A stretch of DNA of 64,000 bases from Arthrobacter sp. B1I2 (GTDB lineage Bacteria > Actinomycetota > Actinomycetes > Actinomycetales > Micrococcaceae), in assembly GCF_030816485.1 (NCBI RefSeq), contig NZ_JAUSYC010000001.1, positions 310,001 through 374,000 of the forward strand, written 5' to 3'. The translations under genes were made by a program, and so were the position numbers. Shown here in pieces: positions 1 to 64,000 of the stretch. Position 1 is the stretch's first letter, and every line of letters starts with the position of its first letter. The notes beneath the pieces are model-generated. The model was not told where the DNA came from, searched no databases, and saw only the letters and a list, made by a program, of their open reading frames with translations.

Positions 1-911
1 ATCCGCATCCAGGTGATGTCATCGCCAAGGGTTTCGACTTCCCAGCCTTCAATGGTGGGGTCGAGCAGGGCAAGGTTGGTCTTGCCGCAGGCCGAAGGGA
101 AGGCTGCGGACATGTAGTACGACTTCTTCTCCGGCGACGTCAGCTTGAGGATGAGCATGTGCTCGGCCAGCCAGCCTTCGTCGCGGGCCATGACTGAGGC
201 AATGCGCAGGGCGTAGCACTTCTTGCCCAGGAGGGCGTTGCCGCCGTAACCGGAGCCAAAGGACCAGATGGACCGCTCTTCGGGGAAGTGGACAATCCAC
301 TTGTCCGGGTTGCACGGCCACGCGACATCTTCCTGGCCCGGGGCCAGCGGGGCGCCGAGGGAGTGCAGGGCCGGAACGAAGAAGGCATTGGTGGCCGTGA
401 TCTTGTCCAGAACCTCGGTGCCGATGTTTGCCATGATGCGCATGGAGGCAACAACGTAGGCGCTGTCGGTGATCTCGACGCCGAACTTGGGGTCCTCGGC
501 GTCGAGGTGGCCCATGACGAACGGGATAACGTACATGGTGCGGCCGCGCATCGAACCGGCGAACAGGCCGCGCAGCTTGTCCTTCATTTCGGCCGGGGCC
601 ATCCAGTTGTTGGTGAAGCCGGCGTCACGCCTGTTTTCCGAGCAGATGAAGGTCTGCTCCTCAACCCGGGCAACGTCAGCGGGATCCGAGAAGGCTGCGA
701 AGGAATTCGGAAACAGGTCCTGGTTGAGCCGGGTCAATGTTCCGGCAGCAACAAGCTCGTCGGTGAGACGGGTGTATTCCTCTTCGGACCCGTCAACCCA
801 GTAGATGCGGTCCGGCTGCGTAAGCTCAGCAACCTCTTCGACCCATGCCAGCAGCCCGGCATGTGTGGTGGGTGCTTTCTCAAGCAGCGGCTTCTGCGCC
901 AGATCGCCCAT
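1..911 (-). CDS. pckG: Phosphoenolpyruvate carboxykinase (GTP), 3' end beyond window
   Basis: GTP-dependent PEP carboxykinase, which converts oxaloacetate and GTP to PEP in gluconeogenesis (cytosolic). About 303 N-terminal residues are visible. Reading from ATG at 911 the protein starts [19 protein letters not shown] and contains family blocks: [34 protein letters not shown], and the kinase-1a loop with the reactive cysteine, [16 protein letters not shown] purine-rich GGAAGGGAAC lies just upstream of the ATG. The C-terminal half, including the kinase-2 motif, is cut by the window edge. A 12-bp palindrome sits about 45 bp upstream of the start and may control it. The identification is secure; only regulation is inferred. 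Confidence 0.96.
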
Positions 912-954
912 TGCAGTTCCCTTCCTCGGGTTCATCGGTGTGAGCTAAATGCTA

Positions 955-966
955 TGGTCCGGACCA
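955..966. promoter_or_regulatory. 12-bp perfect palindrome upstream of pckG
   Basis: TGGTCCGGACCA is its own reverse complement and lies 44 bp upstream of the pckG ATG, in a 277-base gene-free stretch between pckG and the tRNA. The TGGT...ACCA form resembles half-sites used by GntR/FadR-type regulators. The cognate regulator is not identifiable here. Confidence 0.4.
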
Positions 967-1188
967 GTGGAGTTTTTGGGGCGCTTGACTGACATCTCCG
1001 GTCACCGAAAGTGAATTCCGCGGAAAATAAGGGAATTATTGCCGCGAAAACGCGGATTAAGTGACAAAGGTCACCTATACCGGTCTAGTTGCGGAGATTA
1101 CAGCCGGTTCGATTTGGCACGAGGGGCCCTGCTCGCGTAAAGTAATTCGAGGTTCGGGGAGAGCGGTTCTTCTCCCGGGACACGGAAT

Positions 1189-1265
<77 letters not shown>

Positions 1266-1269
1266 GTAG

Positions 1270-1303
1270 GGTCCGCACCGGTTCGCCGGTGCGGACCTTT
1301 TTT
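1270..1303 (+). terminator. Rho-independent terminator of tRNA-Arg
   Basis: Perfect 12-bp stem GGTCCGCACCGG/CCGGTGCGGACC with a TTCG tetraloop, followed by six T residues. It starts 4 nt after the tRNA CCA end. Confidence 0.95.
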
Positions 1304-1341
1304 GTGCCATCAGGCCAGCCATCCCCGGCTAGGCTTTGGAC

Positions 1342-2829
1342 ATGATGCCCGACGCCACTGAGCGCGAATTTGATGTTGTTGTGATCGGCGCAGGCGCCGT
1401 GGGGGAAAACGTGGCTGGCCGCGTGGTCCAGGGCGGGCTGACAGCTGTGCTTGTGGAAGCCGAACTGGTTGGCGGTGAATGCTCCTACTGGGCGTGCATG
1501 CCTTCCAAGGCACTCCTCCGGCCCGGTACTGCGCTGCATGGAGCACAGACGACGCCGGGCGCCAAGGAGGCCGTCACCCGCACCCTCGATGCCGCCGCTG
1601 TCCTGGAGCGCCGGGACTATTTCACGTCCAACTGGCAGGATGACAGCCAGGTCTCGTGGGTGAAGGACACCGGCATCGATCTGGTGCGCGGCCACGCGTG
1701 GCTGACTGGGCCCAAGGCCGTGGAGGTGGCCGGCCTGGACGGCACGCAGCACCTGCTGAGGGCGCGGCATGCCGTAGTGCTCGCCACCGGTTCAACCCCC
1801 AACACCCCGCCCATTGAGGGGCTGGAGGACGTGCAGGTATGGGGAACCCGTGAAGCCACATCGGCGCGTGAGGTTCCGGAGCGTCTTGCAGTCGTGGGCG
1901 GCGGCGTGGCGGGGACCGAGCTGGCCCAGGCCTTCGCCCGCCTGGGGTCCAGCGTCACCCTGGTGGCACGCAGCGGGCTGCTGGGCAACTATCCGGAGGA
2001 GGCGTCGGCGCTGGTTGCAGCAGGCCTGCGGGCTGACGGCGTCGAACTCCGGCTGAATACCGCCACGGAGCGCGTCAGTGAGAACGACGACGGCACCCTC
2101 ACCCTCAGCCTGGGCGACGGAACCACCGTCACGGCCGAGAAAGTCCTGGTTTCCACGGGCCGTCACCCGGCACTGGAGGGGCTGGGCCTGGAAAGCGTCG
2201 GCTTCGAACCGGACGAGTCCGGGCACCTGTCGCTGTCAACGGATCCCTCGGGCCTGGCCCAGGGTACGCCCGGCGACGAACCCTGGCTCTACGCGGTGGG
2301 AGACGCGGCAGGCAAGAACCTCTTTACCCACCAGGGCAAGTACGAGGCCCGCGTCACCGGTGACGCCATCGCCGCACGGGCAAAGGGCGAGCTCAAGGGA
2401 ACCCCGGGCGACTGGACCCCTTATGCCCAGACGGCCAACCAGCACGCCGTGCCCAGCGTCGTCTTCACCGACCCCGAACTGGCCAGCGTGGGACGCACCC
2501 TGCAGGCGGCCAGCAAGGACGGGTACAACGCATCCTCCGTAGAACTGCCCATCCAGGTGGCCGGCTCCTCCCTGCATTCGGAGAACTATGAGGGCTGGGC
2601 GCAGCTGGTGGTTGATGAGGACCGCAGGGTGCTGCTGGGCGCAACGTTCGCCGGCCCGGACGTGGCCGAACTGCTCCACGCGGCCACGATTGCCGTGGTG
2701 GGCGAGGTGCCGCTGGACCGGCTCTGGCACGCGGTCCCCTCCTACCCCACCATCAGCGAAGTGTGGCTCCGCCTGCTGGAGGAGTATGGCCTCCGATTCT
2801 TATTTGAACTGACCAGTCAGTTCGGTTAG
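1342..2829 (+). CDS. FAD-dependent pyridine nucleotide-disulfide oxidoreductase
   Basis: Flavoprotein of the dihydrolipoamide dehydrogenase/mercuric reductase class (about 495 aa, normal length), soluble. Order of motifs: N-terminal FAD dinucleotide fold VVIGAGAVGEN; redox CxxxxC pair at C47 and C52 (CSYWACMPSK); ATGSTP; second Rossmann fold VVGGGVAGTELA for NAD(P)H; FAD-binding YAVGDAAGKN; then the dimerisation domain with VVFTDPELASVG. The C-terminal active-site segment reads HAVPSYPTISE rather than the textbook HxHPT form, so the physiological disulfide substrate is unclear. ATG 1342 is chosen, with TTG 1336 and ATG 1345 as alternatives; no strong RBS is present. The last codons overlap the promoter/operator of the next operon. 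Confidence 0.88.
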   Translation: MMPDATEREFDVVVIGAGAVGENVAGRVVQGGLTAVLVEAELVGGECSYWACMPSKALLRPGTALHGAQTTPGAKEAVTRTLDAAAVLERRDYFTSNWQDDSQVSWVKDTGIDLVRGHAWLTGPKAVEVAGLDGTQHLLRARHAVVLATGSTPNTPPIEGLEDVQVWGTREATSAREVPERLAVVGGGVAGTELAQAFARLGSSVTLVARSGLLGNYPEEASALVAAGLRADGVELRLNTATERVSENDDGTLTLSLGDGTTVTAEKVLVSTGRHPALEGLGLESVGFEPDESGHLSLSTDPSGLAQGTPGDEPWLYAVGDAAGKNLFTHQGKYEARVTGDAIAARAKGELKGTPGDWTPYAQTANQHAVPSVVFTDPELASVGRTLQAASKDGYNASSVELPIQVAGSSLHSENYEGWAQLVVDEDRRVLLGATFAGPDVAELLHAATIAVVGEVPLDRLWHAVPSYPTISEVWLRLLEEYGLRFLFELTSQFG

Positions 2830-2832
2830 CCT
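2804..2832 (+). promoter_or_regulatory. Promoter with embedded TetR-type operator
   Basis: The 18-bp inverted repeat at 2806-2823 has perfect 8-bp arms GAACTGAC/GTCAGTTC around CA. It lies between a candidate -35 TTGAAC (2804-2809) and -10 TAGCCT (2827-2832) with exactly 17 bp between them, so bound repressor would block polymerase. The downstream operon encodes a TetR protein as its third gene, the obvious candidate ligand. The site is embedded in the last codons of the upstream oxidoreductase. Confidence 0.75.
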
Positions 2833-2863
2833 TGATACAGACCGTTTCTGTGAAAGGCAAGCT

Positions 2864-3587
2864 TTGCTCTCAGCACACCAGCTCCAAGCCAAAGGACGCC
2901 GGGACCCGCTGCTTCCGCCAACCTCGCTGGCCGTGGGCCTCGGCGAACTGCTGCTCGTTACCGGCGACCGCCAGGACCAGCGCACCGCCTTGTCCTCTCC
3001 TGCTCAGCGGGCGGATGAAGGCGGCGGCCGGCCAGCTCAGCTGGGACGGGAACTCCCGGACCAAGCAGCTCCGCCTGGCCGCGTCCCTGGTGGACTCCCC
3101 CGGCGTCAACGAGCCCGAGGAGCACCTCAGTGTCCGCGACCTGGTGACCGAGGACCTGGCCCTGATACCGCGCCGCTACCGGGGGGCACTGCTCAGCGGC
3201 CCGTGGCTCAAGGTCAACCGCTTCGAGGACATCGCGGCCCTGTGGACGGAGCAGCTGGAACCCCAGCGGCGGCTTGAACTGCTGACGGCGCTGGCCCTTG
3301 CCAACCCCCGCACGGACCTGCTGGTGGTGGATTCCCCGGACCGGCACAGCGCCGATGAACTCACCTGGCTGCCGCGCCTCCGCGAGTTGGCGTACGACGC
3401 CGGGCGGCCGCTCGCCGTCGTTGCGGCAGTCAGTGCCGTCCCGGCGTCGTGGGACGGGCCGGTTGCCGTGATCGGCAACGCCGCGCCCGAACCCGCCCCC
3501 AATGCCCCGGCCGGCAAGCACTCCGCGGCGGCCGTACCTGCCCCCGAAGACCAGGAAACCACACTCGAAACCGAGGTTGCCAAGTGA
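2864..3587 (+). pseudogene. Frameshifted ABC-ATPase-like protein, first gene of the YhgE operon
   Basis: The protein runs in two frames. TTG at 2864, with AAAGG just upstream, begins LSAHQLQAKGRRD and continues through GELLLVTGDRQDQRTALS; the reading then has to move one base on near 2996 to continue LLLSGRMKAAAG to the stop at 3587. Removing one T from TTGTCCTCTCCTG restores a single frame of about 240 aa. The fold resembles an ABC ATPase with a degenerate Walker A position (GDRQDQRT, no GKS/T), a possible Walker B LLVVDSPD, and a Pro/Ala-rich tail. Its 3' end overlaps the YhgE start by 4 bp (GTGA). It is either a true inactivation or a sequencing error; a programmed shift has no visible slippery element. 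Confidence 0.72.
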
Positions 3588-5620
3588 CTGTCCTGCGGCT
3601 GGCCCGCTCCGAACTCAAGCGCATGACCGGCGGGCTGCTGCCCAAGCTGACCATCCTGGCGCTGACCATGGTCCCGCTGCTTTACGGCGCGGTGTACCTC
3701 TACGCGAACTGGGACCCGTACGGGCACCTCAACAACCTGGACGCCGCCCTGGTGGTGGAGGACACCGGCGCCACCACTGCCGACGGCACCCGGCTGGAGG
3801 CCGGGACGAAGGTGGCGGACAGCCTGGTTGAAGGCAATGTGTTCCACTGGGTGCCGGTGGCCAGCTCAACGGAAGCCGATGCCGGGGTCAGCAGCGGGCA
3901 GTACGCCTTCGCGCTGAAGATCCCCAAGGACTTCTCGGCAAATCTGGTCTCCCCCGGCAGCTTCGACTCCGCCAGCCAGGCCATGTTGAACGTGACCACC
4001 AACGATGCGAACAACTACCTCCTGAGCACGATCGTGGACAAGCTGACCACGGCCGTGCACACCACTGTCGCCAAGGAGGTGGGCGAGGAAACCGCCAACC
4101 AGCTGCTCACCGGCTTCGGTACCATCCACTCCAAGATGGTGCAGGCTGCGGACGGGGCGTCCCGACTGGCCGATGGCGTGGCCACGCTCAGGGACGGAAC
4201 GGTCACCCTCCATGAGGGGACCTCGGCCTTGAGCAGCGGGACGGACCAGTTGTACGCCGGCCAGCTGAAGCTGAGGGACGGCGCCAACCAGCTGACCGAC
4301 GGCGCGGGGCAGCTCAGCAGCGGACTGTCAGTCCTTAAGGACAAGACGGCCACCCTGCCCACAGATACCCAGACACTCGCTTCCGGCGCCGCCCAGGTGG
4401 CCGCCGGGAACGCACAGCTGAACGCCAAGGTCCAGGACGTCGCGGCCCAGCTGGAAGCAGCGGACCAGGGGCTCCGCTCCCGTGTGGTGGAGTCCAACAG
4501 CAGGCTCGTAGCCTCGGGCGTCCTGACCCAGGAGCAGGCGGACAAGGTCCTGGCGGATTTCGACGCCGCCGCTGCCTCCAGCCCCGTAACAGCCGCCAAG
4601 AGCCGGATCCAGACGGACGCGGCCCAGGTCCAGCAGCTCGCCGATGGCTCCGAAGCCGTCAGTGTCGGCGCCGCCCGGCTGGCGGCCGGGATGCCCGCAC
4701 TGAAGGACGCCATCGGGCAGGCCTCGGCAGGGGCTGACCAGCTGCACACCGGCGCCGCCGCGCTGGCAGCCGGTGAGCAGTCCGCCGTCGACGGCGCCGC
4801 CGGCCTTGCAGATGGAGCACACAAGGTGGATGCCGGCGCGGCCCAGGTCTCCGACGGCGCAGGCCAGGCCGCAACCGGCTCCCGCACGCTCGCCGACGAG
4901 ATCGGAAAGGGCGCCGGCCAGGTCCCCAATCCAGACGACGCCCAGAAGAGCAACCTGTCGCAGGTTATGGCTGATCCCGTGGCGGTCAGCAATGTGTCGC
5001 AGGCCAAGGCCGGATCCTACGGCGCCGGGCTGGCGCCGTTCTTCCTCACACTGGCCATGTGGATCGGGATCTTCATGCTGGTCCAGGCCATGCGCCCCAT
5101 CACGCAGCGGGCGCTGGCCTCCAACGCGCCGTCGTGGAAGATCGCGCTTGGCGGCTGGCTGCCCTTCCTGCTGGTCTCGGCGGTGCAGGCATCCCTGCTG
5201 ACCCTGGTGGTGGATATGGCGCTGGGCCTTAACCCGGCGCACCCGGTCCTGATGTGGTTGTTCATGCTGGCCGCCGCCATGGCGTTCAGCGCGCTCATCC
5301 AGGGCGTGGTGGCGCTGCTGGGCTCGCCAGGCAAGCTGGTGGTGCTCATCCTGCTGGTGTTGCAGCTGGTGTCATCCGGCGGCACGTTCCCGTGGCAGAC
5401 CACCCCGCAGCCGCTGCATGTGGTGCACCAGGTCCTGCCCATGGGGTACGTCGTGACCGGGATGCGGCACCTGATTTACGGTGGGGACCTGTCCATGATC
5501 GTCCCCACCCTGGTGGGCCTGCTGGGCTACACCCTGCTGGGCGCGGTTCTGTCTACCCTGGCGGTGCGCAAGAACAAATACTGGACCCTCAAGACGCTGA
5601 AACCGGAGATCGCGGTATGA
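3584..5620 (+). CDS. YhgE/Pip-family membrane protein
   Basis: 678-aa inner-membrane protein of the YhgE/Pip (phage-infection-protein-like, ABC-2-related) family. There is one N-terminal membrane helix (about residues 21-41), then a long extracytoplasmic region rich in spaced DGA..L..G repeats that probably form a coiled or beta-helical stalk, and a C-terminal block of about five to six helices from residue ~480. Such proteins act with small-molecule or surface-component export; the substrate is unknown. The GTG start at 3584 overlaps the preceding stop (GTGA), and the stop overlaps the TetR start (ATGA), so the three genes form one operon controlled from 2804-2832. Confidence 0.88.
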   Translation: MTVLRLARSELKRMTGGLLPKLTILALTMVPLLYGAVYLYANWDPYGHLNNLDAALVVEDTGATTADGTRLEAGTKVADSLVEGNVFHWVPVASSTEADAGVSSGQYAFALKIPKDFSANLVSPGSFDSASQAMLNVTTNDANNYLLSTIVDKLTTAVHTTVAKEVGEETANQLLTGFGTIHSKMVQAADGASRLADGVATLRDGTVTLHEGTSALSSGTDQLYAGQLKLRDGANQLTDGAGQLSSGLSVLKDKTATLPTDTQTLASGAAQVAAGNAQLNAKVQDVAAQLEAADQGLRSRVVESNSRLVASGVLTQEQADKVLADFDAAAASSPVTAAKSRIQTDAAQVQQLADGSEAVSVGAARLAAGMPALKDAIGQASAGADQLHTGAAALAAGEQSAVDGAAGLADGAHKVDAGAAQVSDGAGQAATGSRTLADEIGKGAGQVPNPDDAQKSNLSQVMADPVAVSNVSQAKAGSYGAGLAPFFLTLAMWIGIFMLVQAMRPITQRALASNAPSWKIALGGWLPFLLVSAVQASLLTLVVDMALGLNPAHPVLMWLFMLAAAMAFSALIQGVVALLGSPGKLVVLILLVLQLVSSGGTFPWQTTPQPLHVVHQVLPMGYVVTGMRHLIYGGDLSMIVPTLVGLLGYTLLGAVLSTLAVRKNKYWTLKTLKPEIAV

Positions 5621-6261
5621 CCAGCGAACCCACGGCCGCGGCCAAAGGGCTTCGGCCCGCCCGGACCAATGCCACCCGCCAAAAACTCTTCGATGCCTCC
5701 ATGGAGCTGATCGGCGAGCGCGGGGCGGCCGGCGTCACGGTGGACGAGATCGCCGCTGCGGCCGGGGTCTCCAAGGGCACCGTCTACTACAACTTCGGCA
5801 GCAAATCCGAGCTGATCGCGCAGCTGCTGCGGCACGGCGTGGACATCCTCAAGGCACGGCTGCTCGAGGCCGCCGATGTGGCGGGCACGGGCGACCCGTT
5901 GCTGGCCATGGAGGCGATGATCGGCCAGGCGATGGACTTCATGGCCGAATACCCCTCCTTCGCGCGCCTGTGGGTCAGCGAGAACTGGCGGATCCCCAGT
6001 GAGTGGCAGGGCACGTTCGCAGTCCTGCGCGGGGAGCTCCTGGAAGTGATCGGCCAGGCCGTGGAAAGGGTGGCCAAGGCCTACCCGGTGGACGACTCGG
6101 TGTCCAGGGGAAGCCTGGAGACGGCCATTTTCGGTGCCTGTTTCGTGGTGGGCCTTGACCGGCAGACGTACAACCCGGAGCGCACCCGTGACCAAAGTGT
6201 TGCTGCAATCATGGCCATCATGCGCGGCTACGTCCTCAAGGAGCGTACTCCTCGGGGATGA
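5617..6261 (+). CDS. TetR-family transcriptional regulator
   Basis: 214-aa regulator. The N-terminal TetR DNA-binding domain (about residues 20-66) contains the diagnostic helix-turn-helix GVSKGTVYYNFGSKSELI. The C-terminal ligand/dimer domain is all-helical with no specific match recognised. The ATG overlaps the YhgE stop by 4 bp. It probably represses its own operon through the inverted repeat at 2806-2823, a common arrangement for YhgE/Pip loci; the effector is unknown. Confidence 0.92.
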   Translation: MTSEPTAAAKGLRPARTNATRQKLFDASMELIGERGAAGVTVDEIAAAAGVSKGTVYYNFGSKSELIAQLLRHGVDILKARLLEAADVAGTGDPLLAMEAMIGQAMDFMAEYPSFARLWVSENWRIPSEWQGTFAVLRGELLEVIGQAVERVAKAYPVDDSVSRGSLETAIFGACFVVGLDRQTYNPERTRDQSVAAIMAIMRGYVLKERTPRG

Positions 6262-6962
6262 TGGGGCATATGCGCCATACGGGGAAGAGCGGAAAGTTCG
6301 CGGTCGTCTGCGGTGTCGTCGCTGCGGGACTGCTGGTGCTCACGGCGATGACCCTCGCCGAGCCTGTCTTCCTGGCGTTCCTGGGCGCCCTCGGGCTGGC
6401 CTACCTCGCCGCGCTTGCCGAGATCCTGGTCAGGCGGAGGCGGTTTGCCCTGCTGGCCGCAGGCGCCGGGACTGCACTCGCCCTCGGCTTTTCCCTGGCG
6501 TTCCTCAGCACGTGGGAGCTGGCCTTCGGCGGGCAGTCCTCCTTCCTGGGCACGCCGCTCCCCACTGACGACCCCGACAACTATTTCCTGGGCGCCGCCT
6601 GCGCGCTGGCAGCCACCTTCGGGATCCTCTTCCTCGGTGCCTTGTGGCCGGGAAGGGGAAGGACGACGGCGGTCCACAGGCCTTCCTCCGCACGACGCGG
6701 GAGTCCTCAGGCAGCGCGTGCGGCCGCGCGGGGAGTTGCGAACGGGCAGGGCAGGGCAGCAACACAACGCCCCCGTCCCCCGATTGCCCCCCGGGCTGCC
6801 GCCGGGCCCGCTGGCAACCAAGCCGCTGCCCCTCAGCGGGCCTCCGTCACCCGCACCCCGCCCGGCGCCTCTCCGGCGGGAGCCAAGCGGCCGCCGTCGT
6901 CCGCTTCATCTTCAGCCAAGGCGGCACCCAGGTCCGGCAGCGGCTCCGCCTCCCGCCGCTGA
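6258..6962 (+). CDS. Hypothetical membrane protein with Pro/Ala/Arg-rich tail
   Basis: 234-aa protein not assigned to a family. The first ~135 residues contain four hydrophobic segments (about 15-32, 36-55, 62-80 and 108-128); the remaining ~100 residues are a low-complexity basic Pro/Ala/Arg/Ser tail, probably cytoplasmic. Its ATG overlaps the tetR stop, so it may be the fourth gene of the operon. The last 130 bp run antisense to the 3' end of the EamA gene, where both proteins are low complexity; the true C-terminus could therefore be shorter in evolutionary terms. Coding is supported by the TM pattern and tight coupling. Confidence 0.6.
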   Translation: MMGHMRHTGKSGKFAVVCGVVAAGLLVLTAMTLAEPVFLAFLGALGLAYLAALAEILVRRRRFALLAAGAGTALALGFSLAFLSTWELAFGGQSSFLGTPLPTDDPDNYFLGAACALAATFGILFLGALWPGRGRTTAVHRPSSARRGSPQAARAAARGVANGQGRAATQRPRPPIAPRAAAGPAGNQAAAPQRASVTRTPPGASPAGAKRPPSSASSSAKAAPRSGSGSASRR

Positions 6963-7837
6963 CGCCGCCTGCCTCCCCCGGTGAGCACCGCCGTCGCCAC
7001 GCCGCCGAGGAGGAGCAGCCCGCCGGCCAGCTCCGTTGGCGACGGCACCTCCGCGAGGACCAGCCAGGCAGCGCTCATGCCCACCACCGGGACCAGCAAG
7101 GTGAACGGAACAACGGCCGACGACGGGTGGCTGGCCAGGAGCCGGTTCCAGATTCCGTAGCCCACCAGTGATGCGAAGACGGCGGTATACAGGGCGCTGA
7201 GCATGGTTGGGGCCTGAAGATTGGACAGCGAGTTCCACACGTTATCCGGCCCGTCCACCACCACCGACAACGCTCCCAGCGGGAGTGGCACTACGGCGCC
7301 TGACCAGACCACCAAGCCCAGTCCTGAGGCAGCCCTTGCCTTCCGGGCGATCACGTTTCCGGCCGCCCACGACAGTGCCGCCGCCAGGACAATGACCAGC
7401 GGCAGGAGCGGCGCCACGGCGCTTCGTCCCACCGCCACGAGGGCGAGCCCAGCGACGGCCAACCCAACACCAGCCAGCTGGCGTCCGCTGGGCCGCTCCC
7501 CCAGGAATCCTACGGCGAGCAGGACAGTCAGCAGCACCTGCGCCTGAAGGACCAGCGATGCAAGACCTGCCGGCATGCCGAGCGCCATGGCGAGGTAAAG
7601 AAGGCCAAACTGGCCCGCACTCATGAAAAGTCCGACGCCGATGATGGCTTTCCAGGACACGTCCGGTTTCCTGACAAAGAAGATCCAGGGGACAACCACC
7701 AGGACGAAGCGCATCGCGACGAACAACAGCGGGGGAAAGTCCTGGCCGCCGGCATGGAGCCCGATGTCGATGGCGACAAAGTTCAGGCCCCACAACAAGG
7801 CCACGAGTACGGCAAGGAGGGAATCGCGGAGGGTCAC
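6833..7837 (-). CDS. EamA/DMT-family transporter
   Basis: Drug/metabolite-transporter superfamily permease, 334 aa with about ten membrane helices in two EamA repeats (first repeat begins LLAVLVALLWGLNFVAIDIG; second repeat around LPLVIVLAAALSWAAGNVIA). Such proteins move amino acids or other metabolites across the inner membrane; the substrate cannot be read from sequence. GTG 7837 is chosen over a longer reading because AGGAG lies 5 bp upstream and the longer form would overlap the divergent LysR gene. A ~45-residue charged tail overlaps the convergent gene. The divergent LysR gene is the likely regulator. Confidence 0.9.
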   Translation of the reverse strand: MTLRDSLLAVLVALLWGLNFVAIDIGLHAGGQDFPPLLFVAMRFVLVVVPWIFFVRKPDVSWKAIIGVGLFMSAGQFGLLYLAMALGMPAGLASLVLQAQVLLTVLLAVGFLGERPSGRQLAGVGLAVAGLALVAVGRSAVAPLLPLVIVLAAALSWAAGNVIARKARAASGLGLVVWSGAVVPLPLGALSVVVDGPDNVWNSLSNLQAPTMLSALYTAVFASLVGYGIWNRLLASHPSSAVVPFTLLVPVVGMSAAWLVLAEVPSPTELAGGLLLLGGVATAVLTGGGRRRQRREAEPLPDLGAALAEDEADDGGRLAPAGEAPGGVRVTEAR

Positions 7838-7909
7838 GCTCCTACTTTGGCAGAGGAACCAATGAAGTACCAGCGGCGGATTCAGCATTCGATCATGTAG
7901 GTTTGCTTC

Positions 7910-8833
7910 ATGATTGATATTGGGTCGTTGCGCGCCCTCGCCGCCATTGAGCAGCACGGCACAGTCATTGCCGCCGCGGAAGCCATGCGGTTCAGCCCGT
8001 CAGCCGTCTCCCAACAGGTGAAGAAGCTGGAAAAGGAGACAGGCTTCGCCGTCCTGGAACGCCGGGGCCGCGGGGTTCTGCTCACCGAGCGCGGCCTGGC
8101 CCTGGCGGCCTACGGCCGGCGCATCCTGGCGGAGCTTGAGGAGCTGGAGTCCACGCTGCTGGCGGATCCGGCCAAGCCCAGCGGCAGCCTCCGTGTGGTT
8201 TCGTTTTCCACTGCCTGCCGGGGGCTGGTGGGTCCGTTGCTGGCACGGATTGCGCAGTCGGGGGCGGCGCTTGAGATTTCCGTCCTGGCGGAGGATCCCC
8301 GCGAGGCCGTGGCACGGGTCGCCAACGGCGAAGCCGACCTTGGCCTGGTGCATAACTGGAACTCCGTGCCACTGGTGATCCCGGAGCACCTGACACTGGA
8401 GTGGCTGTGCGAGGACGTGGCGGACGTCCTGGTCCACCGCAGCCATCCGCTGGCGCAGCGGCCCGACGTTGAGCCTGCACAACTTGTCGACGAGCGCTGG
8501 ATCAGCACCCCGGCGGGAGCGATCTGCAATGAAGCCCTCCTGCGGATTTTCGCCGACCTTGGGCGGGTCCCGGATATCAGGGTTTACGACCCCGATTTTG
8601 CGACGCATATCGCGTTGGTGGAGCAGGGAGTGGCAATTGCGCTCGTACCCCGCCTGGGACGGCCGGCGCTGCCTCCGGATGTCATTGCCGTTCCGGTGGT
8701 CAACCCTGTCCAGGCGCGGCAGGTGGGGCTTGTCCATCGCAGGACCATGACGGCCAGCCCCGGCATCAGGCACACCGCGGCACTGCTGCGCGAAATTGCA
8801 GCTAGTGGGCGCGGGGAACCGCAAACCTCGTGA
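7910..8833 (+). CDS. LysR-family transcriptional regulator
   Basis: 307-aa LTTR. The N-terminal winged helix-turn-helix (about residues 3-60) has the typical AAAEAMRFSPSAVSQQVKKL; it is followed by a linker helix and a periplasmic-binding-like effector domain (about 90-295). It is divergently arranged with the EamA transporter across a 72-bp gap, the usual layout when the regulator controls the exporter. Its 3' end overlaps the convergent histidine phosphatase by 32 bp. ATG 7910 fits the family start MIDIGSLRAL. Confidence 0.93.
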   Translation: MIDIGSLRALAAIEQHGTVIAAAEAMRFSPSAVSQQVKKLEKETGFAVLERRGRGVLLTERGLALAAYGRRILAELEELESTLLADPAKPSGSLRVVSFSTACRGLVGPLLARIAQSGAALEISVLAEDPREAVARVANGEADLGLVHNWNSVPLVIPEHLTLEWLCEDVADVLVHRSHPLAQRPDVEPAQLVDERWISTPAGAICNEALLRIFADLGRVPDIRVYDPDFATHIALVEQGVAIALVPRLGRPALPPDVIAVPVVNPVQARQVGLVHRRTMTASPGIRHTAALLREIAASGRGEPQTS

Positions 8834-9329
8834 TCCGCGCATCCTGCCCGTCGAGTTCCGCCCACGGCTTCTCCGTCTCCAGGACGGTGAGCGCATTGGT
8901 GGGAAAGCGGGTGGCGGCGTCCATGTAGGCGTCGTGGTCCGAATCCCGCGAGGCGAGGTGCATCGCGAGGTCCTGCACGCCGGGCAGGTGCGCGATCAGC
9001 ATCAGCGTGGTGACAGTGTCCGGCACGTGGTTGACCACGGTGAGCATCCGGAGGGCAGAGGCTGCGTAAAGGCCATTTTCCAGCTTGGGTGTGGGGGCTT
9101 TGTCGCCGAGTTCGGAGCAGACCCAGGTGCAGGTCTGCCGGGTGCGCAGGGCGCTGGAGCACAGGATGAAGTCGGGGACGATGTTGTGCTTGAGCAGCCA
9201 GCGGCCGGCCAGCGGCGCTTCCCGGTGTCCGCGCTCCTCCAGTGGCCGCTCATGGTCGGCCACCCCGCCGGGCCAGTCAGCCTTGGCGTGGCGCATGATC
9301 ACAAGGCGTCGAACATGGTGCGAACTCAT
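8802..9329 (-). CDS. SixA-type histidine phosphatase family protein
   Basis: 175-aa cytosolic member of the histidine phosphatase (RHG) superfamily. The N-terminal catalytic motif is LVIMRHAKADWPGG with the phospho-accepting His. A second Arg is in SSALRTRQT, and the second catalytic His is in LMLIAHLPGVQDLA. Length and motifs match SixA, which removes phosphate from phosphohistidine proteins, but the in vivo substrate in actinobacteria is not established. It is convergent with and overlaps the LysR gene. Confidence 0.88.
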   Translation of the reverse strand: MSSHHVRRLVIMRHAKADWPGGVADHERPLEERGHREAPLAGRWLLKHNIVPDFILCSSALRTRQTCTWVCSELGDKAPTPKLENGLYAASALRMLTVVNHVPDTVTTLMLIAHLPGVQDLAMHLASRDSDHDAYMDAATRFPTNALTVLETEKPWAELDGQDARITRFAVPRAH

Positions 9330-9687
9330 GGCCCAAGCCTAGCGCCAGCAAAAGCACCAGGAAGCGCCACCGGCGGCCGTCACGCCAGGCACGCTTTGCG
9401 CAACCGCGAAGAACAGAATCGGCCGAATCCAAGGCCCAGCCACAGAACAACAGCTCAAAGCGTGCCCACAGTGACGCCAAGGACTCCCCAGCCGCGGAGG
9501 CACAGTGCACGGAGAGGCCCGGATGCGCAAGGAGGCATTTCGGTCAGGAGGTCGCTGCAGCGTAGCGGCACATCCCGAAAGCGCCGTTGTTGCGTGAGGA
9601 ACGAGCGCAGGCGCAGAGGGATCGTGCCGCGAAAGCGAAAGCGACCGGCTCCCACCGGAGCAGGTCGCTTTCGGGCGGAAGTTAGAC
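9330..9687. other. 358-base stretch without a recognisable gene
   Basis: Open frames here have no family-like features. The stretch contains the likely promoter of the phosphatase gene on its left side and a hairpin at 9636-9673 that fits a terminator for the winged-helix gene on its right. Confidence 0.5.
9636..9673 (-). terminator. Hairpin downstream of the winged-helix regulator
   Basis: On the minus strand an 11-bp stem CGAAAGCGACC/GGTCGCTTTCG is extended by GCTCC/GGAGC around a GGTG loop with one mismatch. It lies 14 nt after the stop at 9688. The downstream T tract is poor (CTTTCGC), so it may act as an RNA stabiliser rather than an efficient intrinsic terminator. Confidence 0.6.
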
Positions 9688-10554
9688 CTAGATCGAGTAC
9701 TCCGGAGCGGCCCAGACAACAACCTCCGGGTGCTCGTAGAACCGGTAACCCTGGCCGCGGACGGTGCGCACGGTGTTGGCGAGGCGGCCCAGCTTGGAGC
9801 GGAGGCGGCGGATGTGGACGTCGATGGTGCGCTCGTTGGGCACTTCTTCGGCGTTGCGCCACAGGCCTTCGAGGAGCTCGTCGCGGCCCACGGTGCGGGT
9901 GCCGTTTTCGACGAGGTAGTTGAGGAGCTCGAACTCCTTGAAGGTGAGGTTCAGGGATTCGCCATCGAGGTGGACTTCGCGGCGGGCGAGGTCGATGAGC
10001 ACGCCGGAGGGTCGCGGTTCCTGTGGCTGGGCAGGGCGGGTGCCTTCGTTGCGCTGGCGGGAGTTCACGGTGGGGTCGCCGAAGGTGGAACGGACGACGT
10101 CGAGCGCGGAACCGGGGGTGCCGGCGGGGGCTACTGCCACCGCAGCGTAGCTCTCGGCACCGGAGACCAGTGACTGGGCGTACGCGCGGATTTCCTGCGC
10201 GAGTTTGGCGATGGAGGTTCCGGCCGCCGCCGCGGTCTCCTCGTCAATGCCCATGTAGAGGACGAACCCGCGGGCCACGTTCTCGTTGGCTACCGGACGG
10301 ACCTGGTTTGGCCCGGCCACAACAGGGGTAGGGGCGGTAACAGGCGCGGACTCTGCGGGGTGCACGGCGCGAAGCTGGCCGTAAGAGTTGGGGTTGTATC
10401 CCTGCGGGGCGAAACCCTGGCCGGGGAAGCTGCTTCCGGAGGTGGATGGAGCGAGCGACGGACGCGGACCGAAACCGGGCCGGAGGCCGGACGGCTGTCC
10501 TGCCTTGGCGGCGTTACGGACTGAGATGTGGACGTATCCGGATGCAACTGACAT
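9688..10554 (-). CDS. Winged-helix (OmpR/PhoB-type) regulator without receiver domain
   Basis: 288-aa protein. Residues ~1-95 are Pro/Gly/Ala-rich and low complexity; ~95-165 form a small unassigned domain (RGFVLYMGIDEETAAAAG); ~185-278 are an OmpR/PhoB-type winged helix with LTFKEFELLNYLVENG, RTIDVHIRRLRSKLG and VRTVRGQGYRF. There is no aspartate receiver, so control must come by something other than phosphotransfer. GAGGTAAG precedes the ATG. It is monocistronic and preceded by a 785-base leader containing three evenly spaced repeats (10799-10846) that are candidate autoregulatory sites. The identification as a DNA-binding protein is firm; its regulon is unknown. Confidence 0.87.
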   Translation of the reverse strand: MSVASGYVHISVRNAAKAGQPSGLRPGFGPRPSLAPSTSGSSFPGQGFAPQGYNPNSYGQLRAVHPAESAPVTAPTPVVAGPNQVRPVANENVARGFVLYMGIDEETAAAAGTSIAKLAQEIRAYAQSLVSGAESYAAVAVAPAGTPGSALDVVRSTFGDPTVNSRQRNEGTRPAQPQEPRPSGVLIDLARREVHLDGESLNLTFKEFELLNYLVENGTRTVGRDELLEGLWRNAEEVPNERTIDVHIRRLRSKLGRLANTVRTVRGQGYRFYEHPEVVVWAAPEYSI

Positions 10555-10798
10555 TTTTGCTTACCTCAATGTGAAATGGCCGTCTTGGCGGCTCGAATGC
10601 TGGCTTCCCCGTCACGCGGACCGGGGAGGGGCGCCCGACGCTGGGCTTGGGGGCGACGAATGCCTAGGAACTTCGGCGGGTGGGAAGGTCAGGCGTGCAT
10701 TCGACAACAGCGCATGTCGGCAGCAGCGGATGTGCTGGGCCAATATTCTGCGGCTGCAGGTGCTGTTGAGTTCTTGTTCACATTGGAAGTGTGCAGCG

Positions 10799-10846
10799 TA
10801 ACAATGCGAACTTGCAAGTAACAATGGACCCGGCCGTCCGCATTGT
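10799..10846. repeat. Three ACAATG/CATTGT elements at 20-bp steps
   Basis: TAACAATG occurs at 10799-10806 and again at 10819-10826, and the reverse complement core CATTGT at 10841-10846. The six-base cores start at 10801, 10821 and 10841, so all lie two helical turns apart, as expected for cooperative binding on one DNA face. They sit about 250 bp upstream of the winged-helix gene start. Confidence 0.5.
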
Positions 10847-11006
10847 GAGACGAAACGCCGAATTGTGCCGCAGATCACTATTTCGGAAGACGCAGAGAAT
10901 ATCGATGCTTATCCGGAGAGGCACCTTCTATTGGACCGTTTATAGAATATTCTTCGGTCCATCGCTTTCTGAACGAATCCCGCTGAAATTCAATCGCTTG
11001 ACATAG

Positions 11007-11053
11007 AATCGGCCGGACAATGGGGTCCACTGTCCAGCCGATTTTCTTCTTCC
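11007..11053 (+). terminator. Orphan intrinsic terminator
   Basis: 13-bp arms AATCGGCCGGACA and TGTCCAGCCGATT pair with a single mismatch around an 11-nt loop, followed by TTTCTTCTTCC. The T-rich side is on the plus strand, where no gene is annotated upstream until the divergent regulator, so it may end a small RNA or an unrecognised short transcript. Confidence 0.65.
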
Positions 11054-11339
11054 CGCTGATTTTCCGCTGACCTCTGGTCCTGACGTGCCTTAAACCAGGG
11101 GCACCATTGCTCGGCTGTGCGTCGGCTGCTGCGGCCAAGCGCTGCCGGCTGCCATTGGGTGTGCCTCACGAAGAGCCGGCCGGCCCATGTGATCCCCGCT
11201 TCCTTCGGCGGGACTGACCTGGCCGGCGGCGCATGGGCAGGCAGCACTTGGCGCAGCCCCAGGTGGCTAGGCTGGAGCTCACAGCTGGAACACAGCAAGG
11301 GCAAAGCAGCGGCAAACCGACAGATCGGAGAGTTGTCCC

Positions 11340-12080
11340 ATGGCATCCCCGCACTCCATGACCAACAACCTTCCCCAGCTCACCCACCCGGACGGTTCCC
11401 CGATCCGTGCCCTGGTGGTGGATGACGAGCCGAGTCTTTCCGAGCTGATGAGCATGGGCCTGCGGATGGCGGGGTGGTCCGTGGCTGTGGCAGCGGACGG
11501 ACCCACTGCCGTCAAGCTCGCCAAGGACTTCCATCCCGATGTCCTCGTGCTGGATGTCATGCTGCCCGGGTTCGACGGCGTGGAGCTGCTGGGCAGGATC
11601 CGCGCCTTTGCGCCGGAGGTGCCTGCGCTCTTCCTGACGGCGAAGGACGACGTCCAGGACCGGATCGTGGGACTGGCTGCCGGCGGGGACGACTACGTCA
11701 CCAAGCCCTTCAGCATGGAGGAAGTCCTGCTGCGCCTGCACCGCCTGGTGCAGCGTTCCGGGGTGGCCGCCATGGACACCGCCGAACTGGTGGTGGGCGA
11801 CCTGGTGCTCAACGTGGACACCCGCGAAGTCACCCGTGCCGGCGAAGGGATCCAGCTGACGGCAACACAGTTTGAGCTCCTCCGCTACCTGATGGAAAAC
11901 CCCAAGCGAGTTGTGAGCAAGGCCCAGATCCTGGATCACGTGTGGAACTACGACTTCGGGGGCCAGGCGAACATCGTGGAGCTCTACATTTCCTACCTGC
12001 GCAAGAAGATCGAAGCCAACCATCCGCCGATGATCCATACCGTGCGCGGAGCGGGCTACGTCATCAAGCCCGCAGACTAG
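11340..12080 (+). CDS. OmpR-family response regulator
   Basis: 246-aa two-component response regulator. The receiver domain (about residues 22-137) has the acidic pair D28/D29, phospho-acceptor D72 in LVLDVMLPG, and the conserved Lys in YVTKPF. The C-terminal winged-helix DNA-binding domain (about 148-244) has LTATQFELLRYLMEN and HTVRGAGYVIKP. It is followed 13 bp later by its histidine kinase. Sequence resembles the TrcR/TcrX-like regulators of actinobacteria. ATG 11340 has GGAGAG upstream; an internal ATG at 11358 is possible. Confidence 0.95.
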   Translation: MASPHSMTNNLPQLTHPDGSPIRALVVDDEPSLSELMSMGLRMAGWSVAVAADGPTAVKLAKDFHPDVLVLDVMLPGFDGVELLGRIRAFAPEVPALFLTAKDDVQDRIVGLAAGGDDYVTKPFSMEEVLLRLHRLVQRSGVAAMDTAELVVGDLVLNVDTREVTRAGEGIQLTATQFELLRYLMENPKRVVSKAQILDHVWNYDFGGQANIVELYISYLRKKIEANHPPMIHTVRGAGYVIKPAD

Positions 12081-12093
12081 CCAAAGGAAACGC

Positions 12094-13584
12094 GTGTCTC
12101 TTTCCGGTGTCCCCCGGCCAACAGGCCGCTCCTGGTTCAACCCCGCCACGTGGCACCTCCGTACCCGCTTAATCCTGCTGTCCATGGCGCTTTTGGTGGC
12201 AATCTCCAGTGCGATCGGCGTGGTCAGCTACGCCTCCATGGATGTGGTCCTCACCAACCAGCTGGACGCACAGCTGGCCCTGGCGTCCCGCGGCAGGCCG
12301 CCGGAAGGCAACCCCTCAGGGCGGCCCGACCCCCTCGATGCGCGTGGCCAGAGTGTGGGAACGCTCAACGCCAGGGTGGTGGGTGGCCAGGTCAGCCGGG
12401 AAGCAGGATTCCTTTCCTCTGACGCCACCCGCACGGCCCTGACTTCTTCGGATGTTGCTACTCTCCAGGCACTCCCCCGCAATGGCATACCGTTGGACCG
12501 CAAGCTGTCCAACGGCGACTACCGGGTCATGGCCACCACGACCCCCTACGGCGACGTGGTGATTACAGGCCTGCCGCTGGCAACGAAACAGAGCACAGAG
12601 GCCTCACTGGTGCTCACGATGGTGCTTGTATCGCTGGGCGGCCTGGTCCTGATCGGGCTGGCCGGCACCGCATTGATCCGCCGGACCATGCGGCCGCTGG
12701 AACAGCTGTCCGACGTCGCCACCAAGGTGTCCAAGCTGCCCCTCGACGCCGGCGAGGTGGCGCTCGCCGTGCGCGTTCCACCGTCCGCAGCGCATCCCAC
12801 TACGGAGGTGGGCAGCGTGGGCCATGCCCTGAACCTGATGCTGGACAACGTCTCCAGCGCGCTGGAGGCCCGGCAGCGCAGTGAGATGAAGGTGCGCCAG
12901 TTTGTCGCGGACGCCTCTCATGAGCTCAGGACGCCGCTGACCGCCATCCGCGGGTACACCGAGTTGATGCGCATGACCGAAACCTTCACCGAGGACGGCC
13001 GGAAGTCGCTGGGGAGGGTGCAAAGCCAGTCGGAGCGCATGACCGCGCTGGTGGAGGACCTGCTGCTGCTGGCCCGGCTGGACGAGGGCAAAGCAACCGA
13101 AACCACGGATGTGGACCTTACCCAGCTGGTGGTCGAAACCGTCAGTGACGAAAAGGTCATGGCACCGGACCACGTCTGGCAGCTGCAGTTGCCCGATGAA
13201 CCCCTCACGGTCCGGGGGGACACCGCCCAGCTCCACCAGGTGCTGGCCAACCTGCTTTCCAACGCCCGGAAGCACACACCGGCCGGCACTACGGTGACCA
13301 CCGGCGTGATGCGCTCGGCCGACGGGAGCGTGGTGGTCACGGTCACCGACGACGGGCCCGGCATCCCCGCCGAATTCCAGGGCAGCATCTTTTCGCGCTT
13401 CACCCGGGCGGACGCCGCGCGCTCCGGTTCCGCAGGCTCCGGCTCCGAAGGCTCGTCCGGCCTGGGCCTTTCCATCGTGGACTCCATCGTGGCGGCCCAT
13501 GGCGGCACCGTGGAACTGGTCTCCCGACCGGGCAGGACCGAGTTTGCCGTCCGCCTTCCAGCAGCGGGCCCCGCCACGTCCTGA
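12094..13584 (+). CDS. Membrane sensor histidine kinase
   Basis: 496-aa partner of the preceding regulator. Membrane helix 1 is at about residues 26-46, then an extracytoplasmic sensor of ~120 residues, helix 2 at ~170-193, and HAMP. The HisKA box VADASHELRTPLTAIRG has the phosphorylated H276. The HATPase_c domain has the N box NLLSNARKH, G1 DDGPGIP and G2 GLGLSIV. The GTG start is preceded by AAAGGAAA. Stimulus unknown; the two membrane glycosyltransferase genes immediately downstream suggest a link with envelope glycan synthesis, by position only. Confidence 0.95.
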   Translation: MSLSGVPRPTGRSWFNPATWHLRTRLILLSMALLVAISSAIGVVSYASMDVVLTNQLDAQLALASRGRPPEGNPSGRPDPLDARGQSVGTLNARVVGGQVSREAGFLSSDATRTALTSSDVATLQALPRNGIPLDRKLSNGDYRVMATTTPYGDVVITGLPLATKQSTEASLVLTMVLVSLGGLVLIGLAGTALIRRTMRPLEQLSDVATKVSKLPLDAGEVALAVRVPPSAAHPTTEVGSVGHALNLMLDNVSSALEARQRSEMKVRQFVADASHELRTPLTAIRGYTELMRMTETFTEDGRKSLGRVQSQSERMTALVEDLLLLARLDEGKATETTDVDLTQLVVETVSDEKVMAPDHVWQLQLPDEPLTVRGDTAQLHQVLANLLSNARKHTPAGTTVTTGVMRSADGSVVVTVTDDGPGIPAEFQGSIFSRFTRADAARSGSAGSGSEGSSGLGLSIVDSIVAAHGGTVELVSRPGRTEFAVRLPAAGPATS

Positions 13585-13672
13585 CACTTCAAAATCCGGC
13601 CAACAACATTTGCACAGGCACGTCACAGGTTGTGCCTAAAGCCCTCAAATCCGGCGGCGCCAACCTTGATTC

Positions 13673-15004
13673 ATGACGCTCACCGACTCCACTTCAGGAA
13701 CCCTGCCGGAAGTCGCGGCGCCACCGGGATCCCGGGGGCGTGCCGTACGGCGCGCGCCCGTGGACACGCGCACCACCGTCCCGGTCCTGGATGTCACCCT
13801 CCCCGTCTTCAATGAGGAACGCGACCTTGAGGAATGCCTCCGCCGACTCCACGGACACCTGCTCGATGCGTTCCCGCACAGCTTCCGGATCACCGTGGCG
13901 GACAACGCCAGCACGGACGGGACCCTGAAGATCGCCGAACGGCTGGCCCGGGAGTTCCCCGAGCTCGCGGTGGTCCACCTTGACGAGAAGGGCCGCGGCA
14001 ACGCGCTGCGCAAGGTGTGGCTGGCCTCCCCCTCGCCGGTCCTGGCCTACATGGACGTGGACCTTTCCACGGACCTCGCTGCCCTGCCCCCACTGCTGGC
14101 GCCCCTGATTTCCGGGCACTCGGACCTGGCCATCGGCACGCGGCTGACCCGTGGCTCCCGTGTCGTCCGCGGGCCAAAACGGGAGTTCATCTCACGCAGC
14201 TACAACCTGATGCTTCACTCCTTCATGGGTGCACGGTTCAGTGACGCCCAGTGCGGGTTCAAGGCCATCCGCGCCGATGTCGCCCGGCAGATCCTCCCCT
14301 ACACCGTGGACAACTCCTGGTTCTTTGACACCGAGCTCCTGGTCCTCGCCGAACGCTGCGGCCTCCGCGTCCACGAGGTCCCCGTCGACTGGATCGACGA
14401 TCCCGATTCCAGCGTGGATGTGGTGCGCACGGCACTGGCCGACGTCCGGGGAATGACCCGGCTCACCCGCGACCTGGTCTACGGCCGCATCCCGGTACCG
14501 GAGCTGCGCGCGGCACTGGCACGGGGTCCGCTTCCGGCGTCGTCGCGGGCCGGCGAACAAACGCGCGGCAGCAGCCTCTTCGGCCAGCTGGTCCGGTTCG
14601 CCGCCATCGGCGCGGCCTCAACCCTGGCCTATCTGCTGATCTTCGTGTCCTGCCGGGGTTTCATGGATCCGCAGCCAGCCAACTTCCTGGCGCTGCTGAT
14701 CACGGCAGTGGCCAACACGGGCGCCAACAGGCGCTTCACGTTCGGCATCCAGGGCGGCAACCCGGTCCGGCACCACTTCGAGGGGTTGATCGTGTTCGGC
14801 ATCGGCCTTGCACTCACCTCGGGCGCACTGGCGTTGGTGCACCGGACGACGACGCCTGACCGGTGGGTGGAAGTCCTCACCGTTGTGGCGGCGAACTTTG
14901 CGGCCACGGCGGTGCGGTTCCTGCTGTTCCGGCTGTGGGTGTTCCGGGAGCGCAGCAGCAGGACCACGAAAGACGCCACTTCGACAGAAACGGCAGCATC
15001 ATGA
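13673..15004 (+). CDS. GT2 glycosyltransferase fused to GtrA-like membrane domain
   Basis: 443-aa bidomain protein. Residues ~38-280 are a GT-A glycosyltransferase of the dolichyl-phosphate mannose synthase type (DVTLPVFNEERDLEEC, TVADNASTDGT, and a DxD-like YMDVDLSTD). Residues ~300-425 are a GtrA-like domain with four membrane helices. Such enzymes charge polyprenyl phosphate with a sugar and are linked to its translocation. The stop overlaps the next start (ATGA), pairing it with a GT-C enzyme that would use the lipid-linked sugar. It lies 88 bp after the kinase gene and is probably under the same control. Confidence 0.9.
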   Translation: MTLTDSTSGTLPEVAAPPGSRGRAVRRAPVDTRTTVPVLDVTLPVFNEERDLEECLRRLHGHLLDAFPHSFRITVADNASTDGTLKIAERLAREFPELAVVHLDEKGRGNALRKVWLASPSPVLAYMDVDLSTDLAALPPLLAPLISGHSDLAIGTRLTRGSRVVRGPKREFISRSYNLMLHSFMGARFSDAQCGFKAIRADVARQILPYTVDNSWFFDTELLVLAERCGLRVHEVPVDWIDDPDSSVDVVRTALADVRGMTRLTRDLVYGRIPVPELRAALARGPLPASSRAGEQTRGSSLFGQLVRFAAIGAASTLAYLLIFVSCRGFMDPQPANFLALLITAVANTGANRRFTFGIQGGNPVRHHFEGLIVFGIGLALTSGALALVHRTTTPDRWVEVLTVVAANFAATAVRFLLFRLWVFRERSSRTTKDATSTETAAS

Positions 15005-17103
15005 CCTCCACCGTCTCCCCGACGGGCGCCGGCTCAGGAGCCGACCAGCAGCCGTCGCCATCCGGCTACGCTGTGTCCTCCCCCAGCGCCGTTGAGCCCA
15101 CATCCCGGTGGACCCGCTACGCCTTCGGCGACCAGCCCCGCTGGGTGCGGCCTTCGGCCGCCGGGCTGCTGGTGGCCACGGCGGTCCTGTACCTGTGGAA
15201 CCTGGCAGCAACAGGCTACGGAAACTCGTTCTATGCCGCGGCCATCCAGGCCGGCACGAAGGACTGGACGGCGTTCCTCTTCGGATCGCTCGACGCCGGC
15301 AACGCCATCACCGTCGACAAGCCGCCGGCGGCACTCTGGATCCCCGCCCTCGCAGGCCGCATTTTCGGTTTCTCGCCACTGAGCATGCTGGTCCCGGAGG
15401 CACTCATGGGAGTAGCCGCCGTCGGACTCCTCTACCTAACCGTCAAACGCGTCTCCGGGCCGGCCGCGGGCCTGCTGGCCGGCGGCGCCCTGGCGCTGAC
15501 GCCGGTGGCTGCACTCATGTTCAAGTTCAACAACCCCGACGCCATGCTCACCCTGTGCCTGGTGCTCGCGGCCTACTTCACCACCCGCGCCATGGAGCAG
15601 GCGGGCTGGAAGTGGCTTGCTGCTGCCGGCGCAGTGATTGGCCTGGCGTTCCTCACCAAAATGCTGCAGGGCTTCCTGGTTGTTCCGGCGCTGGGCCTGG
15701 CCTACCTGTGGGCGGCGCCCACGTCGCTGGGGCGCAGGCTGCTGCACTTGCTGGGCGCCCTGGCCGGAATCGTCGTTGTGGCCGGCAGCTATATCGCGCT
15801 TTTCCAGCTGACGCCGGCCTCGGAACGGCCGTACATGGCCGGGTCCAGCACCAACAGTTTCCTGGAACTGACCTTCGGCTACAACGGGCTGGCCAGGATC
15901 ACTGGTTCCGGCGAGGGCATGCCCGGCGGCACCGGGGGTGCTGACGGGGGCCCCGGCGGTGCTTTCGGCGGCGGCAACACCGGATTCGGAGGTGCGGCCG
16001 GCCTGCTGCGGGTGTTCGGGACGAGTTTTGGCGGAGAGGTGTCCTGGCTCTTGCCTGCTGCCCTGTTCCTGCTGGTGGCAGGCCTGTGGTTTACCCGCCG
16101 GGAAGTCAGAACTTCCCCAAGTCGTGCTGCGCTGATCCTGTGGGGCGGCTGGCTGCTGGTCACAGCGGGCGTCTTCAGTTTCATGAGCGGCATCGTCCAC
16201 CCCTACTACTCGGTGGCCCTGGCACCGGCGATCGCAGCGTTGGTGGGTGTCGGCGCAGTGCGACTTTGGCGCGGACGGGCCTACTGGCCGGCCCGGATTG
16301 TCCTGGCCGTGGCCGTTCTGGGAACCTCCGCCTGGTCGGCGGTCCTCCTGAACCGCGACGCATCGTGGCTCCCCTGGCTGCGCGTCGCCATCGTCGTCCT
16401 TGGTGTCCTCGCGGCCGCCGCAGTCCTCCTCCGCCTGGACTCGGTGGGCGCCTCCGGACGGTTCCGGCGGGCCGGCGCGGCCGCCGTCGTCGTCGTCGTA
16501 TCCCTCCTGGCCGGAGGACTTGGGCCAGGAGCCTGGACCCTCGCCACTGCCGCCGCCGCGCACTCGGGCTCCATTCCGACGTCGGGGCCCGCGGGTTCGT
16601 CCGCGGGCGGCTTCGGCAACCGTGTCGCCGGGTTCGGCGGCAACCGGACCGATGGCAGGGATGCCGCCACCGACGCGGCTGCCGGAGCTGACGGTCTTGA
16701 TCCAGCCAACGGCCCAGGCGTCGGTCCCGGGGGTGGCGACGGGGCGGGTGGCCTTGGTGGTCCGGGCGACCCGGCCGAAGGAACCGCCGATGCCGCGGTG
16801 GCTGCACTGCTGAAGGCCACCACCACAAAGTGGTCCGCCATCGTCTCCGGCGCCAGCCAGGCAGCCAGCCTGGAACTAGCGACGAATACCAACGTCATCG
16901 CCCTCGGCGGCTGGAATGGCGGGGATCCGTACCCCACGCTCGCCGAGTTCCAGGGCATGGTGGCCAGGGGCCAGATCAGTTACTTCATTGCAGGCGGCGG
17001 CGGCATGGGCAGCCGGGGCAACTCCGCGGTGGCTGCCTGGGTGCAGGCCAACTTTCAGGCCCAGACCGTCGGCAACTCCACCGTCTACCAACTCACCAAG
17101 TAG
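15001..17103 (+). CDS. GT39-type (ArnT/YkcB-like) membrane glycosyltransferase
   Basis: 700-aa polytopic GT-C enzyme predicted to transfer a sugar from a polyprenyl-phosphate donor to an extracytoplasmic acceptor. The family region with catalytic acid is NAITVDKPPAALWIPAL; about twelve membrane helices follow. A Gly-rich insertion (around residues 305-340) and a second Gly/Asp/Ala-rich stretch (~520-600) are extracytoplasmic, and a C-terminal soluble domain (~600-700) ends the protein. ATG 15001 overlaps the previous stop and is preferred to a longer frame antisense to the upstream gene. Translationally coupled to the lipid-sugar synthase before it. Confidence 0.88.
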   Translation: MTSTVSPTGAGSGADQQPSPSGYAVSSPSAVEPTSRWTRYAFGDQPRWVRPSAAGLLVATAVLYLWNLAATGYGNSFYAAAIQAGTKDWTAFLFGSLDAGNAITVDKPPAALWIPALAGRIFGFSPLSMLVPEALMGVAAVGLLYLTVKRVSGPAAGLLAGGALALTPVAALMFKFNNPDAMLTLCLVLAAYFTTRAMEQAGWKWLAAAGAVIGLAFLTKMLQGFLVVPALGLAYLWAAPTSLGRRLLHLLGALAGIVVVAGSYIALFQLTPASERPYMAGSSTNSFLELTFGYNGLARITGSGEGMPGGTGGADGGPGGAFGGGNTGFGGAAGLLRVFGTSFGGEVSWLLPAALFLLVAGLWFTRREVRTSPSRAALILWGGWLLVTAGVFSFMSGIVHPYYSVALAPAIAALVGVGAVRLWRGRAYWPARIVLAVAVLGTSAWSAVLLNRDASWLPWLRVAIVVLGVLAAAAVLLRLDSVGASGRFRRAGAAAVVVVVSLLAGGLGPGAWTLATAAAAHSGSIPTSGPAGSSAGGFGNRVAGFGGNRTDGRDAATDAAAGADGLDPANGPGVGPGGGDGAGGLGGPGDPAEGTADAAVAALLKATTTKWSAIVSGASQAASLELATNTNVIALGGWNGGDPYPTLAEFQGMVARGQISYFIAGGGGMGSRGNSAVAAWVQANFQAQTVGNSTVYQLTK

Positions 17104-17234
17104 GACGTACCGAACCAACCGCACCCATTCCCGCAATTCGACGCGCGCACCATCGTGACTTCCGTTACCTAAATGTGACTTTGGCGCGGTCTTCCTGTAC
17201 CGTCGATTGGGTGCGGTCCCCGTTCGGGCCGCAT

Positions 17235-17409
17235 ATCCCGGGTTGACGCCAAGCTCTGCCGCTTCCCCTGGGATTCCGATTGAGCAACGGCAGAGGCGGG
17301 GGACCCACCGTCCCGGGCGACTGAACGCCCTTGGGGTTAAGCCAATACGTGATCTTTCCGTATGGCCGGATGCCCTCATCCGAACCCGACAGCTAACTCC
17401 GCAGGTGTG
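17235..17409 (+). promoter_or_regulatory. c-di-AMP riboswitch (ydaO-yuaA leader)
   Basis: The leader contains the class hallmarks in order: GACGCCAAGCTCTGCCGC, GGCAGAGGCGGGGGACCCA, CTTGGGGTTAAGCC, a GCCGGATGC hairpin and ATCCGAACCCGACAGCTAAC followed by TCCGCAGG. These match the conserved cores of the ydaO family, which in actinobacteria precedes genes for secreted wall hydrolases. It ends 15 nt before the ATG of such a gene. High c-di-AMP would lower expression (established for the class). Boundaries are approximate. Confidence 0.93.
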
Positions 17410-17423
17410 AGAGGCGATCAATC

Positions 17424-18143
17424 ATGTCCAAAAACACGGCAGAAGCACGTCTGCTGCAGGCCAAGGCTAAACACCGGGCCACGCAGCAGGCCAAGAAAAC
17501 CACCCTGGGCCGCCGCGCGGCCGTCCTTGCAGCATCCTGTGCGGTGCTGTTGGGGGTAGGCGCGGCAGGACAGGCCACCAGCAGCATGACCCCGGCGTTG
17601 TCCACCGGGTCCAACTCTTCCGCTGCAGCGTCCGACGCGCAAATGAGCATCGAGAAGAGCGAGATCCGCTCCAACCCGGCAGCGACCCCCGCACCCGCTG
17701 CCATCAGCGTGGCACCCCAGGCAGCCGAACCGGCCCCCGCAGCAGCGCCGCAGGCCCCCGCAGCCGAAGCGCCGGCGCCGGCCCCCGCGCCCGAGCCGGC
17801 CCCCGCGCCCGAGCCGGCCCCCGCCGTCGCGGTTAACGATCCGGCCGGCGCACAGGCCTACGCTGCCAGCCAACTGGCGACCTTTGGCTGGGGACCGGAG
17901 CAGATGCAGTGCCTGCAGACCCTGTGGACCAAGGAGTCCGACTGGACCACCACGGCCACCAACTCCAGCAGCGGGGCGTACGGCATCGTCCAGTCCCTGC
18001 CTGCGGAGAAGATGGCCAGCGCCGGCGCCGATTACCTGACCAACTACCGGACGCAGATCAACTGGGGCCTGGACTACATCAAGAAGAGCTACCAATCCCC
18101 GTGCGGTGCCCTGGACTTCCACCTGGCACACAACTGGTACTAA
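17424..18143 (+). CDS. Secreted transglycosylase-like/APF-type wall protein
   Basis: 239-aa exported protein. The N-terminus is basic and followed by a hydrophobic signal segment (about residues 31-52). A Pro/Ala-rich linker (~90-135, with a tandem APAPEP-type repeat) probably spans the wall. The C-terminal ~100 residues form a lysozyme-like/aggregation-promoting-factor domain with the candidate catalytic Glu in WTKESDW and SSGAYGIVQSLP; two Cys may form a disulfide. It is controlled by the riboswitch directly upstream and ended by the 18179-18218 terminator. Role in peptidoglycan remodelling inferred from the domain and riboswitch class. Confidence 0.87.
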   Translation: MSKNTAEARLLQAKAKHRATQQAKKTTLGRRAAVLAASCAVLLGVGAAGQATSSMTPALSTGSNSSAAASDAQMSIEKSEIRSNPAATPAPAAISVAPQAAEPAPAAAPQAPAAEAPAPAPAPEPAPAPEPAPAVAVNDPAGAQAYAASQLATFGWGPEQMQCLQTLWTKESDWTTTATNSSSGAYGIVQSLPAEKMASAGADYLTNYRTQINWGLDYIKKSYQSPCGALDFHLAHNWY

Positions 18144-18178
18144 GCACCACCACGGCAGCCAACCCCAGCGCCGTTACC

Positions 18179-18218
18179 AAAGCCGCGGGCCGCATCACTT
18201 GATGCGGCCCGCGGCTTT
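18179..18218. terminator. Bidirectional terminator
   Basis: Perfect 19-bp stem AAAGCCGCGGGCCGCATCA/TGATGCGGCCCGCGGCTTT with a two-base CT loop, placed between the convergent wall-protein and VOC-protein genes. The AAA/TTT ends give short T runs on both strands. Confidence 0.85.
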
Positions 18219-18220
18219 CG

Positions 18221-18610
18221 TTAACCGGCGCCCTGCCCGTCGCTCCGCCACGGGATGTACTGGACAGACCACTTGTTTCCGTCCGGATCGGCGAAGTAGA
18301 CGAAGTGGCCCCAGTCCTGCACGTCCACATCGCTGACATCCACGCCGTTGTTCTTCAGATGGTCATGCGCGGCTTTGATGTCGTTGACCACCAGTTGCAG
18401 GTTGGATCCCGTGCCGGGAGGGGCATCGGTAAGTCCTTCGCCAATGCAGATGGAGCAGGCCGAACCTGGCGGCGTCAGCTGCACAAAGCGGATGGAGTCC
18501 GAGGGCCGCTCGTCGAAATCGGCGTTAAAGCCCACCTTGTTGACGTAGAAGTCTTTGGCACGGTCAACGTCGGATACGGGGACAAAGACAAGTTCGAGTT
18601 TCCAGTCCAT
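18221..18610 (-). CDS. VOC-family (glyoxalase/bleomycin-resistance fold) protein
   Basis: 129-aa protein with two beta-alpha-beta-beta-beta modules: MDWKLELVFVPVSDVDRAKD starts the first and NLQLVVNDIKAAHDHLKNNG the second; it ends in FADPDGNKWSVQ, the usual position of the metal-ligand Glu, where a Gln/Trp context is seen. Members are metal-dependent lyases, dioxygenases or drug-binding proteins; the substrate cannot be told. Single gene, convergent with the wall-protein gene. Confidence 0.88.
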   Translation of the reverse strand: MDWKLELVFVPVSDVDRAKDFYVNKVGFNADFDERPSDSIRFVQLTPPGSACSICIGEGLTDAPPGTGSNLQLVVNDIKAAHDHLKNNGVDVSDVDVQDWGHFVYFADPDGNKWSVQYIPWRSDGQGAG

Positions 18611-18654
18611 CCGGACAGGCTAACGGCGGGATCTGTGGATAAAAAGGGTGAAAC

Positions 18655-19290
18655 CTACCCTGCGATGCCGTAGAGCCGGTCGCCGGCGTCGCCCAGGCCC
18701 GGGACGATGTAGGACTTCTCGTTGAGCTTCTCGTCAATGGAGGCCAGGACAATATGCACGTTGGCCCCTGACAGCTCCTCCTCCAGCCTGGCCAGGCCCT
18801 CGGGGGCGGCCAGCAGGCAGATGCAGGTGACGTCGGACGCGCCGCGCTTGAAGAGGAACTTGATGGCCTCGCGCAGGGTACCTCCGGTGGCCAGCATGGG
18901 GTCCAGGACGAACACCTGGCGGCCGGTCAGGTCCTCCGGAAGGCGCTCCGCGTACGTGATGATGTCGAGTGTCTCCTCGTCCCGGGCCATGCCCAGGAAA
19001 CCCACTTCAGCGGTGGGAACCAGCTTGGTCATGCCCTCGAGCATGCCCAGGCCCGCACGCAGGATGGGTACCACCAGCGGGGTGGGCTTGGTGAAGGCAG
19101 TACCGATGGTGGTGCTGACCGGCGTCTCGATGGTGACGGGCTCCGTGCGGACCTCCCGCGTGGCTTCGTAGGCCAGCAAGGTCACCAGTTCTTCCGTCAG
19201 CTGGCGGAAGACCGGCGACGGCGTGTTCTTGTCCCGCAGGACGGTGAGCTTGTGGGCGACCAGGGGGTGGTCAACAACGAGAGTGCGCAT
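18655..19290 (-). CDS. upp: Uracil phosphoribosyltransferase
   Basis: 211-aa cytosolic pyrimidine-salvage enzyme converting uracil and PRPP to UMP. It is full length with family blocks [33 protein letters not shown], the PRPP-binding loop [14 protein letters not shown] and the uracil-binding C-terminus [15 protein letters not shown]. The ATG at 19290 matches the universal family start. Nothing unusual. Confidence 0.98.
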
Positions 19291-19302
19291 CCCCCAAAAC
19301 TA

Positions 19303-20106
19303 TCATCCGGCGCTGTCCTTCCCACGTCCGGAGGGCCCGCCGTCGTGCACTTCCTCGGCCACCACGTCGCGGATTATCGGACGGTCGAACGACGGCGCTG
19401 CGCCGGCGTGCTCGCGCCTGCGGACCAGGTGGAACAGCCGGTGGGCCAGAATCACCACACCCACCCAGGTGAGGCCCAGCAACCACCCCGCCATGACATC
19501 CGTGAGCCAATGGTGGCCCAGGAATACCCGGCTGAGGCCCATGGCGATGATGAAGATCGCACCGGCCGTAATGGCCGTGACGCGGACCCGCATTGTGTAG
19601 AACTGGAGGCAGATGAGGTACACCACCAGGCTGATCACCACGGTGGTGTTCAAGGTGTGGCCGCTGGGGAAGGATGGCGTGTCCTCGTAAGGCGGAACGG
19701 CGTCCGCGTGGTCCGGACGGGTACGGCCCACCAGCTTCTTGCCGAAGGTGGTGGCCGAGACGGAGGCTGCCGCAGCGCCGCCGATGAGGACCAGAGGGCG
19801 CCAGTTCCGGCTAAGGAAGGTCAACCACGCCGTGAGGACGCTGGCGAGGATGGGCATTCCAATGCCGCCGCCGATGTTCGTGAAGCCGGTGGCGAACGCG
19901 TCGAGTCCAGGACTGCGCACGCTTTCGGCAAAGGCCAGGGCGGGCTTGTCCAGGTTGGCCAGCCCCGCAGAGTCCACCACGTCGTCATAGACCTCGGCCC
20001 CGAGCAGCGCAAGGGACACGATGACCACACCGCCCACCAGAATGGTGAGTATCAGCGCCGCGTACGGTTTGAACCAAATACTTAAACGGTCCCGAAGAGT
20101 GTCCAT
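19303..20106 (-). CDS. PAP2-family membrane phosphatase
   Basis: 267-aa type 2 phosphatidic-acid phosphatase-like membrane protein with about six helices. The three-part catalytic signature is complete: KKLVGRTRP (KxxxxxxRP form), PSGHT, and SRVFLGHHWLTD. Such enzymes dephosphorylate lipid phosphates or undecaprenyl pyrophosphate at the outer face. ATG 20106 is chosen because GGGAGG lies 4 nt upstream; ATG 20121 is possible. The 55-bp gap to the divergent tadA gene holds two AGTAACC repeats 9 bp apart. Confidence 0.92.
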   Translation of the reverse strand: MDTLRDRLSIWFKPYAALILTILVGGVVIVSLALLGAEVYDDVVDSAGLANLDKPALAFAESVRSPGLDAFATGFTNIGGGIGMPILASVLTAWLTFLSRNWRPLVLIGGAAAASVSATTFGKKLVGRTRPDHADAVPPYEDTPSFPSGHTLNTTVVISLVVYLICLQFYTMRVRVTAITAGAIFIIAMGLSRVFLGHHWLTDVMAGWLLGLTWVGVVILAHRLFHLVRRREHAGAAPSFDRPIIRDVVAEEVHDGGPSGRGKDSAG

Positions 20107-20161
20107 GGTGCCTCCCGGCATCGGTAAGTAACCTGAGTAACCCCGAAACTATCATTGAGCC

Positions 20162-20668
20162 ATGCCGTTGCCCGAAAAGATACACGACGCCTGGATGGGC
20201 CTTGCCCTGGCGGAGGCCCGTCGGGCGCTCGCCACCGAGGACGTGCCCATCGGCGCCGTGGTGATAGGGCCCGACGGCGACGTGCTGGGTTCCGGCCGCA
20301 ACCAGCGGGAGGAATTGGGAGACCCCACCGCCCACGCCGAGGTCGTGGCCATCAGGGAAGCGGCCGGGCGACTGCAGGAACGGGCACGGCTCGACGGCGG
20401 CCGGGGAGACGGATGGCGGTTGTCCGACTGCACCTTGGTGGTCACCCTGGAACCCTGTGCCATGTGTGCCGGCGCGATCGTCCTGGCCCGGATCCCCCGG
20501 GTGGTGTTTGGGGCCTGGGACGAGAAGGCGGGCGCCGCCGGATCGGTCTTCGACATCCTGCGCGAGCGCCGGCTCAATCACTGGGTTGAGGTGTATCCCG
20601 GGGTCCGCGAGGAAGAGTGCGCCTTGCTGCTGCGCGAGTTTTTCGCCGCCCACCGGAGCATCCTTTAG
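20162..20668 (+). CDS. tadA: tRNA-specific adenosine deaminase
   Basis: 168-aa zinc deaminase that converts A34 to inosine in tRNA-Arg(ACG); that tRNA is itself encoded at 1189-1265. Zinc and catalytic residues are present: H58 and E60 in TAHAEV, C99 and C102 in EPCAMC. The insertion ARLDGGRGDGW is slightly longer than in E. coli TadA. The stop overlaps the convergent glycosyltransferase stop by 4 bp. Some CMP/dCMP-type deaminases look similar, but length and motif spacing fit TadA. Confidence 0.94.
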   Translation: MPLPEKIHDAWMGLALAEARRALATEDVPIGAVVIGPDGDVLGSGRNQREELGDPTAHAEVVAIREAAGRLQERARLDGGRGDGWRLSDCTLVVTLEPCAMCAGAIVLARIPRVVFGAWDEKAGAAGSVFDILRERRLNHWVEVYPGVREEECALLLREFFAAHRSIL

Positions 20669-21765
20669 TTCTGCTGCTCCGCTTGTTCGTCGCCTCCCAA
20701 CAGCGCCAGCACCCTCTGCGCGGTGCTATTCCAGCCCGGCAGCCTCGTCCGCGCATCCAGCGCTGCTGTCCGCCAGCTTTCCCGGGTCCCTTCGTCCACC
20801 AGCCACCGGCGCAGGGCATCGGCCAGCCGGCCAGGACTCTCCTGTCCCCCGGCGGGAAGGGGAAGCGCTGCCCCGGGAAGGCGGGGGTCGCCGTCGGCCG
20901 TTGCCAGTCCAGCCATACCAAGCGCTTCCACTGCCCCTGTCCCTTCGCGAACCAGTACCGGGATGCCGTGGGCCAGGGACTCGGTGACGGCCATGCCGAA
21001 GGCCTCGGCCCGGGATACCAGGAGGCTGAGGTCTGCCCGTGCCCATTCAGCTTCCAGTGCTTCTCCTGCGAGTTCACCGGTCAGCCGCACCCGATCCTCC
21101 AGACCATTGACCGTGACAGCAGACCGGACCTCCTGTGCGTAGCCCGGGTCTGCCTTGTCAGAGCCCACGAAGGACGCAGTCCATGGGAGGTCCTGGACCC
21201 GGGCGAGTGCCTCCACGGCCAGCAACTGGTCCTTGTTGGGCAGGAGCGCAGCCACGAATACCAGATGCGGAGGTTGGGAACCCGTGGCTTGAGGCGCCGT
21301 TTCTACGCCGGGGAGGGCGACATTGGCCTGTGGAAGCCCCCGTTGCACCAGGGCAGTTGCCGCCCAGGTGCTGGTGCAGATCAGGCCCGTTGCCGCCCGG
21401 AGGGCCCGGGCTTCGCGTTTCAAGGCTGCAGCCCCGGAACTTTCTGCAACAGGCATATGCACCAGGACCCATGTTTGCTGCCCTGCCTTTGCCGCGAACT
21501 CCAGTTCATCCGGGGCACCAACCGCAACCAGCCCGTCCACCACGGCCACTGATCGCCCGGTGACCGCATCCGGTTCCCATGCTCCCAGAAGGGTACCCAG
21601 CCGGCGTCGTTCCTTGGCGCCGCCGTCCGGCCAGTTGCCCTCCACAGCGATCACTTCCACCTCGGCGCCGAGTGCCTGCAGACCGGCAACCAGGCGGGCG
21701 TTGTAGACGTTGCCGCCGGAGCTGTGGCGGATGTTGCCGGGAACCAGCAGCCGGATGGGGCGCAT
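20665..21765 (-). CDS. GT4-type glycosyltransferase
   Basis: 366-aa GT-B fold glycosyltransferase. The N-terminal lobe begins IRLLVPGNIRHSSGGNVYNARLVAGL; the C-terminal lobe has LVFVAALLPNKDQ and the donor-binding SRAEAFGMAVTESLAHGIPV with the family EX7E-like region. No signal peptide or membrane segment, so cytosolic. It is the third gene of a tight set with the pterin-synthase-like protein (2-bp gap) and the zinc-type dehydrogenase. Donor and acceptor unknown. Confidence 0.9.
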   Translation of the reverse strand: MRPIRLLVPGNIRHSSGGNVYNARLVAGLQALGAEVEVIAVEGNWPDGGAKERRRLGTLLGAWEPDAVTGRSVAVVDGLVAVGAPDELEFAAKAGQQTWVLVHMPVAESSGAAALKREARALRAATGLICTSTWAATALVQRGLPQANVALPGVETAPQATGSQPPHLVFVAALLPNKDQLLAVEALARVQDLPWTASFVGSDKADPGYAQEVRSAVTVNGLEDRVRLTGELAGEALEAEWARADLSLLVSRAEAFGMAVTESLAHGIPVLVREGTGAVEALGMAGLATADGDPRLPGAALPLPAGGQESPGRLADALRRWLVDEGTRESWRTAALDARTRLPGWNSTAQRVLALLGGDEQAEQQN

Positions 21766-21767
21766 GG

Positions 21768-22163
21768 CTAGGCGGTGAGGTCCAGGGAATAGGTGGCCCA
21801 GGCGTCCGGATTTTCGCGCAAGGTGACGTCGATTCCTGCGAGTTCGCGGCCGTCGTCGTTGTCCTTGATCTGGGCTGCGACTTTCTGGGCGATGTATTCG
21901 GCGAGGGCCTCGGTGGTGGTGAGCTTGCCTGCGAAGTCCGGGTGCTCGTCCAGGTTGCGGTAGTTCAGGCCGGCGAGGACTTCCTCGAGGATGGTCCCGG
22001 CGGCACCAATGTCCAGGACGATCGCGTCGTCGTTCAGGGCGCGACGGCGGAAAGATACTTCCGCAACGAAGGTTGCCCCGTGGAGGCCCTGGGCGGGACC
22101 AAATGCCTCACGGGGAAGGCTGTGGGCAATCATGAAGTGGCGGCGGATGGTCAGGCTGAACAT
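21768..22163 (-). CDS. 6-pyruvoyl-tetrahydropterin synthase/QueD-like protein, diverged active site
   Basis: 131-aa T-fold protein. The family layout is visible: RRHFMIAHSLP with H14, then GLHGATFVAEV with H28, and GLNYRNLDEHPDF, TTTEALAEYIA and VTLRENPDAWATY. Compared with QueD the second His of HGH is Ala (A30) and no catalytic Cys precedes LHG, so the zinc site and chemistry must differ from the textbook enzyme. It is encoded 2 bp before the glycosyltransferase and 4 bp after the dehydrogenase, with TTGAGGT as RBS. A pterin-like substrate is inferred only from the fold. Confidence 0.85.
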   Translation of the reverse strand: MFSLTIRRHFMIAHSLPREAFGPAQGLHGATFVAEVSFRRRALNDDAIVLDIGAAGTILEEVLAGLNYRNLDEHPDFAGKLTTTEALAEYIAQKVAAQIKDNDDGRELAGIDVTLRENPDAWATYSLDLTA

Positions 22164-22167
22164 GGGT

Positions 22168-23208
22168 TTACCTCAAGTCTTCCGGGTTGTTGGTGGCTGG
22201 GCTGGCTGCGGGACTGCTGCCCGGGTACTCGACGACGTGGCACAGGGCTGCCAGGCTGCCGTCCGCCAGGCTCTGGACAACATCTGGCAAGTCCTCGAAC
22301 CGGGATGATCCGGTCAGGAATGCATCGAAGACGGGGTCCTTGAGCAGCGACACGGCGAGGTCCAGGCGGTCGGCATTGGTGCGTCGGTGGCGGCGGGCAC
22401 GTGCCACCATGCCCACCTGGCTCGCCCTGATGGACAGCCGCCTCGCGTGGAAGTCCTCCCCCAGCGGCACGGTGACCTCACGGTTGGCATACCAGGACAT
22501 CTCGATGACGTCGCCTTCATCGCCGACGAGCTGCAGGCTTCGCTCCAGGCCTTCCTGTGATGCCGAGCAGTGGAACACGATGTCGCAGTCGGCCAGGGCC
22601 TCATCCGGCTGTGCGAATTCCACACCCAGGGTGTCCGCCAGCTGCTTCCTGCCGGGATCAAGGTCCACCAGCTGCAGGCGCTGCAGCGGAAAGGTGCGCA
22701 GCAGCGTGGCCACCATGCCGCCCACCAGGCCGGCGCCCACCACGGCAATCCGGTCGCCCAGTCGCGGACCGCCTTCCCACAGGGCATTGACTGCTGTTTC
22801 CACTGTGCCGGTGAGGACCGCGCGCCGGGATGGAACGTCGTCGGGAATCCTGGTCAAGGAGTCCACCGGGACCACGTACAGGTCCTGGTGGGGGTTCAGG
22901 CAAAAGACACGCTGGCCCTTCCACTCGTCCGGCCCTTCCTCCACCACCCCGACGGACAGGTACCCGAATTTCACAGGCCCGGGGAACTTACCCTCCTGGT
23001 GCGGGGCCCGCATCTCTTCTGCGACCCGCGGCGGCACGGCCCCTGCATGGACCACCATTTCGGTGCCCTTGCTGATGCCGGAGTACAGGGCGCGGACCAG
23101 AGCTTCGCCGGGCCCCGGGGCGGGCACCTCTTCGGCCCGGAGCTCGCCGTGTTCCTTGGCAGTGGTCCAGTATGCGGTTGCATGGATCGGAGTCTCTGAA
23201 TTTGTCAT
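22168..23208 (-). CDS. Zinc-type alcohol dehydrogenase-like (MDR) oxidoreductase
   Basis: 346-aa medium-chain dehydrogenase/reductase. The N-terminal GroES-like domain has EVPAPGPGEALVRALYSGIS; the Rossmann domain has RIAVVGAGLVGGMVATLL and an acidic LVDLDPGRKQL, suggesting NAD(H). The usual catalytic-zinc Cys near residue 40 is absent (YSGISKGTE), typical of a subgroup found beside pterin-synthase-like genes in actinobacteria. ATG 23208 is chosen; a much longer frame upstream is antisense to the HNH gene region. First gene of the three-gene set with the T-fold protein and GT4 enzyme. Confidence 0.85.
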   Translation of the reverse strand: MTNSETPIHATAYWTTAKEHGELRAEEVPAPGPGEALVRALYSGISKGTEMVVHAGAVPPRVAEEMRAPHQEGKFPGPVKFGYLSVGVVEEGPDEWKGQRVFCLNPHQDLYVVPVDSLTRIPDDVPSRRAVLTGTVETAVNALWEGGPRLGDRIAVVGAGLVGGMVATLLRTFPLQRLQLVDLDPGRKQLADTLGVEFAQPDEALADCDIVFHCSASQEGLERSLQLVGDEGDVIEMSWYANREVTVPLGEDFHARRLSIRASQVGMVARARRHRRTNADRLDLAVSLLKDPVFDAFLTGSSRFEDLPDVVQSLADGSLAALCHVVEYPGSSPAASPATNNPEDLR

Positions 23209-23282
23209 CTTGCTGATGAATCTAGCCGGACGCGCGTGGACGGGGAAAGTCCGACGGCGGGTGGCGGGGTTTCGTGGCGCGT

Positions 23283-24803
23283 TCACGAGGCGAGGTGCTG
23301 AAGGAGTGCTTCTTCGAGGAGGCTTCGTGCGCCGGGCAGGGACCTGGGTGGCCAGTGGGTTGGTTCCCAGTCCTGGTGTTCGCTTGTGTAGTGCCGCCCG
23401 GTGGGTGAGATCCAGCCGGGTGGTTCGTTCTTGCTGGCCGGGGTGGGTGTCCAGCCGGTGGTGTGCCGGAGTCTGTGGTGCTTGGGGCAGGGTTGTCCCA
23501 GGTTCGAGATCCCGGTGGTCCCGCCGCGGTGCCAGGCGAGAATGTGGTCGGCGTCGTTGTCCAGGGAGTTGTTGCTGCAGCCGGGGAACGGGCACTTGCC
23601 ATCCCGCATCCGCAGCCACGCCCGCATCGCGCCCGTGACCCGGTAGCTTTTCCGGCCGATCTCCAGCGGCGCCCCGTCCCGCGGGTCCACCAGCACCCGG
23701 TGGAACGACCCCGCCCCGTCCGCCACCAGCGCCCGCGCCATCGACGGCGGGATCGGACCGAACCCATCCAGCACCGCCGGTTCATCCGTCAACCCCAGCA
23801 GGGAAAACACCGGAACCGTAACCAGCACCTGGGCCCGGACCGGCGACGACGGGTAATCCTGCCCGGCACCGGCGGTGGCGCCGCTTCCACCGGGCCCGGC
23901 ACCGGCAGGGGCAGCGGTGCTGCTGGTACCGCTTCCGTGGGTGGTGCCGCTGCTGAGAAGCGCTGCAGAGAAATTATCCGCCCGGAGTTGGGGCATGGTG
24001 CGGGGTTCATCGGGGCCTTGCAGGCCGCGGGCGATAGCGGTGAGCCGGTTCCAGCCGGCCAGGGCCTGGTCCGCGGGCAGGTACGCCGAGAGCCAGGCCA
24101 TCCCGTCCTGGTCCGGCCGGCACTCCACCCGCCGGTCCGCGAGTCCTTTGGCGTGGCGCTTTTCGATGCTCCCGGCGTGATGGCGTTCCCGCCAGGTCCG
24201 GGCCTTGGCCCTGAACCGGTGCGCCGGCATCTCCCCCACCGGGCACCCCCGCGCAGGATCCGCAGCGTCCGGGTCCAAAAAGTGCGCCTCCAACGCCGCC
24301 GCCCCGGCCGGATCCAGGCCCGCGGCCTCATCGGCCATGACCACCGCGTGCTGCCACGACAGGTCCCCGGCAAACAAGGCAGCCAGGGTCCGCGGCAAAC
24401 CGGACATCAGGGCATGGGAGGTGGCCAGAAACGAACCCGCAGCCCGCGGACCAAGAGCCAACACACACCCGATCTCCGCCGCGACCGCCATCTCCTGCGC
24501 CACCACCGGCACATCCGGTCCCGCAACAGCAAAAGCAGTCTCCGCGTACTTCACCGCAGCCTTCGCCTTCAACCCCGCGAACCCCGCCTCCACCTGCCGC
24601 GCACCGGCAAGAATATCCAGGCACCCATCCGCCAACCCCGCCAACGGATCAGCCTCCGAAAACCCCTCACCCGCCCCGTCCGCCTCCGCATTCAACACAG
24701 CAAGAGCAGCACGGATATCCCCAAACGCCTTCACCACCGCCGCTTTCCCCATAAACACATCATCGAGGGAGGGTCTGACATTTTGGATCTGGCTCGATCC
24801 CAT
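23283..24803 (-). CDS. DUF222 domain HNH endonuclease
   Basis: 506-aa protein of the DUF222-HNH family that is amplified in Micrococcaceae and mycobacteria. Residues ~20-330 are DUF222. The C-terminal HNH motif is CPFPGCSNNSLDNDADHILA followed by HRGGTTGISNL and CPKHHRLRH, with the Cys pairs expected to bind zinc. A Gly/Ser/Thr/Ala-rich linker lies at ~300-340. The function of these nucleases is not settled (mobile-element or repair-like roles are suggested for relatives). Start uncertain: ATG 24803 gives the full frame, ATG 24752 (MGKAAVV) is a frequent family start. Confidence 0.9.
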   Translation of the reverse strand: MGSSQIQNVRPSLDDVFMGKAAVVKAFGDIRAALAVLNAEADGAGEGFSEADPLAGLADGCLDILAGARQVEAGFAGLKAKAAVKYAETAFAVAGPDVPVVAQEMAVAAEIGCVLALGPRAAGSFLATSHALMSGLPRTLAALFAGDLSWQHAVVMADEAAGLDPAGAAALEAHFLDPDAADPARGCPVGEMPAHRFRAKARTWRERHHAGSIEKRHAKGLADRRVECRPDQDGMAWLSAYLPADQALAGWNRLTAIARGLQGPDEPRTMPQLRADNFSAALLSSGTTHGSGTSSTAAPAGAGPGGSGATAGAGQDYPSSPVRAQVLVTVPVFSLLGLTDEPAVLDGFGPIPPSMARALVADGAGSFHRVLVDPRDGAPLEIGRKSYRVTGAMRAWLRMRDGKCPFPGCSNNSLDNDADHILAWHRGGTTGISNLGQPCPKHHRLRHTTGWTPTPASKNEPPGWISPTGRHYTSEHQDWEPTHWPPRSLPGARSLLEEALLQHLAS

Positions 24804-24900
24804 ACACTGCGCAGCTCAGGGTTGAGGCGTTCCCCGCAGACAGCGCTGGGCTGCACACGTTTTGGGGATGTCGGCCTCGCTCCGGTACCCTATTGAGGTT

Positions 24901-24990
24901 GGTGACGTGTCCGAGCGGCCGAAGGTGCAACACTCGAAATGTTGTTTGGTGTAAAAGCCAACGTGGGTTCAAATCCCACCGTCACCGCCA
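24901..24990 (+). tRNA. tRNA-Ser (anticodon CGA)
   Basis: 90-nt class II tRNA including CCA. The acceptor stem is GGTGACG/CGTCACC with discriminator G, the anticodon stem CAACA/TGTTG with loop CTCGAAA giving CGA, a long variable arm follows, and the T arm is GTGGG TTCAAAT CCCAC. It stands at the left edge of the decayed accessory stretch, and tRNA-Ser genes are frequent integration sites. Confidence 0.96.
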
Positions 24991-24996
24991 ATGAGA

Positions 24997-25039
24997 AAGG
25001 CCCTGCTTCCCTTGTAAACAAAGGGAAGCAGGGCCTTTT
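24997..25039 (+). terminator. Intrinsic terminator of tRNA-Ser
   Basis: Perfect 17-bp stem AAGGCCCTGCTTCCCTT/AAGGGAAGCAGGGCCTT with a 7-nt loop, then TTGCTTTG. It starts 7 nt after the tRNA. Confidence 0.93.
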
Positions 25040-25428
25040 GCTTTGCCCGATTTTTGCCCCGCAGTAACGCAGCGGTAACAAAGATTTACGGTGCAGACGC
25101 CCACGCCTCAAGAACGATCAGGTCAGCCGTAGCCGTCGATCTTGGCTGCCTCCGCCTTATACCGTCGCATCTTCCGTCTTTAGGCGTGATGAGTGCACCC
25201 CCTCGCATGAGGGTGAACTACCCGCAACTACACAGCAAGAGGTCGGTGATGCACCGTGAACTTTTGCTCGCCGGCGTCACCTTCGCCGCCAGGGCAATTC
25301 TCTCGCTCCGCACCTCGAACTCGGGCATCTAAACAAGCAGTCAGGACGCACCTGCACCAACGGCATCAGCTCACCGGTGACCCAGCAGCTCGCATAGCCT
25401 AGGGTCAACAACTATTTGGGGGTAGCAA
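25040..25428. other. 389-base stretch with no supported gene
   Basis: Directly after the tRNA-Ser terminator. No recognisable protein or RNA. A duplicate of the tRNA 3' end, which would mark an attachment site, was looked for by eye in the following kilobases and not seen. Confidence 0.5.
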
Positions 25429-25596
25429 GTGAATCTAAGTCCGGCTTTTGGCATCATTGGCTCTCTGTACGCGGTCTTCATGATCGTGCTGGCCGTCTTG
25501 GCGGTGTACGCACTGGTCCTGGCCATCATTTTCCTACGGCTGCGCATCGCCGAGCTGAAGCGGGCGGCCCGGGCTGGGCAGACCAGGGACAACTGA
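25429..25596 (+). CDS. 55-aa single-pass membrane peptide
   Basis: GTG start preceded by TTGGGGGTAGCAA. The sequence begins MNLSPAFGIIGSLYAVFM; a hydrophobic helix spans about residues 8-38, followed by a basic amphipathic tail RLRIAELKRAARAGQ. No family recognised. Its TGA overlaps the ATG of the next (frameshifted) membrane-protein gene, so the two were probably one transcription unit. Coding is supported by RBS, TM pattern and coupling only. Confidence 0.55.
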   Translation: MNLSPAFGIIGSLYAVFMIVLAVLAVYALVLAIIFLRLRIAELKRAARAGQTRDN

Positions 25597-25855
25597 TGCG
25601 GCGCACACACAGCGCCTGGCTATTCCTTACCGCCGCCCTGATGCTGCCTACCGGGTGGTGGGCTTGGAATCTTGGGGCAGGTTCTCCAAGCCCGAATACC
25701 GAAGCGATGAGGACCTTTACACGCTCCTCGCACTGTGCGGCGCAATACTGCTGCTGCTCGGTTTCATCCTGGTCGTGACCGCGATCTTCCTCGGCCTCCA
25801 AAAGATCGACAAGATGACCAGTGACCGCTTCCTGGAGCAGGCGCAGCCTGCATAG
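25596..25855 (+). pseudogene. Frameshifted two-helix membrane protein
   Basis: ATG 25596 opens MRRTHSAWLFLTAALMLPTG; the rest of a plausible protein is in another frame (VVGLESWGRFSKPEYRS, then LYTLLALCGAILLLLGFILV and LQKIDKMTSDRFLEQAQPA). Adding one G to the GGG run at 25653-25655 joins both parts into one ~86-residue protein with two membrane helices. As the sequence stands, the first frame ends in a Cys-rich nonsense tail at 25778. Either a genuine single-base deletion or an assembly error in a homopolymer. Confidence 0.55.
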
Positions 25856-25869
25856 GAGTCCGAGGTTCC

Positions 25870-26419
25870 ATGACTCAGACCAAACGCCGGGCACCGGATC
25901 CGGAGTGGGTGCTGTTGTACCGACAGGGTATTCCTGCGCCCAAGATTGCTGCTGGGTCCGGCGTCGCTGAATCTGTCGTGCGCTACCACCTGGCAATCGG
26001 GGCGAAGCAGGACCCTGGCCTACGGGACACGCACGCACAAAGCAGCACTCCCCAAACCGCCCCAGCGTCTGACCGAGCCAGGCCAACGGAACCTGGCTGA
26101 CATCCTGACGTTCCATGAGTCCGAGGGGCGGCTGCCAATCAGCGGCAGGACCCAGCACGAATCTACTCTGGCCGGCTGGCTCACCCGGCGTCGCAAAGAC
26201 GCAGCCGCCAGCGTCATCTCCCCCCGCCTACGCTCTAGCCCTAGACGCAATCCCCGATTGGCGGTGCTACCCCACCAAGCGGGACGCCGACGCCCCCGCT
26301 GGAAGCAACGCCTGAACGAGGTCATTCCCGACTGGCGGCAAGGCCGGCCGCGACGGGGCGCCAACAGCACGCGAAACGACGGCGCTGGAATTGGACATCG
26401 CTGCCCCCCGCACCGGTAA
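25870..26419 (+). pseudogene. Degraded HTH plus helicase-associated-domain-like gene
   Basis: Three frames must be joined. Frame one from ATG 25870 gives MTQTKRRAPDPEWVLLYRQG and a helix-turn-helix-like IAAGSGVAESVVRYHLAIGA. After a CGCA duplication near 26030 a second frame gives HKAALPKPPQ, then NLADILTFHESEGRLPISG and LAGWLTRRRKDAA, which looks like a helicase-associated (HA) repeat. A third frame supplies YALALDAIPDWR, and RWKQRLNEVIPDW resumes the second. At least three shifts make this a pseudogene; HA assignment is by pattern only. Confidence 0.5.
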
Positions 26420-26425
26420 GCCTGT

Positions 26426-26650
26426 TTAACTGAATCCACCTCCTCCGACTGGTCCCAGCCAACCACTGAACTCTCCGCCACCTCCTCCTTCGCCGCTATC
26501 GTCGTCCTTTCCGCAGCGGAGAGAGCGCTTATACAGGCTGCCGTCGTCGGTGTGTTCGACGTGCCATTCATGCCTGTATTCAGTTTGCATAGCAGGGCCC
26601 CAAACATGACCTTCTCCGATCCGTGCAGGCAGCCGCTCTCGCAAGTCCAT
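26426..26650 (-). CDS. Possible small Gly-rich hypothetical protein
   Basis: A 74-codon frame whose middle part (MQTEYRHEWHVEHTDDGSLY, KRSLRCGKDDD) has a natural composition and whose end is Gly-rich. ATG 26587 would give a 53-residue form. No convincing RBS and no family recognised; it could be a remnant like its neighbours. Confidence 0.3.
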   Translation of the reverse strand: MDLRERLPARIGEGHVWGPAMQTEYRHEWHVEHTDDGSLYKRSLRCGKDDDSGEGGGGGEFSGWLGPVGGGGFS

Positions 26651-26738
26651 AATGGCCCTCGTGCAGGCCGGGCGATACTGCTAAACACTGAAGAGGGCCA
26701 CCTGCCCCAAATGGAATCAACGAAAGTGTGGAAGCAAA

Positions 26739-27128
26739 GTGGCAAAACCAGAAGTCGAGTTCACTCCAACGTCATCAGTGCAGTTCACGCCCTGCGCCCC
26801 ACACATCGACGGGCTTTCTGAAGCAGTCCTGGCTCGTGATGAGGGTACCGGCTGCGTCACCCGCATCCTGAAGTTTGAGCCGGGAACGGACACATCACCA
26901 AACGGTGTCCTAGTCCATGACTTTTGGGAAGAGGTATTCATCTTCGAAGGTTCACTCGTCGACAAGAGTCTGAACCGCAGCTTTAGTGCGGGCGACTGGG
27001 CTACCCGCCCACCAGGCATGAAGCATGGTCCCTGGGTCTCGGCATCCGGTGCCAAACTGTTCGAGGTCCGCTATTACGAACAAAATGTCAGCGCCACGGA
27101 GGAGGCCGCAACCCTCCAGGAGCAGTAG
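26739..27128 (+). CDS. Cupin-domain (ChrR-like) protein
   Basis: 129-aa single-domain cupin. A conserved core VLVHDFWEEVFIFEGSLVD supplies the first cupin motif with His and Glu, and SAGDWATRPPGMKHGPW the second with the last His, so a metal site is likely intact. Such cupins are related to the ChrR anti-sigma/cupin and acetylacetone-cleaving-type folds; no reaction can be assigned. GTG 26739 is preceded by GGAAG. One of the few intact genes in the stretch right of tRNA-Ser; a broken nuclease-like gene starts 9 bp after its stop. Confidence 0.82.
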   Translation: MAKPEVEFTPTSSVQFTPCAPHIDGLSEAVLARDEGTGCVTRILKFEPGTDTSPNGVLVHDFWEEVFIFEGSLVDKSLNRSFSAGDWATRPPGMKHGPWVSASGAKLFEVRYYEQNVSATEEAATLQEQ

Positions 27129-27137
27129 GAAACAAGC

Positions 27138-27660
27138 ATGACACCGGCCCGCAAACACTCCGGCGAGACCCTGCGAGCCAGCAAATACAGCCACCGCCTC
27201 AAGAGGGCTGAGTACGCACTGCCCAGCGAAACCAACTCGACCTGGCACTCCCGGGAACCGTACGGCGATAAACACTGGGCGGCCGTTGCCTGGATGTACG
27301 AGGACGAGGACCACTCGACGGCTTGCTAGCCAGACACAAGAACCTGCGGGCCGTTACAGACCTGTCAGCGTGGGATGGCGTGGAAGGTGTCTTCGTCATG
27401 GTCCTCGACCGCTACAAGCAGGTCTACATCGGCCAGGCGCTGGACATCCGCTCCTGCGTCAAGAGGCACTGGAGCGGGACCAAGCAGTCCGACCGGCTGA
27501 TCTTCCCGGATAAGCCATCCTCCGTGCTGCCCATCTACTCGTTCCGGGCTCTGGACACCAGCCGCATCTTCGCAGCCTTCCTGGGTTCCATCGTCCCTGG
27601 GCGTTGGCGGACTCCTGCATCGCTTACGCCGGGAAAGCTGGTCGGCTTGGCAGGGTGAAG
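27138..27660 (+). pseudogene. Frameshifted GIY-YIG-like nuclease gene
   Basis: ATG 27138 gives MTPARKHSGETLRASKYSHR and KHWAAVAWMYEDEDH before a stop; the next frame continues GLLARHKNLRAVTDLSAWDG with the core GVFVMVLDRYKQVYIGQALD and VKRHWSGTKQ, then SVLPIYSFRALDTSRIFAA, and a third frame holds SCIAYAGKAGRLG. The VYIGQA/VKRHW pattern resembles a GIY-YIG nuclease core. At least two indels break the gene. The ATG follows the cupin stop with AGGAAAC between. Confidence 0.5.
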
Positions 27661-28107
27661 AAACTGGCCGGGTCGTCGGCGCCGAGCAGGTCGTGGTGGA
27701 ACACGATGGCGTCCACCGGACGGGTATCCACAAAGAACACAGCAACATCGCGGGAGTGAACGACGGTGTACCGGACTGGACCGTCGAGCCACGAGCCAGG
27801 AGTGGATACCGGTGAACTCCTCGACGAACAAATCGTCACCTAGCAGGCCGCGCTGATCGAGCGGATTCTAGACCAGATGCCAGGCGAGATCCATCAGTTC
27901 ATGGATGGCCGCCTCCACCGTTGGAGCCGTCATGACTCCATCGTCCTCCCGGGCACTGATAGGAAGGCGGTCGAGGGGTGGGTGCGTCCTGAGCGCGTGT
28001 GGCCAGCCCGGTTAGACTGGACCGGGTAAGGACGGATGGGGGATCCAAGGGCGGCTTGCGCCGCTGTTCCGCTGGTCGGGCGCAGCAAGCGAATCCAAGG
28101 AACGACC
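27661..28107. other. 447-base stretch, probably gene remnants
   Basis: No intact gene supported. A minus-strand frame at 27624-27839 contains TVVHSRDVAVFFVDTRPVDA, which has a protein-like pattern but no RBS or known family; it may be the relic of another gene. Confidence 0.4.
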
Positions 28108-28396
28108 GTGACCTTCTTCCAGGACTACCCAATACCATCGCTGCCTCCCCGCCCACGGACTCCGCGGTTCACACCGCCTCCCTGGGCCGGAGCACCCCGG
28201 TACGAGCTGCCCGCCGTCGTTCCTGTGAATCAATTCATCCACAAATCCCCGGCCATCGTGATGGCCCTTGAAGCCATCCAGGTCTGCTCCACCGGATGCG
28301 TCTTTGTTCAGTCGGTCCACGGGCCGCCAAGCTAAGAGGAAGACTACGAGCTCACGTACGATGAACAGCGTCTTATCACTCTGGTCTTTGGGGGAA
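28108..28396 (+). pseudogene. Remnant of a conserved actinobacterial hypothetical gene
   Basis: GTG 28108 with AAGGA upstream begins TFFQDYPIPSLPPRPRTPRF, then a Pro-rich block and NQFIHKSPAIVMALEAIQV, which resembles a hypothetical protein common in Arthrobacter-type genomes (recognition from memory, not searched). The reading drifts after FVQSVHG and meets TAA at 28333; the same frame then resumes EEDYELTYDEQ. The gene is truncated where the DUF805 gene begins. Confidence 0.5.
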
Positions 28397-28399
28397 ACT

Positions 28400-28891
28400 T
28401 TGACCTATCCGCAATACCCGCAGCAGCAACAGCAACAGCCTTACTCAGCAGCAACGGGCGGTGAACCGCCGCTTTGGGCGCCGTACTACGGGGCTCCTAT
28501 CGCGGCGGCCGTCAAGCGCTTCTTCAAGAAGTACGCGACGTTCTCCGGGCGTGCCAGCCGCAGCGAATACTGGTGGTGGACCTTGGTCTCCGTGAGCGTC
28601 AGCATCGTTCTAAGCCTCATCATGTCGGTGATGGGAATGCCGGACTCCGACGGCCAGAGGCCCGAATTTGGTGCAGGAGCGGCCGTCGCCGTCAGCCTGT
28701 TTGGGCTCTGGTTTCTGGCACTTATCGTGCCATCCATTGCCTTGACCGTGCGGCGCCTGCACGACAGCAACAAGAGCGGCTGGTGGTACTTCATCAGCGC
28801 GGTTCCGATTGTTGGGGGAATCATCCTGCTGATCTTCGTCCTCCTGCCGCCTGATCCTGCAGGCCGGCAGTACGACCAGCCAACCAGTTAG
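28400..28891 (+). CDS. DUF805 membrane protein
   Basis: 163-aa DUF805-family inner-membrane protein of unknown function. A Gln/Pro-rich cytoplasmic N-terminus (YPQYPQQQQQQPY) precedes the family block FSGRASRSEYWWW and three to four membrane helices; a second block is LTVRRLHDSNKSGWWY. TTG 28400 is chosen because GGGGGAAAC lies directly upstream and longer readings run into the pseudogene before it. A strong terminator follows at 28913. Confidence 0.88.
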   Translation: MTYPQYPQQQQQQPYSAATGGEPPLWAPYYGAPIAAAVKRFFKKYATFSGRASRSEYWWWTLVSVSVSIVLSLIMSVMGMPDSDGQRPEFGAGAAVAVSLFGLWFLALIVPSIALTVRRLHDSNKSGWWYFISAVPIVGGIILLIFVLLPPDPAGRQYDQPTS

Positions 28892-28912
28892 TCGCCAGCG
28901 CCCAACGCTTTG

Positions 28913-28945
28913 AAGGCCCCACTGTCAGAACGACAGTGGGGCCTT
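28913..28945 (+). terminator. Intrinsic terminator after DUF805 gene
   Basis: Perfect 14-bp stem AAGGCCCCACTGTC/GACAGTGGGGCCTT with a 5-nt loop, followed by CTGCTGTG. It starts 21 nt after the stop. Confidence 0.85.
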
Positions 28946-29018
28946 CTGCTGTGCCAGGGCAGGGAGCACTTGCCGGGATACAACCCCGGTCCGTTTATGC
29001 CAGCGCCCGTGCGACGTC

Positions 29019-29201
29019 CTAGCCGGCGGACTTCAGCAGGTTGTTCCGTGCTCTGTCGCAGCGCCTGGTGGTCCGCGGATCAGCATGGCCCATGCTGTCC
29101 TGCAAGGCGTGCAGCGAGGTTCCGCTGTCCAAAGCGATGGTTGCGAAAATTCTCTCTGCCCTCAGGTCACTGTGCATGGGCCGGCCTGCCCTGGTAAGCA
29201 A
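29019..29201 (-). pseudogene. C-terminal remnant of a tyrosine recombinase/integrase
   Basis: The 60-residue frame contains RIFATIALDSGTSLHALQ, DSMGHADPRTTRRCDRAR and ends NNLLKSAG. This matches the C-terminal catalytic end of XerC/D-like integrases, where the last block is normally TTRRYDR. Here the nucleophile Tyr position reads Cys, and the HTFAT block has lost its His (RIFAT). The N-terminal ~200 residues and the first catalytic Arg region are missing. It is therefore inactive and marks past integration in this stretch. Confidence 0.75.
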
Positions 29202-29245
29202 CTCGTCAGTGGAGCGAGGACCATAAGGTGGACCAGTGTGATTTG

Positions 29246-29869
29246 CTACGGCGGGCCAGCGATTGCAGCAATGGCCGCATGCGGCCGGCTGCCGCAGTCA
29301 TGCCGTTTTTCTACGTTCAAGACCGCAAAGCCGGCTTCCTGCAAGGTCAAACTCATTTGTCCTATTGACCAGTGGTACGCCTTGGTGACTGCATGGCCTA
29401 ACACTTCTCCGGACTTGCCCGGGAAAAAGCCAACAAGCAGGTGCCCTTGTGGCCTGAGAACGCGTCGGAGTTCGACGAGAACCTGGGGCAGCTCCGCCGG
29501 GGCCAGATGAATCAGTGAATACCAAGCCAACGCGCCAGCCAGACTGTCGTCGGCGAGATCGAGAGCACGAAGTGAGGCAACCCGGAAGGGCACGTGCGGG
29601 AAGCAGCTGCGGGCGCTGTCGATGAATTCGGGGACCAAGTCAACGCCGGAGATGTCGACCCCCTGCCGGTGGAGAAAGCCAGCCCATTGCCCGGGGCCGC
29701 AACCGGCGTCGAGCACCGGTCCGTCGATGCGCGCTGCCCATCGTGTTATTGCTAGTCGGTCCAGTTCGTGCGTGTCCTCGATAGAGCCAAGCCGGTTCGT
29801 GTATTCGGCGGCGACTGCCCCGTAGGCTGCCCGGACAAGTTCATCGCCCGCCGGTGGAAGACCCGTCAC
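29246..29869 (-). CDS. Class I SAM-dependent methyltransferase
   Basis: 207-aa soluble methyltransferase with motif I VLDAGCGPGQWAGFL, an acidic post-I residue in ISGVDLVPEF, motif II region ALAWYSLIHLAP and a typical GHLLVGFFPG. GTG 29869 is preferred to a longer frame since it overlaps the upstream stop by 4 bp (GTGA), indicating coupling with the two-helix membrane protein gene. Substrate unknown. Confidence 0.85.
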   Translation of the reverse strand: MTGLPPAGDELVRAAYGAVAAEYTNRLGSIEDTHELDRLAITRWAARIDGPVLDAGCGPGQWAGFLHRQGVDISGVDLVPEFIDSARSCFPHVPFRVASLRALDLADDSLAGALAWYSLIHLAPAELPQVLVELRRVLRPQGHLLVGFFPGKSGEVLGHAVTKAYHWSIGQMSLTLQEAGFAVLNVEKRHDCGSRPHAAIAAIAGPP

Positions 29870-30741
29870 GAGTCGCGCGGGGGGAAGGAACGTGCACGCT
29901 CCAAGGCGTCCCAGAGATTGCTGACCACGCGCTCCGACTCCGCGGTTCCAACGTCGGCAAAGGACCCCCACCCGCCGTACAAAGTGGAAGCCTCTGCAGC
30001 GGCCTCTCGGAGACCGTGCGCATCGTTGACCCCCGCGAACAGCACGTCCAGCCAGTCGGCGGTCTGGTTCCGCCCTTCGTCGTGCTCGGCGCGGGCTACA
30101 GAGCGTACTTCTGCAATTGCGGAGATGATGTCATCCCGCACAGATTCAACGGTTATCCGCTCGCTACCCATGAGGGCCATTCGGCGGTCGGCGCCGGACG
30201 GCGCCGATCTCGAAGTGGCTTCCCACCATCGGAAGCTGCCGGGAATCAGTCCTGCCAGCAATGCCAGTCCGAAGATGAAGCACAACAGTCCCAGGAAACC
30301 GGCGATCCCCTCCTTCATCGGTCCCGCGATGAGGAAGGTGCCCACGCTGAGACCCACTACTCCGCAGCCGAGACGCCAGGCGCGGTTCGCCTTCGTGTTC
30401 ACCTGGTATCGGGGGACCCCATACTTCCGCCGTTCTCCTCCACCGTTTCCCGGCGGAATAGGAGCTGTGCGAGTGGGCCCCTCCACGACGCGGCCGGCTT
30501 CGTCCACCCACCGGCCTGTTCCTGTTTCCGGGCACTGGGCGTGCACGCTTTCGTCGACGGTGGCGAAATCCGCCGGGTAGCCCCGGTACATCATCTTTGA
30601 GAGGTCCACGCCAAAGTCCACGCGGCCGTCTGCCCAGTAGGCGTCGTAGCGGACAAGGCGGACCGGACGGTGCAGCCACCGCGAGGGTCTGATGAACGCC
30701 GTCGCTCGAACAGCGACAGGATGATCTGCGGTTTCGGGCAT
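29866..30741 (-). CDS. Hypothetical protein with two membrane helices
   Basis: 291-aa protein, no family recognised. The N-terminal ~110 residues are soluble and contain RLVRYDAYWADGRVDFG; two adjacent hydrophobic helices (around residues 125-170) form a hairpin; the C-terminal ~120 residues are helical and charged (ITVESVRDDIISAIAEVRSV), possibly a coiled coil. ATG 30741 is used; ATG 30759 is in frame and equally possible, as neither has a good RBS. It is coupled to the methyltransferase downstream. Confidence 0.65.
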   Translation of the reverse strand: MPETADHPVAVRATAFIRPSRWLHRPVRLVRYDAYWADGRVDFGVDLSKMMYRGYPADFATVDESVHAQCPETGTGRWVDEAGRVVEGPTRTAPIPPGNGGGERRKYGVPRYQVNTKANRAWRLGCGVVGLSVGTFLIAGPMKEGIAGFLGLLCFIFGLALLAGLIPGSFRWWEATSRSAPSGADRRMALMGSERITVESVRDDIISAIAEVRSVARAEHDEGRNQTADWLDVLFAGVNDAHGLREAAAEASTLYGGWGSFADVGTAESERVVSNLWDALERARSFPPRDS

Positions 30742-30858
30742 GGACCGATCGTTACACATTGACGAAGACCAGACGCGATTCCGGCTGAACTGGGCGCGGC
30801 TGGTCCTGGCCTACCCTTGTGTCCATGGGGGAATTGCTGGGCTGAAGAAAGTTGACCA

Positions 30859-31053
30859 GTGGGATGCGCGGCTCCTTTAACCAGTGTCGGCATTGTCAGT
30901 GGGATTTTCGGAGGCGCGGCATTACTCATCCACGGCACACCGATTGCATTTTGGGCAGGGCCCGTCTTGGGCCTTACCACTTTCCTCGCGATGTTCCTGT
31001 ACCTCCAGCGATTCGGACGCTTCCACAACCAAACGAGGGAAACGGCTACCTGA
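30859..31053 (+). CDS. Small two-helix membrane protein
   Basis: 64-aa frame from GTG 30859: MGCAAPLTSVGIVSGIFGGA, then two hydrophobic segments (about residues 7-25 and 30-50) and a polar tail FGRFHNQTRET. No family recognised and no clear RBS; an in-frame stop lies just upstream, so it cannot be longer. It may be a fragment of a larger protein, as several genes here are damaged. Confidence 0.42.
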   Translation: MGCAAPLTSVGIVSGIFGGAALLIHGTPIAFWAGPVLGLTTFLAMFLYLQRFGRFHNQTRETAT

Positions 31054-31104
31054 TCGTCAGGACACCGCGTTCAACCCGGGCGGTCCCCAGTGGTGTCGAA
31101 GCGC

Positions 31105-31641
31105 CTAAAGGATCCGCTGATACATCCGGTGGTCCTGCCATTGGCCGGCTATCCGAAGGTAGCTGCGGGCAGTGCCGTACGCCTCAAAGCCGTTCTTTTC
31201 CAGCACCCTTTGGGATGCGGTGTTGTGCACCAGAGTTGCGGCCTCGAGTCGGTGGAGGCCCAGGTCAGATTTCGCTATATTCACGGCCGCAGCTACTGCC
31301 GCCGTCATGAGCCCTGCCCCTTGGGCTGTGTGGGAGATCCAGTAGCCCAGATGGGCATTCTGGAATGCACCCCGGACGATTGAACTGAGTGTCAGCAGCC
31401 CGACGATACCTTCATTTCCTGCCAGCACCATGGGAAGTGCGGTGCCTGACTCGAGTTCAGTCCGCCGGTTTCCAATCACTTCCCGCTGGCCCTCGACGGT
31501 GTAAAAATCCTCCGCCCTGAGCGGCTCCCATGGTGCGAGGTGGGACCGGTTCGCTTGAAGCGCCGCTGCCAGCGCTTCCGCATCCGACTCCTGGACAGGG
31601 CGGAGCACAATACCCTCGGAAATTTCGCAGGAGAAGTCCAC
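31105..31641 (-). CDS. GNAT acetyltransferase (RimJ/RimL-like)
   Basis: 178-aa GNAT protein. It begins CEISEGIVLRPVQESDAEAL; the acetyl-CoA loop region reads HLGYWISHTAQGAGLMTAAV, and the C-terminus has HRLEAATLVHNTASQRVLEK then GFEAYGTARSYL, the RimJ/RimL signature pattern. The likely activity is N-acetylation of a protein alpha-amine or small amine. GTG 31641 start; AGGAG-like sequence absent, so the start is moderate. Confidence 0.9.
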   Translation of the reverse strand: MDFSCEISEGIVLRPVQESDAEALAAALQANRSHLAPWEPLRAEDFYTVEGQREVIGNRRTELESGTALPMVLAGNEGIVGLLTLSSIVRGAFQNAHLGYWISHTAQGAGLMTAAVAAAVNIAKSDLGLHRLEAATLVHNTASQRVLEKNGFEAYGTARSYLRIAGQWQDHRMYQRIL

Positions 31642-31852
31642 ACGCTCACACTACGCGGCTGCCGGATGGTGGACGGAGGCACCAGGAGATCGACGACGGC
31701 GGCGCCCAAGTTCCTGCCTCCCAACCCCGCGTCGTCGAGCAGCTGCGCTTGACGCCACATCGGGCACAGGCTAGAAAAGTAAGCAGCCTTATTATTTGTC
31801 GATTTCGGCCAAGAGTATTTCTGCCAAGAGTTCAGCAAAGGGAGGACATGCC

Positions 31853-32473
31853 ATGAGTGACAAGCCCGGTAATCAGACACCCAACACCCCTGACGTGAGT
31901 GAGACGGAACTGCGCAAAATGAAGGTGGACGAGCTCCGGCACGAGGCCAGGGAAGAACACATCTCCGGTGCATCCGGCATGCGCAAGGAAGCGTTGGTGA
32001 AAGAGGTGGCCCAAGCCCGGCAGGAGGGCGCGGAACGCGGCCAGAGCGGAGATGCCGGTTCCAAAGCGGAGGACGCCGAAGACCTGGGTGCCGGCCCCGA
32101 CGGCGGCAAGATCCGCTACGGGGATGACTCGTCCAAGTCATTGAAGTATTCGCAGGAGATCACTTCCACCGATGAGGAGCCCGAACGCGAAGGCCGCAGC
32201 CTGGCAACCACGCACCATGAAGTCATCAGGCAGTGGGCCGAAGAACGCGGCGGGGTACCCGCCACGGTTGAAGGCACTGAGCATGGCGACCACCTGGGCG
32301 TCCTGCGCATCGATTTCCGGGACAAGGACACCAACCTTCGCCAGGTCAGCTGGGAAGAATGGTTCAAGACCTTTGACGACCGCCGCCTGAACTTCATCTA
32401 CCAGGAACAGCGGACCGATGGCAGCCAGTCCAACTTCTTCCGGCTGGAGAACCCGGAACGCGAGGACGCCTAA
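31853..32473 (+). CDS. Acidic protein with Rho-N/SAP-like segment
   Basis: 206-aa soluble, highly charged protein. Residues ~15-55 (SETELRKMKVDELRHEAREE, SGMRKEALVKEVAQA) resemble the Rho-N/SAP helix-extended-loop motif that binds nucleic acid. After an acidic Gly/Asp/Ser linker, residues ~115-200 form a compact domain (TTHHEVIRQWAEERGGVPAT, GVLRIDFRDKD, WEEWFKTFDDRRLNFIYQE) found in several actinobacterial hypotheticals. AAAGGGAGGAC precedes ATG 31853. Function unknown; DNA or RNA association is inferred from the N-terminus. Confidence 0.8.
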   Translation: MSDKPGNQTPNTPDVSETELRKMKVDELRHEAREEHISGASGMRKEALVKEVAQARQEGAERGQSGDAGSKAEDAEDLGAGPDGGKIRYGDDSSKSLKYSQEITSTDEEPEREGRSLATTHHEVIRQWAEERGGVPATVEGTEHGDHLGVLRIDFRDKDTNLRQVSWEEWFKTFDDRRLNFIYQEQRTDGSQSNFFRLENPEREDA

Positions 32474-32574
32474 GGGCACCCGGAAACCAAAGCACCGAAG
32501 CGAAACGCCTGGCCGGGCACAGCGGGAAGCAAAAACCTCCTGCCGTGTCCGCCAGCCGCCGCTTTGCGGAGTTG

Positions 32575-34875
32575 CTACAGCCGGGTGTCGAACGACCCGC
32601 AGAACACGTTCTCGTTGAACGTGCCCTGGAATTCGGACTTGCCCTGGATCTTTTCCACCGCAGCCCGGATGGCTTCCCGTGTTCCCGCGTGCGCGTGGAT
32701 TGCAGTCTTGACCATGGGCACGTCAATCAGGTGGTTCGGCTGGTTCAGGGACACGAACACCGTGGGCACCTCCGTGACGTACCACGGGATCTCCGCAGCC
32801 ATCGGCGAGGACCACTTGATCCGGATGGCCGCCTCCTGGGCGAAGCCCTTGACGTTGGCGAACACAAAGGCGGCGTCGTACTTCTCCGCGTAGTCCCCTG
32901 TGGCCTCCTCGGACAACACCCGCATGAAGTTCATGCCCGTCTCCCCCGCCGCCTCACGTTGCTCGGCAGTCCGGAACACAAACACCTCGAACCCGGCGGC
33001 TTCGAGTTCCTCCCTCACCGCGTCCAGGTAGGCCAGCGGGTCAGCGCGGGTGAAGTCCGCGCCACCGGAAATGCCGTACAGCCGGATTCGTGGATGGGTC
33101 GCCGGCGTAATGGGCAGGTTCCCCGCGGTGTCCTTGACCAGTGTCACCGTCTTGTCAGCGATCTCGGCGGCAATGGCGCGGTGCTCAGCACAGCCAATAA
33201 CGTCAAGTGCCTCGGACGGAGGAACCAACTGATCAACAGCCTTGAGGTGCAACCCCAGCGACGCCTTCAAGCCCAGGATCCGCCGCAGGGCATCATGCAG
33301 CCGCTGCTCCGTGATGACGCCGGACTTGTACCCGTCCAGCATGTACTGGAAGTCCTCGGCCGGGTTTCGGAAGAACAGGAACATGTCACAGCCGGCGGCG
33401 ATCGTTGCCGGCACGAGGTCCTTCCGCTTCCTCGCCTGGGTGAGGCCCACCATCTGCGAAGCGTCCGTGAGGACCAGCCCGTTGAAGCCGAGCTCACCCC
33501 GCAGGAGGTCCTGCAGCAGCTCCGGAGACAACGTGGCCGGCAAAACGTCAGCATCCCCAAGGCCTGGCCGGAAATGCCGGGAGACCTCGGACGCCCCAAT
33601 GTGCCCCACCATGATGGACTGCACGCCGTGCGCAATCATCTCCCGGTACACGTGCCCGTAGGTCCGGTTCCACTGCTCATAGGAGAAAGTGTTGTAGGAC
33701 GTGACCACGTGCTGGTCACGCTCATCGATGCCGTCACCGGGGAAGTGCTTCATGGCACAGGCCGTGGGCGATTCGCTGATCCCGTCGAAGTATTCCTTCG
33801 CCCGCTCCACGACAATCTCTGGCGTGTTGCCAAAGGAACGCGTGGAGATGACAGTGTTCCGCCAGTTGTAGTGGATGTCCACGATCGGCGCGAAGGCCCA
33901 GTTGCACCCAAGGGCCGCCGTCTCAACCCCGGCCACCTGCCCCATCTGCCGGGCAATGTTCTTGTCCGGGTGCGAACCCGCCTGCAGGTGCGTGGACACG
34001 AACGTGCCGTCGTCGCAGCTGCCGGCCCCGCCCATCTCCGGGTTGGACGCAACCAGCAGCGGAATCCGGGACTTGGACTGCGCGTAGCGGATGTGCTCCT
34101 GGACGGCGGCGGAAGGCCCGGGCCGGTACCGCATGCCGCCCACGTGGTAGTTCTCCAGCACGCCGTCGAGGTACCCGGGCGAGTAGTCATTGTTGTGGTT
34201 GATGAACAGCTGCCCGATCTTTTCCTCGAGCGACATGGCACCAATGGTGCCCTCCACCCAGGCGATCGCGTCGGCGTCGAGATTGAACGGCGCTGCGGCG
34301 AGGTCGACGTCGAACTGCCGCGGCCGGGTGCGGGGCGCGCCATTGGAAGGACGTACGACGGCGGCAATCCCCTTGAGTGCCTCAGCCACCACTTCCGCGA
34401 CGGGGGCGGCGATGTCCACCACCACGCCGCGTTCGTCTTCCTGCAGCGTTTCCAGCGTGGCGAGCTGGGATTCGAGCAGCGCGGGTGGCATGAAGTGGCC
34501 GGTGCGTCCTTCAGTCCGCGCCTTCAGCACTTCTTTGGTCCCGTGCAGGTGCAGGAAGAGGGTGTCCGGCGCCTGCTCGCGGATGGCGTCGCGGTAGCTG
34601 CGGCGCAGGGCGGAGCAGGCAAGCACCATCCCGCCATCCCCCGCGGCAGCCAGTTCACGGCCCACCGTCGCCAGCCAAGGCCAACGGTCTTCGTCCGTCA
34701 GCGGCGTGCCCGCTGCCATCTTGGCAACGTTCTCCACCGGGTGGAGGGAGTCGCCGTCGAGGAACGGGACGCCCAGTTCACGGGCCACGAGGTCGCCGAT
34801 GGTGGTCTTGCCGCAGCCGGAGACGCCCATGACCACGACGCGGGGTTTGGCGTTTCCGGGTTGATTGTTGCTCAC
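32575..34875 (-). CDS. Gluconokinase-GH3 glycoside hydrolase fusion
   Basis: 766-aa two-domain cytosolic protein. Residues 1-~165 are a GntK-type gluconokinase: Walker A GVSGCGKTT (17-25), FLDGDSLHP, ACSALRRSYRDAIR and GHFMPPALLESQLATLE. Residues ~185-760 are a glycoside hydrolase family 3 module with KHFPGDGIDERDQH (NagZ-like KHFPG region) and candidate nucleophile Asp in GLVLTDASQMVG, followed by the (alpha/beta) sandwich C-terminal domain. No signal peptide. It is the last gene of the uronate operon, 10 bp after manD. Each module is normally a separate protein; the frame is continuous through the joint. Sugar specificity of either module is not readable. Confidence 0.9.
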   Translation of the reverse strand: MSNNQPGNAKPRVVVMGVSGCGKTTIGDLVARELGVPFLDGDSLHPVENVAKMAAGTPLTDEDRWPWLATVGRELAAAGDGGMVLACSALRRSYRDAIREQAPDTLFLHLHGTKEVLKARTEGRTGHFMPPALLESQLATLETLQEDERGVVVDIAAPVAEVVAEALKGIAAVVRPSNGAPRTRPRQFDVDLAAAPFNLDADAIAWVEGTIGAMSLEEKIGQLFINHNNDYSPGYLDGVLENYHVGGMRYRPGPSAAVQEHIRYAQSKSRIPLLVASNPEMGGAGSCDDGTFVSTHLQAGSHPDKNIARQMGQVAGVETAALGCNWAFAPIVDIHYNWRNTVISTRSFGNTPEIVVERAKEYFDGISESPTACAMKHFPGDGIDERDQHVVTSYNTFSYEQWNRTYGHVYREMIAHGVQSIMVGHIGASEVSRHFRPGLGDADVLPATLSPELLQDLLRGELGFNGLVLTDASQMVGLTQARKRKDLVPATIAAGCDMFLFFRNPAEDFQYMLDGYKSGVITEQRLHDALRRILGLKASLGLHLKAVDQLVPPSEALDVIGCAEHRAIAAEIADKTVTLVKDTAGNLPITPATHPRIRLYGISGGADFTRADPLAYLDAVREELEAAGFEVFVFRTAEQREAAGETGMNFMRVLSEEATGDYAEKYDAAFVFANVKGFAQEAAIRIKWSSPMAAEIPWYVTEVPTVFVSLNQPNHLIDVPMVKTAIHAHAGTREAIRAAVEKIQGKSEFQGTFNENVFCGSFDTRL

Positions 34876-34885
34876 GGTTTTCCTC

Positions 34886-36115
34886 TTACCAGTCGTGGAC
34901 GGTGCCGTCGACCAGGCGGTTGTAGGGCAGGTAGGCCTGCTGGTAGGGGTAGGCTGCGGCGGCTTCTTCGTTGAATTCGACGCCGATGCCCGGCGTCTCG
35001 CCCGGGTGCAGGTAGCCGTCGGTGAACGTCATGGACTGCTCGAAGACCTCGTTCGTCTTGACCGAGTGCTGCATGTATTCCTGGATCCCGTAGTTATGAA
35101 TCGCCAGGCCCACATGCAACTGCGCCGCGAAGCCCACCGGGGAAATATCCGTGGGCCCATGGAAACCGGACTTGATCTGGTACTGCGCGGCGAAATCCAT
35201 CACCTTCTTCAACGGCGAAATACCGCCGAAATGCGTGGACGCCGCCCGCACATAGTCGATCAACTGTTCCTTGATCAGCGTCTGGAAGTCATACACGGTG
35301 TTGAAGATCTCCCCGATCGCCAACGGCGTGGTGGTGTGCTGGCGCACCAGGCGCAGGCCCTCCTGGTTCTCCGCCGGCGTGCAGTCCTCCAGCCAGAACA
35401 AGTCATACGGCTCCAGCGCCTTGCCCAGCTTCGCAGCCTGGATCGGCGTCATCCGGTGGTGCCCGTCATGCAGCAACGGGATCTCCGGGCCGAACTCATT
35501 CCGCACCGCCTCAAACACCGTGGGCAGGTGCCGCAGGTACGCCCGGGTATCCCAGTCCTCCTCCAGCGGGAACGCCCCCCGCCCGGCCGGTTCGTAGTCA
35601 TACCGCTCCCCCGAGGCCTGCGCCTGCGCCGCCACCCCATACACGGCCTTGATCCCGGGAACGGCCGTCTGGATCCGGATCGACTTGTACCCCAGCTCCA
35701 GGTGCTCCCGCACCGAATCAAACAGCGACGGGATATCAGCCCCGGACGCATGCCCGTACGCGCGCAACCCGTTCCGCGACGCCCCACCGAGCAGCTGGTA
35801 CACCGGCATCCCGGCCATCTTGCCCTTGATATCCCACAACGCCATATCCACCGCAGCAATCGCAGCCATCGTCACCGGCCCCCGCCGCCAATACGCACTC
35901 CGGTACAGGAACTGCCACGTATCCTCAATCCGGTGCGCATCCTTACCGACCAGCAACTGCGCCACATGCTCCTTCAAATACGCGGCAACAGCCAACTCAC
36001 GGCCATTCAACGTGGCATCACCAATACCGGTCACACCATCCTCCGTAGTGATCCGGAGCGTCACAAAATTCCGCGAGGGACTGGTAACGAACACATCGGC
36101 GGCAATGATTTTCAT
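34886..36115 (-). CDS. manD: D-mannonate dehydratase (enolase superfamily)
   Basis: 409-aa enolase-superfamily enzyme dehydrating D-mannonate to 2-keto-3-deoxygluconate. The start [20 protein letters not shown] is typical of ManD. Mg2+ ligand regions are [23 protein letters not shown] and LAIGEIFN; the ManD-specific [20 protein letters not shown] and [10 protein letters not shown] are present. Some ManD relatives act on D-gluconate or have low activity, so substrate range needs assay, but UxaC and UxuB in the same operon support mannonate. Codon use is strongly C-ending here. Confidence 0.92.
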
Positions 36116-36169
36116 GGGATTTAACTGTTCCTTCCAAAGGTAAAGCGAGGCTCAAAGCAAAACCAGGGT

Positions 36170-37606
36170 TCAAATAAGTGTCGTGGTGGCGGTGGCCGCC
36201 GGGTTGGCCGCAAAGGATCCACAGAGCCCTTGGACCAGGGAAACGATGTTCGGATCGTCGGCAAGGCCCGCGCTGACCAGCCGGAGCAGCGCCTGGACCC
36301 TGTCGCTGCCATCAAGGGCGTCCGCTGCCCGGATCTGCGCGGCGAGCGGATCCTGCAGGTCCGGAGCAGTGCCCACGTAATCGATCCAGGCTGCGAGCAT
36401 CAGTGCGCTGCCGCTGCCGGACCGGCCGTTGGCCCTCTCACTGGTCAGGACGGGCACGGAACGCATGCGCAGCTTGGTGGTTCCGTCCGCCGCGATTTGG
36501 GCCAGGCGGTGGGCGATGCGGGCATTTCCGAAACGCTCGAGCAGGGCCTGGCGGTACCGCGGGATGTCCAGGCCCTCGCCCTGCAGGTTACTGGCCGCTT
36601 CGTCCCAGAAATCCTCCACGGCTTTCCGGCACAGCGGGTCGGCCAGGGCTTCGGCAACGGTGGCGTGGCCGCGAAGCTGGCCGGCATACGCCAGGATGGA
36701 GTGCGAACCGTTCAGGAGCCAAAGCTTCCGGTTTTCGTAGGGCTCAATGTCATCCACAACGACGGCGCCGGCGTCCTCCCAGCGTGGCCTTCCGGCCGGG
36801 AAATCACCGCTGAGCACCCAGTTCCGGAACGGCTCGGCCACCACCGGCGAGCTGTCCCGGTAGCCGCACTGCTCCGCTACCTCCGCGATGTCCGCCTCGG
36901 TGGTCCGCGGAGTGATCCTGTCCACGGAGGTGCTGACGAAGCTGACATTCCTGCCGATCCACTCCACCAGCCCTGGGCCCCAGACGGAGGCCATGCCCAG
37001 CACGGCACGGCGGGCAACGTCGCCGTTGGCCGAAAGGTTGTCACAACTGACGACGGCGACCGGTCCCGCGCCGCTGTCCATCCGGCCTGCGAGGGCCAGC
37101 ACCAGCCGCCCCAAAGGTGTGGTGGGTGTCCCGGCACCTCCGGACGCTGCTGCGGACAGCGCACGGAGGTCATCCGAAACAGCTGTTGCCCCGGCGTCGA
37201 ACGTTCCGTCTGCTGCCAGCCCGTAGGCGGCCTCGGTGATGGTCAGCGTGACGATCGCCGTCTCCCTGGCCGCGACCAGCTGCGAAAGCCTGCTGATGTC
37301 AGCCCCGTCCACCGCTTCGACAATGCTTCCGATGACTTCGAAGCTGTCCCCGCCGGCGGACCGCTCAACCAGCGTATAGAGGCAGTCCTGGCCGGACAGC
37401 GCCTCCGCGGCGTCCGGGCGGCGGCCGGTAAACGCCGCAATCCCCCACTCTGCTGCGTCGGGTGAATGCTGTGTGTACCAGGCCTGGTGGGACCGGTGGA
37501 ATGCGCCCAGGCCAAGGTGCACGATGCGCACCGGCGCTTTCTGCAGGTGCTTCAGGCTGCGGTTCAGGGCAGGGACTGGATCCAGGGCAGGAGGCGCGGC
37601 ACTCAC
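36170..37606 (-). CDS. uxuB: Fructuronate reductase (mannitol dehydrogenase family)
   Basis: 478-aa polyol-type long-chain dehydrogenase, NAD-dependent, reducing D-fructuronate to D-mannonate. The N-terminal Rossmann segment is VRIVHLGLGAFHRSHQA; the catalytic region KLWLLNGSHSILAYAG carries the family Lys, Asn and His. GTG 37606 overlaps the uxaC stop (GTGA). Position between the isomerase UxaC and dehydratase ManD fixes the substrate better than sequence alone; mannitol or tagaturonate activity would be alternatives. Confidence 0.9.
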   Translation of the reverse strand: MSAAPPALDPVPALNRSLKHLQKAPVRIVHLGLGAFHRSHQAWYTQHSPDAAEWGIAAFTGRRPDAAEALSGQDCLYTLVERSAGGDSFEVIGSIVEAVDGADISRLSQLVAARETAIVTLTITEAAYGLAADGTFDAGATAVSDDLRALSAAASGGAGTPTTPLGRLVLALAGRMDSGAGPVAVVSCDNLSANGDVARRAVLGMASVWGPGLVEWIGRNVSFVSTSVDRITPRTTEADIAEVAEQCGYRDSSPVVAEPFRNWVLSGDFPAGRPRWEDAGAVVVDDIEPYENRKLWLLNGSHSILAYAGQLRGHATVAEALADPLCRKAVEDFWDEAASNLQGEGLDIPRYRQALLERFGNARIAHRLAQIAADGTTKLRMRSVPVLTSERANGRSGSGSALMLAAWIDYVGTAPDLQDPLAAQIRAADALDGSDRVQALLRLVSAGLADDPNIVSLVQGLCGSFAANPAATATTTLI

Positions 37607-39006
37607 AGCTTGAACACCCGCCGGGGTGAGCCGTCCACGATGTCCACGATCAATTCGTGCGCCCGTTCCTCGGTGATCCGGTGCTCGGCCACTAGGCGGG
37701 CCAGGAAGGATGCCTCGATCCGCCGGGCGGTGTCATGGCGGGCCGGAATGGAGCAAAAGGCCCGGGTGTCATCGATGAAGCCCGATGAGCGGGAGAACCC
37801 TGCCGTCTCGGTCACCGCCGAGCGGAAGCGGAGCATGGCGTCCGGCGCATCCAGGAACCACCACGGTGCCCCAAGGTAGACCGAGGGGTAGAACCCGGCC
37901 AGTGGAGCCAGTTCCCGGGAGAACACAGTCTCGTCAAGGGTGAAGAGGACCAGGTGGAAGTCCTTGGCCGTCCCGAAGTCCTGCAGCAGCGGGCGGATCG
38001 CGTCGGTGTAGTTGACTGCAACCGGGATGTCGTGGCCGGTGTCCGCTCCGAAGGCTTCGAACGTTGGCGCATGGTGGTTGCGGAACGATCCCGGATGGAT
38101 GGTCATGACCAGCCCGTCCTCCACCGACATCCGGGCCATTTGGTACATCATGTGCGCCTCGAAAGCGTCCCTGTCAGCAGCACCCGCCTGGCCGGACCTG
38201 CCGCGCTCGAAAAGCCGCTCCGCCTCGGCGTCGTCCAGCTTCAGGGTGGAAGGCGTGAAAACGCCGTGGTCAGCGGAGACTGCGCCGCGTTCCACAAAGT
38301 GGCGCCGGCGGGCCTCAAGGGCCTTGATGTATCCGGCGTAGCCGGAGGCACCGTCCCCGGCTGTGGTGATCAGGCGTTCCACGTTGTCCTGCCAGGCCGG
38401 GTGCGCCATGTTCAGGTACTGGTCCGGCCGGAAGGTGGGCAGGACCCGGCCCGCGAAGGCAGGATCGGACTGCAGGGACGCGTGGCTGTCCAGCGAGTCG
38501 AGGGGGTCATCCGTGGTGGCCAGCACCTCGATGTTGAATTCCTTGAACAGCTCCCGTGGCCGGAAACCGGGCTCAGAGAGCTTGGCCTGCAGGGCGTCGT
38601 AGAGCCGGTCCGCGTTCTCTGTGGACGGTTCTTCCGGGAGCCCGAACACGTGGGCGAACTCCTGCCGGATCCAATAGCCGGACGCCGTTCCTTCGAAGTC
38701 GGGCCACGCCTGACAGAAATGGCGCCAGACCTGCCGCGAATCCGCGGGCTGGCTGCCCAGTCCCAGCTGGTCCATGGGCACCCCGCCCGCGTGGATCAGC
38801 CGGGTGACGTAGTGGTCCGGGGTGACCAGGAGCGCGGCGGGGTCCGGAAAGGGGGTGTTCTGCTCGATGACCGCAGCGTCCACGTGCCCGTGCGGGGAGA
38901 TGATGGGCAGCCCTTCCACCTTCGAGAAGAGTGAGCGGGCTATTCCCCGGACGCCGGGATCTGCCGGCAGGAGCCGGTCCGGGTGCTCCGCTATCGGCGT
39001 TCCCAT
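37603..39006 (-). CDS. uxaC: Glucuronate/galacturonate isomerase
   Basis: 467-aa amidohydrolase-fold isomerase converting D-glucuronate to D-fructuronate (and galacturonate to tagaturonate). Family features: metal-site ISPHGHVDAAV near residue 37, then TTDDPLDSLDSH, VLPTFRPDQYLN, and the C-terminal GFIDDTRAFCSIPARHDTAR. Length is normal. It starts 3 bp before the TIM-barrel gene ends and is coupled to uxuB. First committed step of the operon's pathway. Confidence 0.95.
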   Translation of the reverse strand: MGTPIAEHPDRLLPADPGVRGIARSLFSKVEGLPIISPHGHVDAAVIEQNTPFPDPAALLVTPDHYVTRLIHAGGVPMDQLGLGSQPADSRQVWRHFCQAWPDFEGTASGYWIRQEFAHVFGLPEEPSTENADRLYDALQAKLSEPGFRPRELFKEFNIEVLATTDDPLDSLDSHASLQSDPAFAGRVLPTFRPDQYLNMAHPAWQDNVERLITTAGDGASGYAGYIKALEARRRHFVERGAVSADHGVFTPSTLKLDDAEAERLFERGRSGQAGAADRDAFEAHMMYQMARMSVEDGLVMTIHPGSFRNHHAPTFEAFGADTGHDIPVAVNYTDAIRPLLQDFGTAKDFHLVLFTLDETVFSRELAPLAGFYPSVYLGAPWWFLDAPDAMLRFRSAVTETAGFSRSSGFIDDTRAFCSIPARHDTARRIEASFLARLVAEHRITEERAHELIVDIVDGSPRRVFKL

Positions 39007-39009
39007 GGG

Positions 39010-39915
39010 TCAACGCCTCCCTGCAGGCACGGACAGCCCAGCCAGTGCCGCGGTGGAGCGGAGGTAGTCAAGGTTGCCTGCGGTCCGTTCGGCCAGCGGA
39101 AGCTCCGTGGAGAAGTCCTCCACCGTCACCCAGCCGTCATAGCCGTAGGCGGCGAGCGCCTTGAAATACGCCAGCACGCTGCCCTGGCCGGAACGCAGCG
39201 GAGCCCACTCGTTCCGGTAGATCGCGGCGCCGGACTCGTCGGTTTCACCGCTGTTGACCCAGACTGCATTCTTCACGTGCACGTGCGCCAGGTAGTCTCC
39301 CAGGAGTTCGAACGCGGGAAGGTAGTCTTCCTGGCCTTCGATGAGCAGGTTCCCAAGGTCGTGGATCACGCCCACGTGCCGCGGATCCAGCCCGTCCAGC
39401 AGCCGGAGCGCGGACGAGGCCGAGGCGGTGATGGTGCGGTGGTGCAGCTCCACGAGTGCCTTCACGCCGTGGTGGGCTGCCCGTCCGGCGATCCACTCGA
39501 AATCACGGCGGGCGGCAGCAAGGAGTTCCGGGTAGGGCGTACCGCTGGCCGGCTCGTTCCCCCAGGCCGCGGTACCAAGGGGAGGTGTGGTCACCCGGAC
39601 CTGGCCCGCGCCCAGCCTGGCGGTAGCCGCCAGCATGCGGTCCACATCCGCGTGGTTGTCGCACCGGGCGTATCCGCCGATGCCGGAAAATTCCAGGCCG
39701 GCAGCACTGGTGATGGATGCAATCCGGTCCAGGTGGTCTTCCATGCCGGTGAGCGGAATGCTGGCCTTGTTCCCGGCCCAAAAGCCCGGCGTGGCAGCGT
39801 CAGCCTGGTCCGTAATGCGCCACTCGACGCCGTCCCAGCCCTGTTCTGCGAGGTGCTGCACTGCCTCTTCAGGAGTCCATTCCGGGGTTGATGCGGTAAA
39901 AACTGAAAACTTCAT
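39010..39915 (-). CDS. Sugar phosphate isomerase/epimerase family TIM barrel
   Basis: 301-aa xylose-isomerase-like TIM barrel (AP-endonuclease 2 superfamily). It starts MKFSVFTASTPEWTPEEAV; predicted metal-site residues are in VKALVELHHRTITAS, VGVIHDLGNLLIEG, LAHVHVKNAVW and GWVTVEDFS. Such proteins isomerise or epimerise sugars, keto-acids or inositol derivatives. Its place before uxaC suggests preprocessing of an imported sugar. ATG 39915 matches the family start; a longer frame is antisense to the next gene and rejected. Confidence 0.88.
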   Translation of the reverse strand: MKFSVFTASTPEWTPEEAVQHLAEQGWDGVEWRITDQADAATPGFWAGNKASIPLTGMEDHLDRIASITSAAGLEFSGIGGYARCDNHADVDRMLAATARLGAGQVRVTTPPLGTAAWGNEPASGTPYPELLAAARRDFEWIAGRAAHHGVKALVELHHRTITASASSALRLLDGLDPRHVGVIHDLGNLLIEGQEDYLPAFELLGDYLAHVHVKNAVWVNSGETDESGAAIYRNEWAPLRSGQGSVLAYFKALAAYGYDGWVTVEDFSTELPLAERTAGNLDYLRSTAALAGLSVPAGRR

Positions 39916-39919
39916 AATG

Positions 39920-41083
39920 TCAGGCGCTTTCTGCCGCGGTGCTGCCGGTGCGGACTTCAAGATCGTTGTACTTGCCGGCCAGGACGTCGTCGAAAAGGAC
40001 CGGCTGGCCGAGGGTGGCCGAAACGTAGACGGAGCGCACTGCGGCGAGCGCGTTGACGGCGTCACTGACGGTGACGCCGGCCTGCCTTCCGCCGGCGATG
40101 GCGGCCAGGATGTCCCGGTACTGCCGGACGTGGCCGGCGGGGTACACGGTGGGGTCGGCGGCCTTGTAGTCTTCCTCCGGGAACCTGGCCAGTTCCTGTT
40201 CCGCCTGGTTGCCGCCGCCCTGGAGGCCCATGTCCGCGGACTCACCGCCGGCGTCCTTGCTGTGGAAGTACTGAAGCCTGTCATTGTCCACCACCGCCGA
40301 GCCTTCGGATCCCATGAGCTGGACGCGTACCGTCAGCCCGGGGTACGCCGCGGTAGTGGCGTGCAGGACGGCCAGGCCGCCGTTTTCGAAGGTGATGGTG
40401 GCAACGGCCGTGTCTTCCACCTCGATGCGTTCGTGGGCAAGCCGGGCAGTGTGCGCATGGATCTCCACGGGGCGTCCCATGAACCACAGCAGCAGGTCCA
40501 CGGTGTGGACGCCCTGGTTCATCAGCGCGCCGCCGCCGTCCATTGACCACGTGCCGCGCCAGTCGCCGGAGTCGTAGTAACCCTGGCTGCGCCACCACGC
40601 AACGGAAGCGATGGCCGATGTAAGCCGGCCGAAGCGTCCCTTGGCCACGGCGTCGGCAACAGCGACGCTTGACTGGTCAAACCGGTGCTGGCTGATGACC
40701 GAGGCCACAATCCCCTTGCCCGCCGCTTCCCTGGCTGCGGCTTCAATCTCCTGGGCCCTGCTGAGGTCAACGTCAAGGGGCTTTTCGATCACCACGTGCT
40801 TGCCGGCCGCCAGTACCTCAAGGCCCTGCTGGATGTGGAGGCCGCTGGGGGTGGCCAGCGCCACCAGGTCGATCTCAACCGCCCCGAAGGCTTCCTGCAG
40901 GGTGGTGAACTGCGGCGGCCGCTGCCCGCCTTTCTTTTCGATGAAATCCGCCAGGGACTCTGCCGCGGCCGGGATGGCATCCACCAGTGCCACGATCCGG
41001 ACCTCCGGAAATGCCTGGAGGGCTACGGCGTGGGTGCGGCCAATAACGCCGCACCCGGTGATGGCTACGTTCAAGGTGCTCAT
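39920..41083 (-). CDS. Gfo/Idh/MocA-family oxidoreductase
   Basis: 387-aa NAD(P)-dependent dehydrogenase. The N-terminal Rossmann fold is VAITGCGVIGRTHAVAL; the family signature is VVIEKPLDVDLSRAQEIE with the catalytic Lys; the C-terminal alpha/beta domain includes QGVHTVDLLLWFMGRP, whose His-Asp pair is typical. Its role is probably oxidation or reduction at a ring or C3 hydroxyl of the imported glycoside, by analogy with other catabolic operons. The start overlaps the previous gene's stop by 4 bp. Confidence 0.92.
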   Translation of the reverse strand: MSTLNVAITGCGVIGRTHAVALQAFPEVRIVALVDAIPAAAESLADFIEKKGGQRPPQFTTLQEAFGAVEIDLVALATPSGLHIQQGLEVLAAGKHVVIEKPLDVDLSRAQEIEAAAREAAGKGIVASVISQHRFDQSSVAVADAVAKGRFGRLTSAIASVAWWRSQGYYDSGDWRGTWSMDGGGALMNQGVHTVDLLLWFMGRPVEIHAHTARLAHERIEVEDTAVATITFENGGLAVLHATTAAYPGLTVRVQLMGSEGSAVVDNDRLQYFHSKDAGGESADMGLQGGGNQAEQELARFPEEDYKAADPTVYPAGHVRQYRDILAAIAGGRQAGVTVSDAVNALAAVRSVYVSATLGQPVLFDDVLAGKYNDLEVRTGSTAAESA

Positions 41084-41928
41084 GCGGTCTGGACTCCTGC
41101 TTCTGCGGTGACTTTTGCGAAGGCGCGTGCGGCGATGCCGAACGCGGTGGGGCCGGAGAATCCGCCCAGCCCGTGGGCGCCGGCGAGGTGCGGCTCCAGG
41201 GAGGCGAAGCCCTGGTAACCGTCGGCCTTGAGTGCCTCTACGGTGCGGAGCACATCCCCGTCCCCCTCACCGGCCGGAACCACGTGGCCGTTCTCGAACA
41301 AGGCGTCCTTGACCTGCAGGTACTCGAGGTGCGGGCGCAGTTTCGCGTACCCCTCATCGAAGGGCTTGACTCCCACCTGGACGAAGTTGGCAGCATCCCA
41401 CGCCACCTTGAGGGCGGGGGAATTGACGGTTTGGATGATGTCCAGGACCCGGTCAGGTGTGTCCCCGAAAATATCCTTTTCGTTCTCGTGCAGGAGGATC
41501 ACGCCGGCTTCCTCCGCTACGTCGGCGAGGGCCCGCATCCGCTCGATGACGGCGTCGCGGATGCTCTCCACCGGCACCGATTCGCCGTAGTAGAACGAGA
41601 AGATACGGATGTATCCGGCATCCAGGACCTTGGCAGCGTTCACTGCCCGGCGCAGCCGATCCACCTCGTGCTCCACAGGGAGGCTGACGTCCACCTTTCC
41701 TATGGGCGAGGCGATGGCCGAGACCTTCATGCCCTTCTCGGCAAGCAGTGACTTGAGGGATTGGAGCTGTTCATCGCTCAGGTCCACAATGTTGGTGCCC
41801 CATGCGCTGCGGACCTCGATGTGGTTGGCCCCAAGGGCCTGCAGCACTGCGATCTGGACTGCGGGGTCGTCGTCAATTTCGTCGCCGAAGCCTGACAGCT
41901 GCCAGGTGACCTGGGTGGTCGAAACCAT
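41080..41928 (-). CDS. Second sugar phosphate isomerase/epimerase family TIM barrel
   Basis: 282-aa protein in the same superfamily as the product of 39010-39915 but clearly different in sequence. It begins VSTTQVTWQLSGFGDEIDDD and contains IEVRSAWGTNI, GVILLHENEKDIFGDT, VAWDAANFVQVG and YLQVKDALFENG, which provide the Glu, Asp, His metal-site set. TIM barrel/Gfo-Idh pairs often act together in keto-sugar conversions (elimination-type glycoside processing is one known case). It is coupled to both neighbours: 2 bp after the permease gene and overlapping the dehydrogenase gene. Confidence 0.9.
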   Translation of the reverse strand: MVSTTQVTWQLSGFGDEIDDDPAVQIAVLQALGANHIEVRSAWGTNIVDLSDEQLQSLKSLLAEKGMKVSAIASPIGKVDVSLPVEHEVDRLRRAVNAAKVLDAGYIRIFSFYYGESVPVESIRDAVIERMRALADVAEEAGVILLHENEKDIFGDTPDRVLDIIQTVNSPALKVAWDAANFVQVGVKPFDEGYAKLRPHLEYLQVKDALFENGHVVPAGEGDGDVLRTVEALKADGYQGFASLEPHLAGAHGLGGFSGPTAFGIAARAFAKVTAEAGVQTA

Positions 41929-41930
41929 GG

Positions 41931-42854
41931 TTATTTAACTCCTCCGGCGGTCAGCCCGCCTACTAGGTAACGCTGGAAAATCAGGTACAAAATGACTACT
42001 GGTGCCGCGCAAACGAGGGCCGCCGCCATCAGCTGGCCGTAGAACGGGATGGCACCGCCTTCCTGCGAAGCGCCAAAGATTTGAAGTGCGACGGCGGCGG
42101 TCTGGCTTTCCGGCCGGGTCATCACCGACGCGAACAACACGTCGTTCCAGCCGAGCAGGAAGGCGAAGATGCCAGAGACAACGATGCCGGGCCAGCTCAG
42201 CGGCAGGACGATCCGGAACAGCACTCCCAGGTTGGACGCGCCGTCGATCTTGGCTGCCTCCTCCAGTTCCTTGGGAAGCCCCCGGAGGTAGGTGACCATC
42301 ACCCAGGTGGAGAACGGCATGGCAAACGTCAGATAGGTCACGAACAGGCCCCACTGGGTTCCGATGACCTGGATCCCCAGGTAGGTGGCAGCCGAGGAGA
42401 ACAGGACGAAGACCGGCAGCACCATAAGGGTCCCGGGCACGGACTGCAGTGCCAGCAGGCTGCGGAGGATGGTCAACCTGCCGCGGAAGCTGTAGCGGAC
42501 CAGGACGAACGCGGTGGACACGGACAGCGCGGCGGAGACCACCGCGGTTGCTCCCGCCACCAGCACGCTGTTGGCGAGGCCGTTGGCCAGGCCCACGCTG
42601 GTCCAGATCTTCGAGTAGTTTTCGAACGTTACCGTGGACGGCCAGAACTCCCCGTTGGCCACACCTATGTCTGAGTTCACCGAGGCCAGGAAGATATACA
42701 GCACCGGAATCAGGACCAGGGCGCCCAGGAAAACCAGGACAATGATCAACAGGGGGCCCGGGAGCAGCCGCAGCACTTCATGCTGTCGATGCGACCCCGG
42801 ACGGTCGACCTCGAAGGCCGGCGCGGCCTGCCGTTTGGCTGTCGTGGTGCTCAT
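41931..42854 (-). CDS. Carbohydrate ABC transporter permease (MalG-type)
   Basis: 307-aa inner-membrane permease with six helices and the MalG-type EAA loop EEAAKIDGASNLGVLF for coupling to an ATPase. The N-terminus is basic (MSTTTAKRQAAPAFEVDRPG). ATG 42854 has AGGAG upstream and overlaps the preceding gene's stop by 4 bp; a longer frame is antisense and rejected. No ATPase gene is in the operon, so a shared MsiK-like ATPase elsewhere is expected, as is usual in actinobacteria. Confidence 0.94.
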   Translation of the reverse strand: MSTTTAKRQAAPAFEVDRPGSHRQHEVLRLLPGPLLIIVLVFLGALVLIPVLYIFLASVNSDIGVANGEFWPSTVTFENYSKIWTSVGLANGLANSVLVAGATAVVSAALSVSTAFVLVRYSFRGRLTILRSLLALQSVPGTLMVLPVFVLFSSAATYLGIQVIGTQWGLFVTYLTFAMPFSTWVMVTYLRGLPKELEEAAKIDGASNLGVLFRIVLPLSWPGIVVSGIFAFLLGWNDVLFASVMTRPESQTAAVALQIFGASQEGGAIPFYGQLMAAALVCAAPVVILYLIFQRYLVGGLTAGGVK

Positions 42855-43861
42855 TTCTTGGCTCCTGGTGAGTCGGCGTCGTCGAGCTTTACGGCGCGGA
42901 GGTAGACGAACAACGGAATGGCGATGAGCACCAGGGAGACGAAGGCCATGGCTGCGCTCAAGCCGAAGCGGAAGCTCTGGAAACTCGTAACGTAAGTGAG
43001 GATCGGGAGGACTTCCACGTCCGCGGGTGCCGGAACACCGAACAGCACGAACGGAAGGGTGAAGTTGTTGATGTGGTGCAGCATGCCAATCAGGAATGCG
43101 AGCGCCAGGGGGCCCTTGAGGTAAGGGAAGACGACGTAGCGGAGCTTGTTCCACCACAGCGCCCCATCGAGCGCGGACGCTTCATGGACCTCATGGTCCA
43201 CAGACTGCAGGCCGGACAGCGCCAGCAGGTAGATGAACGGCCAGGAGGCCCAGATCTGGACCAGCACCAGCGTCCAGAAGGTCTGCGGTCCGTTGAGCCA
43301 CAGTCCAGTGTGGATTCCCACGCTCCCGAGGGCCTCGTCCACGATTCCCCCTGGCCGCAGCATGGTGCGCCATACGGTTGCCACCACGAAGGAAGGAAGG
43401 ACGTACGGGATGAGGAAGACTGACCGGATGACGGCGCGGCCCTTGAACGCGTTCTGGGTTGCGACGGCGGCAGCGATGCCCAGGGGCAGGGTCACCACCA
43501 TGGCCAGCAGCGAGTAGCTGACACTGAGCCAGACAGCGTGCAGCAGGGGCGAACCAGTGACGGCTTCAACGAAGTTTTCCACTCCGATGAACGGTGCGCT
43601 GATCCATTTCCGCAGCGTGTACTGGTCCAGATTGAGGACGGACATGTAAATGCCGAGCAGGAGCGGCAGCACGATGATGATGACCATCAGGACCCCGCCA
43701 GGGATCAGCATCCAGAGCGGCCGGTTCCGTTCGCTCATGCCCTTGCGGCGCAGCCCGTCATTGTGGTCGGGCTGCTGCCCGGTTGCATCAGCTTGCCGGG
43801 CCGCCCGGCTTGCGGCGGACTCTGCCGCAAGCCGGACTTCGTTAGAGGCGTCGGTTGACAT
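42851..43861 (-). CDS. Carbohydrate ABC transporter permease (MalF/UgpA-type)
   Basis: 336-aa partner permease. A ~45-residue cytoplasmic N-terminus (MSTDASNEVRLAAESAASRA) is followed by six to seven helices and the EAA loop HEASALDGALWWNKLR. RBS AAAGGATAAG precedes ATG 43861. With the other permease and the lipoprotein encoded just before, it completes a CUT1-type importer for an oligosaccharide or glycoside. Confidence 0.94.
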   Translation of the reverse strand: MSTDASNEVRLAAESAASRAARQADATGQQPDHNDGLRRKGMSERNRPLWMLIPGGVLMVIIIVLPLLLGIYMSVLNLDQYTLRKWISAPFIGVENFVEAVTGSPLLHAVWLSVSYSLLAMVVTLPLGIAAAVATQNAFKGRAVIRSVFLIPYVLPSFVVATVWRTMLRPGGIVDEALGSVGIHTGLWLNGPQTFWTLVLVQIWASWPFIYLLALSGLQSVDHEVHEASALDGALWWNKLRYVVFPYLKGPLALAFLIGMLHHINNFTLPFVLFGVPAPADVEVLPILTYVTSFQSFRFGLSAAMAFVSLVLIAIPLFVYLRAVKLDDADSPGAKK

Positions 43862-43867
43862 TGGAAC

Positions 43868-45226
43868 TTATCCTTTGGAGGCCCGGTCCAGGGAAGCCTG
43901 GCCCTTGTTCTGGGCGTCTTTGATCCTGGATTCAAGGGCTGATTCGTCCACTTTCCCCGCGGCCAGGTCCGGAACGGACTGCACGGTGACGTTCAGGAGT
44001 GCGAGCTGGATATCACCCCAGGCACCGGTGAAGGGCGTCGCTTTGGACTTCGCGGCGGCGTCGGCCATCGGCTTGAGCTTCGGATCGGTCAGGCTGGCGA
44101 GGGCCTCGGCGTTGGCCGGCAGATCACCAAAGGTCTTCTGGTAGTTCAGCTGTTCATCCTTCGACGTGATCAGCTTGATGTAGGCGAAGGCCAGGTCCTG
44201 CTGCTTGGAGTAATCGGCGACCACCAGGTTGTCACCGGAGAGAATGCTGGCGGCGTCGCCGTCGGACTTGGACTGTGTCTCGCCGGGCGCGACGGTGGGC
44301 ATCAGGGCGTATTCGTATTTGCCGGCAATTGCCGACTTATCGAGCGTCGGGATGGAGGTGGCGGTGGTCATCATCAGGTAGCCGGCCTTGCCGCTGGCAA
44401 AGGCGGCCACGGCGTTGCTGTTGCTCCAGCCCACGGAGGCGGGATCGACGATCTTGTCGTTGGTCAGCCAGCCGAAGTACGTCTCGTACGCCTTCTTGAC
44501 CGCGGGGTCATCCATCTTCAGCTTGTTGCCGTCAACCAGCGGGTTTCCGGCCTGGACGGACATGGCCCAGATGAACTTCCAGGGATCGAAGTTGTCCTTG
44601 TACCCGGTGGCGATGCCGTAAGTGTCGCCTTTGGTCATCTTCTTGGCCTGGGCAGCCAGCTCGTCCCAGGTTGTGGCGGGCTTGTCGATGCCGGCAGCGG
44701 CCAGCAGGTCCTTGTTGTAGGCCATCACGAACGGGCGGCTGACGAAGGGAATGCCAACCTGGTGGTCCTTGTCCGGTCCGGAGATGCCAAGGGCTGCCGG
44801 GTTGAACCGGTCCTTGCCGCCCACCTTCTTCCAGTCATCGTCGGAGAGGGTGACGAATGCCTTGGTGGAGAAGGCAGTTGGCGTGAATGTGGTGCCAAGT
44901 CCGTAGACGTCCGGGCCCTGGCCGGACACCACGGAGGTCTGGATGCGGGTGAGTTCGTCGTTTGCCGAAGCGAAGGTCTCGAACTTTACGTCGGCTCCGG
45001 TTTCAGCCTTGAACTTGGCGGCGATGTCGCTCTGCCACTGCTTTTGCTGCTCGGGGTACTGGCTCAGGACACCAACCAGGACGTTGAGGGTCTTGCCCGT
45101 CCCGTCCACTTTGCCGTCCGCATTCGTTGAGCCTCCCCCGCCCGAGCCCGACGATCCGCAACCGGTCAGGGCGAGTGCTGCAGCAGTGACAATCGCCGCA
45201 AACCCAGTAGTCGATTTAAACCTCAT
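43868..45226 (-). CDS. Sugar-binding lipoprotein of ABC importer
   Basis: 452-aa extracellular solute-binding protein (family 1). The lipoprotein signal has lipobox LALTGCGS, followed by a Ser/Gly linker and a two-lobe binding domain (LNVLVGVLSQYPEQQKQWQS, GPDVYGLGTTFTPT, IPFVSRPFVMAYNKDLL, WKFIWAMSVQAGNPL). GAGGAG precedes ATG 45226; a longer frame to 45388 would cross the LacI operator. First gene of the ten-gene operon. Ligand is inferred to be a uronate or uronate-containing sugar from the downstream enzymes. Confidence 0.94.
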   Translation of the reverse strand: MRFKSTTGFAAIVTAAALALTGCGSSGSGGGGSTNADGKVDGTGKTLNVLVGVLSQYPEQQKQWQSDIAAKFKAETGADVKFETFASANDELTRIQTSVVSGQGPDVYGLGTTFTPTAFSTKAFVTLSDDDWKKVGGKDRFNPAALGISGPDKDHQVGIPFVSRPFVMAYNKDLLAAAGIDKPATTWDELAAQAKKMTKGDTYGIATGYKDNFDPWKFIWAMSVQAGNPLVDGNKLKMDDPAVKKAYETYFGWLTNDKIVDPASVGWSNSNAVAAFASGKAGYLMMTTATSIPTLDKSAIAGKYEYALMPTVAPGETQSKSDGDAASILSGDNLVVADYSKQQDLAFAYIKLITSKDEQLNYQKTFGDLPANAEALASLTDPKLKPMADAAAKSKATPFTGAWGDIQLALLNVTVQSVPDLAAGKVDESALESRIKDAQNKGQASLDRASKG

Positions 45227-45326
45227 TGTTTCTTCTCCTCTAGGACACCCACATGGCCACATCCATCCTGTGGCGGACATCACTGCAGGCGACTCAAAAG
45301 TCAGTCTAGGAAATTGGAAAGGTTGC

Positions 45327-45340
45327 GGCAAGCGGTTGCC
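45327..45340. promoter_or_regulatory. LacI-family operator
   Basis: GGCAAGCGGTTGCC has perfect arms GGCAA/TTGCC around the NCGN centre typical of LacI/GalR-family sites. It lies in the divergent gap between the binding-protein gene (start 45226) and the lacI-type gene (start 45443), so one site can serve both promoters. Confidence 0.82.
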
Positions 45341-45442
45341 AAAAGTTGCCATAAGTGGTGTGATTGGAGGAACGAGAACCAAGTGCACGCAGGCGTAAAA
45401 CAGCCAATGACGCGTTCTCCAGCCAGAGAGGGAAGGTCGGCT

Positions 45443-46498
45443 ATGGCTAATCCACCGAGTGAAGCCAGTCCCCGGGGCCCCTTTGACGCAAGCTCCCGGC
45501 AGGACCGCCCGCCCACGATCCGGGATGTGGCCGAGCTGGCCGGAGTAGCTACATCCACGGTGTCACGGGCCCTTTCGCGGCCGGACCGGGTAAATCACCG
45601 GACACGCGTCCGCATTGAAGAAGCTGCAGCGGAACTCAACTACGTGCCGAGCTCGCAGGCGCGCGGGCTTAGCTCCGGACGGACCAACGCCGTGGCCGTA
45701 CTGGTACCCGACATCACCAATCCGTTCTACTTCGACATCATCCGCGGCACCCAACACCAACTCAAAGCCGCCGGCGTTACCCAGCTCCTGGTCGATACCG
45801 AGGAGTCCAGTGAGATGGAACTGGATGCATTGCACAAGATGCGCAAGTCCGCCGACGGCTTCATCCTTGCGGCCTCGCGCCTGACGGACGCCCAACTGGC
45901 GGAGGTCTCGCGGACACAGCCGCTGGTGACATTCAACCGTGCCTCCACCAGTGCCCCGACGGTGATGATCGATACGCCATCGGCCATCATCCAGGCCCTG
46001 GAGCATCTGGCCTCGCTGGGCCACCATAAAGTCTGCTACGTCTCCGGGCCGCCCACCTCGTGGTCCAACCGGATGCGCTGGAAAGTCTTCGAGGAGGACG
46101 CGACAAAACGTGGGATGGAGGTCCACCGGATTGGGCCCTACACACCCAAGACCACGTCAGGCGCTGCGGCCGCGGACGCTGCAGTAAGGACGGGCGCAAC
46201 AGCCTGCATCGTTTTCAACGACCTGCTGGCCATCGGCATGCTGCAGCGCCTGCAGGCCCGCGGCATCCGCGTGCCCCAGGACATGAGCATCATCGGATCG
46301 GACGATATCTTCGGCGCGGACTTCTGCAATCCGCCGCTGACCACCATCTCCAGCCCCATAGAGCAGGCGGGCAGGGTGGCGGTGTCCATGCTGCTGGCCC
46401 AGCTCAACCCGCTGTCGGGAAGCGCCACCCGCCAGCTGGCCGTCATGCCCACCCACCTGACCGTCCGGGAATCCACCGGTCCCGCGCCGGCCCAATAA
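45443..46498 (+). CDS. LacI-family transcriptional regulator
   Basis: 351-aa repressor. The N-terminal DNA-binding domain has TIRDVAELAGVATSTVSRAL, with the hinge helix YVPSSQARGLSSGRTN. The ligand domain (about residues 85-345) has VAVLVPDITNPFYFDIIRG, VCYVSGPPTSWSNRMR and IIGSDDIFGADF. ATG 45443 is chosen because GGGAAGG lies 7 bp upstream; earlier in-frame ATGs exist at 45407 and 45314. Divergent from the uronate operon and presumably its repressor through the site at 45327. Confidence 0.92.
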   Translation: MANPPSEASPRGPFDASSRQDRPPTIRDVAELAGVATSTVSRALSRPDRVNHRTRVRIEEAAAELNYVPSSQARGLSSGRTNAVAVLVPDITNPFYFDIIRGTQHQLKAAGVTQLLVDTEESSEMELDALHKMRKSADGFILAASRLTDAQLAEVSRTQPLVTFNRASTSAPTVMIDTPSAIIQALEHLASLGHHKVCYVSGPPTSWSNRMRWKVFEEDATKRGMEVHRIGPYTPKTTSGAAAADAAVRTGATACIVFNDLLAIGMLQRLQARGIRVPQDMSIIGSDDIFGADFCNPPLTTISSPIEQAGRVAVSMLLAQLNPLSGSATRQLAVMPTHLTVRESTGPAPAQ

Positions 46499-46526
46499 GG
46501 GCGGGCGGCACGCCTGCAGCCTGCCC

Positions 46527-47990
46527 CTACAGGTGGACCGCCGGTGTGTCAGAGGAGGTTGCGCCGCTGAAGGTGCTCCTGCTGATGTTGATCAGCAGCA
46601 GTGCAATGGGTGCGATCAGGACGGCAAAGCCGGCGGCCCACCAGAACACCGCAGAATAACCGTCGGACAAAGCCTCCATGGGCGCGCCGCCCGCGGCGGC
46701 AGTGGCTGCGGCCGCAACCGTACTGAACAAGGCGATCCCGAGGGAGCCGCCAATCTGCTGTGACGCGTTGACCAGCGCACTGGCCACCCCGGCGTCGTCC
46801 TTGTCCACTCCGAAGAGCGCAAGATTCTGCATGGGGACGAAGACCAGGCCCAGCCCGATGCCCAGCAGGATCAACGCCGGCAGCATGTTCACCAGGTAGC
46901 TTCCGTCTGCCCGCACCTGGGTCAGCCAGAGCATTGCCGCGGCCATGAAGATCGGCCCGACGGCGGTGGGGATTTTCGGACCGAGGACCGGCAGGTTTTT
47001 GGCCGTGATCCCGGCCGTCACGATCAGCACCACCGTCATGGGCAGGGACGCAACCCCTGCGATGAATGGCGCGAAGCCCAGCACAATCTGGATGTAGAAG
47101 TTGATGAAAAGAATGCCGCCAATCAGGACGGCTCCGGCCAGGAAGGACGCCAGGAAGGCTGCTGCACGGTTGCGCTCAGAGGCAACGCGAAGGGGCAGCA
47201 AGGGGTGCTTGACACGCCTTTCGACGACGACGAACATCGCCATGAGTGCCACGCCGGCCAGGATGAAGCCCCAGGTCTCAGGCGCCGCCCAGCCGTGTTC
47301 CGCATTGGTGAAGCCGTAAACCAGGGATCCAAGCCCGAACGCCGCCATGGCAACCCCCGGCCAGTCGTATTTGGTGGACCCTCCGGCTTTGCTTTCCTGC
47401 ACGCGCTTCCACACTCCCACCAGGGCGATGGCAGCAATGGGAACGTTGACGAAGAAGCACCAGCGCCAGGAGACGTAATCCGTAAGGAACCCGCCCAGCA
47501 GGACCCCGGCGGCTGCACCCACCCCACTGATGGAGCCGAAGACCGCGAAGGCCGTGCCGCGCTCCTTCCCTCCCGGGAAGGACACCGTGAGCAGGGCCAG
47601 GGCTGCCGGGGCCAGGAGAGCCGCGAAAAGCCCCTGAAGCGCGCGGGCGCTGATCAGTTCCCAAGGTGCCTGGGCGAGCCCGCCGGCAAGCGATGCCAGA
47701 GCAAACCCGGTAGAGGCCGTAATGAAGGCGCGCTTCCGGCCCCAAAAGTCCGCGATCCGGCCGCCCAGCAGCAGGAATGCTCCCAGAGCCAGAGCATAGG
47801 CGGTCACCACCCAGGCTCGCGTGGAGTCGCTGATCCCCATCTCGGCCTGCAGGCGCGGGAGGGCCAGGTTCACGATGGTGCCGTCCAGGACCACCATGAA
47901 CTGGGCCAGGGCGAGGAAGACGAGCGCCCACCATTTTCCTCTTGCTTTGGCTGCCGCCGTTTGCGGCGGATCCGCCAGTTGTGTCGTCAT
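46527..47990 (-). CDS. DHA2-family (EmrB/QacA-type) MFS efflux transporter
   Basis: 487-aa permease with about 14 helices. The DHA2 motif D1 FMVVLDGTIVNLALPRLQ is in helix 1, motif A is GRIADFWGRKRA, and the antiporter motif C is GSISGVGAAAGVLLGG. It predicts proton-driven export of a drug or toxic compound. GGAGA precedes ATG 47990. A perfect palindrome lies 24 bp upstream and a MarR-family gene is encoded just before it in the same direction, which points to substrate-inducible efflux. Confidence 0.93.
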   Translation of the reverse strand: MTTQLADPPQTAAAKARGKWWALVFLALAQFMVVLDGTIVNLALPRLQAEMGISDSTRAWVVTAYALALGAFLLLGGRIADFWGRKRAFITASTGFALASLAGGLAQAPWELISARALQGLFAALLAPAALALLTVSFPGGKERGTAFAVFGSISGVGAAAGVLLGGFLTDYVSWRWCFFVNVPIAAIALVGVWKRVQESKAGGSTKYDWPGVAMAAFGLGSLVYGFTNAEHGWAAPETWGFILAGVALMAMFVVVERRVKHPLLPLRVASERNRAAAFLASFLAGAVLIGGILFINFYIQIVLGFAPFIAGVASLPMTVVLIVTAGITAKNLPVLGPKIPTAVGPIFMAAAMLWLTQVRADGSYLVNMLPALILLGIGLGLVFVPMQNLALFGVDKDDAGVASALVNASQQIGGSLGIALFSTVAAAATAAAGGAPMEALSDGYSAVFWWAAGFAVLIAPIALLLINISRSTFSGATSSDTPAVHL

Positions 47991-48013
47991 TCAAATCTCC
48001 ACATCAGTAGCTT

Positions 48014-48027
48014 TACTTATATAAGTA
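48014..48027. promoter_or_regulatory. 14-bp perfect palindrome, candidate MarR operator
   Basis: TACTTATATAAGTA is its own reverse complement, set in a short AT-rich gap between the MarR-family gene and the MFS gene. It would overlap the MFS promoter. Size and symmetry suit a MarR dimer. Confidence 0.65.
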
Positions 48028-48068
48028 TAACTATATGGGAGGATACGTGTGAATGAGGGCAGACGGGC

Positions 48069-48542
48069 CTACTCCGGCTGGGCCAGGACGGACGCAAGCC
48101 GCTGCAATGCGGGCAACGCGGCTGCCAGCTGCTCGCGATCATCCGGCTGCAGCCGGCTGCCCGCGGCGGCCAGCGTGTCCGCCCACGCCCCCTCGAGCAG
48201 GGTCTTGATGCGGACCGACTCCGGCGTGGGGTGCAGGGCAACATACCGCTTATCCAAGGCATCGCGGGCCCTCGTGACCAGGCCCAGGGCTACGAGCTCA
48301 CGCAACTGGGCGCTGACGTTGCTCAGCTGCCGCCCCAGCCTGGCCGCCACCTCCGCCACGTTGATTCCAGGATGCCGTTCAATCACCCGGATAACGTCCA
48401 GCACCCCACTGGACAAGGGAAGGACCCCCGTCCCCTCATGGGATTTCCGCCGCACCTCGAACGAGATATCCAGGACGGCCACCGCCAGGTCCCGGGCATC
48501 CAGCGGTGGTGTTTCTTGGGCGCGGGGCGTGGAGTGGTCCAT
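48069..48542 (-). CDS. MarR-family transcriptional regulator
   Basis: 157-aa winged-helix regulator. The recognition region is HPGINVAEVAARLGRQLSNV followed by SAQLRELVALGLVTRARD and the wing DKRYVALHPTPE. ATG 48542 (MDHSTPRAQE) gives the usual MarR size; a longer frame would run over the pxpA operator at 48608. The gene precedes the DHA2 transporter with a 78-bp gap, in the same direction. It most likely represses the transporter. Confidence 0.85.
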   Translation of the reverse strand: MDHSTPRAQETPPLDARDLAVAVLDISFEVRRKSHEGTGVLPLSSGVLDVIRVIERHPGINVAEVAARLGRQLSNVSAQLRELVALGLVTRARDALDKRYVALHPTPESVRIKTLLEGAWADTLAAAGSRLQPDDREQLAAALPALQRLASVLAQPE

Positions 48543-48607
48543 CCCACCAGCATAGGAGTAAAGCGCGACGGCGGATCGGGCGCCCTTTTGACAAAATCCC
48601 GGCCCAA

Positions 48608-48622
48608 GATTGTTGAACAATC
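48608..48622. promoter_or_regulatory. GntR-type operator upstream of pxpA
   Basis: GATTGTT-G-AACAATC: perfect 7-bp arms around one base, 51 bp before the pxpA ATG. Two further copies of the same core stand at 55705-55719 and 55729-55743 before the oppositely directed transporter operon. Confidence 0.82.
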
Positions 48623-48673
48623 CTTGATTCTCGTGCATCCTAGAGAGACCACTTCAACGAGACGAGAATCACT

Positions 48674-49432
48674 ATGGCCTACATTGACCTCAACAGCGAC
48701 GTCGGGGAATCCTTTGGCAACTGGACCATGGGCGATGACGCAGCAATCTTCCGCTCGGTTTCCAGCGCCAACGTCGCCTGCGGCTTCCACGCCGGGGATC
48801 CGTCCACCATCGCCCGCACCTGCCGGGACGCCGTCGCGGCAGGCGTCGTCATCGGCGCGCACGTGGGCTACCGCGATCTTGCCGGCTTCGGCCGACGTTT
48901 CGTGGACTGCTCCGCTACCGAACTGGCGGATGATGTCCTCTACCAGCTGGGTGCCCTTAACGCACTTGCCGCCGCCGCGGGCGGCCGCATCCGCTACGTC
49001 AAACCGCACGGCGCCCTCTACAACACCATCGTCACGCACGAAACGCATGCCCAGGCCGTCGTGGACGCGGTCAAGGCCTTCGGCGGCGACCTGCCGCTGC
49101 TCCTGCTCCCCGGCTCCGTAGCCCTCGCCCGCGCCGAGGCGGCCGGGCTTCGCGGCGTGGCTGAAGCGTTCGCGGACCGCGCCTACAACCCTGACGGGAC
49201 CCTGGTCTCCCGGCGCGAAAGCGGCGCCGTCCTCCACGACGAGGACGCCGTCGCCGCCAACATGGTCCGGCTGGCCACCGAGGGGACCATCATTGCCCGC
49301 GACGGGTCCGCCATCAAGGCGGAAGCGGAGAGCATCTGCCTCCACGGCGACACCGCCGGCGCCGTTTCCATGGCCGCCGCGGTGCGGCGGGAACTGGAAG
49401 CCGCCGGCGTGGCAATCCGGAGCTTCGTGTGA
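48674..49432 (+). CDS. pxpA: 5-oxoprolinase subunit PxpA (LamB/YcsF family)
   Basis: 252-aa LamB/YcsF protein, one part of the prokaryotic ATP-dependent 5-oxoprolinase that opens 5-oxoproline to glutamate. It begins [20 protein letters not shown] and has [46 protein letters not shown] and [16 protein letters not shown], the conserved family blocks. It is the first gene of the operon; its stop overlaps the start of pxpBC (GTGA). Control by the GntR site at 48608 is likely. Confidence 0.96.
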
Positions 49433-51108
49433 GCTCCCCCCACATCCGCTGGGCCGGGCCCCGCGCCCTCCTCATCGAACTCGACTCCCTGGAAACGGTC
49501 CTGGCCGTCCACGCCCGTTTGCAGGAGACGCCCTTGCCCGGCCAGGTGGATGTCCTGGCCGCCGCACGGACCGTCCTGGCGGTTTTCGATTCGCGCGCCT
49601 CGGCACAGGCGGCCCGTGCCGCCGTTGCCATTATGGACAGGGAGACGGCCGCGGTGGACGCCGCCGGCGCCGATCCGGTCCGGATAGAGGTGGTATACGA
49701 CGGCGATGACCTCGCCGAAGTGGGCAGGCTTACCGGGCTGGGTGCCGACGGTGTGATCGCCGTGCACACCGGGCAGTTGTGGACAGCGGCGTTCGGTGGG
49801 TTCGCCCCCGGCTTCGCCTACCTGGTAGGCGAAACTGACGCATTGACTGTTCCGCGGCGCAGCTCGCCGCGGACCGCCGTTCCCGCCGGTTCCGTGGCCC
49901 TGGCCGGCAATTTCTCCGCTGTGTACCCGCGGCGCTCCCCCGGCGGCTGGCAGCTGATCGGACGCACTGCCGCCCGGATGTGGGACCTGGACCGTGAACA
50001 GCCTGCCTTGCTCCGGCCAGGGAGCACCGTCCGGTATGTCGCAGTGCGGGAAGTCGTGGAAGTCACCGAACCTGCCGGACAGCAGGGCAACCCTGCCGGC
50101 CGTGACATGGCCGCCGGCGCCCCCGCCCTGGAGATCATCACACCCGGCCCGCAGTCCCTCATCCAGGACCTTGGCCGTCCCGGCTTCGGTGACCTGGGCG
50201 TCTCCCCCGCAGGCGCTGCCGACGCCGCGGGCGCCCGCCAGGCGAACCGGCTGGTGGGGAACCTGCCGGGTGACGCCGTGCTCGAAACCGTTCTGGGCGG
50301 CCTGTCCGTACGTTCCCGCGGCGAACTGACAGCCGCACTCACCGGCGCCCCCGCGGAAGCCGAGATCCGGTCCGGAAGCGGCAGCCGCCCGGCCCCGATG
50401 TACGCCCCCTTCCCGCTGCACGACGGTGAGAGCCTCCACCTCGGCATGCCGGCGGCAGGCCTGCGCACTTACCTTGCCGTCCGCGGCGGAATTGACGTGC
50501 CCCCGGTGCTGGGCAGCAGGTCCACGGACCTGATGTCCGGGATCGGACCATCTCCGCTGGCCGCCGGAACCGTGCTGCCGGTCGGCCCCGCAGACCGGGG
50601 CCGCGTGGTGGGCCAGCCCGAACCGCCAACCCTGCATCCGGGCCTCAACCAGGGCGGGACCGGCAGCGCCCCGGTGGTGCTCCGCGTTACTCCCGGTCCC
50701 CGCGACGACTGGTTCACCCCGCAGTCCCTCGCGGCCCTGACCGGGCAGGACTGGACGGTCACCGCCGAGTCCAACCGGATCGGCGTGCGGCTGGATACAA
50801 CAGCTGGCCGGACGCCGCTGGAACGCTCACGGACAGAGGAACTGCCCAGCGAAGGCGTGGTCGCCGGCTCGCTGCAGGTGCCGCCGTCGGGCCTTCCCGT
50901 CCTCTTCCTCGCCGACCACCCTGTGACCGGCGGGTACCCCGTGATCGCCGTCGTCGTCCCGGAAGACCTGCCGGTGGCGGCGCAGCTTCCGCCCGGCGCC
51001 CTCATCCGTTTCCAGGCCGTGGATCCGGGGACTATGGAGCCGCTCCGGCCCGGGGCCCTGCAGCAGCCACAACCCACCACTCCCACGCCTGTCGCAAACA
51101 GCCTGTGA
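49429..51108 (+). CDS. Fused 5-oxoprolinase subunits PxpB-PxpC
   Basis: 559-aa fusion. Residues ~1-205 correspond to PxpB/KipI ([45 protein letters not shown]). After a short linker, residues ~230-545 correspond to PxpC/KipA ([75 protein letters not shown]). In many bacteria these are two genes. The same two domains form the carboxyltransferase part of urea carboxylase, notable since a biotin carboxylase gene follows with only 11 bp between stop and start. Confidence 0.94.
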
Positions 51109-51119
51109 AAGAAGCAGCC

Positions 51120-52874
51120 ATGAAAAAAGTCCTGATCGCCAACCGCGGCGAGATCGCCGTCCGGATCGCCCGCGCCTGCGCCGATGCGGGCCTGGCGTCC
51201 GTCGCCGTCTACTCGGATCCCGATGCCGATGCCCTGCACGTGCGCCTCAGCGACGAGGCCTACCCGCTGGACGGTTCCGCCAGTGCCGAGACCTACCTGA
51301 ACATCGAAAAGCTCCTTGCCGCGGCGACCCGCGCCGGCGCTGACGCCGTCCATCCCGGCTACGGCTTCCTGTCCGAGAACGCCGACTTCGCGCAGGCAGT
51401 GCTCGATGCCGGGCTCACCTGGGTGGGCCCGTCGCCGGAAGCCATCCGGAGCCTCGGCAACAAGGTGACCGCGCGGGAGATTGCCGTCCGCGCCGGTGCC
51501 CCGCTGGTCCCCGGGTCGGACGGACCTGTCGCGGACGCCGACGAGGTCCGGGCGTTTGCCGCACATCACGGCGTTCCGGTCGCCATCAAGGCGGCCTTCG
51601 GCGGCGGCGGCCGCGGCCTGAAGATCGCCTACCGGATGGAGGACATCGACGACGCGTTCGACTCCGCGGTGCGTGAGGCAACCGTAGCCTTCGGCCGCGG
51701 CGAATGCTTCGTGGAGCGCTTCCTGGACCGGCCCCGCCACGTCGAGGCCCAGGTCATCGCCGACACGCATGGAAACGTGGTGGTGGTGGGCACCCGCGAC
51801 TGCTCACTCCAGCGCCGCCACCAGAAGCTGGTGGAAGAAGCACCCGCACCGTTCCTCACACCGGAGCAGCGCAGCCGCATTCACGAGTCCGCCCGCGCCA
51901 TCTGCCGGGAAGCCGGCTACACCGGAGCCGGCACTGTGGAGTACCTGGTGGCACCTGACGGCGTCATCTCCTTCCTGGAGGTCAACACCCGCCTGCAGGT
52001 GGAACACCCGGTCACCGAGGAAACCTCCGGCATCGATCTGGTGCGCGAACAGTTCCGCATCGCCGCCGGCCTGCCGCTCTCCATCATGGAGGATCCCCAG
52101 CCCACCGGCCACGCCATCGAATTCCGGCTGAACGCCGAAGACGCCGGCCGCGGCTTCCTGCCCTCCCCCGGCCCCGTGGACGTTTTCGAAGCACCCACCG
52201 GCCCGGGCATCCGGGTCGACTCCGGGGTCCGGTCCGGCTCCGTCATCCCGGCCGAATACGACTCCCTGATGGCCAAGCTGATCGTCCGCGGCGAGGACCG
52301 GGCGCAGGCGCTGCGCCGTGCCCGTGCAGCATTGGACGAACTGCGGATCGAAGGCGTGCCCACGGTGGTCCCGTTCCACCGCGCCGTAGTGCGGGACCCG
52401 GATTTCACGGCACCGGACCGGCTGGGCGTCTACACCACATGGATTGAATCCGAGTTCTCCGGCCGGCTCGCGGCCTCACTGAAGAGCGGAATTGCCGGGC
52501 CCGTGGCGCGGCGCGAAACGCTCACCGTGGAAATCGACGGCAAGGCTGTCCAGCTGGGACTTCCGGCACAGGTTTATGCCGCACTGATGCACGGCGGCGG
52601 TGCGGCATCGCACCGCGCCCGGGAGGATGCCGACGGCGACCACGGCAGTGACGGCGCAGCCAACGGCAAGGTGACGGCACCGATGGGCGGCAACCTGGTC
52701 AAATGGCTGGCCGACGACGGCGCCGAAGTGGGTGCCGACCAGCCGCTCGCCATCGTTGAGGCGATGAAGATGGAAACCGTTGTTGCCGCTTCCGCGGCCG
52801 GCACCTTCCGCCGCGGTGAACAGGAACCGGGGGCCGTCGTCGTCCGTGGCGAAGTGCTGGGGACGGTCAGCTAA
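51120..52874 (+). CDS. Biotin carboxylase-BCCP protein (AccC/AccB fusion)
   Basis: 584-aa protein. Residues ~1-450 are biotin carboxylase: [20 protein letters not shown], the ATP-grasp glycine loop [13 protein letters not shown], and [15 protein letters not shown]. Residues ~510-583 are a biotinyl domain with EAMKMETV, K550 the predicted biotinylated Lys. No carboxyltransferase domain of acyl-CoA type is present here or next door. GTG 51105 overlapping the previous stop is an alternative start; ATG 51120 has AAAGAAG before it and gives the canonical N-terminus. In the operon it probably works with PxpBC as a split urea-carboxylase-like machine (inference). Confidence 0.93.
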
Positions 52875-52907
52875 CATCGGGTGTTGACGAAAACGGGGGG
52901 CACGGAC

Positions 52908-53576
52908 ATGGACACCGGGACACACGGCGCTGCAGAACACGCGCACACCACGGCATGGATCGCCTCCGTGCTGCGGAGCCGCATCGCCGCGGGCGAACTG
53001 ACCCCCGGGTCAAAACTGTCCGAACAGGCGCTGTCCACCTCGCTGGGCGTTTCGCGCAATACCCTGCGGCAGGCCTTCACCATCCTTGCAGGCGAGTCCA
53101 TGGTCACGCGCATTCCCAACCGTGGCGTCTTTGTGGCGTCGCCTGGCGCGGAGGAGGTGCGTGAAATCTACCGCATCCGCCGCACCATCGAACCGGCAGC
53201 CGTGCTCTGGGGCGGGCTCTCGCCGAAGATCCTGGACGACATGGAAACCATCGTCCAGCGCGCCCAGGATGCCCGGAACGCCGGTTCCGTCACGGACATG
53301 GCAGACGCCAACCAGGCCCTCCACCGTGCGGTGGTGGGCCTGACGGGAAGCGCCACCCTGCAGGAGCTGATGGACCGCGTGCTCGCCGAAATGCGGCTGG
53401 TGTTCCATGCCATGGCGTCAGCCCCCGACTTCCATAGCCACTATGTGGAGCGCAATGTGGAGCTCGTGAAGCGGCTCCGCGCCGGCGAGCGGGAAGAAGC
53501 GGCGGCCGGGCTGCGCATTTACCTCGACGCGGCTGAAGCCGAACTGCTGGGGCACCTGGCCGGCACGGGGCACTGA
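52908..53576 (+). CDS. GntR-family (FadR-type) regulator of the pxp locus
   Basis: 222-aa regulator. The N-terminal winged helix (about residues 12-78) has LSEQALSTSLGVSRNTLRQA and RIPNRGVFVASP. The C-terminal all-helical FCD-type domain (EIYRIRRTIEPAAVL, ANQALHRAVVGLTGSATLQE) binds a carboxylate ligand through metal in relatives. It is the last gene of the pxpA-pxpBC-carboxylase operon; GGGGGG precedes ATG 52908. The three inverted repeats in front of the two divergent operons are its likely targets, and 5-oxoproline a plausible effector. Confidence 0.9.
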   Translation: MDTGTHGAAEHAHTTAWIASVLRSRIAAGELTPGSKLSEQALSTSLGVSRNTLRQAFTILAGESMVTRIPNRGVFVASPGAEEVREIYRIRRTIEPAAVLWGGLSPKILDDMETIVQRAQDARNAGSVTDMADANQALHRAVVGLTGSATLQELMDRVLAEMRLVFHAMASAPDFHSHYVERNVELVKRLRAGEREEAAAGLRIYLDAAEAELLGHLAGTGH

Positions 53577-53591
53577 GCGGATTCTTAAGTC

Positions 53592-53627
53592 GGGAGGGGC
53601 CTGCACCGGTTGGTGCAGGCCCCTCCC
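53592..53627. terminator. Strong hairpin terminator between convergent operons
   Basis: Perfect 16-bp stem GGGAGGGGCCTGCACC/GGTGCAGGCCCCTCCC with loop GGTT, between the GntR gene (plus) and the DUF1445 gene (minus). T runs are weak on both sides. Confidence 0.75.
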
Positions 53628-53645
53628 GGCTTGGTAGCGCCAAGT

Positions 53646-54431
53646 TCAGGGAATCAGGTAATCGCTGTCCCTGGCGTCGGTAATGAGCATGTGGCCCGGC
53701 GCGTGGCCGATAGCCAGCGGCGGCCGGGACTGCATCACGGCAGCCTGCGGCGTGACTCCGCAAGCCCAGAACACCGGAATATGGCCGTCCGGAATGTCCA
53801 CGGCGTCACCAAAGTCCGGCCGGCCCAGGTCGCTGATGCCCAGTTCCTGCGGGTTGCCCACGTGCACCGGCGCGCCGTGCACGGCCGGGTAGCGGGACGT
53901 GATGCGCACCGCGTCGGCCACCTGCGAGGCGGGGACGGGGCGCATGGAGACCACCATCGGCCCGGACATGGCGCCTGCGGGGGCGCACTGGCGGTTGGTG
54001 CGGTACATCGGCACATTCACGCCCTGCTCGATGTGGGCTATGCCGATGCCGCCGTCCTGCAGGGCAGCCTCGAACGTGAAGGAACAGCCGATCAGGAACG
54101 TCACCAGGTCATCACGCCAGTGGCCGGTGATGTCGGTGGGCTCGTCTACTTTCTCCCCGTCGCGGTACACCGTGTACTTCGGCACGTCCGTGCGGATGTC
54201 CCCGCCGGCCAGCAGCGGGCCGCTGGTTTCGCCGGGCTCGAGGATACCCAGGATGGGGCAGGGCTTGGGATTGCGCTGGGCGAACAGCAGGAAATCGAAG
54301 GCGTGGTCCCGGGGAATGGCAAGGACGTTCGCCTGCGCGTAACCGCGGGACCAGCCCGACGTCGGTTCCACCAGCCCGCCGCGGAACGCTTCGCGCGCCG
54401 CAGCGGGGAGGATGCTGGAGCGGTCCATCAT
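53646..54431 (-). CDS. YcsI-like putative hydro-lyase (DUF1445)
   Basis: 261-aa member of the DUF1445/YcsI family (annotated as putative hydro-lyase or D-glutamate cyclase relatives). Conserved blocks: [51 protein letters not shown]-like [10 protein letters not shown], and [14 protein letters not shown]. In Bacillus subtilis ycsI lies beside the ycsF/kip genes, consistent with this location. A role in 5-oxoproline/glutamate metabolism is plausible. ATG 54431 overlaps the transporter stop by 4 bp; ATG 54428 is the alternative. Confidence 0.9.
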
Positions 54432-55657
54432 GCCCACAGCTTTGCCAGCCCCATGATCGAAGTCCAGCCGAGGAACACGGTGAGGATCCAGGCGGCGGTA
54501 CCGATCAGGAGCAGCCACTTGGGGTAGGCGTAACCCTGCATCAGATCGCGGCGGCGCCAGGCAACCCAGAGCAGGAGCGCAAAGCCCACCGGCAGGATCA
54601 GCCCGTTGAAAGCGCCGGCGAAGATCAGCAGCTGCTGGGGCGCCTGGCCGAGGAAGACGTACGCAATGGCGCAGCCGGCAATGAACGCGACGGTGATGAG
54701 ATTCCGCTTGCGCTCCGGTGTGCGGGAGGAGGTGATAAAGGAGACGGAGGTGAAGGCGGCGCCGATCACCGAGGTGATGGCAGCGGCCCAAAGGACCACA
54801 CCGAACATCCGGAGGCCGATTTCACCGGCGGCTGCGCCGAAGGCCTCGGCCGCCATGTTGTTGCTGGTGAGCACGGTCCCGCCGGCCACAACGCCGAGGA
54901 TGGCCAGGAAGAGCAGCACGCGCATCAGGCCGGTGGTCAGGATGCCCAGGATGGAGCTGCGGGTGATCTCCTTGACGTGCCGGATACCGGTGGCGCCGGA
55001 GTCGAGCATACGGTGGGCGCCGGCGTAGGTGATGTAGCCGCCCACGGTGCCGCCAACCAGGGTGGTGATGATGAGGAAGTCCACCTTCTCTGGAAGGATC
55101 GTGTTCTTCAGCGCCTCTCCCAGCGGCGGGGCCGCGACGATGGCCACGTAGATCATCAGCAGGATCATGACGGCGCCCAGCAGCACCACGATCCGGTCCA
55201 GCGCCATGCCGGCCTTCTTGCTGAGGAAGACCAGGATGGCGACGATGGCCGAGACGGCACCGCCCACCTTCGGATCCACACCCATCATTGCGTTGGCTCC
55301 GAGGCCGGTGCCGGCGATGTTTCCGATGTTGAAGACCACACCGCCAAGGAACACCAGGCCGGAGAGCAACCAGCCGACGCCCGGAAGGACCTTGTTGCCA
55401 AGCTCCTGTGCCCGGAGCCCGCTTACGCCGATAACCCGCCAGACATTCATTTGTACTGCGATGTCGATCAGGATCGAGGCCAGGATCGCGAAGGCGAACG
55501 CGGCCCCGATCTGGGCTGTGAACACCGTGGTCTGGGTGATGAAGCCCGGTCCGATGGCGCTGGTGGCCATGAGGAACATGGCGCCGAGAAGCGCCGTGCG
55601 CCGGGCGGAAGTGCTCAGGTTCAGTTTGATGCCGGGTTCTGCCATGGTTCCATCCAT
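54428..55657 (-). CDS. NRAMP-like transporter (YcsG type)
   Basis: 409-aa membrane protein with about eleven helices, related to NRAMP divalent-metal transporters but of the YcsG branch found with pxp/kip genes. It begins [20 protein letters not shown] and has [20 protein letters not shown] in helix 1, where true NRAMPs carry a DPGN metal motif; here it is GPGF, so a metal substrate is doubtful and an organic substrate such as 5-oxoproline is possible (inference). The promoter region contains two GntR-type repeats. Starts at ATG 55657 or 55645 are both possible. Confidence 0.9.
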
Positions 55658-55704
55658 TGCCTTAGGTGACCGGAGTCACAATTATCATCCCCAGCGACGA
55701 TACA

Positions 55705-55743
55705 GGTTGTTGAACAATCTTGGCAAGGTATTGTTGAACAACT
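55705..55743. promoter_or_regulatory. Two GntR-type operators upstream of the transporter operon
   Basis: GGTTGTTGAACAATC (55705-55719) and TATTGTTGAACAACT (55729-55743) share the core TTGTTGAACAA with the perfect site at 48608; their start-to-start distance is 24 bp. They lie 48-86 bp upstream of the transporter ATG. Confidence 0.82.
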
Positions 55744-55916
55744 TTTCGGATGGAGGCCCTCGGACGATGGGTTCAGGGTACAGCCCTTCCATGGACCGGA
55801 AACCAAAAACGGGGCTGAAGGCTTGGATCAGGTTCCATAATCAGTGATCCCTGCGCTGGATACGATGAGGTGACCGGACAGAGCCGTCCGGTGGGATCGA
55901 CGCAAAAGGAAAACCC

Positions 55917-57512
55917 ATGGCCGCGGTTACGGTGGATGACATCCTCTCGGATCTCCCCCTTGGCTTCGCCAGCCTCATCCTCCGGCCCGACCCTTCGGCG
56001 CCGGCCATTGAGCGGTTCCTGATTGTCGACGCCGACGATGAGGGAGTACACGCCGCCGGGGCGTTTGTCCTGCTCATCGGGGTCCGCGGCCGCTCTGCGC
56101 TGCCCGCCCTCCGGCGCCTCCTGGACAACCCTCCGCAGGTGGTGGCGGTAAAGGGCAACCGCGAAGACCTGGCCGAGGCGGAAGAACTCCTCGGCACAGC
56201 CGGTTCCGGACTCCTGCTGGTGGACCCTGCTGCTGACTGGGACCGCCTGCTCTCGATTGCCAAGGACCGGATCCAGCCGCGCAGCTACCAGAGCGAAGTG
56301 TTGACATTGCTCGAGGAAGACCTGTTCGCCATCGCCCAGACAACGGCCCGGCTGACCTCCAGCCACGTCCTGGTTGAGGATGCGGCCAATAAGGTCCTCG
56401 CCTACTCCACCGTGACCAACGACATCGATGAACTCCGGAAAGCTTCCATCCTGGCGCGCCGCGGTCCGCGGAAGTACGAACTGCTGCTCAAGGACCTCGG
56501 CGCCTACCGGGAGCTCCACCGCACCCGCCAGCCGGTCCGCGTACCCGCCCGGCCCCAGGACGGCCTGCGGGAACGGGTGGCCATCGCACTCTTCGCCGGC
56601 GAACGGATCATGGGTTACATCTGGCTGCAGGAAACCGGCGAGGGCTTCGGCCCGGACGTCGAATATGTGCTCACCGGGTCCGCGGCGCGGGTTTCCGCTG
56701 AGCTCATCCGCTACCGCAACCAGCAGTCCGTCCACATGCGGGAGGACAGGATCGCGCGGATCCTGTCCGGCCCGGCGGAAGCCGCCGCCAGCGCACACAG
56801 CGGCAAGATCCCGTCGGAGCGTCCCGCGGCCCTGCTGCTGATCGGGATGTCCGACGCCGATTCCCGGGCTGAAGACGCCGCGCTGAAGCACGGGGAGCTG
56901 GCCAATCTTGCTTCCATCCACGCCGCGGCCTACAAAGCGTCCGCCGTCGTCGGACAGTTCAATGGCGACACCGCCATCATCCTGCCGGACCTGCAGTCCG
57001 GCACGGCGGAAACGGGACTGCGCGCCCTCGCCGAAGCAATCGTCCGGGATGCCCGCAAACACCTCGGGATCACTCCGTCCGCCGCTGTGGGACCGTTGGT
57101 CCCGGACCTGCTGTCCATCCACACCGCCACCGGCATCACCGAAGCCCTGCTGGCCTGCGTGCGCGGCGCGGAGGACGGGTCAGTGGCCACAGTTGACGAC
57201 TTCGAAGCGGAAATCCTCTACCGCCAGGCGGTGGGCAACTTCCACGATGCACCTTTCCGGCACCGCAGCCTGGCTGCACTGCTGCACGGTGACGCCGAAC
57301 TTGCAACAACCCTGCAGGCATATTTCGACGCCTCCTTCGATGTCGCCGAATGCGCCAAACGGATGAACCTGCACAAGAACACCGTCTATTACCGCGTTGC
57401 CAAGGCTGTCCGGGTCACCGGCCTGGACTTCGGCAACCCCCGCGACTCTTTAGTGGCCCTGCTCCATCTTCAGGAGTGGGCCGCATCCAACGACAATCCA
57501 GGCAGGAAATGA
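55917..57512 (+). CDS. PucR/CdaR-type transcriptional regulator
   Basis: 531-aa regulator. The N-terminal PucR domain (about residues 5-125) starts VTVDDILSDLPLGFASLIL; a central GGDEF-like/unknown domain follows (~270-420); the C-terminal helix-turn-helix has CAKRMNLHKNTVYYRVAK. PucR-type proteins control use of nitrogen compounds. ATG 55917 has AAAAGGAAAA upstream. Its stop overlaps the glutaminase start (ATGA), so it likely controls its own operon of glutamine-related genes. Confidence 0.9.
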   Translation: MAAVTVDDILSDLPLGFASLILRPDPSAPAIERFLIVDADDEGVHAAGAFVLLIGVRGRSALPALRRLLDNPPQVVAVKGNREDLAEAEELLGTAGSGLLLVDPAADWDRLLSIAKDRIQPRSYQSEVLTLLEEDLFAIAQTTARLTSSHVLVEDAANKVLAYSTVTNDIDELRKASILARRGPRKYELLLKDLGAYRELHRTRQPVRVPARPQDGLRERVAIALFAGERIMGYIWLQETGEGFGPDVEYVLTGSAARVSAELIRYRNQQSVHMREDRIARILSGPAEAAASAHSGKIPSERPAALLLIGMSDADSRAEDAALKHGELANLASIHAAAYKASAVVGQFNGDTAIILPDLQSGTAETGLRALAEAIVRDARKHLGITPSAAVGPLVPDLLSIHTATGITEALLACVRGAEDGSVATVDDFEAEILYRQAVGNFHDAPFRHRSLAALLHGDAELATTLQAYFDASFDVAECAKRMNLHKNTVYYRVAKAVRVTGLDFGNPRDSLVALLHLQEWAASNDNPGRK

Positions 57513-58462
57513 GCACGACACTCAGCGCACCGCCCCTTGGCCTCCTCCTTGAGGACCTCGTCCGGCAGCATCGGCCGCGGAAGGAAACGGGTGCGGTACC
57601 CGGCAACATCCCCTTCCTGGCCAGCGTCCCTTTCGACCGGTTCGGGATAGCCGTCGCCACCACCTCCGGTGAAGTCTTTTGCTCCGGCGACGCCGACGTG
57701 CCCTTCTCCATCCAAAGCATCTCCAAAGTGTTCACCCTGGCCCTGGCGCTGCAGGGCAGCCGATCCGCCCGGCTGTGGTCACGGGTGCTGCGTGAACCGT
57801 CCGGAACAGCCTTCAACTCCCTGGTCCAGCTCGAAGCCGAGCACGGCATTCCGCGCAACCCCTTCATCAACGCCGGCGCCCTGGTGGTCACCGACCACCT
57901 GATGGAAGAGACGTCCGACGCCGCCGGGCAGCTCCTGCGGTTCCTCACCGAACAGGCGGGGGGCCAACAGTCCGGGCCGGGCAAGCAGGGCCCGTTCATT
58001 GACGGGGCGGCAGCAACCGGCGAACTGGCCTCCAGCAGCCGCAACCTTGCCCTGGCGCACTTCCTGAAGGACTTCGGTAACCTCGCGCAGCCTGCGGAAT
58101 CCGTGGTGGAAAACTACGTCCGCCAGTGCTCCATCATGATGACCTGCAGGGAGTTGGCCAGGGCTGGACTGTTCCTAGCCAACGACGGCCAGGGAGCGGC
58201 CGGCACGGTGTTGTCCCGCAGTGAGGCAAAGCGGATCGGTTCCATCATGCTGACCTGCGGCATGTACGACGCCGCCGGTGAATTCGCCTACCGTGTGGGC
58301 CTGCCCGGCAAGAGCGGGGTGGGCGGCGGCATCCTGGTCATCGTGCCGGGCCAGTGCGCCATCTGTGTCTGGAGCCCGCGCCTGGATGCGAAAGGCAATT
58401 CCCTCGCAGGTACCGCAGCCCTTGCCGACCTCTCCGACCGCACCGGCTGGTCAGTTTTCTAG
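57509..58462 (+). CDS. glsA: Glutaminase A
   Basis: 317-aa beta-lactamase-fold glutaminase hydrolysing glutamine to glutamate and ammonia. The catalytic Ser-x-x-Lys is S70-K73 in FSIQSISKVF; other blocks are EPSGTAFNSLVQLE, RNPFINAGALV, ENYVRQCSIMMTC and GLPGKSGVGGGI. No signal peptide, cytosolic. The ATG overlaps the PucR stop by 4 bp; a longer frame lies inside the regulator gene. It supplies glutamate beside the oxoprolinase locus. Confidence 0.96.
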   Translation: MSTTLSAPPLGLLLEDLVRQHRPRKETGAVPGNIPFLASVPFDRFGIAVATTSGEVFCSGDADVPFSIQSISKVFTLALALQGSRSARLWSRVLREPSGTAFNSLVQLEAEHGIPRNPFINAGALVVTDHLMEETSDAAGQLLRFLTEQAGGQQSGPGKQGPFIDGAAATGELASSSRNLALAHFLKDFGNLAQPAESVVENYVRQCSIMMTCRELARAGLFLANDGQGAAGTVLSRSEAKRIGSIMLTCGMYDAAGEFAYRVGLPGKSGVGGGILVIVPGQCAICVWSPRLDAKGNSLAGTAALADLSDRTGWSVF

Positions 58463-58507
58463 TTTTCCCCACCCAGACAGATCTTCCCCGGATCGAAAGG
58501 AATACCC

Positions 58508-60025
58508 ATGCCCAACAGCCCCAATGACGAGGTTGAGTTCGACCACATTATTGACGGCGGTCACGCGCATGCGTCTGAGACCTCCCTGCACGCGGAGGAC
58601 AAGGGTTACCACAAGAACCTCAAGCCCCGGCAGATCCAGATGATCGCGATCGGCGGTGCGATCGGTACCGGCCTGTTCCTGGGCGCCGGCGGCCGGCTCA
58701 ACGCCGCCGGCCCGTCCCTGGTCATCGCCTACGCGGTCTGCGGGTTCTTCGCGTTCCTGATCCTGCGGGCCCTGGGCGAACTGGTCCTGCACCGGCCCTC
58801 CTCGGGCTCCTTCGTCTCCTACGCCCGCGAATTCTTCGGCGAAAAGGCCGCGTTCGTTTCCGGCTGGTTCTACTGGATCAACTGGGCCACCACCACCATC
58901 GTGGACATCACCGCCGCCGCCCTCTACATGCACTTCTTCGGCAACTACATCCCCTGGATGGCCGACGTCCCGCAGTGGGCCTGGGCACTGACCGCCCTCC
59001 TCGTGGTCCTGGCCCTGAACCTGGTCTCCGTGAAAGTCTTCGGCGAAATGGAATTCTGGTTCGCCCTGATCAAGGTCGCCGCCCTCGTCGCGTTCCTCAT
59101 CATCGGCACCTACTTCGTCATCTTCGGCACCCCCGTCGACGGCCAACAGGTCGGCCTCAGCCTCCTCTCCGATAACGGCGGGATCTTCCCCAACGGCCTG
59201 CTGCCCATGATCATCCTCATGCAGGGCGTCCTGTTCGCCTACGCCTCCATCGAACTCGTCGGCACCGCCGCCGGCGAAACCGAAAACCCCGAAAAAATCA
59301 TGCCCAAGGCCATCAACTCCGTGGTCTTCCGGATCGCCGTGTTCTACGTCGGCTCCGTGATCCTGCTGGCCCTGCTGCTGCCCTTCACCGCCTACCAAAA
59401 AGGCGTCAGCCCCTTCGTGACCTTCTTCGGCTCCATCGGCGTCCAGGGCGTGGACGTCATCATGAACCTCGTGGTCCTCACCGCCGCCCTGTCCTCCCTG
59501 AACGCCGGGCTCTACTCCACCGGCCGGATCCTGCGCTCCATGTCCGTCAACGGCTCCGCCCCCCGCTTCGCCTCCCGCATGAACAAAGCAGGCGTCCCCT
59601 ACGGCGGCATCGCCATCACCGCCGTCGTCTCCCTCCTCGGCGTCCCGCTGAACTACCTCGTCCCCGCCGAAGCCTTCGAAATCGTCCTCAACATCGCCTC
59701 CGTCGGCATCGTCATGACCTGGGCCACCATCGTCCTGTGCCAGATCCAACTCAAACGCTGGGCCGACAAAGGCTGGGTCGAACGCCCCTCCTTCCGCATG
59801 TTCGGCGCCCCCTACACCGGCTACCTCTCCCTGCTCTTCCTCGCCGGCGTCCTCATCATGGTCTTCATCGACTCACCCCTGACCATGCTCGTCACCGCCA
59901 TCGCCTCCACCCTCATGATCATCGGCTGGTACGCCTGCCGCACCCGCATCCGCCACATCGCCGAAACCCGCGACGGCTACACCGGGAAGTCTCCCGTCAT
60001 CGCCAACCGCACCCCCATCTCCTGA
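58508..60025 (+). CDS. Amino-acid permease (APC superfamily, AnsP/GabP-like)
   Basis: 505-aa permease with about twelve helices. The N-terminus is His/Glu-rich and cytoplasmic; the APC signature in helix 1 is [18 protein letters not shown], with [20 protein letters not shown] after helix 2 and [16 protein letters not shown]. Best resemblance is to asparagine/glutamine-type permeases, which fits the glutaminase directly upstream (45-bp gap). GAAAGGAATACCC is the RBS. Codons are extremely C-ending from about residue 60 onward, suggesting strong expression or different history. Confidence 0.9.
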
Positions 60026-60064
60026 GCCCGCCACTTCCGCCAACTTCCGAGCTAGAGAAAGAAC

Positions 60065-61822
60065 ATGACACCAGAGCCGCAGTCCACCCTGTCCTCCTCC
60101 CCTGCCCGGCCCACCGGCGTCGTCCATCACCAACAGGACGCTGACCAGCAGGACGCCGCCCAGCCAAAGGCGGCGGACCCCGCGGTGCCCACCCTGAAAT
60201 CGGCCGGCCATGTGATCGTTGATTCGCTGGTGGCACACGGCGTGGAACGGACCTACGTGGTTCCCGGCGAGAGCTTCCTGGACGTGCTGGACGGCCTGCA
60301 CAGCTCGCAGATCGACACCATCGTCTGCCGCCACGAAGGTGGCGCCGCGTACATGGCGGAGGCCGACGGGAAGCTGAACCAGCGTCCCGGGGTGGCGATG
60401 GTGACCCGCGGGCCCGGTGCCGCCAACGCCCACGTGGGGCTGCACACCGCATGGCAGGACTCCACCCCCATGCTGCTCTTCGTGGGCCTGATCCCGTTTG
60501 CCCACCGGGACCGCGAGGCGTTCCAGGAGTTCGACATCAAGTCCTGGTTCGATACCGGCGCCAAGCGGGTGATGGTCCTTGACCACCCGGAACGGGCGTC
60601 CGAGATCGTTGCAGAAGCCATGTTCGCGGCCATGAGCGGCAGGCCCGGGCCAGTGGTGGTCGGCCTGCCCGAGGACGTCATCCGGCGGCAGGTCAGCCCC
60701 GTGCTGCACCCTGCCATCCCCGTGGCCGCCGGGGGCATGGGCAGCACGGATGCGGCAGCCCTGGAAGCGGCGCTGGCACAATCCAGCAGGCCCCTTTTCG
60801 TCACCGGCGGCAACGACTGGACGCAGGAGGCCGCGGACCGGCTCACCGCGTGGCTTGAACGGCACCACATCCCGGCCGCGGCGGAATGGCGGACGCAGGG
60901 AACGGTGCCCTTCGATTCGCCTTCCTATGTGGGACCCATCGGCTACGGCCGGCCACGCCCCACCTACGACCTGCTGGAGGAGACCGACCTCCTGGTATTT
61001 GTGGGGACAGTGCCGGGGGACGTCATTACGGACGGTTTCGTCTGCCGGCAGGACTGGAACAAGCAGAATTTCCTGGTCACGGTGGACCCGTCGCTGCGCG
61101 GAAGGTCCGGTCCGGTGTCGCGGCAGATCCTGGCCAAGCCGGAAGCGTTCGTGCGCGGACTGAAGGACATCAGCCTGCCGGTGAAGGAAGAGTGGAAGGC
61201 CTGGACGGGCCGGATGCGCGCCGAGCAGGAGCGCTTTGCCGCGCTGCCTCCCGCTACCCCGGCTGCAGGGCAGGCGCGGATGGACACCCTGATGGCCAAC
61301 CTCGTCCCGCGGCTCCCTGAAGATGCACTGGTGACGTTCGGTGCAGGTGAACACACCAACTGGGCCCACCGGTATTTCCCCACCCGCCGTTACGCGTCCA
61401 TGATCAGCGCGCGCAACGGTTCCATGGGCTACTCCGTCCCCTCTGCCATCGCCGCGTCCCTGGCCGAACCGCGACGGCGCGTGGTCACCATCGCAGGGGA
61501 CGGCGAGTTCCTCATGAACGGGCAGGAGCTGGCAACCGCTGCCCAGTATGGCGCCACGCCCCTGGTGATCGTGATGGACAACCAGGAGTACGGCACCATC
61601 CGGACCCACCAGGAGCGGCACTACCCTTCCCGTGTGTCCGGAACACAGCTGAAAAACCCCGATTTCGGGCTGATGGCTCGCGCATTCGGCGGATTCGGGG
61701 TCACCGTGACCGAGGACCGGGACGTGCCGGCCGCTTTGGATGCCGCCCTGGCAGCCATTGACAGGGACGGCATGTTCGCGTTGATCCACCTCGTGGTGGA
61801 GCAGCGGGTCAAGGCGTACTAG
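60065..61822 (+). CDS. Thiamine-diphosphate-dependent enzyme (acetolactate synthase-like)
   Basis: 585-aa ThDP enzyme with PYR, central and PP domains. The catalytic Glu lies in CRHEGGAAYMAEADG; the central domain is at about residues 225-365; the ThDP/Mg2+ motif is GDGEFLMNGQELATAAQY. It carries a ~45-residue N-terminal Gln/Ala/Pro-rich extension not typical of acetolactate synthase. The reaction (decarboxylase, carboligase or oxalyl-CoA-like) cannot be told. It follows the amino-acid permease by 39 bp and is the last gene of the PucR operon; a terminator follows at 61909. Confidence 0.88.
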   Translation: MTPEPQSTLSSSPARPTGVVHHQQDADQQDAAQPKAADPAVPTLKSAGHVIVDSLVAHGVERTYVVPGESFLDVLDGLHSSQIDTIVCRHEGGAAYMAEADGKLNQRPGVAMVTRGPGAANAHVGLHTAWQDSTPMLLFVGLIPFAHRDREAFQEFDIKSWFDTGAKRVMVLDHPERASEIVAEAMFAAMSGRPGPVVVGLPEDVIRRQVSPVLHPAIPVAAGGMGSTDAAALEAALAQSSRPLFVTGGNDWTQEAADRLTAWLERHHIPAAAEWRTQGTVPFDSPSYVGPIGYGRPRPTYDLLEETDLLVFVGTVPGDVITDGFVCRQDWNKQNFLVTVDPSLRGRSGPVSRQILAKPEAFVRGLKDISLPVKEEWKAWTGRMRAEQERFAALPPATPAAGQARMDTLMANLVPRLPEDALVTFGAGEHTNWAHRYFPTRRYASMISARNGSMGYSVPSAIAASLAEPRRRVVTIAGDGEFLMNGQELATAAQYGATPLVIVMDNQEYGTIRTHQERHYPSRVSGTQLKNPDFGLMARAFGGFGVTVTEDRDVPAALDAALAAIDRDGMFALIHLVVEQRVKAY

Positions 61823-61908
61823 GGTGACGCGGTGGTGACAGGGCCGACGGCGGGACCTTGCGCCGCCGGCCTTGGCCCGTTGGAGACGCACCCGTCATGA
61901 AACAGAAC

Positions 61909-61945
61909 GGAAGGCCGGCACAAAAGTGCCGGCCTTCCCTTTGCT
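61909..61945. terminator. Intrinsic terminator between convergent genes
   Basis: Perfect 13-bp stem GGAAGGCCGGCAC/GTGCCGGCCTTCC with an AAAA loop, then CTTTGCT on the plus strand. It separates the ThDP enzyme gene from the convergent small gene at 61956. Confidence 0.88.
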
Positions 61946-61955
61946 GTTATGCCCG

Positions 61956-62303
61956 TTAGAGCTTGTCCGTGGGGTTCTCGCCGCCCTTGTGGCTGGCCCC
62001 GCGGAGGTTCTCCTGGACCTTCCCGAACAGGTCCTTGATGGTGGACTCCGCGTTGGAAATGACGTCCACGGGCACGTAGACCTGATGGGTCACAGGCAGG
62101 TCGTACTCGTCCTTCAGGTGCGTGCCGTTTCCCACCCCCGTCAGGGACAGGTAGACCATGGCCTCAGTCCGGGCGATACCGGCGAGCTTCCCAAAGACGA
62201 CGGTGAACTCGTTCGGCTGGAAGCTGATTGTCTGCCCGATGTGGCTGCGGCCCAGTTCACCGGCCTGAACGGCCTTCTCCGATTGGCTTCCGGTGTAGTC
62301 CAT
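61956..62303 (-). CDS. Hypothetical 115-aa protein
   Basis: Soluble protein with no recognised family. It starts MDYTGSQSEKAVQAGELGRS and contains a beta-rich middle (TISFQPNEFTVVFGKLAGIA, AMVYLSLTGVG, VTHQVYVPVDVI) and an amphipathic helix near the end (STIKDLFGKVQENL). AAGGAGAAG directly precedes ATG 62303, which favours this start over longer frames. A single gene with its own promoter region towards 62500. Confidence 0.75.
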   Translation of the reverse strand: MDYTGSQSEKAVQAGELGRSHIGQTISFQPNEFTVVFGKLAGIARTEAMVYLSLTGVGNGTHLKDEYDLPVTHQVYVPVDVISNAESTIKDLFGKVQENLRGASHKGGENPTDKL

Positions 62304-62509
62304 GAACTTCTCCTTCGATCGCCGACACGTACTTTGGCAGTCTAACCCCACCCTTTCCCGCCGCCACAGGGCCCCTGCTGGAGGGCTGCACAAGAATGCA
62401 CGGGAATGGGTGGCCATTCCTCCATTGAGCCGCACGCCGGCGCACCTGTTTGATGGCATCACCGGGGTGGCAGCAGCCGCCCCGGCCAAGCCCGCTCAAA
62501 GGAATAACC

Positions 62510-62728
62510 GTGACTTCAATGACGAGCCGCGTAAAAAGTCCCGTCCGCTGGGACGACGTCGAAACCGGCGACACCGTGGAACTCAGCAGGGACGGACGCG
62601 CCGTTTTCGGCGGCCTGGTGGATGCCCGGACGGATGACGGCGACGTGGTCTGGGTGACAGCTCCCGCTGGAGGCCGGCGGCTGTTCCATATCGCAGACGG
62701 CTTCGACCTGGCAGGGGTGCCGGCATGA
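62510..62728 (+). CDS. Hypothetical 72-aa small beta-type protein
   Basis: GTG 62510 is chosen because AAAGGA lies six bases upstream; ATG 62519 is the alternative. The protein (VKSPVRWDDVETGDTVELSR, GRAVFGGLVDART, DDGDVVWVTAPAGGRRLFHI) has the alternating pattern of a small SH3-like barrel. No family recognised. Its stop overlaps the start of a 17-codon Cys-rich frame (ATGA). Confidence 0.68.
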   Translation: MTSMTSRVKSPVRWDDVETGDTVELSRDGRAVFGGLVDARTDDGDVVWVTAPAGGRRLFHIADGFDLAGVPA

Positions 62729-62778
62729 CGGACTGCCCGGACGATTGCCCCTACTGCAGCGGGCCGGAGACCGACTGA
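62725..62778 (+). CDS. Possible 17-aa Cys-rich peptide
   Basis: ATG overlapping the preceding stop in the ATGA manner opens MTDCPDDCPYCSGPETD. Three Cys in CxxxCxxC spacing resemble half of a zinc ribbon. It is far below usual annotation limits; the coupling and composition are the only support, and it may be a chance frame. Confidence 0.35.
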   Translation: MTDCPDDCPYCSGPETD

Positions 62779-62877
62779 GGGCCGGTAGAATCTTGAGGGC
62801 CCGGGACCAGGCTCCGGGCCAGTAGGCGGAACCGGCCCTGCAACCTGCGGTGCCGGCTGACAGCAGGAGGAGCAGCC

Positions 62878-63510
62878 ATGCGTCGTTCCCTCCCGCGGGC
62901 ACCCTTCCACCTCCTCCGCGCCTCTGCCCTGGCCGCCGGCACCCTGGCCCTGGCCGCCGGCGCCCACGTGGCCGGCGGAGGCCAACTGCCTGCCCCTGGC
63001 ATCCTCCTGGCGGTGCTGGCCCTGACCGCGCTGGCCAGCACAGCTGCCACCCGCCTTCGACTCTCCCTTCCCGCCATTGGCGCGCTCCTGGGCAGCGGCC
63101 AACTGGCCCTGCATGAGGTCCTCAGTGCTTTCTCCGCTCCCCTTCAGGGCGCGGCGGCCGTGTCTGCGCCAGGCCACGTGCACAGCGGCAGCCTGGCTGC
63201 GTTCAGTGCGTTTGCTCCCCTTGCCGAACACCTGAGTCCCGCGGACCCCGGGCGGGCGCCCCTGATGCTCGCAGCGCATGCAGCGGCCACGCTGGGCTGC
63301 GCGCTGCTTCTCGCCAAAGGTGAGGCTGCCCTGTGGGCACTGGCCGCCTGGCTCCGGCCCTTTGCCGGCCTTCCGCGGCCCGTGGTACCTGTCGCTGCAG
63401 TCCGCCTGGATGGACTGTTCAGGCATGTCCCCCTGCGCCGCTCCCCCTGGCGCAACCTCCGCCAGGACAGCCGGCGCGGCCCGCCTTCCGCCGTCGTGCT
63501 TCCCCTTTAA
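62878..63510 (+). CDS. Hypothetical membrane protein upstream of YcnI-like gene
   Basis: 210-aa hydrophobic protein, Ala/Leu-rich, with about five membrane helices (near residues 12-30, 40-58, 64-84, 128-148 and 150-165) and several His between them (GHVHSG). GGAGGAG precedes ATG 62878. It lies 82 bp before a YcnI-type copper-associated gene, a usual neighbourhood for CopC/CopD-like or DUF proteins of copper homeostasis; function beyond that is not readable. Confidence 0.75.
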   Translation: MRRSLPRAPFHLLRASALAAGTLALAAGAHVAGGGQLPAPGILLAVLALTALASTAATRLRLSLPAIGALLGSGQLALHEVLSAFSAPLQGAAAVSAPGHVHSGSLAAFSAFAPLAEHLSPADPGRAPLMLAAHAAATLGCALLLAKGEAALWALAAWLRPFAGLPRPVVPVAAVRLDGLFRHVPLRRSPWRNLRQDSRRGPPSAVVLPL

Positions 63511-63592
63511 GGCCCGGCACCGGCTTTCGGCCCGGCGTCGGGGACCAGACTTTGCACCCCCTCCATCAGGGGCGTGCGCCAGAAAGGCAACC

Positions 63593-64000
63593 ATGACAAC
63601 CCCGTTCCTTTGCCGTACCCTGACAACGTCCGCGGCCGTCGCAGGCTCAGCTGCACTCCTGCTCGCCGCGGCGGGCGGCGCCTCAGCGCATGTTGGGGTG
63701 ACGCCGGACAAGACCGACGCCGGCTCCTACGCCCTGCTGACGTTCGGCATCCCCCACGGCTGTGACACGTCGCCCACCACCAAAGTGGCCATTACGCTCC
63801 CCCCGGAACTCAATGACGCCCAACCCACGGTGAACCCCAACTGGACCGCGGAAAAGGTGACCGAACAGTTTGCCGAACCCCGGAAGCTTCCGGACGGTAC
63901 CGCCATCACCAAGCGGACCAGCCAGATCGTCTATACGGCCAAAACCCCGCTGAGCCCCGAACTCCGCGACGCCCTGGTCCTTTCCGTGCACCTGCCGGTC
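63593..64000 (+). CDS. YcnI-family (DUF1775) copper-associated secreted protein, 3' end beyond window
   Basis: 136 residues visible. A signal peptide (LTTSAAVAGSAALLLAAAGG) ends at ASA-H, so the mature protein starts HVGVTP, the N-terminal His being the copper ligand position of YcnI proteins. It continues with TDAGSYALLTFGIPHGCD, a conserved GIPHGC block, and TTKVAITLPPEL. GAAAGGCAACC precedes ATG 63593. YcnI proteins bind copper outside the membrane and usually sit with CopC/D or DUF461-like genes. Confidence 0.92.
   Translation, partial: MTTPFLCRTLTTSAAVAGSAALLLAAAGGASAHVGVTPDKTDAGSYALLTFGIPHGCDTSPTTKVAITLPPELNDAQPTVNPNWTAEKVTEQFAEPRKLPDGTAITKRTSQIVYTAKTPLSPELRDALVLSVHLPV

Follow-up and report, generated by a model that had tools for sequence, protein, structure and literature searches.

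A biotin carboxylase recurring beside pxp genes suggests a split, urea-carboxylase-like enzyme for 5-oxoproline

5-Oxoproline arises spontaneously from glutamate and glutamine, and the described enzymes closest to the locus discussed here are the PxpABC 5-oxoprolinases (YbgJKL in E. coli, YcsF-KipIA in B. subtilis and pxpTABC in C. glutamicum), in which, as at our locus, a PxpA-family protein is accompanied by carboxyltransferase (CT) domains; the KipI/KipA names derive from an inhibitor role. According to PMC13274462 the enzyme was assigned by Niehaus et al. only in 2017, and in the sections of this citing paper drawn upon here, pxpTABC supports growth of C. glutamicum on 5-oxoproline, the Nramp-family transporter PxpT/YcsG is required for 5-oxoproline use, the pxp repressor PxpR is of the GntR type, and phosphorylation of 5-oxoproline by PxpBC is an assumption of the literature. 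These 5-oxoprolinases are called ATP-dependent and, in the portions of the descriptions considered, a biotin step is unnamed; the use of ATP by PxpB and PxpC is unexplained by their domains, since neither these two proteins nor PxpA match an ATP-binding Pfam family at E 0.001. The second relative is urea carboxylase (TIGR02712; K. lactis 3va7 and 5i8i), a single chain ordered BC-CT_A_B-CT_C_D-BCCP whose partner is allophanate hydrolase. Indeed, the genome analysed here encodes one of its own (L045, 1300 aa) with exactly this order, in keeping with the earlier statement that a KipI/KipA-like CT lies between biotin carboxylase (BC) and BCCP in such enzymes. In addition, a six-gene operon of S. 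aureus holds pxpB, pxpC and pxpA with accB and accC (PMC11315280), bringing BC/BCCP and pxpABC together as our locus does, although PxpB/PxpC and BCCP/BC are named there as separate genes and are fusions here; in the part of that paper considered, accB and accC are listed under fatty-acid synthesis and no link to 5-oxoprolinase is drawn.

Our locus lies in a 64-kb stretch of Arthrobacter DNA, which we call the window, and its open reading frames include a tightly joined run on the + strand comprising pxpA, a pxpB-pxpC fusion and an intact BC-BCCP gene. The first of these, pxpA (48674..49432, + strand, 252 aa), is of the LamB/YcsF family (PF03746, LamB_YcsF, 328 bits), and its product, which we propose to be the hydrolase of an activated lactam, passes the PxpA subfamily profile NF003814 with 354 bits against a cut-off of 226. 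The fused pxpB-pxpC gene (49429..51108, + strand, 559 aa; PF02682 and PF02626) starts with GTG and overlaps pxpA by 4 bp. The third gene, for an AccA3-type biotin carboxylase-BCCP protein, ends at 52874 and has two candidate starts, a GTG at 51105 (4-bp overlap) and an ATG at 51120 (11-bp gap); we prefer the latter (51120..52874, + strand, 584 aa; Pfam BC and biotinyl domains) because the resulting N-terminus aligns with that of E. coli AccC. The coordinates thus agree with the preliminary description, which had the three genes consecutive with overlaps or an 11-bp junction. Directly 3' of them is a GntR/FCD regulator (52908..53576, + strand; Pfam GntR and FCD), and the - strand then carries a YcsI-type putative hydro-lyase (53646..54431; PF07286, D-Glu_cyclase, 227 bits; NF003969, 408 bits, cut-off 324) and an Nramp-fold transporter (54428..55657; PF01566, 83.5 bits) that found no match in the NCBIfam profile search. 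Both the regulator and the transporter have counterparts in the C. glutamicum 5-oxoproline system, and the transporter may import 5-oxoproline, its likeness to PxpT/YcsG being one of fold and context. What sets the window apart from the known PxpABC 5-oxoprolinases is the BC-BCCP gene in the cluster, which E. coli pxpBCA lacks (in K-12 no BC is linked to pxp), and a PxpB-PxpC that is fused and scores below the PxpB/PxpC equivalog cut-offs (TIGR00370, 126.2 against 145.55; NF045499, 174.3 against 500).

The fused chain does pass the broader TIGR00724 (261.5 bits, cut-off 230.2) and consists, by Pfam, of CT_C_D at residues 5-195 (189 bits) followed by CT_A_B at 256-529 (281 bits). It aligns with the PDB sequences of solved PxpB/PxpC-like chains and also matches urea carboxylase 3va7 and urea amidolyase 5i8i in their CT_A_B parts, while 29 PxpC columns and 12 PxpB columns hold CT residues common to urea carboxylase and PxpB/PxpC; from its sequence, then, we propose that PxpBC is a carboxyltransferase. 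The third protein contains Biotin_carb_N, CPSase_L_D2, Biotin_carb_C and Biotin_lipoyl, with the cluster's sole ATP-binding Pfam match (E 0.001) falling in its BC part. It is identical to AccC at all 13 positions examined, which we take to be the important ones, and carries the biotin motif EAMKM with its lysine at residue 550, so that both the catalytic residues of a biotin carboxylase and a biotin-accepting lysine motif are present.

AccA3 is the actinobacterial BC-BCCP protein that is otherwise common to several acyl-CoA carboxylases, and the window's protein, which joins BC and BCCP in one chain, is 57% identical to the genome's own AccA3-like protein (C1:3924158). BCs adjoining fused PxpBC, those of Pseudomonadota included, cluster with actinobacterial AccA3-like proteins (54 rows, SH-aLRT 99), and the one in the window looks like a dedicated AccA3 copy; when viral sequences were scanned with it, a single short match was returned. 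An acyl-CoA carboxyltransferase (CoA-CT) is absent from the window, as had been claimed: the genome's three PF01039 matches all lie outside it, and the nearest CoA-CT, at C1:837206, is ~463 kb from the window's edge. AccA3 can have its partner encoded at a distance, so this absence only makes membership among the AccA3-type alpha subunits less likely.

Taken together, PxpBC and BC-BCCP have the domain set of L045, and all four modules of urea carboxylase occur in the window. The arrangement differs, with two chains in place of one, CT_C_D before CT_A_B, a BC that groups with AccA3, and PxpA as partner in place of allophanate hydrolase; as separate genes, PxpBC (154.2) and BC-BCCP (511.1) do not reach the TIGR02712 cut-off of 1303.85. 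Descent from a broken urea carboxylase was considered and rejected, given the reversed CT halves, a PxpC domain in a different clade and a BC that groups with AccA3 and apart from that of urea carboxylase. The reading that we favour, with moderate confidence, is that these genes specify a biotin enzyme of the urea-carboxylase kind, split over two chains and coupled to PxpA: it would N-carboxylate 5-oxoproline, and PxpA would hydrolyse the product. The BC domain would use ATP and bicarbonate to carboxylate biotin on the BCCP domain of the same protein, and PxpBC would then place the carboxyl group on the nitrogen in the 5-oxoproline ring; the product, N-carboxy-5-oxoproline, would be to this lactam what allophanate is to urea. 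This N-carboxylation would activate the lactam carbonyl, PxpA would then hydrolyse the ring, and the N-carboxyglutamate product would lose CO2 to leave glutamate; because CO2 is released at the end, the use of bicarbonate would be catalytic, at the cost of one ATP. We infer that the BC-BCCP serves the window's PxpBC, that 5-oxoproline is the substrate and that the chemistry runs in this order, and the choice of substrate, like the action of PxpA on a carboxylated form, is drawn from the neighbours (PxpA, the PxpT-like transporter, GntR and YcsI) and from the analogy with urea carboxylase.

How widely does this pairing recur? Among 50 PxpB/PxpC-type loci drawn evenly from the window's phylum, 16 have an adjoining BC and no CoA-CT, whereas the density of BC genes predicts 1.8%, and 31 have no linked BC (three of these being cut by contig ends). 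The pairing is found in several clades and gene orders, in Actinomycetota, Pseudomonadota, one Bacillota plasmid and two Halobacteria plasmids, and a Thermomicrobiota plasmid (T. roseum) carries a BCCP-only version, BCCP-pxpB-pxpC-pxpA-bioY, in which bioY is a biotin transporter gene; outside the window's own phylum this survey draws on contig matches, 21 of 742 plasmid records hand-picked for variety, and papers, from which no rates can be estimated. On the PxpC tree the BC-linked state requires 9 changes, at least 6 of them forced by starred branches, and equal clustering appeared in 0 of 500 shuffles. The search for pxpBC-accC neighbours that had been proposed earlier thus does find conservation; the preliminary description had counted a lack of it as a reason to abandon its reading, and this objection is ruled out, yet most sampled PxpBC loci stand without a BC neighbour. 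Among the 80 closest contig matches a BC adjoins 56 of 62 fused and 1 of 18 split PxpB/PxpC loci, but that scan used an alignment of closer sequences and is biased towards window-like PxpC, and the figure of 56 in 62 arises because close relatives were chosen. Indeed, the rule that it might suggest, that a fused PxpBC has a BC beside it, was discarded, as the order sample gives a BC at only 8 of 22 one-frame PxpB-PxpC loci.

These data bear directly on the conventional view, in which PxpABC is an ATP-only 5-oxoprolinase and the BC-BCCP merely resides in the operon as the alpha subunit of an acyl-CoA carboxylase whose CoA-CT partner is encoded elsewhere. We regard this as quite unlikely, although it has in its favour the phosphorylation by PxpBC assumed in the literature and the growth on 5-oxoproline that PxpABC sustains in C. 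glutamicum (both from the sections of PMC13274462 cited above), as well as the kinship with AccA3, which serves CoA-CTs, and the many PxpBC loci without a linked BC. A mere resident sits poorly with a BC or BCCP that adjoins pxp in several clades and several gene orders, in bacteria as well as archaea, and with a CoA-CT alongside in just one (L061) of the 17 BC-linked loci of the phylum draw; an ATP-only enzyme, for its part, would have to work with a PxpA, PxpB and PxpC devoid of any known ATP-binding domain. In the order sample, moreover, a second AccA3-like BC-BCCP occurs in 9 of 79 genomes (E 1e-150) and adjoins pxpC in all nine, the ninth (G209) having a locus cut by contig ends that was counted as linked. 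The chains held in PDB entry 9yx5 also speak against the conventional view.

That entry places PxpB-like and PxpC-like chains together with AccA3, a statement about chain content rather than contacts, and further contains two beta chains of acyl-CoA carboxylase (D4a and D5a being examples). The window's BC-BCCP aligns with its AccA3 over residues 2-582, though in 9yx5 AccA3 comes with the two beta chains, and what the window encodes is an additional copy carried in the operon. A complex of a PxpBC-type CT with BC-BCCP seems probable, and the earlier proposal of a split biotin-dependent enzyme gains from both the neighbour conservation and these CT-like chains beside AccA3. The same chain set, PxpB/PxpC-like, AccA3 and two beta chains, could be regulatory, and the inhibitor role behind the KipI/KipA naming might be read likewise, with BC-BCCP docking on PxpBC not for carboxylation but to some other end, for example to supply carboxyphosphate or to control flux between the metabolism of fatty acids and that of 5-oxoproline. 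This seems to us very improbable, given that the window's protein retains 13 of 13 BC positions and the biotin motif, that an E-x-MK motif is found in the BC or BCCP reading frame of 78 of 87 linked loci (the other nine showing GVMK in four, DAMKM in one and no MK found in frame in four), and that the separate BC and BCCP genes of split forms stay together.

The genome holds four pxp-type loci and one urea carboxylase, suggestive of divided substrates, and the YcsI/D-Glu-cyclase gene adjoining the cluster, together with a PxpBC under the PxpB/PxpC equivalog cut-offs, would suit a genuine biotin-dependent carboxylase of PxpBC and BC-BCCP that acts mainly on a substrate other than 5-oxo-L-proline, such as 5-oxo-D-proline, a hydantoin-like compound, an amino-acid amide or another cyclic or small amide. 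We consider this unlikely, as PxpA passes its subfamily cut-off and the Nramp-fold transporter and GntR gene match the C. glutamicum 5-oxoproline system.

A broader idea follows from the N-carboxylation reading, namely that PxpABC is biotin-dependent in general and that, where the operon has no BC or BCCP of its own, PxpBC makes use of the AccA3 or AccB-AccC that the cell already has; we hold this tentatively, at somewhat less than even chances. The urea-carboxylase-like CT residues are equally conserved in BC-linked and unlinked PxpB/PxpC, which is why the unlinked forms may be biotin-dependent too, and residues that switch between linked and unlinked PxpC were sought and none found, the lone column past a loose filter not being group-specific. 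The earlier suggestion that the biotin enzyme works instead of, or beside, an ATP-only oxoprolinase therefore calls for a qualification: it presupposes a separate ATP-only form, and the CT signature columns are alike in linked and unlinked PxpB/PxpC. Co-occurrence statistics, which are confounded by lineage and genome size, are positive in one sample only: in the order sample an AccA3-like protein is present in 43 of 43 genomes with PxpBC and in 24 of the 36 without it (Fisher p 2e-5), 34 of those 43 having no AccA3-like neighbour, and in the phylum sample the presence of CT_A_B and of BC is not associated (47/49 against 138/149 genomes, p 0.53). Similarly, distances in the fused linked set correlate at 0.80 for PxpC-BC, and as well for PxpC-PxpA (0.80) and PxpA-BC (0.83), which indicates joint inheritance, not contact.

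The private biotin carboxylase that recurs beside pxp genes suggests that a supposedly ATP-only enzyme may first attach CO2 to its substrate. If PxpB and PxpC are carboxyltransferases, ATP would enter via the biotin carboxylase, and lactams could be activated for hydrolysis in a second way, by N-carboxylation, just as urea is. A catabolic pathway would then be coupled to biotin and bicarbonate and, in cells with a shared AccA3, also to lipid synthesis. Should the general form be true, the assumed phosphorylation step of PxpBC would be mistaken, and a considerable fraction of prokaryotes would possess an unrecognised amide carboxylase with a biotin subunit in common with fatty-acid synthesis.

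One last observation concerns Pseudomonas. The classical 5-oxoprolinase of P. putida is reported, in the part of PMC8453981 considered, to have two components: A is a hexamer of dimers, built from chains of 64 and 51 kDa, and hydrolyses ATP in an oxoproline-dependent manner, and B is of 82 kDa. Among 120 listed relatives of Pseudomonas PxpBC there was no P. putida-named match. At four Pseudomonas loci, with start codons guessed, the predicted masses are 60.5-61.9 kDa for BC-BCCP, 55.8-60.0 kDa for PxpBC and 79.5-80.8 kDa for three PxpA chains together, and these roughly match the classical component sizes, which we offer as a lead only.

On the plus strand, pxpA (48674-49432; Pfam LamB_YcsF) overlaps by 4 bp the fused pxpB-pxpC gene (49429-51108; CT_C_D and CT_A_B, the PxpB and PxpC domains), which an 11-bp gap separates from the biotin carboxylase-biotin carboxyl carrier (BC-BCCP) gene (ATG at 51120, end at 52874; BC domains and a biotinyl domain), so that gene coordinates and Pfam domains confirm the preliminary description of these genes as consecutive. 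The BC looks active, as predicted from its identity to E. coli AccC at 13 of 13 positions that we take to be the important ones, and from the biotin lysine of the BC-BCCP protein, residue 550, within an EAMKM motif. Pfam further assigns a GntR/FCD regulator after this gene (52908-53576) and, on the minus strand, a YcsI-type protein (53646-54431) followed by an Nramp-fold transporter. The pxp system of C. glutamicum is described as including an Nramp-family, YcsG-like transporter, PxpT, and a GntR-type 5-oxoproline sensor, PxpR (PMC13274462), and because the window cluster likewise has an Nramp-fold transporter and a GntR/FCD gene, its neighbourhood points to 5-oxoproline. YcsI, whose Pfam name is now D-Glu_cyclase, is found with many pxp clusters and could handle 5-oxo-D-proline. 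Further along, past a PucR-type regulator, the frame 57350-58462 is glutaminase-like, a name that we presume from the appearance of its sequence.

A genome search gives six BC and three acyl-CoA carboxyltransferase (CoA-CT) matches in the window's genome. One BC (3800034) adjoins a CoA-CT (3801562), another (3925151) lies about 10 kb from one at 3913581, a third sits in a 1161-aa frame, presumably pyruvate carboxylase given its size, and a fourth belongs to a 1300-aa urea carboxylase with the order BC, CT_A_B, CT_C_D, BCCP; the remaining two, in the window and at locus L073 (G000:C1:4265000-4282000), adjoin CT_A_B genes and are without a CoA-CT. L073 is a second biotin-linked pxp set, ordered pxpA-BCCP-BC-pxpB-pxpC, whose PxpC our PxpC tree places in a group neighbouring urea carboxylase, and near it lie genes for a PucR regulator, an asparaginase, an amino-acid permease and an aminotransferase. 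Two further pxpABC loci of this genome, L090 and L091, have no BC within the fetched stretch; they are close to each other and divergent, with dehydrogenases beside both and transporters beside L091. The presence of four pxp sets in a single genome hints at several substrates.

The search for pxpBC-BC neighbours proposed in the preliminary description finds the pairing at some of the phylum's loci. An even draw of 198 genomes, 49 of them with CT_A_B, gave 65 CT_A_B match rows, which correspond to 60 loci (59 fetched, plus the window); setting apart six urea carboxylases and four carboxyltransferase (CT)-only proteins in urea-carboxylase order leaves 50. In 16 of these a BC is within reach and a CoA-CT is not; about 1.8% would be expected given how densely BC matches occur in the window's genome, a calculation that ignores shared descent. 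Two more show a BCCP where the contig ends, one (L061) has a BC accompanied by a CoA-CT, this BC grouping with AccA3, and 31 have no BC nearby, three of them being cut by contig ends. The orders of the linked loci differ, and include pxpB-pxpC-pxpA-BCCP with a divergent BC, pxpB-pxpC-BCCP-BC-ycsI-pxpA, pxpA-pxpBC-BC/BCCP and pxpA-BCCP-BC-pxpB-pxpC. Presence of a BC anywhere in a genome is not significantly associated with CT_A_B in this sample (47/49 vs 138/149 genomes; p 0.53); BC matches are absent from 13 genomes, two of which carry CT_A_B: G064, which is 62% complete, and G103, which is 94% complete and has it in a CT-only protein. In the CT-only proteins (L047, L064, L075 and L081), CT_A_B precedes CT_C_D, the order of urea carboxylase, and the frame contains neither a BC nor a BCCP domain; these proteins may rely on a BC-BCCP in trans. 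The genome with L081, G103, lacks any BC match.

In the PxpC tree (115 rows), counting three BCCP-only rows as BC-linked and leaving out later-fetched order loci, the BC-linked label changes 9 times. Starred branches force at least 6 of these changes, and 500 label shuffles never gave as few. The linked rows are spread over a fused clade with support 97 (32 of its 37 rows), a 6-row clade, also with support 97, that joins family f23 and L. plantarum, a 14-row group neighbouring urea carboxylase that takes in family f15, archaea and L073 (support 99), and two single rows, one from T. roseum beside urea carboxylase and the other from Rhizobium. In the BC tree (93 rows), a group of 54 rows with support 99 unites BCs beside fused PxpBC, those of Pseudomonadota included, with AccA3-like proteins of actinobacteria, and the window BC-BCCP is 57% identical to its genome's own AccA3-like protein. 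Both trees are quick and have long branches, making their deep joins uncertain.

An even draw of 79 genomes from the order, searched at E 1e-60 for PxpBC relatives and at E 1e-150 for AccA3-like proteins, found them in 43 and 67 genomes, respectively. The 43 genomes with PxpBC all encode an AccA3-like protein, and PxpBC relatives are absent from the 12 genomes that lack it (p 2e-5). Exactly nine genomes have two AccA3-like proteins; in eight the second copy adjoins pxpBC by coordinates, and in the ninth, G209, where contig ends cut the locus, the fetched end reads pxpC, then BC-BCCP, placing the extra copy beside pxpC in 9/9 genomes across three families. The other 34 PxpBC genomes have no AccA3-like neighbour of PxpBC. 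From these we fetched 13 loci with PxpB and PxpC in one frame, adding the known one of G085 (L086), and none of these 14 (L233-L243, L246, L247 and L086) has a BC in the fetched stretch, so that 8 of 22 one-frame order loci are BC-linked; the other 20 genomes were judged by the AccA3-like search, which would miss a BC unlike AccA3. Each of the 14 genomes has an AccA3-like protein elsewhere, and they are natural test cases for BC-BCCP borrowing in trans.

Do linked and unlinked forms share one chemistry? We sought columns in which a single residue is conserved in all of four groups: fused linked, f23-type, urea-carboxylase neighbours and urea-carboxylase/CT-only. At 85% conservation PxpC yields 29, and at all 29 the residue most frequent in the unlinked group, and the one in E. 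coli, is the same; at 80% PxpB yields 12, with agreement at 12 in the unlinked group and 9 in E. coli. These conserved columns hold no mark of a mechanism change between linked and unlinked forms, and for the PxpA, PxpB and PxpC of E. coli, Pfam gives no matches beyond LamB_YcsF, CT_C_D and CT_A_B. On one reading the unlinked forms borrow a BC and a BCCP; on the other, the residues in common serve an amide-binding step present in both forms, with ATP handled otherwise.

Urea carboxylase converts urea to allophanate, the substrate of a hydrolase that splits it. In an analogous scheme, BC-BCCP and PxpBC would convert 5-oxoproline to N-carboxy-5-oxoproline and PxpA would open the ring, after which the resulting N-carboxyglutamate would lose CO2. 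The interpretation in the preliminary description is partly supported: the recurring linkage supports its split biotin enzyme well, as do the modules and their integrity, whereas we infer 5-oxoproline as substrate, the intermediate and the order of steps from the gene neighbourhood and the urea carboxylase parallel. The finding bears on how a widespread enzyme works.

In PDB entry 9yx5, PxpB/PxpC-like proteins, presumably mycobacterial, are deposited together with an AccA3. PxpBC matches its chains V and W ('Allophanate hydrolase subunit 2' and '1'), which are nearly the same as 3mml, and its AccA3 chain aligns with the window BC-BCCP over residues 2-582. The entry also lists two 'Propionyl-CoA carboxylase beta chain' chains (examples D5a and D4a), taken as AccD5 and AccD4, and none of its chains is among the listed PDB matches of PxpA. 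Titles and abstracts of the open-licence literature, mostly abstract beginnings, yielded no proposal of a biotin-dependent 5-oxoprolinase and no paper joining YcsF and biotin carboxylase; given this coverage, and since the 9yx5 depositors may already have the idea, we claim its novelty with care. Lombard and Moreira (2011; PMC3199775) describe split UCT genes in some bacteria and Thermococcales, with functional data unavailable at that time.

The linkage also occurs outside this phylum. Six PxpC sequences were scanned against genome_contigs, and among the best 80 of 571 relatives, which include Pseudomonas, Variovorax, Paracidovorax, Acidovorax and Comamonas, a BC lies beside 56 of 62 fused PxpBC and 1 of 18 split PxpB/PxpC (there, PxpB is cut by a contig end), a rate that reflects selection for closeness to the window and is not general, as the order sample shows. 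In addition, 21 plasmid loci chosen for variety from 742 records, including Paracoccus, L. plantarum, Rhizobium, Shinella and the archaea Haladaptatus and Natrinema, have a BC in 12 cases, a BCCP only in 1 and neither in 8, and a six-gene operon of S. aureus is described as including pxpB, pxpC, pxpA, accB and accC (PMC11315280). On a T. roseum plasmid (L198), BCCP, pxpB, pxpC and pxpA are followed directly by the biotin transporter gene bioY. On a Rhizobium leguminosarum plasmid (L195), two BCCP-annotated genes, one of which was recognised in our domain scan, flank accC ahead of pxpB-pxpC-pxpA. A Klebsiella pneumoniae plasmid (L039) carries nramp-pxpA-ycsI-pxpBC and then a BC frame missing from the gene table; an IS1 transposase is close by, and the edge of the locus has another BC/BCCP-like gene.
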